Assembly (NCBI GenBank): GCA_021851345.1 | Contig: JAJZEQ010000231.1 | Span: forward strand, 1-41,237 | DNA from: Pseudomonadota bacterium | GTDB lineage: Bacteria > Pseudomonadota > Gammaproteobacteria > Burkholderiales > Gallionellaceae | Reading direction: 5' to 3' | Length of the DNA: 41,237 nucleotides | In this document: piece after piece, positions 1-41,237 of the stretch | How positions within the stretch are numbered: the first letter of the stretch is position 1 | Layout of the letters: the number at the start of each line of letters is the position of its first letter | Made by a program: the position numbers and the translations under genes | The notes under the pieces: generated by a model | The model's database searches: none | What the model saw: only the letters and a program-made list of their open reading frames with translations | Told to the model about the DNA's origin: nothing

Positions 1-2
1 AG

Positions 3-605
3 CTTTACGCTTACTGGATCACCGTCAATTACCGCGAGGCATACGGGATGTACGCCTGCAACGGCATCCTGTTCAACCACGAATCGCCGGTGCGCGGCGA
101 GACCTTCGTCACGCGCAAGATCACCCGCGCGCTGGCGCGCATCAAGCTAGGGCTGCAGGATTGCCTCTACCTCGGCAACCTTGATGCGTTGCGCGATTGG
201 GGGCATGCCAGGGACTACGTCGAGATGCAATGGCTGATGCTGCAACAGGATCATCCGGAAGACTTTGTCATTGCCACCGGCGTGCAATACAGCGTGCGCC
301 AGTTCGTCGAAATCGCCGCAAAGGAGCTGGGCATCAGCGTCAAATGGTCAGGCAAGGGGGTGGACGAAAAAGGCCATGACGCTTCCGGCAAGTGTATCGT
401 CCAGGTCGATCCGCGCTACTTCCGGCCCACCGAAGTCGAGACCCTGCTTGGCGACCCGACCAAGGCCAAACAAAAGCTGGGCTGGACGCCCAAGATCACC
501 TTCCACGAACTGGTGGCCGAGATGGTGCGCGAAGACCTCAAGTCCGCCGAGCGCGATGAACTGGTCAAGAAGCACGGTTTCACGGCCTACGATTACCATG
601 AATAA
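3..605 (+). CDS. gmd: GDP-mannose 4,6-dehydratase, C-terminal part (5' truncated by window edge)
   Basis: Frame is open from nt 3 ([40 protein letters not shown]...); conserved Gmd C-terminal motifs NHESPxRGxTFVTRKI, [30 protein letters not shown]. Confidence 0.95.
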
Positions 606-697
606 AGACAGGTAAAAGATGCAAGAGACAAGATGCAAGGTGCAAGCCACCCGGTTGCTTCTGCTTTTACTTGCATCTTGAACCTTGCACTTGTACC
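606..697. repeat. Degenerate heptamer-type repeats in inverted arrangement (gmd-4HB intergenic)
   Basis: AAAGATGCAAGAGACAAGATGCAAGGTGCAAG opposed to CTTGCATCTTGAACCTTGCACTTGTACC (671-697). Confidence 0.7.
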
Positions 698-706
698 TGA
701 ATTCGT

Positions 707-1061
707 ATGGCTAGATTTGAAGAACTGGATGTATGGAAGAGGTCAGCCCGCTTGAGCGCAGATTTGTACAAGGCAATGGCCGACTTGAAAGACTTCGGGT
801 TTCGGGATCAGATCACGCGTGCTGGACTTTCGATACCGTCGAACCTTGCTGAAGGCTATGAGAGAAACTCTGACAAGGAACTCGCGAACTTTTTGAACTA
901 CGCTAAAGGCTCGGCTGGAGAACTCAGAACCCAAGTTTACATTAGGAATGGAAATTGGCTATATCAAAAATGAAATCGGGAAAGGCTGGATAGACGAATG
1001 CGAAGAAATATCGAAAATGCTGTACGGATTGATCCGCACCGTCCGTGCTCGTTTTAAATAA
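707..1061 (+). pseudogene. Four-helix-bundle protein (S23/23S rRNA intervening-sequence type), frameshifted by 1 nt near 944
   Basis: MARFEELDVWKRSARLSADLYKAMADLKDFGFRDQITRAGLSIPSNLAEGYERNSDKELANFLNYAKGSAGELRTQVYI is family-typical. Removing A at ~944 continues as GMEIGYIKNEIGKGWIDECEEISKMLYGLIRTVRARFK* to TAA at 1059-1061. Confidence 0.75.
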
Positions 1062-1163
1062 ACCTAGACAGATAAAAGATGCAAGATGAAAGGTACAAGA
1101 CTCAAAACAGGTTGCAAGAAGCAAGGCACAACAGGAAAGAAAACCTGTTGTTTTTGCTTTTCC

Positions 1164-1255
1164 CTTGTACCTTGCACCTTGAATCTTTCTCCTTGAGCCT
1201 TGCCCCTTGAATCTTTCACCTGAAGTTATGCCCCTTGTACCTTGTACCTTAAATC

Positions 1256-1274
<19 letters not shown>
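1164..1274. repeat. Degenerate tandem heptamer array (CTTGTAC/CTTGCAC/CTTGAAT/CTTGCCC) running into the fcl start
   Basis: About 16 consecutive 7-nt units in nearly constant register from CTTGTAC at 1164 to CTTGAAT at 1268-1274. Confidence 0.8.
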
Positions 1275-2344
<1,070 letters not shown>

Positions 2345-2371
2345 ACAAGATCATTTATCGAATTCAATATC

Positions 2372-2407
2372 CCCTCTCGCTGCAATGGAGAGGGTTAGGG
2401 AGAGGGT
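2372..2407. repeat. Palindromic CCCTCTC...GAGAGGG dispersed repeat
   Basis: CCCTCTCGCTGCAATGGAGAGGGTTAGGGAGAGGG in the fcl-rmlA intergenic region. Confidence 0.65.
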
Positions 2408-2473
2408 AAAAATGCATACGGCCTGTCGCACCGGAACACCACCAGTTTGCCAGCACAACCAAGGAATCTTTGC

Positions 2474-3373
2474 ATGAACGCTTCCCCGCTTGCCAGAAAA
2501 GGCATCATCCTCGCAGGCGGCTCCGGCACGCGTCTGCACCCGGTGACGATGGCGGTATCCAAGCAGTTGTTGCCGATCTACGACAAGCCGATGATCTACT
2601 ATCCGCTGTCCACGCTGATGCTGGCGGGGATACGCGACATCCTGATTATTTCCACACCGCAGGACACGCCGCGCTTCGAGCAATTGCTGGGCGACGGCAG
2701 CGCATGGGGACTGAACCTGCAATACGCCGTGCAACCCGCGCCGGAAGGACTTGCGCAAGCCTTCATCATCGGGCGTGACTTCATCGGCGATCATCCCTCC
2801 GCGCTGGTGCTGGGCGACAACATCTTTTACGGGCATTCGTTCCAGGATCAGTTGAAACATGCGGCACAGCGCACCACCGGTGCGACCGTGTTTGCCTATC
2901 ATGTGCGCGACCCGGAGCGCTACGGTGTGGTGGAATTCGACTCGAACGGGCGCGCCGTCTCGCTGGAAGAGAAACCCGCAAAGCCCAAGTCCAGCTACGC
3001 TGTCACCGGCCTGTACTTTTACGACAACAGCGTCGTCGACATCGCCGCCGATCTCAAGCCCTCGCCGCGCGGGGAACTGGAAATCACCGATGTGAACCGC
3101 ATCTATCTCGAGCGCGGCGCTTTGGCCGTCGAGATCATGGGGCGCGGTTATGCGTGGCTGGATACCGGCACGCACGAATCATTGCTCGAAGCCAGCCAGT
3201 TCATCCAGACCATCGAACACCGCCAGGGACTCAAGATCGCTTGCCCGGAAGAGATTGCCTATCACCTGGGATTCATCGATGCCGCGCAACTGGAGAAGTT
3301 GGCAAAACCGCTGCTCAAGAGCGGCTATGGCGCCTATTTGATGCGGGTGCTCAAGGAAGGGGGGGAACCTTGA
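2474..3373 (+). CDS. rfbA: Glucose-1-phosphate thymidylyltransferase
   Basis: [57 protein letters not shown]; start chosen at the internal ATG of ORF 2447..3373. Confidence 0.95.
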
Positions 3374-4185
3374 AAAAGCTGATCGTTCAAGATACCCTCG
3401 TGTCTCTGACCAGAGACAATGACGATGATTTCATCTCATTAACCGACATAGCCCGCGTTCGCAATCCTGACGAACCCAAAGATGTCGTCAAAAACTGGTT
3501 GCGTAATCGATCTACTGTCGAATATCTGGGATTGTGGGAAAAGATCAACAATGCTGCATTCAAAGGGGTCGAATTCGACTCCTTTAAACTTCAGGCTGGA
3601 TCCAATAGTTTCACTCTGTCGCCCAATAAATGGATTGAGGCTACGGGAGCTATCGGCATCAAAAGTACCGTTGGCCGCGGCGGCGGTACCTACGCCCACA
3701 GAGATATCGCCTTTGAATTCGCATCCTGGGTATCGGCAGAGTTCAAACTCTATCTGATCAAAGAGTTTCAGCGGCTCAAGGAAGAAGAAGCCGTCAAGCT
3801 TGAACTGGGCTGGGACATCAAACGCAGCCTTGCCAGAATCAACTACAAAATACACACCGATGCGATCAAGGAAACCATCATCCCGCACAGCATCACACCA
3901 GCGCAAACAGGTTACATCTACGCGTCCGAAGCCGACCTGCTAAATGTCGCACTGTTTGGCATGACTGCAAAAGAGTGGCGTGAGCAAAACCCGGATCAAC
4001 CCGGCAACATTCGGGATGCCGCAACCGTCGAACAACTTGTCGTTCTCTCCAATCTCGAGAGTCTGAACGCAGCGTTTATTCGCCAAGCCCTTTCGCAACC
4101 AGAACGGCTGAAGACGCTGAATGAGTTGGCGATTGGTCAATTGCGTTCTTTGCTGGGCTACAACACAGCAGGCAAACTCAAATGA
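3370..4185 (+). CDS. KilA-N domain protein
   Basis: [23 protein letters not shown]...[23 protein letters not shown]...[36 protein letters not shown] is KilA-N-like. TTG start at 3370 overlaps the rfbA stop; the 3' end overlaps the rfbC start. Confidence 0.85.
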
Positions 4186-4727
4186 GGGTCATCCATACCG
4201 CGATACCCGACCTGCTGATCATCGAGCCTAAGGTATTTGGCGACGACAGGGGATTCTTTTTCGAAAGCTTCAACCGGCGCAGGTTTGCCGAGCTGACCGG
4301 ACGCGATGTCGATTTCGTGCAGGACAACCACTCGCGTTCCGCGCAAAACGTGCTGCGCGGATTGCACTACCAGATCCGGCAGCCGCAGGGCAAACTGGTG
4401 CGCGTGGTGCAGGGCGCGGTGCTCGATGTCGCGGTGGATATCCGCAAAAGCTCGCCGACCTTCGGCAAGCATGTCGCGGTGGAATTGTCGGCCGAGAACA
4501 AGCTGATGCTGTGGATACCGGAAGGTTTCGCGCACGGCTTCAGCGTCCTGACCGAGACCGCGGAGTTTTTGTACAAGACCACCGATTACTGGTTTCCCGA
4601 GCACGAGCGCTGCATCCGCTGGGATGACCCGGCGCTGGCGATAGACTGGAAGCTGCAGACGACCCCGATGGTTTCCGCCAAGGATGGTCAAGGCAAACTC
4701 CTGGCCGAAGCTGAACTGTTTGCCTGA
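4182..4727 (+). CDS. rfbC: dTDP-4-dehydrorhamnose 3,5-epimerase
   Basis: PDLLIIEPKVFGDDRGFFFESFNRRRF, QDNHSRSAQNVLRGLHYQIRQPQGKLVRVVQGAVLDVAVDIRKSSPTFG. Confidence 0.96.
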   Translation: MRVIHTAIPDLLIIEPKVFGDDRGFFFESFNRRRFAELTGRDVDFVQDNHSRSAQNVLRGLHYQIRQPQGKLVRVVQGAVLDVAVDIRKSSPTFGKHVAVELSAENKLMLWIPEGFAHGFSVLTETAEFLYKTTDYWFPEHERCIRWDDPALAIDWKLQTTPMVSAKDGQGKLLAEAELFA

Positions 4728-4792
4728 TTATTGATACTTTTATAATTCATGACACCCTTGCCGTCACTGCGAACGAGGTGCGGAGATTCAAA

Positions 4793-4900
4793 ATGCCGTC
4801 ATTGAGAACGAAGTGAAGCAATCCAGTAAAACAAAGGCGCCTTTGTTTAAACCATCTGGATTGCCGCGTCGGCTGCGCCTTCTCGCAATGACGGGGCATT
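4793..4900. repeat. Large dispersed palindromic repeat (CCGTCATTGNGAACGAAGTGAAGCAATCCAG...CTGGATTGCCGCG...CTCGCAATGACGG)
   Basis: Inverted arms 4793-4826 and 4856-4900; nested perfect 20-bp palindrome AAACAAAGGCGCCTTTGTTT at 4829-4848. Confidence 0.75.
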
Positions 4901-4931
4901 CTGGTTTCCCTGAATTCGCGGGTATGACGTG

Positions 4932-5081
4932 CTAGGTTCTAATTTCTCCTTACCGGGTGCCAAAAGATGCGTCACTGTCAACCTTGACAGGGCAGAGCGT
5001 CTGGGGCTGATCAAGTCCGCCGACGAATGGAAAACCATCCGTAACCTCAGAAACCAAATGCCGTCACTCCAAACGAAGTGA
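4932..5081 (+). pseudogene. Remnant of a HepT-like / nucleotidyltransferase-substrate-binding protein, truncated at a repeat
   Basis: One frame reads LGSNFSLPGAKRCVTVNLDRAERLGLIKSADEWKTIRNLRNQM then runs into repeat sequence (PSLQTK*). NLDRAERLGL..ADEW..IRNLRNQM resembles HepT-family C-termini. Confidence 0.5.
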
Positions 5082-5205
5082 GGGGATTCAAAATGCCGTC
5101 ACTGCGAACAAAGTGAAGCAGTCCAGCAGTTTGGTATTCTGGATTGCCGCGCCGGCTTCGCCTCTGCCGCGCTTCGCTCGCAGCTGAAGCCTTGTTGCAA
5201 TGACA
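5059..5205. repeat. Second, more degenerate copy of the CCGTCACTGCGAAC...CAGTCCAG / CTGGATTGCCGCG dispersed palindrome
   Basis: ATGCCGTCACTGCGAACAAAGTGAAGCAGTCCAG ... CTGGATTGCCGCGCCGGCTTCGCC...TTGCAATGACAAGG. Confidence 0.65.
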
Positions 5206-5210
5206 AGGTA

Positions 5211-5246
5211 CCCTCTCCCTGCGAGGTAGAGGGTTGGGGAAAGGGA
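5211..5246. repeat. CCCTCTCCC...GAGGG palindromic dispersed repeat
   Basis: CCCTCTCCCTGCGAGGTAGAGGGTTGGGGAAAGGG. Confidence 0.6.
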
Positions 5247-5396
5247 AACCCGTTTGAATTGAACCTGGCGAAACTTGTCCTGGAACCTGTCGAAGAGCAT
5301 CAGGGCAAACGGTGTAGTGATATAGTGGCTACCAAAATCCAGACCCGAACACGGGTAAAGTCTGCCATAAAATGATTCGAATTGATTTCAAAAGCC

Positions 5397-5696
5397 ATGC
5401 GCCTGACTGAGCATCAAATCCAGGCTATTCGTCAACTCGCCAAACAAGTGGCGGGAAACCAATCTCGCGTGCGGGTGTTTGGCTCCAGGCTCGATGACAC
5501 TGCACACGGGGGAGACCTTGACATCATGCTTGAACTGACGGAACCCGTGGATAACCCTGCACTCATGGCCGCACGATTGTCGGGGCTGGTATCGCGTGCC
5601 ATGAACGGACGAAAGGTAGATGTGCTGCTCAGTGCACCCAATCTGATGCGCTTGCCTATACACGATATCGCATTTCAAGAAGGGGAATTGCTATGA
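5397..5696 (+). CDS. MntA-like nucleotidyltransferase domain protein
   Basis: MRLTEHQIQAIRQLAKQVAGNQSRVRVFGSRLDDTAHGGDLDIMLELTEPVDN; contains GSRLxxxxxGGDLD (GSxxxGxxDxD-like pol-beta NTase motif). Confidence 0.8.
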   Translation: MRLTEHQIQAIRQLAKQVAGNQSRVRVFGSRLDDTAHGGDLDIMLELTEPVDNPALMAARLSGLVSRAMNGRKVDVLLSAPNLMRLPIHDIAFQEGELL

Positions 5697-5972
5697 CACT
5701 CGAATCCGCAGACACAGTTATTTAAACCAGCTGAGTCCAATGGCGTTCGAAAAGCTACAAACTGGAAGCTGAGAAATGTCTACAAAAGCGGGTCAAGTCC
5801 AAACCTGATGGCGGAACCGCATCAAAGCAGATGGCGGGTTTGATTGGAATACGCGCACCATCCTATATTTACTCGTCCCCTCTCCCCTTGTCCTTTGCCC
5901 CTTGAGATGCATATTTGACGGAAAGTAGTAAAAGTAGTAAATTTCCACCAGTTATAATTAACGGAGAAAACT

Positions 5973-6200
5973 ATGGAGCTTGCACGCGTTACGGCCAAAG
6001 GTCAGGCAACAATTCCCAAACGTATCAGGGATGCCGCCCATATTCGGGAGGGCGATATGCTGGCGTTCGATCTGGATAGCAACAACCGGATCACCATTAA
6101 GCGTATCGATCCGACAGTCGGCGCAGAGTTATCGGCTTTGCAGGAGACACTATCCGAGTGGAACTCGCCTCAGGACGAGGAGGCGTGGCGTGACCTTTAA
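5973..6200 (+). CDS. AbrB/MazE-type antitoxin
   Basis: MELARVTAKGQATIPKRIRDAAHIREGDMLAFDLDSNNRITIKR is an AbrB/MazE swapped-hairpin domain. Confidence 0.88.
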   Translation: MELARVTAKGQATIPKRIRDAAHIREGDMLAFDLDSNNRITIKRIDPTVGAELSALQETLSEWNSPQDEEAWRDL

Positions 6201-6528
6201 GGCGTTTGACGTGGTTGCTGTACCTTTTCCGTTCACGCATCGTGATGCAACAAAGCGGCGTCCGGCATTAGTAATTTCCAATGAAAAATTTAATAAGCAA
6301 CACGATCAAATTGTGCTGGCCATGATTACAACGACCACTGATAACGTTTGGCCCAGTGATGTTACGTTAACCAATTGGCAAAAGGCCGGGCTGAAACTGG
6401 CATGCCAGTTACGCTTGAAATTATTCACTCTGGATCAGAACCTGGTTTTGAAGATTGTCGGACATCTATCACCCAAAGACGTTAAATCCGTACAGACTGC
6501 TTTAACAGAATATATTGATTTCGGTTAA
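6190..6528 (+). CDS. MazF/PemK-family toxin (endoribonuclease)
   Basis: GTG start overlapping the antitoxin stop; VTFKAFDVVAVPFPFTHRDATKRRPALVISNEKFN...VLAMITTTTDNVWPSDVTLTNWQKAGLKLACQLRLKLFTLDQNLV. Confidence 0.88.
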   Translation: MTFKAFDVVAVPFPFTHRDATKRRPALVISNEKFNKQHDQIVLAMITTTTDNVWPSDVTLTNWQKAGLKLACQLRLKLFTLDQNLVLKIVGHLSPKDVKSVQTALTEYIDFG

Positions 6529-6602
6529 CCCAAGCACTTCAATGATCCAAAGAAAGGCTTCATGAGGATTAGGGTGAATTTTAGTTGGTCGCATTAGCCG
6601 TT

Positions 6603-6665
6603 CTTGCCCCTTGCCCCTTGTACCTTGTACCTTGTACCTTGTACCTTGTACCTTGTACCTTGTAC
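6603..6665. repeat. Perfect tandem heptamer array: 2x CTTGCCC + 7x CTTGTAC
   Basis: Nine contiguous 7-nt units read directly. Confidence 0.95.
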
Positions 6666-6753
6666 CTGACTTGATACTTGACTCAGCCGCAAAATTATCG
6701 TTCAATTGCTGAACACGTTCAATGCCTGAACGAAAAAGGTGAGCCGCATTGCC

Positions 6754-7122
6754 ATGTTAAGCGACGAATACCGCTACAAGATTTTGAAACGCCTGGAGGC
6801 CAATCCGGAGATCAGCCAGCGCGAACTGGCCGGAGAGCTGGGCATCAGCCTGGGGCGGGTGAATTATTGCATCCAGGCCCTGGTCGAGAAAGGCCTGGTG
6901 AAAGCCAACAATTTCCGCAACAGCAAGAACAAGAAGGGCTATGCCTACTTGCTGACGCCGAAAGGCATAGAGGAAAAAGCCAGGATCACCGTGCAGTTCC
7001 TCAAGATCAAGATCGCGGAGCATGAGGCGTTGACCAAAGAGATCAAGGGATTGCGCGAAGAAGCCGGGCAAGTTAATGCGCTGCAAAGCGGCAAAGCCCC
7101 GGCCAGCAAAGGGGCAAAATAA
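6754..7122 (+). CDS. MarR-family EPS-associated transcriptional regulator
   Basis: MLSDEYRYKILKRLEANPEISQRELAGELGISLGRVNYCIQALVEKGLVKANNFRNSKNKKGYAYLLTPKGIEEKARITVQFLK; matches the EPS-associated MarR type often seen in polysaccharide loci. Confidence 0.88.
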   Translation: MLSDEYRYKILKRLEANPEISQRELAGELGISLGRVNYCIQALVEKGLVKANNFRNSKNKKGYAYLLTPKGIEEKARITVQFLKIKIAEHEALTKEIKGLREEAGQVNALQSGKAPASKGAK

Positions 7123-7365
7123 TCACCATGTTTACCAATCAAGCAGTTTTCGTCATCGAAACAGGCAGGGCAGTGCGCCATTATTGTGCTTCCAACCCAG
7201 GCGATATCCACCACCCGGATTCCTTTGCATTTGAAACAACAGGCGAAGCTGCACAACGGCATTCATCCGGGCAGTTTTGCGCCGAGAGTGTGACGAGAGC
7301 ACTCCCGATGATGGCGGTGACCAATGCGCCGTCCGGCTTGAACGATTTAATATGGGAAGGCTGCA

Positions 7366-8364
7366 ATGCTAAATGATAAATCGATACTGATTACCGGCGG
7401 CACCGGGTCGTTCGGGCACACTTTCGTTCCGCTCACGCTGGCGAAATACAACCCGCGCCGCCTAGTCATCTTCTCGCGCGATGAAATGAAGCAGTGGGAG
7501 ATGGCCAAATTGTATGGCGATGACAAGCGTGTGCGCTTCTTCATCGGCGATGTCCGCGACAAGGACCGTCTTGCGCGCGCGCTCCATGGCGTCGACTTCG
7601 TTGTGCATGCGGCGGCCACCAAGATCGTGCCCACGGCGGAATACAACCCTTTCGAGTGCGTCAAGACCAACATCATCGGCCCGATGAACCTGATCGATGC
7701 GTGTATCGATCAGGGCGTGCAGCGGGTTGTTGCCTTGTCCACGGACAAGGCCAGCAGCCCGGCCAACCTGTATGGCGCCACCAAGCTGGCATCGGACAAG
7801 CTGTTCGTTGCGGGCAACGCTTATGCCGGTGGACACGAAACCCGTTTCGGAGTGGTACGTTACGGCAATGTCATGGGGTCGCGCGGTTCGGTGATTCCCT
7901 TCTTTCTTTCGATAGCCAACAAAGGCGTGCTGCCGATCACCGATCCGCGCATGACCCGATTCATGATCACCCTGGAGCAGGGCGTAGACTTGGTCTGGCA
8001 TGCTTTTGAGGATATGGTCGGCGGCGAAATATATGTGAAGAAAATCCCCTCCATGAAAGTGACCGATATTGCCACGGCGGTTGCACCTGGTGCCCGCCAT
8101 GACATCGTCGGCATCCGTCCCGGAGAAAAGCTTCACGAGCAGATGATCAGCCCGGAGGATGCGCATCACACTTACGAATATGACGAGCACTACAAGATTC
8201 TGCCGGCGATCCACAGTTGGAGTTCAGACCCGGCCCGCATCAAAAATGGGCAAAAAGTTGCGCCCGATTTCACCTACTGCTCAGACAACAATTCTGACTG
8301 GATGAGCGCGGACACCTTGCGCGTATGGATAGAACAGAATCGTGCCAAGGTTGGCAATATCTGA
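7366..8364 (+). CDS. pseB: UDP-N-acetylglucosamine 4,6-dehydratase (inverting)
   Basis: ILITGGTGSFGHTFVPLTL...VVHAAATKIVPTAEYNPFECVKTNIIGPMNLIDACIDQGVQRVVALSTDKASSPANLYGATKLASDKLF. Confidence 0.95.
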   Translation: MLNDKSILITGGTGSFGHTFVPLTLAKYNPRRLVIFSRDEMKQWEMAKLYGDDKRVRFFIGDVRDKDRLARALHGVDFVVHAAATKIVPTAEYNPFECVKTNIIGPMNLIDACIDQGVQRVVALSTDKASSPANLYGATKLASDKLFVAGNAYAGGHETRFGVVRYGNVMGSRGSVIPFFLSIANKGVLPITDPRMTRFMITLEQGVDLVWHAFEDMVGGEIYVKKIPSMKVTDIATAVAPGARHDIVGIRPGEKLHEQMISPEDAHHTYEYDEHYKILPAIHSWSSDPARIKNGQKVAPDFTYCSDNNSDWMSADTLRVWIEQNRAKVGNI

Positions 8365-8368
8365 AACG

Positions 8369-9529
8369 ATGATTCCCTACGGCCGCCAAGACATCTCTGA
8401 GTCCGACATCCAGGCGGTGGTGGATGTGCTGCGCTCGGATTTCCTCACCCAGGGTCCTGCAGTGCCCGCCTTTGAAAAAGCAGTGGCTGACTACTGTGGT
8501 GTTGGGCATGCGGTGGCGGTCAACAGCGCTACCTCTGCACTGCACATTGCCTGCCTGACACTGGGGGTAAGCAAGGGTGACGTCGTCTGGACCAGCCCGA
8601 TCACCTTCGTGGCCAGTGCGAACTGCGCGCTATATTGTGGTGCGGATGTCGATTTTGTGGACATAGACCCGCACACTTACAACCTGAGCACGGAACGCTT
8701 GGCAGAAAAATTGGCGCAGGCGGAAAAATCGGGACGTTTGCCCAAAGTGGTCATCCCGGTACACCTGTGCGGCCAACCCTGTGACATGGCTGGTATCCAT
8801 GCCCTGAGCCAGCGTTATGGATTCAAAATCATCGAAGATGCCTCGCATGCCATCGGCGGCAAATATCGGGACGAACCTATTGGCAATTGCCGCTACAGTG
8901 ATATCACCGTATTCAGTTTTCACCCGGTCAAGATCATCACCACCGGCGAAGGCGGCATGGCGCTGACCAAAGATGCACAATCAGCTAGGCACATGCAGTT
9001 GTTGCGCAGCCACGGCATCACCCGCGACGAGAGCGAGATGACCCATGTGCCGGATGGTCCGTGGTACTACCAGCAGATAGCACTGGGGTTCAATTACCGC
9101 ATGACCGATATTCAAGCCGCTTTGGGTTTGAGCCAGATGCAGCGGCTGGATGACTTCGTCGCCAAGCGCCACGCCATCGCCAAGCGTTACGATCAACTGT
9201 TGGCTGATCTGCCGGTGATCACGCCCTGGCGGCACCCGTACGGCTATTCAGGCATGCATCTTTATGTGATTTGCCTCAAACTCAACCAAATCGGCAAGAC
9301 TCGACGCGGGGTTTTCGAAGCGCTGCGCGCTGCGGGTATAGGCGTGAACCTGCATTACATACCGGTGTACCGCCAACCGTATTACGTAAACTTGGGTTTC
9401 AAGGACGGACTCTGTCCTGAGGCGGAACAGTATTACACCGAAGCGATCAGTTTGCCGATGTATCCAGGATTAACGGATGAACAGCAAGATCAGGTAGTGT
9501 CGACATTGCGAAAGGCGGTTAGCGCATGA
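8369..9529 (+). CDS. pseC: UDP-4-amino-4,6-dideoxy-N-acetyl-beta-L-altrosamine transaminase
   Basis: MIPYGRQDISESDIQAVVDVLRSDFLTQGPAVPAFEKAVADYCGVGHAVAVNSATSALHIACLTLGVSKGDVVWTSPITFVASANCALYCGADVDFVDID. Confidence 0.94.
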   Translation: MIPYGRQDISESDIQAVVDVLRSDFLTQGPAVPAFEKAVADYCGVGHAVAVNSATSALHIACLTLGVSKGDVVWTSPITFVASANCALYCGADVDFVDIDPHTYNLSTERLAEKLAQAEKSGRLPKVVIPVHLCGQPCDMAGIHALSQRYGFKIIEDASHAIGGKYRDEPIGNCRYSDITVFSFHPVKIITTGEGGMALTKDAQSARHMQLLRSHGITRDESEMTHVPDGPWYYQQIALGFNYRMTDIQAALGLSQMQRLDDFVAKRHAIAKRYDQLLADLPVITPWRHPYGYSGMHLYVICLKLNQIGKTRRGVFEALRAAGIGVNLHYIPVYRQPYYVNLGFKDGLCPEAEQYYTEAISLPMYPGLTDEQQDQVVSTLRKAVSA

Positions 9530-10221
9530 GAATCGCTGTGATTCCTGCGCGCGGTGGTAGCAAGCGTATTCCACGCAAGAACATTAAGCCGTTTGCAGGC
9601 AAGCCGATGATTGCCTGGTCGATTGAAGTGGCAAAAGCTTCGGGTTTGTTTGATCGCGTTTTTGTTTCTACGGATGATGCAGAGATCGCAGAGCTGGCTA
9701 AACAATGGGGTGCAGAGGTACCTTTCATGCGGCCGGACGAATTGTCTAATGACTATGCCGGAACCACCGAAGTCATCTCCCATGCAACGCAATGGGCTTT
9801 AGAACAAGGACTCGATGTGGATGCGGTGTGCTGCATTTATGCGACAGCGCCTTTTGTTCAGGTGGCTGATCTCATGCGGGGATTGGAAGTCCTTGAGTCG
9901 GGTGATTGGGCTTACGCATTCACCGTAACCGATTTTGCCGCCCCGATATTTCGTTCATTCAAACAGACCGCCGAGGGGGAAATAGAAATGTTCTTCCCGG
10001 AACATTTTTTGACTCGCTCGCAGGACTTGCCGACAGTACTGCATGATGCCGGACAATTTTACTGGGGTCGACCATCAGCCTGGATAGAGGGTAAACGCAT
10101 TTTTGACAGGCACTCCACTCCGGTTGTGATACCACGCTGGCGCGTACAGGATATTGATACTCAGGAAGACTGGGTGCGGGCGGAGATTCTTGCGCCGATC
10201 ATCATGGGCAGAAAGATTTAG
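9526..10221 (+). CDS. pseF: Pseudaminic acid cytidylyltransferase
   Basis: MRIAVIPARGGSKRIPRKNIKPFAGKPMIAWSIEVAKASGLFDRVFVSTDD...CCIYATAPFV. Confidence 0.94.
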   Translation: MRIAVIPARGGSKRIPRKNIKPFAGKPMIAWSIEVAKASGLFDRVFVSTDDAEIAELAKQWGAEVPFMRPDELSNDYAGTTEVISHATQWALEQGLDVDAVCCIYATAPFVQVADLMRGLEVLESGDWAYAFTVTDFAAPIFRSFKQTAEGEIEMFFPEHFLTRSQDLPTVLHDAGQFYWGRPSAWIEGKRIFDRHSTPVVIPRWRVQDIDTQEDWVRAEILAPIIMGRKI

Positions 10222-10223
10222 GG

Positions 10224-11741
10224 ATGGTCGCGCAAAACATTGCATTCCGAGTAGATGCCTCCAGCCAAATCGGCACGGGGCACTTCATGCGCTGCCTGAC
10301 CTTGGCGGACAGATTGAAACAGCGTGGCGCACAGATTCGCTTCGTCAGCCGCCACCTGCCTGAACACTTGCGCAGCATGTTGGCGGTAAAAGGACATGAG
10401 TTTGCATTGCTTGATAGCGCCAAAAATGATGTGGCAATGGATGAGCTTGCACATGCCCACTGGCTTGGGGTCAGTCAGGCGCAGGATGCAGCGGATACCG
10501 TAAAGGCATTGTCCGATGGGTCTTGGGATTGGCTCATCGTTGATCACTACGCGCTGGACTCCCGTTGGGAGTCTATGCTCCGGCAGTCGGCCAAGAAGAT
10601 TCTGGCTATCGATGACATCGCTGACCGCCAGCATGATTGCGACATATTGCTGGATCAAAATCTCTATGCGGATATGGAAACCCGATACAACGGTAAAGTC
10701 TCTGCGCATTGCCAATTGTTGCTTGGCCCGCACTATGCTTTGCTGCGAGACGAATTCAGGAAACTGCACGAGCAGGCCAAGCCGCGCACAGGGCCGGTCA
10801 AGCGAGTGCTGGTGTTTTTTGGCGGCGTGGATGCCGACAACTTCACGGGACGCGCGATTGAAGTGCAGGCCGAGATTGATCTTGCGGATATCCGTGTCGA
10901 TGTGGTGATAGGCGCAGAGCACCCTTGCCGCGAACAAATCAAAGTAGCATGTGTACAGCATGGATTCATTTGCCATATACAAACCGACAAGATGGCGGAG
11001 CTGATGGTGGCAGCCGATCTGGCGATTGGCGCAGGGGGCATTGCAACGTGGGAGCGTTGCTGCCTGGGACTGCCCACTTTGGTATTTTGCGCGGCAGACA
11101 ACCAGCAAAAACAGGTGGCAGATGCAGCACAGGAAGGGTTGCTGTACTTTCCAGAAATTCAAGAAGATTTGAAGTTCACGATTCAAAGACATGCTCGGGC
11201 ACTAATCGAGAATGGTTATATAAGACATCATATCTCCCGCAATTGCTTGCAAGCTGTAGATGGCCGGGGGGTGTTACGGGTCGTCGCAAGCATGGCGTCT
11301 GCTGGGATTGAGATTCGGTTGGCGACACCGGATGATTCAGAGAAACTGTTTAACTGGCGCAATCACCCCGGCATCAGAGAAGTTTCACGAAACACTGATG
11401 TGATTGCGTGGCAGGAACACCAAAAGTGGTTCGCTTCGGTACTGTCCAATTCAAAAAAATGGCTGCTCATTGGCGAAAAGGCAGGGGTGCCCATAGGAGT
11501 CGTTCGTTTCGATGCAAAGGATGACGAAGCGGAAGTCTCGATATACCTTACCCCGGAAAAGGCATCATCCGGCCTTGGGCTGGATTTATTGCACAGTGCC
11601 GAGCGTTGGCTGGCAGCGAAACATCCAGAGACCCGCATAATTCATGCTCAAGTGCTTGGTGAGAATGACCGTTCAATGAAATTCTTTATCAAGGCTGGAT
11701 ACAAAATGAAATCCGCCGATTACTCAAAAAGGCTGCATTGA
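10224..11741 (+). CDS. pseG: UDP-2,4-diacetamido-2,4,6-trideoxy-beta-L-altropyranose hydrolase (PseG) fused to a C-terminal GNAT (PseH-like) domain
   Basis: N-term: IAFRVDASSQIGTGHFMRCLTLADRLKQRGAQIRFVSR...; AADLAIGAGGIATWERCCLGLPTLV. C-term from ~IEIRLATPDDSEKLFNWRNHPGIREVSRN...EVSIYLTPEKASSGLGLDLLHSAERWL is GNAT-like. Confidence 0.92.
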   Translation: MVAQNIAFRVDASSQIGTGHFMRCLTLADRLKQRGAQIRFVSRHLPEHLRSMLAVKGHEFALLDSAKNDVAMDELAHAHWLGVSQAQDAADTVKALSDGSWDWLIVDHYALDSRWESMLRQSAKKILAIDDIADRQHDCDILLDQNLYADMETRYNGKVSAHCQLLLGPHYALLRDEFRKLHEQAKPRTGPVKRVLVFFGGVDADNFTGRAIEVQAEIDLADIRVDVVIGAEHPCREQIKVACVQHGFICHIQTDKMAELMVAADLAIGAGGIATWERCCLGLPTLVFCAADNQQKQVADAAQEGLLYFPEIQEDLKFTIQRHARALIENGYIRHHISRNCLQAVDGRGVLRVVASMASAGIEIRLATPDDSEKLFNWRNHPGIREVSRNTDVIAWQEHQKWFASVLSNSKKWLLIGEKAGVPIGVVRFDAKDDEAEVSIYLTPEKASSGLGLDLLHSAERWLAAKHPETRIIHAQVLGENDRSMKFFIKAGYKMKSADYSKRLH

Positions 11742-11743
11742 AT

Positions 11744-12799
11744 ATGACTGGATCAATCAGGATCGCTGACAAACTTATCGGACAAACCGAGGCTCCTTTA
11801 ATCATTGCCGAGATGTCCGGCAACCATAACCGTTCGCTGGAACGCGCGCTGGAAATCATCGAGGCGGCAGCCAAAACCGGCGCCCATGCGCTGAAGATTC
11901 AGACCTATACGCCCGACACCATGACGATCGACCTGGATGAGCGTGAGTTTCATATTAGCGACCCCAACAGTCTGTGGGCGGGCACTTCGCTTTATAAACT
12001 TTACGGTGAGGCGTATACACCTTGGGAGTGGCACAAGCCGATATTTGATCGGGCGCGCGAACTGGGCATCATCGCTTTCAGTACACCGTTCGATGACACG
12101 GCGGTGGATTTCCTCGAAAGCCTAGACGTTCCGTGCTACAAGATCGCTTCGTTCGAGAATACCGACCTGCCACTGATTCGCCGCGTGGCTGCTACCGGAA
12201 AGCCGTTGATCATCTCCACCGGCATGGCCACGGTGGCCGAGCTGGATGAAACTGTGCGAACCGCGCGGGAGGCGGGTTGCAAGGACCTGATCCTGCTCAA
12301 ATGTACCAGTACCTACCCGGCCACCGCAGCAAACACCAACATCCTGACCATTCCACATCTGCGCGAGTTGTTCGATTGCGAAGTGGGTTTGTCCGACCAC
12401 ACGATGGGCGTGGGCGTTTCGGTGGCCAGCGTGGCGTTAGGGGCAACCGTCATCGAAAAGCACTTCACGCTCGATCGCGCCGATGGCGGGGTGGACAGTA
12501 CCTTCTCCATGGAACCCGCCGAGATGGCGCAGCTCGTGGTGGAAACCGAGCGTGCGTGGCGGGCGCTTGGGCGAGTGAGCTATGGTGCAACCGAGGCGGA
12601 GAAAAAATCTGTGGTGTTCCGCCGCTCGCTCTACGTCGTACAAGATATGAAGGCGGGGGAAGTGCTGACGCGCGAAAATCTGCGCGCGATCAGACCGGGG
12701 CTCGGTCTGCCCACCAAATTCATCGAGCAGCTGCTAGGCAAGCGTATTGCCCGCGATGCGAAGCGCGGAACTGCGGTTACATGGGATTTGCTCGGGTGA
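11744..12799 (+). CDS. pseI: Pseudaminic acid synthase
   Basis: APLIIAEMSGNHNRSLERALEIIEAAAKTGAHALKIQTYTPDTMTID...CYKIASFENTDLPLIRRVAATGKPLIISTGMATVAELDETV; C-terminal SAF-like domain. Confidence 0.95.
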   Translation: MTGSIRIADKLIGQTEAPLIIAEMSGNHNRSLERALEIIEAAAKTGAHALKIQTYTPDTMTIDLDEREFHISDPNSLWAGTSLYKLYGEAYTPWEWHKPIFDRARELGIIAFSTPFDDTAVDFLESLDVPCYKIASFENTDLPLIRRVAATGKPLIISTGMATVAELDETVRTAREAGCKDLILLKCTSTYPATAANTNILTIPHLRELFDCEVGLSDHTMGVGVSVASVALGATVIEKHFTLDRADGGVDSTFSMEPAEMAQLVVETERAWRALGRVSYGATEAEKKSVVFRRSLYVVQDMKAGEVLTRENLRAIRPGLGLPTKFIEQLLGKRIARDAKRGTAVTWDLLG

Positions 12800-12804
12800 A
12801 TCTT

Positions 12805-14412
12805 ATGGTGCGGATGATCAAGAGATGGCTGCTGTTCCCATACATCCTGTCCGGATTGCTGGTGCCAAATTCCCATGAAAAGAGTGTATATCAGTATTTC
12901 AAGAAAATGCACCGGCCAGCTTCAGGCACCAGGGATGTGGTACTGGTGCAGTGCGTCGAAGACATATACTACTTTTCATTGTTCGGACGGGTGATCACCT
13001 CCTTGCGCGAACAATGCCCCATTCGCGTCGAACAGTTTGTGCTGAACAGTCTGCGATCGGGGGAATCCGGTTCCCTGAAGGGATTTTTGCACGTCCGATT
13101 CATTAATGGACTGGTGGGAAAAAAATGGGTAGGTCTGTACAAGTCATTTTGTGACTGCGTCGGTTATCGCAGTACCGGCTTGAGATTTCCGTTCGGCGAT
13201 GCAATAGACGCATTTAGGGCGGTTAAATGTTGGCGCGGCCTGTATAACAATGATGCGCTTAATTCCCTTGCCATAGATGAGGTTCCAGTAGGTGATTTGG
13301 TAAATGACTCATACTTGCGCTTCAAGCCCGCGGCCACCGTTGATCTTGAAGATACTTATTTGTGGCTTATAATCTGGCAGGCTTACCGCGACATACGCCG
13401 GGCAAAATATTATTTTCCCCGAGTCAGGCCAAAACTGTTTTTAACTTCTTATAGCAGCTATATTCAGCATGGCATAGCGGTGCGTGTTGCATTGCAGCAT
13501 GGCGTCCGGGTGTTCTCGTTTGGCAATTACCAGGAACCCGCGAAAGAACTGACACTGACGGATTGGACGCATACCAAAAATACGGATGATTATGCGGATA
13601 GGTTTTCCATGCTGGAAAATCATGATCAGAAACTCGCAGAAGCCGAGGCTGCCTTGGCGGCACGCATGTCAGGGACAATTGATAGCGCCACCGCGTACAT
13701 GAAAAAATCCGCCTATGCTGAAACCGAGGAGCCGGTGCCTGATGTGCGAGGTGCCGCAGTTATTTTTTTGCACGACTTCTTTGATAGCCCGCATGTGTAC
13801 CGGGATATGGTGTTTCCGGACTTTTGGGAATGGGCATGTTTCACTATTGAAACTCTCGAGCAAGCTAACACCCACTTCTTTATCAAGCCGCACCCCAATC
13901 AGATCGACTTGAGCAGTGGTGTCCTCAATGATCTGATACGTCGGTATCCAGCTATTCGAATGATCTCGCCTAATATCACCAATAAACAGTTGGCCCAGGC
14001 GGGGTTGGCTTGCGCAGTGACTGTTTATGGAACTGTTGCCCACGAAATGGCCTATCTTGGGGTGCCGACGATAGGCTGTGGAGATAACCCGCACATCAGT
14101 TTTGATTTTTGTAAAACGGCAAAGAACAAAACCGAATACGCCGAGTTGTTAAAAGAATCAGGCCAATTGAATTTTGATAAACCGGCAATGAAACGGCAAA
14201 GCCTGATTTTTTACTATATGCACAATTTGAATTCAGGTGCCGAAGAAAAATCGCTGCTGGATGCGGTTGCAAAGTTGCGCAATGACTGCGGTGATCCTGC
14301 ATTAAACAATCAAATGTTGGATGAATCGTTGGGGAATATTTCAGCGCTGCGTGGTTTTAATGCTTTCATTTCCGGATTGGCTGGAGTTATTACAACAAAC
14401 GAGCATGCTTGA
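12805..14412 (+). CDS. Capsule/KpsC-KpsS-like putative glycosyltransferase, candidate pseudaminyltransferase
   Basis: ATG at 12805 in ORF 12277..14412, just after pseI; FFIKPHPNQ and VTVYGTVAHEMAYLGVPTIG motifs resemble CMP-sugar-dependent GT-B enzymes of capsule loci. Confidence 0.5.
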   Translation: MVRMIKRWLLFPYILSGLLVPNSHEKSVYQYFKKMHRPASGTRDVVLVQCVEDIYYFSLFGRVITSLREQCPIRVEQFVLNSLRSGESGSLKGFLHVRFINGLVGKKWVGLYKSFCDCVGYRSTGLRFPFGDAIDAFRAVKCWRGLYNNDALNSLAIDEVPVGDLVNDSYLRFKPAATVDLEDTYLWLIIWQAYRDIRRAKYYFPRVRPKLFLTSYSSYIQHGIAVRVALQHGVRVFSFGNYQEPAKELTLTDWTHTKNTDDYADRFSMLENHDQKLAEAEAALAARMSGTIDSATAYMKKSAYAETEEPVPDVRGAAVIFLHDFFDSPHVYRDMVFPDFWEWACFTIETLEQANTHFFIKPHPNQIDLSSGVLNDLIRRYPAIRMISPNITNKQLAQAGLACAVTVYGTVAHEMAYLGVPTIGCGDNPHISFDFCKTAKNKTEYAELLKESGQLNFDKPAMKRQSLIFYYMHNLNSGAEEKSLLDAVAKLRNDCGDPALNNQMLDESLGNISALRGFNAFISGLAGVITTNEHA

Positions 14413-14427
14413 TATCAGGAGCAAACC

Positions 14428-15663
14428 ATGAGTACGACTAATTATCTGGAAGAAAATTATTCAAGCCACCCGGCCTTTTCTTTCCCGGGAAAACCATATC
14501 GGATCGATTTAGCCAAATTAGCTGCTTTCGATACAAACTACAAATCTGTTGCCAATGGCGGTCTTGAGGAAGATGCGCTATTTGAAGCTGCAAAGATTAA
14601 ATTGGCAGCGCAAGCCAATGAAATTTTTGGTGAGATGAGGTTGCAAACCAATGACGAATATGAACGCATGTTTCTGGATGAATTGGAAGGCCAGTCTCTC
14701 AGGCTGCTTAATGAAGAACTTGGCTATTATCAATTGGCAAACAAGTCCAAATATCAGGAAAGGAGTCAAGAAGCGCGTGTGACGGCACTGAAGACAGATC
14801 GCCATTTCTTTGGTGAGATTGGTGCAGCCGCCGTTTCCAGGATTATGGATATCAGTTCGGCCGAGATTAATGAATTTCGGAGCCGGGCGGCGCAAGGGCA
14901 GCTTAAGCGTGAAGACCTGAGTGCAAACAGTGTCCCAATCGTAGGTCAGATTGTCGAGATATTGAACGATGAATTTAGAGCCCAGGGCGTACTGGGTACA
15001 GTAAGCGCCTACATGGGTTTTGATTGTCGAGTTGGCGGGCTAGCCATTGAGCTAAGTGTCCCGCAAGCCACTTGGTGGCGGGATACGTTGGATACATCCG
15101 TGCCTCCTAAAACGATGTATGCCCACGTCGATGAATCGATAATATACCCAAAAGCTATCGTTTATCTTTCAAATGTTACGACAGCCAACGGTCCGACCTC
15201 TTGTTATCCGGGTGTCTATGAGGAACTTCACCTGAACGCCCTTCAAGAAATCATTGGACGTGTGTTGAACTACCCGGGTCATCTGGAGGATTCAGTTCTC
15301 AAAGACTACTACGGCAAGTCATATCATCAGACTATGAGTTCAAGTCGTTTTCGGCAGCACTTTATGAGGCTTCCAGCGGAACTTCGTTTTAACTCCCACA
15401 TGGGTTGGGACGTAGTTCCGGGTTCTGAAACAGAACAAAAATTCATGGATCGCGAACGGGTGATGACAGGGGCAGCGGGTACTTATATAGTTTTCGATGG
15501 GGGACGATTATTTCATCGGGGTGGAATGGTGGTAAGTGGAGAGAGAATTGCCTTGCAGGTTATTTTCGCGCCGGCTATCTCTACGCCAAATCCGAGTCTA
15601 TACCGGAAAATTATTTCGCTTCCTCGCGGAATCGTATCGAAAATATGGAGACTGATTAAATGA
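14428..15663 (+). CDS. Putative phytanoyl-CoA dioxygenase-like Fe(II)/2-oxoglutarate oxygenase
   Basis: HxD in MYAHVDESIIYPKAIVYLSNV (H codon 15124), distal H in GGRLFHRGG (15514), then R in SGERIALQVIF (15544): a 2-His-1-carboxylate facial-triad pattern. Confidence 0.5.
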   Translation: MSTTNYLEENYSSHPAFSFPGKPYRIDLAKLAAFDTNYKSVANGGLEEDALFEAAKIKLAAQANEIFGEMRLQTNDEYERMFLDELEGQSLRLLNEELGYYQLANKSKYQERSQEARVTALKTDRHFFGEIGAAAVSRIMDISSAEINEFRSRAAQGQLKREDLSANSVPIVGQIVEILNDEFRAQGVLGTVSAYMGFDCRVGGLAIELSVPQATWWRDTLDTSVPPKTMYAHVDESIIYPKAIVYLSNVTTANGPTSCYPGVYEELHLNALQEIIGRVLNYPGHLEDSVLKDYYGKSYHQTMSSSRFRQHFMRLPAELRFNSHMGWDVVPGSETEQKFMDRERVMTGAAGTYIVFDGGRLFHRGGMVVSGERIALQVIFAPAISTPNPSLYRKIISLPRGIVSKIWRLIK

Positions 15664-16622
15664 GTTCATGGACTTTAATAAAACGCATAATTCCAAAACC
15701 GGTCAAGCGGTTCCTCAGGCGTTTCATCAAGGTAAAAACGACACCGAACTATTTTGTTCAAACAGTCAGTCCCTGCTTGCCGGAATCAATTTGCATAGAC
15801 GTTGGCGCATCCTACTACCCTCATGTGAATTGGTTTGTTTTCTTGGAGTCGGCGCATATACAATGGATCGCAGTTGAGCCTAATGAAAGTAACATCAGGT
15901 ACATTAATTCCTGGGCATGGCCGTCTAAAGTGAAGGCCATCACGACTGGATTGAGCAGAGAGGGTGGCAAGAAAACACTATATGTGACTAATGTAGACAG
16001 CGGCTCAAGCCTGCTCGAACCCGTAATTCCAGAAGCCATGAAGCATCGTGTAAAGAAATCAGGGATTGACTATTTTTTCCCTGTGCGAACCGTCGAGATC
16101 GACACAATAACCTTGCGCGATGTGATCAAAGCGGAATCACCCGAGCCACCAATCTTCGTCAAGCTTGACACTCAAGGAACAGAACTATCGATTTTGCAGG
16201 GAGCTCATGAGTATTTTTTGAAAAATCGAATCGTCGGTATCGAGATGGAGAGTACGTTATTAGCTCAGTCGTTATATCAAGGCTCGGGAAAATTCTGGGA
16301 AGCGTGCCAATATCTGGAGCAAATGGGCTTTGAACTTCTGGACATCAATCCCATCAGGGCACCATCCGAATTTGGCAATAAGTTAACACTGGGTAAGTGC
16401 CACCTCAACGAATGCGATGCAGTTTTTGCATTGCGTCGCGATGTCACCAAAACACTGCCGGTGGAATACCGCGTCGCACTCTTGGGATTCTATCTGACCA
16501 ATAAATTACTTGAAGAAGGATTGTCGTTACTTGAAGGGGACGACGAAGTTCAAGCTTACTTCGCTTCCAGGCAGCTTGATATAGCCAAACTATCAAAACA
16601 CATCCTAGGTCTTCTTGCATGA
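15660..16622 (+). CDS. FkbM-family methyltransferase
   Basis: CIDVGASYYPHVNWFVFLESAHIQWIAVEPNESNIRYI...FVKLDTQGTELSILQGAHEYFLKNRIVGIEMES; ATGA overlap with upstream gene. Confidence 0.85.
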   Translation: MSSWTLIKRIIPKPVKRFLRRFIKVKTTPNYFVQTVSPCLPESICIDVGASYYPHVNWFVFLESAHIQWIAVEPNESNIRYINSWAWPSKVKAITTGLSREGGKKTLYVTNVDSGSSLLEPVIPEAMKHRVKKSGIDYFFPVRTVEIDTITLRDVIKAESPEPPIFVKLDTQGTELSILQGAHEYFLKNRIVGIEMESTLLAQSLYQGSGKFWEACQYLEQMGFELLDINPIRAPSEFGNKLTLGKCHLNECDAVFALRRDVTKTLPVEYRVALLGFYLTNKLLEEGLSLLEGDDEVQAYFASRQLDIAKLSKHILGLLA

Positions 16623-16673
16623 AGAAGACTTATAACAACCCGCACAAATGTGGCGAGTAAACGGAATCACCTT

Positions 16674-18410
16674 ATGATCCACAATTACACGCTCCACAAG
16701 ATGGTGGTTTATTTCCCGCAGTTTATCGGGTTTGTCTACCGAAAATTCCCGCTTGCATGGCTTGTCCTGTCGCTGACCTTGATATCGGCATGTCTGGAAT
16801 ACGTAACCTTCAGCCTGATGATCCCATTATCCGGAAACGTTTCAGCATCCCCGGCGGTCGGGACATTTTGGTTACATGTGGCGAAAATATTGGGGATATC
16901 CGAATATGGCCTGGTCTGGATTTGGATGTTCCTGGTATTGCTACTCACGCGCAGTTCGCTGACATATATTCTGTCATGGCAGAGTGGGCTGTTGTCCAAG
17001 CAGGTTCATGCCTTTCTGAGTAATAAAGTATTCAAGCGAGTCATGGTCGATGAAAGGCTTGAAGCGATTTACCACAGGTCCATTGGTTATTATGTTGCAT
17101 TGGCAGGCGATGATACTTTCAGGGCGGGGACAATCATATTGAACTTCGGCCAGTTGATTACCTCAATCCTGTCAGCCATTGTTAGCTTGTTATTGGTGTT
17201 CATGTTTTCGCATAATATTTTTTACGCGGTCTTTGTGTTCATCATACTCAGCAGCATTTCCAGCGCAGTGCTGCTGAGACGCATTGTTGCATACAACGCC
17301 AGTTCGTCAACGCAATCGCGTGATCTGAATACCTATTTTATTGAGGCCATCAACGGGATCCGTTCATTAAGATCGATGGCCGTGGAAAACTATATCGTTG
17401 AAAGCTATCGCGGAATGATAGTTAACTATGTAAAAACATTGTTGAAAATAGACCTGGTCAACCAAGGCATGAAAACCGGACCCGCTTTGGCGTTGCTTGT
17501 CGTTGGGATCATATGGGTTTGGCCAGGAAGAAATTCACTGCTTCAAGAGCACCCCCTGCTTTACTTCATTGCAATAACCGCCTTGATAACCCGGGCATTG
17601 GGGGCGTTGGGCGCGGTGGTGGCAACCAGCTCTGTATTGATCTCGAATATTCGTGCCGCTCACGATATCAACGATCTGATTACAGATGAGACTAAAATTT
17701 CTTCAGTTGCATTCCAGTCCTTCGACAAACCGATCGAAACCATTTCATTCGCAGATGTGGCCTGCGGTTACGCCAAAAACACTCATGTGTTAACTAACGT
17801 GGCAGGCAGCTTCGTGGCAGGCCGGATATATGCAGTTGTTGGCAAATCGGGTTCCGGAAAATCAACGCTTGCGGACACAATTCTCGGGCTACTGCCTCCG
17901 CAGCAAGGGGTTATAGCCGTCAATGGTACCTCCTTGGCGCAAATCCAACCAGAAAGTCTGCGAAAGCGGGTCGTGCTGGTAGAGCAACAATCACGCATAT
18001 TTACCGGCACCATCCGCGATAACGTTTTGCTCGGGGCATCAGCCACTGACGAGCAAATCAACACGGCGATTGACGCTTCAGGTTTGGCAGATTTTGTAGC
18101 TGCGCTTCCTGATGGGCTAGGGACCAAAATGGAGTATCAGGGTTCCAATATATCCGGCGGGCAGCGCCAACGCATCGGCATCGCGCGGGCACTTATTCGC
18201 AAACCGGAGGTGCTTATCCTTGACGAAGCCACCAGCGCGCTGGATAAGAATACGCGAGATTTGGTGCTGCAAAATATCCGGAAAATGATGCACAACGGAA
18301 TTTTGATCCTGATCACTCATGACCAGGAAGCCATAGCCATGGCAGATGAGATCTGGCATATAAAGAATGGAAAATCTTCAATCGAGCTTAAGGCGGGGAA
18401 TGTTGGATAA
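16674..18410 (+). CDS. ABC transporter with fused permease and ATPase (PglK/MsbA-like flippase)
   Basis: N-terminal hydrophobic TMD; Walker A GKSGSGKS, signature SGGQRQRIGIARAL, Walker B VLILDEATSALD. Confidence 0.9.
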   Translation: MIHNYTLHKMVVYFPQFIGFVYRKFPLAWLVLSLTLISACLEYVTFSLMIPLSGNVSASPAVGTFWLHVAKILGISEYGLVWIWMFLVLLLTRSSLTYILSWQSGLLSKQVHAFLSNKVFKRVMVDERLEAIYHRSIGYYVALAGDDTFRAGTIILNFGQLITSILSAIVSLLLVFMFSHNIFYAVFVFIILSSISSAVLLRRIVAYNASSSTQSRDLNTYFIEAINGIRSLRSMAVENYIVESYRGMIVNYVKTLLKIDLVNQGMKTGPALALLVVGIIWVWPGRNSLLQEHPLLYFIAITALITRALGALGAVVATSSVLISNIRAAHDINDLITDETKISSVAFQSFDKPIETISFADVACGYAKNTHVLTNVAGSFVAGRIYAVVGKSGSGKSTLADTILGLLPPQQGVIAVNGTSLAQIQPESLRKRVVLVEQQSRIFTGTIRDNVLLGASATDEQINTAIDASGLADFVAALPDGLGTKMEYQGSNISGGQRQRIGIARALIRKPEVLILDEATSALDKNTRDLVLQNIRKMMHNGILILITHDQEAIAMADEIWHIKNGKSSIELKAGNVG

Positions 18411-18464
18411 GACACGGCCTTTCGGCCAGGGTACGGACGTGTACTGGACGAGTTGGGGTAATCA

Positions 18465-19226
18465 ATGATGCAGGCAAGAAATGGTGTTAGAAAGCTGCCA
18501 GGAAGTTTCCTGGAGTCTGTAAAGCGGGTGTTGCGACGGGTTTCGCATTGTTTGCGATACGACCCCTACATGCGTCCATCGTATTCGCAAGAAGGTGAAG
18601 ATATCATCCTGGATAAGTTGTTTGGCCAGCAGGCAAAGGGATTCTATATTGATGTCGGGGCACATCATCCGATGCGCTTTTCGAACACTTATTCCTTCTA
18701 CCGCAGGGGCTGGTGCGGAATAAATATTGATGCGATGCCCGCAAGCATGCTGGCATTCAGAAAATCCAGGCCTCGCGACATCAATCTTGAAATGGCCATC
18801 CTTAAGGAGAGGGGATCATTGAAGTATTATCAATTCAATGAACCCGCCCTGAATGGGTTTTCCGTAAATCTTTCAGAACAGAGAAATGGTCTGGGCAGCT
18901 TCAAGATTATCGGTGTTGTAGAGATGGAAGGAGTACCCCTCGGGGAGGTGTTGGAAAAGTATATGCCGGCGAATATCAAGCAGATCGATTTTATGTCTGT
19001 GGATGTTGAAGGGTTGGACCTGGAAGTGCTGCAATCCAATGATTGGGAACGCTTCCGGCCCAAGGTCATACTGGTTGAATTGCTAAGCAGTTCGCTGAGC
19101 AGCATTTCTTCAGACCCCGTCTATAAATTCCTGGCCGGGAATGGGTACTCGGTATTTGCCAAGGCGGTGCAGACAGTATTTTTTGCGAGTCACGAATTTA
19201 TGGCGGAACAGGGTTTGCGCCCCTGA
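18465..19226 (+). CDS. FkbM-family methyltransferase
   Basis: SYSQEGEDIILDKLFGQQAKGFYIDVGAHHPMRFSNTYSFYRRGWCGINIDAMP...IDFMSVDVEGLDLEVLQSNDWERFRPKVILVE. Confidence 0.9.
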   Translation: MMQARNGVRKLPGSFLESVKRVLRRVSHCLRYDPYMRPSYSQEGEDIILDKLFGQQAKGFYIDVGAHHPMRFSNTYSFYRRGWCGINIDAMPASMLAFRKSRPRDINLEMAILKERGSLKYYQFNEPALNGFSVNLSEQRNGLGSFKIIGVVEMEGVPLGEVLEKYMPANIKQIDFMSVDVEGLDLEVLQSNDWERFRPKVILVELLSSSLSSISSDPVYKFLAGNGYSVFAKAVQTVFFASHEFMAEQGLRP

Positions 19227-19244
19227 GAGCATCCAATTGAAGAT

Positions 19245-19361
19245 ATGAAAATGCTACAAATGAAAGAGATGCCAGCCAAGCCTATCCCGTCCCGGTTGCC
19301 AAGGATGGATGACTGGGAATCTCACCCCGGCGGGAAGTTCAAGTTCGAGAATTTCCAATGA
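19245..19361 (+). CDS. 38-codon small ORF overlapping the next gene (ATGA)
   Basis: MKMLQMKEMPAKPIPSRLPRMDDWESHPGGKFKFENFQ*; its stop overlaps the ATG at 19358. Confidence 0.35.
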   Translation: MKMLQMKEMPAKPIPSRLPRMDDWESHPGGKFKFENFQ

Positions 19362-20266
19362 CAAGTCTCGCACCGATAGCGCTCTTCGTATATAACCGCC
19401 CTGAACATTTGCGTGTGACGGTGGAGGCTTTGCAAAAAAATGCTTTGGCTCAAGATAGTGACCTGATTGTCTATTCTGATGCGTCCAAAACGGAATCCCA
19501 AGCGGAAGCGGTGCGTGAAGTGCGGAACCACATCAAAAAGATTTCCGGTTTTCGTTCAGTCACTGTTGTTGAGCGGGACAGAAACTTCGGATTGGCCAAT
19601 TCCATCATTGACGGCGTCACGGCGACAGTTAACAAGTATGGCCGCATCATTGTGCTGGAAGATGATTTGGTGACTTCTCAATATTTTCTGACTTATATGA
19701 ACGAGGCGCTGGAGAAGTTCGCTGACGATGATAGGGTGGTCAGCATCCATGGTTATGTGTACCCGGTTAACCAACCTTTACCGGAGGCATTTTTTTTGCC
19801 CGGGGCCGATTGCTGGGGTTGGGCGACCAGGCAACGCGGTTGGACATGCTTTAATGGCGATGGGCGATTCTTGCTGGACGAACTGGAGCGTCGCAACTTG
19901 ATTCGGGCTTTTGACTTCAATGGGGCTTACTCATTTTCCAAAATGCTGGAAGCCCAGATCAACGGCGCCAATGACTCATGGGCAGTGCGCTGGTATGCGT
20001 CTGCGTTCCTGGCTGGCAAGCTGACCTTATATCCCGGGCGCAGTCTGGTGCATAACATTGGCAACGATAACAGCGGCACCCACTGCGGGGAGTCCGCCAG
20101 CCTTGATGCCGAATTGAGTAAAACGCCGATCAGCCTCAACGCCATCAAGGTCGAACCTTCGCAGGAAGGCAGGCAAGCGTTCGAAAGATTTTTCAGGCAA
20201 AAGCAAACAGGATGGTTGCGAAGGTTGACGCGTAAAGCCGGCGCTATGTTAAAGGGTTGCAGATGA
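19358..20266 (+). CDS. Glycosyltransferase (GT2-like)
   Basis: PIALFVYNRPEHLRVTVEALQKNAL...LIVYSDASK...GRIIVLEDDLVTSQYFLTYMNEALEKF. Confidence 0.85.
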   Translation: MTSLAPIALFVYNRPEHLRVTVEALQKNALAQDSDLIVYSDASKTESQAEAVREVRNHIKKISGFRSVTVVERDRNFGLANSIIDGVTATVNKYGRIIVLEDDLVTSQYFLTYMNEALEKFADDDRVVSIHGYVYPVNQPLPEAFFLPGADCWGWATRQRGWTCFNGDGRFLLDELERRNLIRAFDFNGAYSFSKMLEAQINGANDSWAVRWYASAFLAGKLTLYPGRSLVHNIGNDNSGTHCGESASLDAELSKTPISLNAIKVEPSQEGRQAFERFFRQKQTGWLRRLTRKAGAMLKGCR

Positions 20267-21099
20267 ATGCATTAAGAGCGCTGGCGCGTGATTGGCTCCC
20301 ACCTGCCGTTGTTCGCTTGATTCGTCGGGGGCAAGGTCCGCAGCAAGATGGTGGGCTTCGTTTCGAGGGCGATTTTGCCACGTGGGAAGAAGCCAACGCC
20401 CAATGCACCGGTTACGATGCAGAAGACATTCTCGCCAAGGTTCTGGCCGCGACCCTCAAGGTCAAGCGTGGAGAGGCTGCATTCGAGCGGGATTCTGTGC
20501 TCTTTGCTGAAATTGAGTATTCATGGCCGGTGCTTGCGGGGCTGATGTGGGCTGTTGCGCGAAATGGCGGAAAGTTGAATGTACTGGATTTCGGCGGGGC
20601 ATTGGGGAGCAGTTATTTCCAGAACCGCAAGTTCTTGCAGACTCTGCCGGAGGTTCGCTGGAACGTGGTGGAGCAGGCGCACTATATCGATGCGGGGCGG
20701 ACGCATATTCAGGATGAGCAGTTGCGGTTTTATCAATCAATTGAAGAATGTCTAAGCGAGAATCAGCCAAACATAATTTTGCTATCAAGTGTTTTGCAAT
20801 ATCTGGAGTCGCCGATTGAACTTATGCAAAAATTGAAGATGGTTGGGGCAACTTGCATGATTGTCGATCGCACGCCGTTTTCAGTAAACATGAAGGATAA
20901 ATTGGTTCTTCAAAAGGTTCCTGTTGCCATTTATGCTGCCAGTTACCCGATGTGGATTTTTTCGCTATCCAAGTTTAAGCAACACCTGGAGGAGAATTGG
21001 CGTTTGGTTGCTTCTAACTTAAGTCCTGAAGGGCATGTTCAGACTACAAACGGCTTAGGGTTTTCATTTCAGGGCATGTTGCTGGAGTCGCGCAGATGA
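20263..21099 (+). CDS. SAM-dependent methyltransferase (TIGR04325-like)
   Basis: FATWEEANAQCTGYDAEDILAKVLAATLKVKRGEAAFERDSVLF...LNVLDFGGALGSSYFQNRKFL...IILLSSVLQYLESP. Confidence 0.82.
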   Translation: MNALRALARDWLPPAVVRLIRRGQGPQQDGGLRFEGDFATWEEANAQCTGYDAEDILAKVLAATLKVKRGEAAFERDSVLFAEIEYSWPVLAGLMWAVARNGGKLNVLDFGGALGSSYFQNRKFLQTLPEVRWNVVEQAHYIDAGRTHIQDEQLRFYQSIEECLSENQPNIILLSSVLQYLESPIELMQKLKMVGATCMIVDRTPFSVNMKDKLVLQKVPVAIYAASYPMWIFSLSKFKQHLEENWRLVASNLSPEGHVQTTNGLGFSFQGMLLESRR

Positions 21100-21845
21100 T
21101 CAAGCTTCTCAAGGCGATCTATCGCCGCCTATTTTTCTTCTATCACCGCCAGGCATTCTTTCCGGGGTGGCTGGGCATCATGGTTAACCCCTTCTATTTT
21201 GCGCGGAAGGGGCTGGCAAAGCATGTTTCAGAATTGGCTGGCCATATCAACGGCAAGACCCTGGATGTGGGTTGCGGAAGCAAGCCTTATGCGCATCTTT
21301 ATCATTCGGATGAATATGTCGGATTGGAGATTGACAGTCCGCAAAGCCGTGCCAGTAAAAAGGCAGATTACTTCTATGATGGCAACCTGTTCCCTTTTGC
21401 TGACGAAACATTTGATTCCGTGGTCGCGAATGAAGTATTCGAGCATGTGTTTAATCCTGACCAGTTTCTGAATGAGGTATTTCGCGTGCTCGGGCCAGGC
21501 GGCAATGTACTGCTGACGATGCCCTTTGTCTGGGATGAGCATGAACAGCCGTACGATTTTGCGCGATATTCATCATTCGGGATCAGGGCGCTGCTGGAAA
21601 AACACGGCTTTGAAATTATTGAACAACGCAAGTCCATGGACGATATACGTGTAATTTTCCAATTATTGATCACTTATATTTATAAAAAAACAGTAACCAG
21701 GAGTGCGCGGATTAATTTTCTCATTACGCTGTTGCTGATGGCACCATTCAACCTGCTGGGCGAATTACTGTTCTTAATTACACCGCGCAATCCTGATCTC
21801 TATCTGGACAACATCGTGCTGGCAAAGAAAGTTGATCGCACATGA
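21096..21845 (+). CDS. Class I SAM-dependent methyltransferase
   Basis: GKTLDVGCGSKPYAHLYHSDEYVGLEID...FDSVVANEVFEHVFNPDQFLNEVFRVLGPGGNVLLTMPF. Confidence 0.92.
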   Translation: MIKLLKAIYRRLFFFYHRQAFFPGWLGIMVNPFYFARKGLAKHVSELAGHINGKTLDVGCGSKPYAHLYHSDEYVGLEIDSPQSRASKKADYFYDGNLFPFADETFDSVVANEVFEHVFNPDQFLNEVFRVLGPGGNVLLTMPFVWDEHEQPYDFARYSSFGIRALLEKHGFEIIEQRKSMDDIRVIFQLLITYIYKKTVTRSARINFLITLLLMAPFNLLGELLFLITPRNPDLYLDNIVLAKKVDRT

Positions 21846-22837
21846 GTTCTTATGCCAACGCAAAAATATTAATCACGGGCGGTCTGGGCTTTATCGGTTC
21901 CAATCTTGCCCGTGCGCTGGTAGCTCAGGGGGCGGATGTCACGCTGGTCGACAGCCTCATTCCGCAATACGGCGGGAATCCATACAATATCGAGGACATT
22001 CGTGACAAGGTTACCGTGAATGTGTGCGACGTGCGCGATCCGTTTGCGATGGCCTATTTGCTCAAGGATAAAGACTTCCTGTTCAACCTGGCTGGACAGA
22101 CCAGCCACTTGGATTCGATGGCTGACCCGCAAACAGACCTTGAGATCAACGCAGCTGCGCAGCTTAGTATCCTTGAAGCTTGCCGCAAGACCAATCCCGG
22201 GATCAAGATCGTTTTCGCCAGCACCCGCCAGCTTTACGGCAAGCCGGATTACCTGCCGGTCGACGAGAAGCATCCGATCCGCCCGGTGGATGTCAACGGT
22301 ATCAACAAGCTTGCAGGCGAGTGGTATCACCTGCTCTACAACAATGTGTATGGCATTCGGGCCTGTGCGCTACGCCTGACGAATACCTATGGTCCGGGCA
22401 TGCGCGTGAAGGATGCAAGGCAGACCTTTCTGGGCATCTGGCTGCGACTGTTGATCGAAGGCAAGCCGATCAAGGTCTTTGGCGATGGACTGCAATTGCG
22501 CGACTTCAACTACGTTGATGATTGCATACAGGCTATGCTGCTTGCGGGCGCAAGCGATGTTGCCAATGGCAAGGTATACAACCTGGGAAGCAGCGAAGTG
22601 ATAGGCTTGAAGACTTTGGCTGAGATGATGATCAATCTGGGATTGGGCGGGGCATTTGAACTGATTCCTTTCCCACCGGAGCGCAAGGCGATAGACATCG
22701 GAGACTACTACAGCGATTTCTCCCTGATCACGCAAGAGTTGGGTTGGCAACCGAAAGTCGGTTTGCGTGAGGGCTTGGGGCGGACGCTGATTTATTATCA
22801 GGAGCACCTCGACCATTATCTGGATAAAGAAATATGA
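21842..22837 (+). CDS. NAD-dependent epimerase/dehydratase (extended SDR)
   Basis: KILITGGLGFIGSNLARALVAQGADVTLVDSLI...FASTRQLYGKPDYLPVDEKHPIRPVDVNGINKLAGEWYH. Confidence 0.92.
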   Translation: MSSYANAKILITGGLGFIGSNLARALVAQGADVTLVDSLIPQYGGNPYNIEDIRDKVTVNVCDVRDPFAMAYLLKDKDFLFNLAGQTSHLDSMADPQTDLEINAAAQLSILEACRKTNPGIKIVFASTRQLYGKPDYLPVDEKHPIRPVDVNGINKLAGEWYHLLYNNVYGIRACALRLTNTYGPGMRVKDARQTFLGIWLRLLIEGKPIKVFGDGLQLRDFNYVDDCIQAMLLAGASDVANGKVYNLGSSEVIGLKTLAEMMINLGLGGAFELIPFPPERKAIDIGDYYSDFSLITQELGWQPKVGLREGLGRTLIYYQEHLDHYLDKEI

Positions 22838-23937
22838 TTTTGATGAACGACTTCAAGGCTGAGCCGCCTGAATTGCGCGAGGCAATGCAGGGCGCGGTGC
22901 GGCGCGTGCTGGAGTCCGGCTGGTATGTGCTGGGCAACGAAGTGGCGGCCTTCGAAAAGCAGTGGGCTTCCGCCTGCGGTGTGGCTCATGCCGTCGGTGT
23001 CGGGAACGGCATGGATGCCATCGAGATCGCCTTGCGCGCGCTGGATATTGGCTCCGGCGATGAAGTCATAACCACGCCGATGACTGCGTTTGCCACCGTG
23101 CTTGCAATTATTCGTGCGGGCGCAACACCGGTGCTGGCAGACATAGACCCGCAAACAGCGTTGCTGTCGGTTGAAAGTGCAGAGCGCTGCATCACACCCA
23201 GGACCAGGGCCGTGGTGCTGGTGCATCTCTATGGCCAGGTGAGAAACATGGACGCATGGACTGCCTGGTGCGGCAAGCGCGGCATCACCCTGGTGGAAGA
23301 TTGTGCGCAGGCGCATTTGGCAACCTGGCACGGCAAGGTCGCGGGCAGCTTCGGAGCTGCGGGGGCCTACAGTTTTTATCCTACCAAGAACCTTGGCGCA
23401 CCGGGCGATGCCGGCATGTTGGTCAGCGATGCCGGGGCGCTTGCGCAACGCGCCGGTCGGCTGCGCAACTACGGGCAAAGTGTCCGCTACCAGCATCCCG
23501 AACTTGGCATGAACAGCCGCCTGGACGAGATTCAGGCGGCCATGCTATCCGAGCGGTTGAAGTGGTTGCCTGAATTTACGAAACGCCGCCGCGAGATTGC
23601 CGATGCATACCATGCCAGGATTAAGAATCCACTTGTCCGGCAACTTGCGCCTCCAGAACAGCCATCGGCACATGTTTATCATCTATACGTGATTGCCTGT
23701 GAACAGCGCGATCAGTTGCAGGCCCATTTGCAACAGCACCAGGTGCAATCGCTGATCCACTATCCTGTTCCTATCCATAAGCAAGAGCCTTGTTCGGATA
23801 TCGCACGCGATCCTCATGGATTAAGTAATAGCGAACGCCATGCAGCGATATGCCTTTCGCTGCCCTGCCACCCACAGATGTCGGATAATGATATTGCGTT
23901 GGTCATTGCTGCCGTGAATTCATTCCAGGGGGATTGA
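22834..23937 (+). CDS. DegT/DnrJ/EryC1/StrS-family aminotransferase
   Basis: VLESGWYVLGNEVAAFEKQWASACGVAHAVGVGNGMDAIEIALRAL...LVEDCAQAHLATWHGKVAGSFGAAGAYSFYPTKNLGAPGDAGMLV. Confidence 0.94.
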   Translation: MILMNDFKAEPPELREAMQGAVRRVLESGWYVLGNEVAAFEKQWASACGVAHAVGVGNGMDAIEIALRALDIGSGDEVITTPMTAFATVLAIIRAGATPVLADIDPQTALLSVESAERCITPRTRAVVLVHLYGQVRNMDAWTAWCGKRGITLVEDCAQAHLATWHGKVAGSFGAAGAYSFYPTKNLGAPGDAGMLVSDAGALAQRAGRLRNYGQSVRYQHPELGMNSRLDEIQAAMLSERLKWLPEFTKRRREIADAYHARIKNPLVRQLAPPEQPSAHVYHLYVIACEQRDQLQAHLQQHQVQSLIHYPVPIHKQEPCSDIARDPHGLSNSERHAAICLSLPCHPQMSDNDIALVIAAVNSFQGD

Positions 23938-24908
23938 TGGAGCATTACGTCACGTTGTTTGACAGCCTATTCCTGCCTCAAGGGCTCGCGCTGCATGTGT
24001 CCATGGAGCGTCACGCCGGAAATTATACTTTGTGGATATTGTGTGTCGATGATGAGGCACACGAAGTGCTAACCAGACTCGATTTGCCCAATGTACGACT
24101 CCTGCAATTAAGCAAGCTGGAAACCCCTGAGTTGCGGGCAGTCAAACCGGATCGCAGCAAGGGCGAGTATTGCTGGACACTGACACCGTTTACGCCGCGA
24201 TTTGTTTTCGAGGCGGATGCCGGAGTACCTCGCGTGACTTACCTCGACGCCGATATGTGGTTCAGAAAAAATCCAAAGCCGATCTTTCGCGAGTTTGATG
24301 CTTCCGGAAAGGAGGTGCTTATAACTGATCACGCCTATGCGCCGGAATATGATGAGTCGGTTAATTACGGCCAATACTGTGTTCAATTCATGACGTTTAC
24401 CCGCAATGGAGAGCCAGTGCGGAAGTGGTGGGAAGAACGCTGCATTGAGTGGTGCTTTGCGCGCAGTGAAGATGGGAAGTTCGCCGACCAGAAATATCTG
24501 GATGATTGGCCGGAGAGATTTGCAGAAACTGTTCACGTATTGCAAAACAAGGAATTGCTGCTTGCGCCATGGAATGCCACGCGGTTTCCATTGGGCAATG
24601 CGGTCGCATACCATTTTCACGCTATCAGGATTCTCGACAAGAACAGGGTGCTTTTGCAGGGAATTTATCGTTTGCCGCACACAGTGACCAAAGATATCTA
24701 CAAACCATACTATGCAGATATTATTCTTTCAATCTCCCGATTGGCGATAATCGGCTTCGAGATTCGAGCACAGGCGAAGGAACCGAAATTCCTCGACTGG
24801 GCCATGGAATTAAAAACTAACGTGATTGGAACAGTAAAATTGGCAATAAAGAAGGTTCTGCGACCGCAATGGAGTGTTAGCGGAAGAACCATAGTGAAGA
24901 TTAAATAA
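23937..24908 (+). CDS. Glycosyltransferase (GT8-like, DxD)
   Basis: HYVTLFDSLFLPQGLALHVSMERHAGNYTLWILCVDD...RVTYLDADMWFRKNPKPIFREF; ATG at 23937. Confidence 0.8.
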   Translation: MEHYVTLFDSLFLPQGLALHVSMERHAGNYTLWILCVDDEAHEVLTRLDLPNVRLLQLSKLETPELRAVKPDRSKGEYCWTLTPFTPRFVFEADAGVPRVTYLDADMWFRKNPKPIFREFDASGKEVLITDHAYAPEYDESVNYGQYCVQFMTFTRNGEPVRKWWEERCIEWCFARSEDGKFADQKYLDDWPERFAETVHVLQNKELLLAPWNATRFPLGNAVAYHFHAIRILDKNRVLLQGIYRLPHTVTKDIYKPYYADIILSISRLAIIGFEIRAQAKEPKFLDWAMELKTNVIGTVKLAIKKVLRPQWSVSGRTIVKIK

Positions 24909-25019
24909 GGCGCGTGATGCCAAGGTTGAAAGCATCAAGGGGCTTTTCATTTAATATCGCAGCCTGCGCTGGTACGGTTGTTTGCAGGCTTGCTTGAGAA
25001 TGTTTACCGATTGGATGTA

Positions 25020-26141
25020 ATGAAATTATTGATTATTCAGCCTTGGTTTTGTGCCATCGGTCATCCGGCACAGTCGCTGATCAATTTGGCTTCCGCGATC
25101 GGTCGGGATGAGCGCGTGGAATATTTAGTGTCCAGTAACGGCGAAGTCGGACATTTCAACGATTCAGTTGAGCGATTAAGGACGTGGGGCGAAGTTGAGA
25201 GTTATGAAGTCACGACAGCGGTCGATGATTCGAACACGGTCAGGGCATTGTTGGCGCTATCGCGAATGAGGTTAAAGGGCCGACAATATCAGCGTATCTT
25301 CTTTTTTGACGAATCGCTCTTTGTGCTTGCTTTACTTTGGCCGTTGTTTTCACTGTGGCTCTCGGTCGAAAGAATTAGCGTGTTGCACCTTTTCGGGCCA
25401 AATCCGGTAATTATGGAAAGGAGAAATCCTTGGCAACGTTTTGTTATCGGGCGGTTTTTGAAGCGACCTGAGGTAAGGTTCTATTTGCGAACCGAGGAGT
25501 TGGCTGCGGCGTGGCGTGCCGCATTTAAAAAAGTTGATAGCGGGAAAATAACGAATTTGCCGTCACTTGAGATTCCCGATGATGTGCCACAGCAATATCC
25601 AAAGAAATTTTCAGATACGTTGGCATTTGGCATCATTGGGCAAATAAGGATGGGCAAGGGGATCGAGTGGCTGGTGCCCGCATTTCAGAAAGATGCCTCT
25701 ATTGGCAAGCTGACAGTTGCCGGTGAATTCAACATGCCCCAAACGCGTGGACAATTGTCAGTTCTCAATGGGTTTGACGGCTTCATTAATTGTTTCATGT
25801 CTGAACAAGACATGCTGGAACGGGCAGCCGGACAGGATTATTTGTTGATGCTGTACGACGTTTGGGACAAGCGGATGGAGAGCGCAGTGCTGTACCTCGC
25901 GGCACGGGCCAACCGTCCGGTCGTTGTATATGGAGATGGTTGGTGCGGCAGAATGGTCACGGAATTCGGATGCGGAGTGGTGGCGCCCGTTGATCATGAA
26001 GAAACTGTAGCTTTGCTGGGACGGGTTCCGCGTCCGGGGAGTGCCGAGTATGACAAGCTGCTCAAAGGGATGGATGCATTTCGACAGGCGCATTCCGTCA
26101 AATCGCTGCGTGGCAGGGTCATTCAGGAATTACTTGGTTAA
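25020..26141 (+). CDS. Glycosyltransferase (GT4-like, GT-B)
   Basis: MKLLIIQPWFCAIGHPAQSLINLASAIGRDERVEYLVSSNGEVGHF...FGIIGQIRMGKGIEWLVPAFQKD. Confidence 0.7.
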   Translation: MKLLIIQPWFCAIGHPAQSLINLASAIGRDERVEYLVSSNGEVGHFNDSVERLRTWGEVESYEVTTAVDDSNTVRALLALSRMRLKGRQYQRIFFFDESLFVLALLWPLFSLWLSVERISVLHLFGPNPVIMERRNPWQRFVIGRFLKRPEVRFYLRTEELAAAWRAAFKKVDSGKITNLPSLEIPDDVPQQYPKKFSDTLAFGIIGQIRMGKGIEWLVPAFQKDASIGKLTVAGEFNMPQTRGQLSVLNGFDGFINCFMSEQDMLERAAGQDYLLMLYDVWDKRMESAVLYLAARANRPVVVYGDGWCGRMVTEFGCGVVAPVDHEETVALLGRVPRPGSAEYDKLLKGMDAFRQAHSVKSLRGRVIQELLG

Positions 26142-26158
26142 ACCTGTCAGGGAAGGTG

Positions 26159-26911
26159 ATGTGTATGGATTTTATCAAGAAATCAATTAAAGCCATTTTA
26201 AGGAATGTGTTCGGGATCGAGGTTTGTTGGATCAGGAATCTTCCCCCATCTGCGGCACAGGTCGCGGCAATGCAGATCGTCGCATCGCTGCGAAAATTCG
26301 AGATCGATTTGGTTTTGGACGTTGGAGCCAATAAAGGACAGTTTGCATCAGAAATACGCCAGTGCGGATATGCAGGCAGGATGGTGTCGTTCGAACCGCT
26401 TTCCCAGGCTCATGATGAATTGATGCAATCCAGTGCTGGCGATCCCCTGTGGAATGTTTACCCGCGATGTGCACTGGGTGATCATGACGGTGAAGTGGAA
26501 ATCAATATTGCAGGTAATTCTGAAAGTAGTTCCATCCTGCCCATGCTGGAATCGCATCAAAGTGCAGCACCCGAATCGGCCTATCAAGGGAAAGAGATCG
26601 TTCCGATAAAAGCACTGGATACCGTCGCTGGGCAATACTTGAAGGATGCGCGTGCCGCATTCCTGAAGATTGATACGCAGGGATTTGAATGGCAGGTGTT
26701 GGATGGCGCACGTGAAACATTGCCCTACGTCAAGGGGATATTGGTGGAACTGTCACTCGTGCCGCTTTACGAAGGGCAACATTTGTGGCGAGAAGTGATC
26801 GAGCGCCTTGAGGCTGAAGGTTTTGCCTTGTGGGCGTTCAAGCCGGTATTTTCTGATCAGGCTTCCGGGCGCACACTTCAGGTGGATGGAATTTTTTACC
26901 GAACTTCCTGA
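26159..26911 (+). CDS. FkbM-family methyltransferase
   Basis: IDLVLDVGANKGQFASEIRQCGYAGRMVSFEPLSQAHDELMQSSAGDPLWNVYPRCALGDHDGEVEINIAGNSESSSILPM. Confidence 0.93.
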   Translation: MCMDFIKKSIKAILRNVFGIEVCWIRNLPPSAAQVAAMQIVASLRKFEIDLVLDVGANKGQFASEIRQCGYAGRMVSFEPLSQAHDELMQSSAGDPLWNVYPRCALGDHDGEVEINIAGNSESSSILPMLESHQSAAPESAYQGKEIVPIKALDTVAGQYLKDARAAFLKIDTQGFEWQVLDGARETLPYVKGILVELSLVPLYEGQHLWREVIERLEAEGFALWAFKPVFSDQASGRTLQVDGIFYRTS

Positions 26912-26964
26912 ATATTGAATGGTGGCCCGGCGAGCATTACTCATAAAAGCCTTAGTAATGAGAC

Positions 26965-27858
26965 ATGAACCGCTGCACAGATGTTTACACAGGTGTATTC
27001 AGGTTAGATAGACTGTTTGTGATAAATGATTTATCCAGTGAAATGAAAAGCAGCTCCCCTAAAATATCCATAGGGTTGGTTGTCTATAACGGGGCTGAGC
27101 ACATCAAATGTGCTTTGGACAGCATCGTAAGTCAGGCTTATAGGAACATCGAGCTGATTATTGTGGATGGGGGATCCACAGACAGTACCTTAAGCATATT
27201 GAGCGAATATTCGAATTACATCTCTGTGCTGGTCAGCGAACCGGATAAAGGGATATACGATGCGATGAACAAGGTTTGTTCGCTGGCAACTGGCGACTGG
27301 TTGATTTTCCTTGGATGCGATGATGAGCTGCTAGATGTACTCGGCAAGATAGCTGGGCTAATGATCGATCCTGATTCCGTTTATTACGGGGATGCAATTT
27401 TCCGTACCAGTGGCAATATCTATGGTGGAAAATTCTCGAAACGCAGGTTGGCACGACAGAATTTCTGCCATCAGGCGGTGTTCTATCCCAGGTCAGTTTA
27501 CAAAAAATATTCATACAGCTTGGACTATAAGTGGTTGGCGGATTACGCCTACAACATCAAGCTAGTTGGCATTGGGATTCCATTTGTTTATGTGAAAGAA
27601 GTTGTTTCTGTATATAACGACAAGGGTGGATCTTCGCAAGGGGACGCCGAGTTTGAGAAGAGAAAATTCAGTTTGATAAGCACATCATTCGGCTCAATGT
27701 ACGCGATGATTGAGATTCTAGGCCGGCAAATGGAAAGATTAAAAAAAGTGGTGGATATGGCCGTAAGCGCCATCGGGGTTGTGTTGAAGAGCGTACTTCC
27801 ATATACGTGTTGGAAATATTTTCAATCAGTGTGGAGAGAGTTACGAAAAAAATACTGA
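26965..27858 (+). CDS. Glycosyltransferase family 2 (true start possibly 27043)
   Basis: KISIGLVVYNGAEHIKCALDSIVSQAYRNIELIIVDGGSTDSTLSILSEYSNYISVLVSEPDKGIYDAMNKVCSLATGDWLIFLGCDDEL. Confidence 0.92.
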   Translation: MNRCTDVYTGVFRLDRLFVINDLSSEMKSSSPKISIGLVVYNGAEHIKCALDSIVSQAYRNIELIIVDGGSTDSTLSILSEYSNYISVLVSEPDKGIYDAMNKVCSLATGDWLIFLGCDDELLDVLGKIAGLMIDPDSVYYGDAIFRTSGNIYGGKFSKRRLARQNFCHQAVFYPRSVYKKYSYSLDYKWLADYAYNIKLVGIGIPFVYVKEVVSVYNDKGGSSQGDAEFEKRKFSLISTSFGSMYAMIEILGRQMERLKKVVDMAVSAIGVVLKSVLPYTCWKYFQSVWRELRKKY

Positions 27859-28040
27859 TCAGGCCAGCGTAGCCAGACACCATGTGCTGATCAATAGGAA
27901 TTGTCACCTCAAGTTAATTGTACTGACTTAAGTTCATTGGCCAGGCAATAACTCTAAATTTTAGAAAAGTAGAATATCCTTGGGTGAAGTTTAACTTCAT
28001 GCATTTATGCGGCAATGCATATTTTCGCCGGAGATAACAA

Positions 28041-29030
28041 ATGAATAAAGAATTGATCAGTATTGTTATGGCTACTTTCAACGGTGAAAAATATCTGCGT
28101 AAGCAGCTGGATAGCATTCTTCAACAAACCTACCAGCAATTTGAGCTGATTGTGGTTGATGATGCATCATCAGATGAAACATTAGCTATCCTTAATGAAT
28201 ATTCGGCATTGGACGATCGTATTCATGTATTTCCCGCTGAGAAGAATATTGGATTGACCGCAAACTTTGAGCGGGGTCTTAGACTGGCTAAGGGCGAATT
28301 CATCGCGCTTTCTGACCAAGATGATATCTTTCGAAGAGACAAGATTGAACTACTACTAACTGCGTTGAAAGCCAATCCGAAGAGGGATTTGGTTTTGTCG
28401 GATCTATCTCTGATTGATGCAAATGATAATAATATTGCTCATTCCATGTGGCGCTATTCCAAGCTTAACCCTAAGCAGGGAAAGCCATTTCGCCGTCTAC
28501 TTTACGGTAATTATGCGACCGGGTGTGCGATGATGATCAGACGTCGGCTGTTGGATTATGCAATTCCCTTTCCTCCGGATTGCATTGTTCATGACTGGTG
28601 GCTTGCCGTTGTTGCTGCAAGTTCGAAGGCCGGGGGGATATGTTTGGTTAACAAACAGCTGACGGCCTATCGCCAGCATGCTTCGAACGTCCTAGGCACA
28701 AAGGAAGCGAATAAGTTGAAAATGGAAACCATCATTTCACGAATTACAGCCTCGCCAAGAGGCCGTGCTGGTTTTGAGAACAGGATGCGTCTATACAAGC
28801 TGGACTTGGATCGCTTAACAGGGTACTTACAAAGCTCGGCGTGGTCTTCAATAGACCGGGTGAGCATCGAAGAAAGCAGGACGCTATTTGTGGATTATGC
28901 GAGCGACGTTCATAGCGGTCTAATTAGCAGAATTTCAAAGCTTCCAAAAAGATTACGCCATGCCTGGATAACAGGCGGTGTTGTTTCCTGCTTGCCAGTA
29001 TTAATGCATACGATATCACCTTACAAGTAA
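28041..29030 (+). CDS. Glycosyltransferase family 2
   Basis: LISIVMATFNGEKYLRKQLDSILQQTYQQFELIVVDDASSDETLAILNEYSALDDRIHVFPAEKNIGLTANFERGLRLAKGEFIALSDQDDIF. Confidence 0.94.
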   Translation: MNKELISIVMATFNGEKYLRKQLDSILQQTYQQFELIVVDDASSDETLAILNEYSALDDRIHVFPAEKNIGLTANFERGLRLAKGEFIALSDQDDIFRRDKIELLLTALKANPKRDLVLSDLSLIDANDNNIAHSMWRYSKLNPKQGKPFRRLLYGNYATGCAMMIRRRLLDYAIPFPPDCIVHDWWLAVVAASSKAGGICLVNKQLTAYRQHASNVLGTKEANKLKMETIISRITASPRGRAGFENRMRLYKLDLDRLTGYLQSSAWSSIDRVSIEESRTLFVDYASDVHSGLISRISKLPKRLRHAWITGGVVSCLPVLMHTISPYK

Positions 29031-29129
29031 TTTACATTATGAAAAATGGTTATTACGGCGGGCGCGATATATGAACATTATTAGGTTTAAAAAACAATAC
29101 ATGCTCTGTGGCGAAGGAAAATTCTAGGA

Positions 29130-29402
29130 TTGATGTCCGCAGTGTATTTTCGTTTGACACATTTGTTGCCAATACATGCCAAATCATTTCAACACGTTGG
29201 AAGTTCATTGTGCGGAAAGTACGACATACAGATAGATGGGTCTAATCTGGTTTTCACTACCAAGGGAATATTCACCTTGTATCCGATACCAGGCCATCTC
29301 GACAATTGCAATTATGGTTTTACAACCGTCTGGGAAGGCGGTATCTATGAAGTGCGGACCTTCTTGTCCGATTGTTTGTCAATAGCAGAAAGAAGCGCAT
29401 GA
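29130..29402 (+). CDS. Small ORF of unknown identity, ATGA overlap with next gene
   Basis: 90-aa ORF ending in an ATGA overlap with the GT start at 29399; no recognisable family. Confidence 0.25.
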   Translation: MMSAVYFRLTHLLPIHAKSFQHVGSSLCGKYDIQIDGSNLVFTTKGIFTLYPIPGHLDNCNYGFTTVWEGGIYEVRTFLSDCLSIAERSA

Positions 29403-30325
29403 GTTGTTGTGCAATCATAGTCACATTTCATCCCGGTGCCGAGATAACTGAAAACATCGCCGCCCTGCATGGTCAGGTGGACGAAATTATCATTGTAGAT
29501 AACGGATCAGGTGATGATTCCACGGAGCTATTGGGACAACTGGCTCAACTGTCAGGTGTTAGCATTATCTACAATCAAGAAAACCTTGGAATTGCTGCGG
29601 CGTTGAATATGGGTGTAAGGCTAGCCAAAGCTGCAGGTCACCAATGGGTCGTGACATTCGACCAGGACAGCAAGGCGACGCCTGGCATGATCGGTGCAAT
29701 GCTGGATGCGTATGAAGCCTATCCAGAAAAGAAAAAGGTTGCCAGCCTGTCTCCCCGATATTGGCATAAGAGTACAGGGGAGATTTATGGCAACAGCCCC
29801 GATGCGCCTGACAAAGAGGTCTTGCCATACGCAGAAGTGCTAGTGGTGATGACCTCGGGAAATTTGATCAAGTCGAGTATCTTTGACGTGGTCGGCTATT
29901 TTAATGAGGATCTTTTCATTGACTATGTGGACAATGAATATTGCCTGCGGTGTTCTGTCCATGGTTATAGAATACTTGAGGTAAAAAATGCCATTCTGGA
30001 GCATTCCATAGGCTATCCTACCCAGCATAAATTTTTATGGAAAACCCCAATCGCCAGCAATCATAGCGCGCTACGACGTTACTACATTGCACGTAATAGC
30101 ATTTATACCTATAGGAAATTTATGTTTACTCACCCAATGTGGATGCTGAAAGATGCATACGGCTTATTGAAAGTGGTTGCTGTTGTAGTCCTGTTCGATA
30201 CGAATCGAAGGCAAAAGTTGGCAGCGATCATTAGAGGGGTTATTCATGGGTTGTCCGGAAGGATGGGCAAGTTTAACGGGCCAGGCCAAGCTTCAGGCCG
30301 TCTTCCGAATACACCGTTTAACTAA
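29399..30325 (+). CDS. Rhamnosyltransferase-like glycosyltransferase (GT2, RfbF/WbbL type)
   Basis: SCCAIIVTFHPGAEITENIAALHGQVDEIIIVDNGSGDDSTELLGQLAQLSGVSIIYNQENLGIAAALNMGVRLAKAAGHQWVVTFDQDSKATPGMI. Confidence 0.9.
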   Translation: MSCCAIIVTFHPGAEITENIAALHGQVDEIIIVDNGSGDDSTELLGQLAQLSGVSIIYNQENLGIAAALNMGVRLAKAAGHQWVVTFDQDSKATPGMIGAMLDAYEAYPEKKKVASLSPRYWHKSTGEIYGNSPDAPDKEVLPYAEVLVVMTSGNLIKSSIFDVVGYFNEDLFIDYVDNEYCLRCSVHGYRILEVKNAILEHSIGYPTQHKFLWKTPIASNHSALRRYYIARNSIYTYRKFMFTHPMWMLKDAYGLLKVVAVVVLFDTNRRQKLAAIIRGVIHGLSGRMGKFNGPGQASGRLPNTPFN

Positions 30326-30342
30326 AAGCAAAATATTACCCA

Positions 30343-31278
30343 ATGCCTTTAGGTATAGCTAAGCCAGCCAAGGTGACGGTGTTGCTTTCCACATACAATG
30401 GGAGCAAGTTTCTTGAGGAACAGCTCAATTCGTTGTATCAACAAACATACCCCGATATCAGGATTTTGGTGCGTGACGACGGGTCGGTAGATTCAACCAG
30501 AAGCATTCTGGACAACGAACAAGCTAAGGGCCGTATAGAAATATTGGCAGGACACAACAACCTCGGCCCGGCCCTCAGCTTTTTTGAATTGCTGCGGAGT
30601 GCCGCATCGACAGGCACAGAATACGTTGCTTTTTGCGATCAGGATGACGTTTGGCTTCCTGAAAAGATTGCGCATGCAGTCTTGGCTCTAACTGGAGTCA
30701 CAGGCAACAGTCCGGCAATGTATTGCTCAAGGTCGGAAATCGTTGATGAGCATCTGGAACATATCGGATATACGGAGTTGCCCGGAAAAATCGGCTTCGG
30801 CAATGCATTGGTCGAAAATGCAGCTACCGGCTGTACGATCGTGCTCAACCGGAAAGCCGTCGAGCTGGTAGTTGAGCACCTGCCGGCAAAGGTGCTGATG
30901 CATGATTGGTGGTGCTATCTGGTGATGGCTTGTTTCGGTGAAATCGTTTTTAGTGCGTGTCCCGACATCCGGTATCGCCAACATGGAAACAACACGGTTG
31001 GTATAGCATCGAACATGCTTTACCGATTAGGAAGAAAATTGCGCAGGTTTTTTGGGAGTGGGGAAGGCCGGCAATGGATGAGTGAACAGGCTATATCCTT
31101 GCTGAATGCGTTCGGGGACAAAATCCCGCACTCTCGTAGAGCCGTTCTCAACAAGTTCGTCGGGGCAAAATCATCATTGCGCTGCCGGTTTCAGTTAGTC
31201 TTTTCGGGGGATATTTGGCGAAAAAATTGGTTCGATGATCTGGCGTTGCGAATTCTTATATTGATTAACCGATTTTAA
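30343..31278 (+). CDS. Glycosyltransferase family 2 (rhamnosyltransferase-like)
   Basis: KVTVLLSTYNGSKFLEEQLNSLYQQTYPDIRILVRDDGSVDSTRSIL...NLGPALSFFELLRSAASTGTEYVAFCDQDDVWLPEKI. Confidence 0.93.
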   Translation: MPLGIAKPAKVTVLLSTYNGSKFLEEQLNSLYQQTYPDIRILVRDDGSVDSTRSILDNEQAKGRIEILAGHNNLGPALSFFELLRSAASTGTEYVAFCDQDDVWLPEKIAHAVLALTGVTGNSPAMYCSRSEIVDEHLEHIGYTELPGKIGFGNALVENAATGCTIVLNRKAVELVVEHLPAKVLMHDWWCYLVMACFGEIVFSACPDIRYRQHGNNTVGIASNMLYRLGRKLRRFFGSGEGRQWMSEQAISLLNAFGDKIPHSRRAVLNKFVGAKSSLRCRFQLVFSGDIWRKNWFDDLALRILILINRF

Positions 31279-31330
31279 CCCTGATGGTCATTAGAACTCC
31301 GCCTCTACCCGGCGCGTGAATGACGCAGTT

Positions 31331-31346
31331 TTGTGCTTACGCACAA
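31331..31346. other. Small inverted repeat TTGTGC-TTAC-GCACAA upstream of the GT4 gene
   Basis: Perfect 6-bp arms, 4-nt loop. Confidence 0.4.
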
Positions 31347-31388
31347 TATGGGATTAAATCATCCTTTGCGTAGGCATCGTGAGCTGAA

Positions 31389-32549
31389 ATGAAAAAACTT
31401 TGTTTTGTCGCAACCATACCCGCCGTTGTTCATGCCTTTTTGCGGGGACATATTCAAGCGGCTGCAGAAAAATATCAGGTAACTGTTGTATGCAATTCTG
31501 CTGACGAGCACTTGCTTGAGGGCCTGAACGCCCGATTTGTTCTGCTGCCCATAGAGCGCAAACCATCACTCTGGAAAGACACTCTGGTCCTGTTTCAATT
31601 ATTCAGGCTGTTCCGGCGTGAACGATTCGATATAGTGCATAGCCATATGCCAAAGACCGGGTTGCTCGGGATGTTGGCCGCACGGATGGCCGGCATACCG
31701 ATACGCATCAACACCTTCCACGGCGAGGTGTGGGCAACGCGAAGCGGCGTGCGGCGTGCAGCACTCAAGCTGTTCGACAGATTGGTCGGAGCACTTGCAA
31801 CAGACATCCTGGCGGTCAGCCCATCGCAAAAGATATTCCTGGAGAGCGAGGGCGTTTTGTCGCCGGGCAAGGCAATGGTGATCGGGGCGGGTTCGATCTG
31901 TGGTATCGACGCGGCGCGATTTCATCCGGACGAGGCGATGAAGAAGTCAGTACGCCATGAATTGGCCATTGCCCGGGATGACACGGTGATTTTGTTTGTC
32001 GGACGCCTCAATCGCGACAAGGGCGTGCTGGATATGGCAGCAGCATTTGATGCGATTGCGAAAGACAACCCGGATGTGGTGCTGTTGCTGGTGGGTTCTG
32101 AGGAAGACGTGGCGTTCAGCCGTATTCAGGAAATCTGCGATGCGGTAAGTGAGCGCCTTCGGCATGTGAGTTTTACGCCTGCGCCGGAACGTTACATGGC
32201 GGCGGCAGACATATATTGCTTGCCGAGTTATCGCGAGGGGTTTGGCATGACCATTATCGAGGCGGCGGCGTGCGCAGTACCCACCGTGGCTACACGTATA
32301 TATGGCATTACAGATGCAGTGGCAGAGGGCAAAACCGGCTTGCTGTACCCGGTTGGCGATGTGGCGGCCCTGACGCAAAACCTGTTAAAGCTGATTGCAG
32401 AAAAAGACTTGCGGAAACAGATGGGAATTGCGGCCCGCCAACGAGCAATGGAACTGTTCCCCAGCGAAAAAATCATCCGCGAGACGATGATGATGTACGA
32501 CGGATTGCTTGAAGAACGCCGCAGGAAGAAAGACAAAAAACATGATTGA
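31389..32549 (+). CDS. Glycosyltransferase family 4
   Basis: FDIVHSHMPKTGLLGMLAARMAGIPIRINTFHGEVW...VILFVGRLNRDKGVLDMAAAFDAIAKDNPDVVLLLVGSEED...EGFGMTIIEAAACAVPTVATRIYGITDAV. Confidence 0.93.
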   Translation: MKKLCFVATIPAVVHAFLRGHIQAAAEKYQVTVVCNSADEHLLEGLNARFVLLPIERKPSLWKDTLVLFQLFRLFRRERFDIVHSHMPKTGLLGMLAARMAGIPIRINTFHGEVWATRSGVRRAALKLFDRLVGALATDILAVSPSQKIFLESEGVLSPGKAMVIGAGSICGIDAARFHPDEAMKKSVRHELAIARDDTVILFVGRLNRDKGVLDMAAAFDAIAKDNPDVVLLLVGSEEDVAFSRIQEICDAVSERLRHVSFTPAPERYMAAADIYCLPSYREGFGMTIIEAAACAVPTVATRIYGITDAVAEGKTGLLYPVGDVAALTQNLLKLIAEKDLRKQMGIAARQRAMELFPSEKIIRETMMMYDGLLEERRRKKDKKHD

Positions 32550-33573
32550 CCGCGACAATAGGCGCGTGCTGGTCACCGGAGGCAATGGCTTTGTAGGCCG
32601 GTCGCTGTGCGAAGAATTGCTGCATAGGGGATATCAGGTCAGGGCGGCCGTGCGCGCGCCTGGCCGGTTTCCAGCGGACATGGAAGCGGTGGCAGTCGGC
32701 GAGATTGATGGCGGGACGGATTGGGCCGATGCGCTGCGCGATGTGGATACCGTCATTCATCTCGCCGCGCGGGTACATGTGATGAAAGATTCCTCTGCCG
32801 ATCCGCTGGCGGAATTCCTCAGGGTCAATCTGCACGGCACGGAAAATCTTGCGCGGCAGGCGGCGCGCACCGGGGTCAATCGCCTGGTCTACGTGAGCTC
32901 GGTCAAGGTGAACGGGGAAAGCACCTCCGCTTCTGACACCCTCTCCCCTGGCCCCTCCCCCGTAAGCGGGATAGGGGAGCAAAATATTTTTACCGAATCG
33001 GATAATCCCAATCCACAAGACCCCTATGGTGTGTCCAAGTGGCAGGCCGAACAAGCCTTGCGGCACATCGCGCAGGAAACCGGTCTGGAGATCGTGATCG
33101 TGCGCCCGCCGCTGGTGTATGGCCCGGGCGTGAAAGGGAACTTCATCAGCCTGCTGGCCGCGATAGACAAAGGGGTGCCGTTGCCGCTAGCGGGTGCGCG
33201 CAATGCGCGTAGCCTGGTGTATGTGGGCAATCTGGTCGATGCGCTGATCGCCTGCGCGACGCATCCCGCCGCCTCCGGGCAGACCTATCTGGTTAGTGAT
33301 GGCGAGGATGTCTCGACAGCTCGGCTGGTCGAAAAGATCGCCAGCGCATTGGGACGCAACAGTCGCTCATTCTATTTTCCGCCCGTGCTGTTGCGCGCTG
33401 CGGCAACCTTGCTGGGGCGGGCAGGGCAGATGGACAGATTGTTCGGTTCGTTGCGCGTCAGCGATAAAAAAATACGCGGCGAACTGAGCTGGTCTCCGCC
33501 GTATACGCTGGAGCAGGGCTTGCGCGAAACAACCGTATGGTATTGCGCTCGCCAATCACGACGCGTTTCCTGA
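32542..33573 (+). CDS. NAD-dependent epimerase/dehydratase (UDP-glucose 4-epimerase-like SDR) with an internal repeat-derived insertion
   Basis: RVLVTGGNGFVGRSLCEELLHRGYQVRAAVR...VDTVIHLAARVHVMKDSSADPLAEFLRVNLHGTENLARQAARTGVNRLVYVSSVKVNGE...NPQDPYGVSKWQAEQAL; start ATG at 32542 overlaps the upstream stop region. Confidence 0.93.
   Translation: MIDRDNRRVLVTGGNGFVGRSLCEELLHRGYQVRAAVRAPGRFPADMEAVAVGEIDGGTDWADALRDVDTVIHLAARVHVMKDSSADPLAEFLRVNLHGTENLARQAARTGVNRLVYVSSVKVNGESTSASDTLSPGPSPVSGIGEQNIFTESDNPNPQDPYGVSKWQAEQALRHIAQETGLEIVIVRPPLVYGPGVKGNFISLLAAIDKGVPLPLAGARNARSLVYVGNLVDALIACATHPAASGQTYLVSDGEDVSTARLVEKIASALGRNSRSFYFPPVLLRAAATLLGRAGQMDRLFGSLRVSDKKIRGELSWSPPYTLEQGLRETTVWYCARQSRRVS
32926..32988. 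repeat. In-frame copy of the CCCTCTCCCC...CCCGTAAGCGGGATAGGGGAG palindromic repeat inside the CDS
   Basis: GACACCCTCTCCCCTGGCCCCTCCCCCGTAAGCGGGATAGGGGAGCAAAATATT, encoding SASDTLSPGPSPVSGIGEQNI. Confidence 0.75.
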
Positions 33574-33627
33574 GCCGGATTGGTTAAAGAAGGCAGCAGC
33601 AGCAGCCATTGCATTGTATGTGTGAAT

Positions 33628-33669
33628 ATCCTTGCAATTAATGGAATTACTTTCCATAATTGCAAGGAT
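33628..33669. repeat. Long palindrome at the start of the DUF4143 ATPase gene
   Basis: ATCCTTGCAATTA(A)TGGAA-TTACT-TTCCATAATTGCAAGGAT: 18-bp arms with one bulged A; the right arm runs into ATG at 33668. Confidence 0.9.
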
Positions 33670-34831
33670 GATTAGTCGGATTATTTATCCTCAGCTCCTG
33701 AATGCAGTTGCTCATTCCCCTGCAGTGGCACTGCTCGGTCCACGCCAGGTGGGGAAAACAACACTGGCGCTGGAAATCGGTCAGAGCCACAACGCGATTT
33801 ATCTTGACCTCGAGTCCGAGCAGGATCGCGCCAAGCTCGCTCAACCCGAGCTTTATCTTTCGGACCATCAGGGCAGGTTGGTGATCATTGATGAGGTTCA
33901 CCGTGCCCCAGGTCTTTTCCCTGTGCTGCGGGGTCTCATCGACCGGGGGCGCAGAGCCGGACGAAAATCCGGGCAATATCTGTTATTGGGATCGGCCTCG
34001 CTCGATCTGCTCAAACAATCCGGTGAAACGTTGGCGGGCCGTATTGCATATCTGGAGCTTGCGCCTTTTAACGTGTTGGAAACGCGGAAACTGCCGCCAG
34101 ACGATCTGTGGGTGCGCGGCGGCTTTCCGGAAAGTCTGCTTGCTTCCAATGCCACACGAAGCCTGCGCTGGCGGCAGGATTTTATTCGAACCTATCTGGA
34201 GCGGGATATCCCACAGTTTGGTCCGCGCATTGCAGCTGAAACCTTGCGCCGCTTCTGGAGCATGCTGGCACACTATCAGGGAGGATTGCTCAACACAGCG
34301 CAATTAGCCCGCAATCTGGGTGTAGATGCAAAAACTGCTGGAGGCTATCTTGATTTGCTCGTTGATTTGTTGCTCGTGCGCCGCCTGCCTCCCTGGCATG
34401 CAAATCTGGGCAAGCGGCTCGTTAAATCCCCCAAGGTCTATGTGCGCGACAGCGGCCTTGTCCATGCATTGCTCAATATAGCGGACAAGGAAGCGCTGCT
34501 CGCTCATCCCGTTGTCGGGCAGAGTTGGGAGTGTTTCGTAATCGAAAATCTGCTTGTTTGTGTTGCAGCCAAAGCACAGGGTTTTTTTTACCGTACCAGC
34601 GGCGGGGCAGAGATTGATTTGTTGCTGTCATGGCCGGATGGAAGTCTATGGGCCATCGAGATTAAGCGCAGCCTGAGCCCCAAGTTGGAGCGGGGTTTTC
34701 ATGCCGCCTGCGCAGACCTTGCGCCTATCCGGAAGTTTGTGGTCTATCCCGGCGCAGAGCGCTATCGCCTTGCGGCGGATATTGAGGCGATTTCCCTGGA
34801 GGATATGGCCTCTGAATTGGTTGCAACTTGA
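33668..34831 (+). CDS. AAA ATPase with C-terminal DUF4143 domain
   Basis: MISRIIYPQLLNAVAHSPAVALLGPRQVGKTTLALEIG (Walker A GPRQVGKT), LVIIDEVHRAPGLFPVLRGLID, LLLGSASLDLLKQSGETLAGRIAYLELAPFN, C-terminal GAEIDLLLSWPDGSLWAIEIKRS (nuclease-like fold motif). Confidence 0.92.
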   Translation: MISRIIYPQLLNAVAHSPAVALLGPRQVGKTTLALEIGQSHNAIYLDLESEQDRAKLAQPELYLSDHQGRLVIIDEVHRAPGLFPVLRGLIDRGRRAGRKSGQYLLLGSASLDLLKQSGETLAGRIAYLELAPFNVLETRKLPPDDLWVRGGFPESLLASNATRSLRWRQDFIRTYLERDIPQFGPRIAAETLRRFWSMLAHYQGGLLNTAQLARNLGVDAKTAGGYLDLLVDLLLVRRLPPWHANLGKRLVKSPKVYVRDSGLVHALLNIADKEALLAHPVVGQSWECFVIENLLVCVAAKAQGFFYRTSGGAEIDLLLSWPDGSLWAIEIKRSLSPKLERGFHAACADLAPIRKFVVYPGAERYRLAADIEAISLEDMASELVAT

Positions 34832-34899
34832 CGCGAGTTATGTAGCCGACATCTGCGTTGATTATACATGTAATTCTATGTCTGAAAATGCAGCGGAAT

Positions 34900-34942
34900 C
34901 ATCCTTGTATATTGAAAGGCAGCCTTTAAATATACAAGGATG
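34900..34942. repeat. 43-nt near-perfect palindrome downstream of the DUF4143 ATPase gene
   Basis: CATCCTTGTATATTGAAAGGC-A-GCCTTTAAATATACAAGGATG: 21-bp arms with a single mismatch. Confidence 0.92.
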
Positions 34943-35037
34943 TTCGCATATCAATTTTTTAGAGGTTTCCTAAAGGCATCGAATATAATCGCGCCTTATT
35001 TTAAACATAACGCGTCTTGTCCGAGGCGGAAAATAAC

Positions 35038-36102
35038 ATGATATTAGTGACCGGCGGTGCTGGTTTCATCGGTGCGAACTTTGTTCTGGACTGGCTCGCG
35101 CAAAGCGACGAGGCCGTGATCAATCTGGACAAGTTGACCTATGCGGGCAACATGGAGAATCTGGCCTCCCTCAAAGGTGACACGCGCCAGGTCTTTGTGC
35201 GGGGCGACATCGGCGATGCGGCATTGGTGGGCAGGCTGCTGGCCGAACATCGCCCGCGAGCGGTGATCAATTTTGCGGCGGAAAGCCATGTGGACCGGTC
35301 GATCCACGGCCCCGAGGATTTCATCCAGACCAACATCGTCGGCACCTTCCATTTGCTCGAGGCGGTGCGCGCATACTGGTCAGGCCTGGCCGCTACGGAA
35401 AAAAATAGCTTCCGCTTCCTGCATGTCTCGACCGACGAGGTGTACGGTTCGCTGGCGAAGGACGATCCTGCGTTCAGCGAAACCCATCGCTATGAACCGA
35501 ACAGCCCTTATTCCGCCAGCAAGGCGGCCAGCGACCATCTGGTGCGCGCTTACCACCACACTTACGGCCTGCCGGTGTTGACCACCAACTGTTCCAACAA
35601 CTACGGCCCGTACCACTTTCCGGAAAAACTGATCCCGCTGATGATAGTCAACGCACTGGCGGGCAAGCCGCTGCCGGTGTACGGCGACGGCCAGCAGATC
35701 CGCGACTGGCTCTACGTCAGGGACCATTGCAGCGCGATACGCTGCGTGCTGGAAAAGGGCAGGCTGGGTGAGGTCTACAACATCGGCGGCTGGAATGAAA
35801 AGACCAATCTGGAGATCGTCCACACCATTTGCACGCTGCTTGATGAACTCGCACCCAACCCGCTGCGTCCCCAGTCCTCAGCCCTCATCACTTATGTTCA
35901 AGACCGCCCCGGCCACGACCGCCGCTATGCGATCGATGCGCGCAAGATCGGGCGCGAGCTGGGCTGGAAACCCGCCGAGACCTTCGACACCGGCATACGC
36001 AAGACGGTGCAGTGGTATCTGGACAACCAGGGCTGGGTGAGCCGCGTGCAGTCCGGTGATTACCGCAACTGGGTCGAGAAGAATTACGCGGGGCGGGCCT
36101 GA
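35038..36102 (+). CDS. rfbB: dTDP-glucose 4,6-dehydratase
   Basis: [45 protein letters not shown]...[77 protein letters not shown]. Confidence 0.97.
35868..35888. repeat. Heptamers TCCCCAG TCCTCAG CCCTCAT inside rfbB
   Basis: 21 nt, in frame as part of RPQSSALIT; same family as the fcl array at 1933-1967. Confidence 0.65.
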
Positions 36103-37001
36103 TGAAGATCCTGCTGTTCGGCAAGAACGGACAGGTCGGCTGGGAACTGCAGCGCAGCCTTGCGCCATTGGGTGAACTGGTTGCGGTCGATTCCGCGAGC
36201 AAGGAACTGTGCGGCGACTTCACCGATCCTGAAGGTATCGCGCGGACGGTCCGGGCCGTTGCGCCGGATGTGATCGTCAATGCCGCAGCTCATACCGCGG
36301 TGGACAAGGCTGAGAGCGAGCCCGGGCGTGCACGCGCCATCAACGCGCTGGCTCCCGGGGTGCTGGCCGGGGAAGCAAAAAAAACCAATGCCTGGCTGGT
36401 CCATTATTCCACCGATTATGTGTTCGACGGCGGCGGCGAAAAACCCTGGCTGGAAAGCGATGCGACCGCGCCACTGAATGTGTACGGCGCGACCAAGCTG
36501 GAGGGCGAGCAGCTGATCCAGCAATCGGGCTGCCGCCATCTGATCTTCCGCACCAGCTGGGTGTACGGCGCGCGCGGCGGCAACTTCGCGAAGACCATGC
36601 TGAGGCTGGCCGGCGAGCGCGACAGCCTCAGTGTCATCAACGACCAGGTCGGCGCTCCCACCGGCGCGGATCTGCTGGCCGATGTCACCGCGCATGCGCT
36701 ACGCACTGCGCAGCTGCGGCCCGATGTGTCCGGCCTGTATCACCTGGTTGCCGGCGGCGAGACTTCCTGGCACGGCTATGCCGGATTCGTGATCGACTTT
36801 GCGCGGCGTGCCGGCATCCCGCTCAAGGTTGGGCAGGACGCCATCAAGGCCGTGCCGACCAGCGCCTTTCCGACGCCCGCGAAACGCCCGCACAATTCGC
36901 GGATGGACACGACCAAGCTGCAGCGTACTTTCGGTTTGCATCTGCCATCATGGGAAACCGGCGTGGAACGCATGCTGAGCGAAGTGCTGGAAAAGATGTA
37001 G
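36102..37001 (+). CDS. rfbD: dTDP-4-dehydrorhamnose reductase
   Basis: [31 protein letters not shown]...VIVNAAAHTAVDKAESEPGRARAINALAPGVLAGEAKKTNAWLVHYSTDYVFDG. Confidence 0.96.
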   Translation: MKILLFGKNGQVGWELQRSLAPLGELVAVDSASKELCGDFTDPEGIARTVRAVAPDVIVNAAAHTAVDKAESEPGRARAINALAPGVLAGEAKKTNAWLVHYSTDYVFDGGGEKPWLESDATAPLNVYGATKLEGEQLIQQSGCRHLIFRTSWVYGARGGNFAKTMLRLAGERDSLSVINDQVGAPTGADLLADVTAHALRTAQLRPDVSGLYHLVAGGETSWHGYAGFVIDFARRAGIPLKVGQDAIKAVPTSAFPTPAKRPHNSRMDTTKLQRTFGLHLPSWETGVERMLSEVLEKM

Positions 37002-37075
37002 ACATAAGGTACAAGAGGCAAGCGCGCGCAGATTAACAGGGGATAAGCCCAAGCTTGTATCTTGCTTCTCAGTAA

Positions 37076-37164
37076 CGTAGATTGGGTTAGCCGCTTTTGG
37101 CGTAACCCGACAGCCTTTACAGATCATGTCGGGTTACGCGGTGAATCTGCTAACCCAACCTACG
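37076..37164. repeat. Nested palindromic dispersed element (GTAGRTTGGGTTAGC / GCGTAACCCGACA)
   Basis: Outer arms CGTAGATTGGGTTAGC (37076-37091) / GCTAACCCAACCTACG (37149-37164), 15/16 match; inner arms GCGTAACCCGACA (37100-37112) / TGTCGGGTTACGC (37127-37139), 13/13 match. Confidence 0.85.
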
Positions 37165-37170
37165 CTGCCC

Positions 37171-37212
37171 CTTGCCCCTTGCCCCTTGCCCCTTGCCCCT
37201 TGTACCTTGTAC
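37171..37212. repeat. Tandem heptamer array: 4x CTTGCCC + 2x CTTGTAC
   Basis: Six contiguous perfect 7-nt units. Confidence 0.95.
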
Positions 37213-37219
37213 CTGATCC

Positions 37220-38695
37220 TCAGTCCTCGATGATCTGCAAACCGATACCCAGCGCCTTCCATTGCTTCACTTCATCCAGCAACGTGGTTTCGGTGAGCGG
37301 ATTCTGGGCCAGCCAGTCCGGGTCTATGGCAAGGTGGAATTTGGTGCCGCTGAATCGCCCGCCCAAAGCCGGCAGGCTGGAGTCGCTGCGGTTGCGGTAG
37401 AACAGCACGGCCAGCCGCAGGCTCATGGCCAATATTTGATCCTCTGGATTTTTCAGCTGTTCCTGCAGTTTGCCCAGGTTGCCGCGCTGTGCCAGCGTCA
37501 GCATGCTCAGGCGTGCCTGCTCCTTTTTTGAAAAGCCCGGCATGTCGGCGTTGGCCAGAATGTAGGCAGTGTGTTTGTGATAGCCGCTGTGCGCGACACT
37601 GATGCCGATCTCGTGCAGACAGGCTGCCCAGCCGAGCAGGTGCAGCAGCGTTTCGTTGATTTCGTCGCCGAGAAATTGCCGCGCCAATGCTTGCGCCAGC
37701 TTTGTTACGCGCCCCGCCTGTTTGGCATCGACGTGGTAGCGCTGCATGAATTGCTGCACGGTCACGTCGCGCACGTCGTTGTTGTGAAAGCGTCCCCACA
37801 AATCGTACAGCACGCCCTCGCGCAGCGCGCCCAGGGCGGCGTCCATATGGGTGATGTTCAGTTCGCAAAATGCCGCGTAGAGAATGGCAAACCCCCCCGC
37901 CAGTATGGGAAGGCGATCCTGGCGCAAACCCTGCAAATCGAGCTTTTGCACATCGCCCGCATCAAGCAGACGGGCGCGCAGTTGGTCCAGCCCGCCGCGG
38001 GTGATACCGCCATTGCTGTAGCCGTTCGCTTCAAGTATTTCGGCGATGGCCCTTGCCGTGCCGGACGAGCCCAGAGCCTGCTGCCAATGCCCCTGATAGT
38101 CGGCGACTATGGTCTGCAATTCGTTGCGCGCGGCGAGTTCCGCCTGCTTGAGATTCTGTTTGGTGATCTTTCCGTCAGGGAAAAAATTCTTGCTGTAACT
38201 GACACAGCCCATGTACAGGCTTTCCAGCTTAAGCGGAACAAGACCATTGCCGATGATAAATTCGGTGGAGCCGCCGCCTATGTCCACCACCAGCCGGTTG
38301 TGTTTCGATGGCGGCAAGCCATGTGCCACGCCGAGGTAGATCAGGCGCGCTTCCTCGCGACCGGCGATGACTTCGATCGGGAATCCCAGTGTGTGCTCGG
38401 CTTGGGGGATGAAATCGGCGGCATTTTTGGCCACGCGCAATGCGTTGGTGCCGACCACGCGCACGGCCTCGCGCGGCAAGTCGCGCAGGCGTTCAGCAAA
38501 GCGCCCCAGCGCGGCAAGGGCGCGTTGCTGGGTTTCGGCGTCAAGGAATTTGTCTGGGCTGAGTCCCGCGGCCAAACGCACCGGTTCGCGCAAGCCATCC
38601 AGCATGTAAAGCTGGTCACCCTCCACCCGTGCGATCTGCAGCCTGAAGCTGTTGGAGCCGAGATCGACGGCGGCGAGGACGGATTGCTGCCGCAC
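37220..38695 (-). CDS. ppx: Exopolyphosphatase (Ppx/GppA family)
   Basis: VLAAVDLGSNSFRLQIARVEGDQLYMLDGLREPVRLAAGL...VVDIGGGSTEFIIGNGLVPLKLESLYMGCVSYSKNFF. Confidence 0.95.
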   Translation of the reverse strand: MRQQSVLAAVDLGSNSFRLQIARVEGDQLYMLDGLREPVRLAAGLSPDKFLDAETQQRALAALGRFAERLRDLPREAVRVVGTNALRVAKNAADFIPQAEHTLGFPIEVIAGREEARLIYLGVAHGLPPSKHNRLVVDIGGGSTEFIIGNGLVPLKLESLYMGCVSYSKNFFPDGKITKQNLKQAELAARNELQTIVADYQGHWQQALGSSGTARAIAEILEANGYSNGGITRGGLDQLRARLLDAGDVQKLDLQGLRQDRLPILAGGFAILYAAFCELNITHMDAALGALREGVLYDLWGRFHNNDVRDVTVQQFMQRYHVDAKQAGRVTKLAQALARQFLGDEINETLLHLLGWAACLHEIGISVAHSGYHKHTAYILANADMPGFSKKEQARLSMLTLAQRGNLGKLQEQLKNPEDQILAMSLRLAVLFYRNRSDSSLPALGGRFSGTKFHLAIDPDWLAQNPLTETTLLDEVKQWKALGIGLQIIED

Positions 38696-39402
38696 TATAA
38701 CTGGATTTCGCGATCGATTTCGTCGATGGTAATGTGGCGCACGTCCCGTCCCTTGACCATGTAGATCACATATTCGGACATGTTCTTGGCGTGGTCGCCG
38801 ATGCGCTCGATGGCCTTTGCCACGAACAGGATCTCCAGCGAAGTGGAGATGGTGCGCGGATCTTCCATCATGAAGGTGATCAGGTAACGCATGATGGCGC
38901 GAAATTCCTCGTCCACCTGGTCGTCCTGCCGCACCACCTGCGCGGCCATTACCACATCGAGGCGCGCAAAGGCATCCAGTGATTTGCGCAGCATATCCAG
39001 GGCCAGATCAGCGGCATGCTTGATCTCCTGGTAGCGGGGAATGGCCAGCCCCTGTTTTTGCGACAGCAGCTTGGCCATGCGCGCGATTTTTTCGGCCTCG
39101 TCGCCGATGCGCTCCAGATCGGTGATGGTCTTGATCACCGCCATCACCAGACGCAGATCGCCTGCGGCCGGCTGGCGCCGCGCGATCACCTGGCTGCATG
39201 CCTCGTCTATCTTCACTTCCATCGCATTGACGCGATGGTCGTCGTTGATCACCCGGGTCATCAGCGCGACATCGCCGCTGACCAGTGACTCGACGGCATT
39301 CTTGATCTGGCTTTCCACCAGTCCGCCCATCTGCAGCACGTGGGCACGAATGGCTTCGAGATCGGCATCGAACTGGCGGGAGATATGGTCGTTGCTGGTC
39401 AT
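38695..39402 (-). CDS. phoU: Phosphate signalling complex protein PhoU
   Basis: HISRQFDADLEAIRAHVLQMGGLVESQIKNAVESLVSGDVALMTRVINDDHRVNAMEVKIDEACSQVIARRQPAAGDLRLVMAVIKTITDLERIGDEAEKIA. Confidence 0.97.
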   Translation of the reverse strand: MTSNDHISRQFDADLEAIRAHVLQMGGLVESQIKNAVESLVSGDVALMTRVINDDHRVNAMEVKIDEACSQVIARRQPAAGDLRLVMAVIKTITDLERIGDEAEKIARMAKLLSQKQGLAIPRYQEIKHAADLALDMLRKSLDAFARLDVVMAAQVVRQDDQVDEEFRAIMRYLITFMMEDPRTISTSLEILFVAKAIERIGDHAKNMSEYVIYMVKGRDVRHITIDEIDREIQL

Positions 39403-39474
39403 GATGTATTCCTCAAAAAATAAAGCAACTGCACAGGATAAGTAAAGACTGTGAAAGGCAGATGACAGTCACGC

Positions 39475-39542
39475 CACCCTCTCCTCAATCCTCTCCCGCA
39501 AGCGGGAGAGGAAGCAATCGTCCCTTCCCATTTGGGAAGGGA
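39475..39542. repeat. Two adjacent hairpins, the first a copy of the CCCTCTCC palindromic family; possible rpiA terminator
   Basis: CCTCTCCCGC-AA-GCGGGAGAGG (39490-39511) and TCCCTTCCCA-TT-TGGGAAGGGA (39521-39542). Confidence 0.8.
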
Positions 39543-39554
39543 AACCAAAAACAT

Positions 39555-40214
39555 TTAAACCGTCATCGTTTTCACGCCTTCGGCCGTGCCCAGCAGCAGC
39601 ACATCGGCGCCTCGGCGCGCGAACAGGCCGTTGGTGACCACACCCGCGATATGGTCCAGCTCGGATTCGAGTTCTACCGGGTTCATGATGCTCAAGCCAT
39701 GCACGTCGAGGATGATATTGCCGTTGTCGGTGGTAAAGCCTTCGCGCAGCTTCGGCTGTCCGCCCAGCGCCACCAGTTGTCGCGCCACCGAGCTGCGCGC
39801 CATCGGGATCACTTCAACCGGCAACGGGAAATTGCCCAGCACATCCACCAGTTTGCTGGCATCGCACACGCAGATGAATTTTTTGCTGGCCGCCGCGACG
39901 ATTTTTTCGCGAGTCAGCGCGCCGCCGCCGCCCTTGATCATGTGCAGATGCCGGGTGATCTCGTCGGCTCCGTCCACATACACCGGCAGGCTGCCGGCAT
40001 CGTTGAGCGACAACACTTCGATGCCATGTCCCTGCAGGCGCTTTGCCGAAGCCTCGGAGCTGGCGACCGCACCGCGTATCTTGTGCTTGATCCCGGCCAG
40101 TTCATCAATGAAAAAATTGGCGGTGGAGCCGGTGCCCACGCCGACGATGCAATCGACCGGCACATACTGGATAGCCGCTTTGGCGACTGCCTGCTTCAGT
40201 TCATCTTGACTCAT
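39555..40214 (-). CDS. rpiA: Ribose-5-phosphate isomerase A
   Basis: [43 protein letters not shown]...[53 protein letters not shown]. Confidence 0.97.
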
Positions 40215-40237
40215 CATTACTATAGACCCGCATTTAA

Positions 40238-41237
<1,000 letters not shown>

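Follow-up and report, generated by a model that had tools for sequence, protein, structure and literature searches.

An intrastrand-triplex motif in frame within a sugar epimerase gene of a Gallionellaceae bacterium, and related insertions in other genes and lineages

That small palindromic repeats can lie in frame within protein-coding genes is already known, both from Rickettsia and from the REPs of several free-living bacteria (PMC3733652, PMC2759123). The Rickettsia palindromic elements were described in this way by Ogata (2000) and by Claverie and Ogata (2003), as cited in PMC2759123 and PMC3733652. REPs of the GTAG/CGTC type were found within genes of free-living bacteria, some of them repair genes or genes of tRNA synthetases, and at roughly one position of recB X. 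campestris has a different REP from X. oryzae (Di Nocera et al. 2013, PMC3733652). Another repeat is the G/C-rich intrastrand-triplex motif TM_ECO, formerly PIT, with the pattern CCCTCNCCC N3-6 GGGNGAGGG N3 GGGNGAGGG and at most one mismatch (Holder 2015, PMC4666352). The E. coli sequence was shown to fold as a single-strand triplex, the motif was reported to be always intergenic in E. coli MG1655, and TM elements were reported to be deletion-prone (PMC4666352). Earlier PIT work by Maher and by Hoyne is cited in the same paper, and so is earlier work in which the motif is said to have neither promoter nor terminator activity.

Here, a family of repeats that was known from intergenic DNA and is tied to genome instability is found in frame within coding sequence across a whole genus, and the affected genes include that of cysteinyl-tRNA synthetase (CysRS), for which no second full-length copy was found. 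As far as the open-licence literature was searched, the triplex motif as an intragenic element, the genus-wide pattern, and the repeated hits of different elements on loops of core enzymes are new. Such repeated hits amount to natural, replicated insertion experiments, in which the landing of an element can be separated from the tolerance of the protein. Do selfish palindromes build new protein parts? The question becomes testable in free-living bacteria.

The insert and its repeat family

The window, that is, the whole stretch of 41,237 nucleotides analysed, corresponds to contig 301 in a metagenome-assembled genome of 2.69 Mb (333 contigs, 86.5% complete), whose nearest named relative, judged from the epimerase gene, is Candidatus Gallionella acididurans (L041). 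The features concerned are these:

32542..33573, forward strand: gene of an extended-SDR NAD-dependent sugar epimerase/dehydratase that carries the insert, in a surface-polysaccharide cluster; catalytic Ser, Tyr and Lys retained
32935..32979, forward strand: in-frame insert encoding DTLSPGPSPVSGIGE, 45 nt or 15 codons, disordered in the predicted model
32939..32976, reverse strand: intrastrand-triplex motif of TM_ECO/PIT type, CCCTATCCC-GCTTAC-GGGGGAGGG-GCCAG-GGGAGAGGG, with one mismatch and a second loop of 5 nt
2372..2406, forward strand: intergenic copy of the family, 2 mismatches, by covariance model and triplex-motif pattern
5211..5245, forward strand: intergenic copy of the family, 2 mismatches, by the same two means
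39477..39512, reverse strand: intergenic copy of the family, 3 mismatches, by the same two means

The epimerase ORF spans 32509-33573 on the forward strand, with a probable start at ATG 32542, and it matches PF01370 with an E-value of 2.5e-40. Its product has the GxxGxxG motif, the catalytic Ser, YxxxK and the epimerase fold that mark members of the SDR family, its predicted fold is of the UDP-sugar epimerase type, and G13xxGxxG19, S119, Y162 and K166 are invariant in A3. Glycosyltransferase genes and GDP-mannose dehydratase-like and RmlD-like genes are its neighbours. After the catalytic Ser and before the Tyr-Lys motif, the translation reads ...KVNGE-STSASDTLSPGPSPVSGIGEQNI-FTESDNPNPQDPYGVSK, with 23 residues from VNGE to FTESD, while insert-free homologues read VNGE-xTxxxQP-F[TS]E, with about 7 loop residues, so that the net gain is 16 codons (48 nt). 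The preliminary description of this DNA had given the insert a length of about 63 nt (32926-32988), which takes in codons of the host loop; alignment with SDR homologues, which it had named as the way to define the boundaries, places them best at 32935-32979, and the real insert is 45-48 nt long. Its central claim, that a dispersed palindromic repeat lies in frame within an epimerase gene, is borne out by the repeat family, by the frame and by the homologue alignment alike.

The palindromic element proper is 41 nt long (32939-32979), with the DNA CCCTCTCCCCTGGCCCCTCCCCCGTAAGCGGGATAGGGGAG translated as TLSPGPSPVSGIGE. It is identical at 37 of 41 positions to a copy on contig C149 of its own genome; the best of 20,000 shuffles matched at 25. 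The evidence for the element is this repeat family and not the energy of a hairpin: the insert RNA folds to -19.4 kcal/mol, a value that is weakly unusual (z -1.7) and not significant alone. By its sequence, the element is of the published TM_ECO/PIT type. With one mismatch and a second loop of 5 nt against the published 3, the window copy departs from the exact pattern in its second loop, and it agrees with the general triplex definition of the same paper (loops of 1-6 nt, one mismatch; PMC4666352). Several exact matches with the 3-nt loop occur in the same genome, for example the lysA and nnrD-like copies, and copies in the same epimerase loop of two other genomes (G069 and G021) have no mismatch to the motif. 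The three-arm architecture CCCTCNCCC-GGGNGAGGG-GGGNGAGGG, similar copy numbers and a patchy presence among close relatives are shared with TM_ECO/PIT of E. coli; unlike the copies in MG1655, which are all intergenic, about half of those here lie in frame within genes.

A covariance model built from 8 copies was weak alone (the window copy had an E-value of 0.11), and the main test was therefore made with the published motif's exact pattern. Searched without mismatch and with a second loop of 3-5 nt in 76 genomes of the genus, the full motif is exact in 64 of them, in up to 69+68 copies, and the reversed-pattern control gave 0 in every genome. Exact-core counts ran from 0 to 77 per genome versus 0 to 2 in the reversed control. 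The repeat family is not a chance effect. The covariance model gave about 35 places in the window's own genome, near pairs counted once, and these include 2372, 5211 and 39475, where the preliminary description had rightly recognised palindromes of the same type; counts near 100 obtained with the model are limited by how many candidates were scored, and they are not taken as copy numbers.

One epimerase loop as a recurrent landing site

The epimerase insertion is not a lone event: the same loop was hit repeatedly across lineages, and at least 15 genes carry inserts. Among 99 homologues, all internal inserts of 6 or more residues lie at one point, core column 127 of 318. The window and acididurans share an insert, their proteins being 87% identical; G069 carries TLPIPTLSPSPSPFEGEG, Candidatus Ferrigenium altingense (G021) carries TLSPSPSPARGGGE, and G011 has a decayed insert. 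L050 holds a different palindrome, which reads PPGPPLLKGG, and its close sister L056 has none. On a tree with the loop masked, the trait needs 5 changes, a count that cannot separate gain from loss. The window, acididurans and altingense as one clade are rejected (AU p 9e-5), while clades of the window with G069 (p 0.109) and of L020 with L022 (p 0.376) are not, so that the firm separate acquisitions are three: the window lineage, the altingense/G011 side and L050. L268, which belongs to another family, reads the same palindrome core in a different frame (SPLPQGER), with a relative, L267, at 82% identity, and by its frame and family it is probably a further acquisition. Of the orthologues listed from a sample of 399 genomes across the order, nearly all have the short loop. 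The epimerase loop is, in short, a recurrent landing site, where separate lineages of the tree hold TM elements or another palindrome.

It is to be noted that L018, L103, L106 and G391 have somewhat longer loops of non-palindromic DNA, which in the case of G391 was judged by eye. Homologues with a loop of similar length and unrelated DNA were what the preliminary description would have held against the insertion; this applies only in part, to these few somewhat longer loops, and the palindrome of the window copy stands. These few homologues show that extra length is tolerated in the loop whatever DNA it comes from. In L106, the SDR loop is filled by a 7-nt tandem similar to intergenic arrays of the window. 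The SDR homologue L296 (G391 contig C11), which has a longer non-palindromic loop, reads DAIGQTK at the site of the catalytic Tyr (Tyr to Ile).

In an AlphaFold2 model of the window epimerase built from 45 sequences (pLDDT 90, pTM 0.90), the insert, residues 132-145, is the only segment with pLDDT below 50. Between the window and acididurans, dN/dS of the epimerase is 0.23 (dN 0.075 and dS 0.328 outside the insert), and by these measures of its sequence the gene is otherwise intact and under purifying selection. The insert itself differs at 2 of 45 nt, both changes being non-synonymous, against 27% at synonymous sites. This is below the expectation from the synonymous rate (P 1e-4) and not clearly fewer than in the whole gene (P 0.08); given so few changes, the insert may not be drifting freely.

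In-frame copies in other genes

Each copy was read in six frames and the frames were tested against Pfam and NCBIfam, with family models that span or flank the site. At least 18 of the about 35 copies in the window's genome are in frame, in 15 recognisable genes: leuS, cysS, lysA, purL, hrpA (two copies), mfd, comEC, sucB, the gene of NAD(P)H-hydrate dehydratase, and those of an MmeI-type methylase (three), a CapD-like epimerase, a transglutaminase, a peptide-binding protein, a ribonucleotide-reductase intein and the window epimerase. A fadB-like gene is likely an additional case. The element interrupts essential genes, such as those of two tRNA synthetases. cysS is intact with its insert and retains the KMSKS motif, and no second full-length copy turned up in the assembly; an orthologue in G061, 91% identical, is without the insert. 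An AlphaFold model of the cysS product with its insert, made from 7 sequences, had a pLDDT of 39.5 and was set aside as evidence. Among the relatives compared, the lysA insert is common to G061 only and the hrpA insert is absent. In other species, the sites in leuS, cysS and purL are occupied by different palindromes or, in some, by none; these palindromes are often inverted pairs that form very stable hairpins, with z down to -9.

Several single observations may be added. The MmeI-type DNA methyltransferase gene (L193:1170-4130, contig C149 of the window's genome, G000) has three separate in-frame copies of the triplex motif. In the ribonucleotide reductase (L186, G000 contig C131:1-2000), it is the LAGLIDADG intein itself that bears an in-frame copy. 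At the cysS site of G013 (L222), VRPELVEGER is encoded by the hairpin CCCGTTC..GAACGGG, which has the look of one more, unrelated family of palindromes. There is also, about 800 nt downstream from the complete cysS gene, a short sequence similar to its C-terminal end (G000:C42:4859-4969).

Origin and retention of the inserts

How did the loop come to be filled? Very likely, a TM_ECO/PIT copy integrated in frame in the epimerase loop in an ancestor shared with acididurans, and such copies survive in frame in permissive loops. The palindrome would have entered after the catalytic Ser and ahead of the Tyr-Lys motif and would be translated as a flexible surface peptide rich in Pro, Ser and Gly; the epimerase presumably stays active despite it, because its catalytic residues are intact and it is under purifying selection. 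Copies are supposed to enter genes widely while selection retains only in-frame ones in structurally permissive loops, and this would be why the loops of the epimerase, leuS, cysS and purL recur as sites. The element is best read as a selfish or passive repeat, its insertions persisting only where they are in frame and the loop is permissive, in the manner of the Rickettsia palindromic elements.

Other histories can be imagined. If a single ancestral insertion had been followed by many precise losses, the scattered carriers would be remnants; counting changes is blind to gain versus loss, TM elements have been reported as prone to deletion (PMC4666352), and the ending QN[IV]F after the element is common to the window, acididurans, altingense and G011. 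This history is nevertheless quite improbable in view of the 5 changes on the tree, the rejection of window plus altingense by the AU test, the different palindrome family of L050, the other reading frame of L268, and the short loop that is the rule in the sampled orthologues, outside the genus too. Some carriers might instead have received the filled loop from other Gallionellaceae, either by horizontal transfer or through recombination of short tracts, as polysaccharide genes are often mobile, and CARAATATTTTT stands just after the element in the window, in acididurans and in altingense, whose protein is only about 65% identical to that of the window. The 5' junctions differ, however (STSASD-, ERTLPIP-, EST-), and so do the flanking synonymous sites, which makes transfer unlikely.

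REP-like hairpins act as terminators, attenuators or mRNA-stability elements between genes, and the RNA of the insert can fold as given above, but such a role within the gene is very unlikely: a terminator-like site was looked for and none was found, there is no match in Rfam, both orientations and several frames occur across genes, and the earlier work cited in PMC4666352 is said to have seen neither promoter nor terminator activity. An assembly artefact or a decaying gene is hardly conceivable even for a fragmented and incomplete metagenome assembly, since a separate metagenome-assembled genome, that of acididurans, has the same insert at the same place at 87% protein identity, and the open frame and dN/dS argue against decay. 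We also see little chance that triplex-motif palindromes are kept in recurrent Gallionellaceae loops as useful, supplying and exchanging flexible loop peptides in core enzymes while elements replace each other.

Under the preferred reading, survival of in-frame copies in permissive loops, the parallel with Rickettsia drawn in the preliminary description holds as a way of working. In both cases small palindromic repeats lie in frame in genes and are tolerated as extra peptide, and insertion in frame with the host protein kept, which defines the Rickettsia elements, is found here as well, with protein activity probably retained. The parallel fails for the type of element, which is here the intrastrand-triplex motif; it is one of mode only. 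The Rickettsia hosts are obligate intracellular parasites, whereas these are free-living iron bacteria, and here different palindrome types recur at one site. The GTAG/CGTC REPs are similar in lying within coding regions of free-living bacteria, but no RAYT association was found for the element, and no GTAG/CGTC tetranucleotide tag was seen at the ends of the element copies examined with their flanks. None of the 30 Y1_Tnp loci examined in the genus is adjoined by a motif copy, a few short-word matches lying hundreds of bases off, and the copy-rich genome G090 has no Y1_Tnp match. Mobilisation by RAYT was considered and rejected: in 15 genomes, the Y1_Tnp loci come with inverted repeats of their own and not with the triplex-motif element. 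Copying may go through replication-associated template switching or some transposase.

The window contains other repeats as well. Arrays of a 7-nt unit (CTTGTAC and CTTGCCC variants) lie between genes at 1143-1256, 6596-6681 and 37150-37221, and a second dispersed family of 68 nt, of the TGCCGTCACTGCGAACGAAGTGAAGCAATCCAG type, has copies 87% identical at 4759-4826 and 5059-5126. At 34900-34942, also between genes, there is a nearly perfect 21-nt inverted repeat with a 1-nt loop, unlike the triplex motif.
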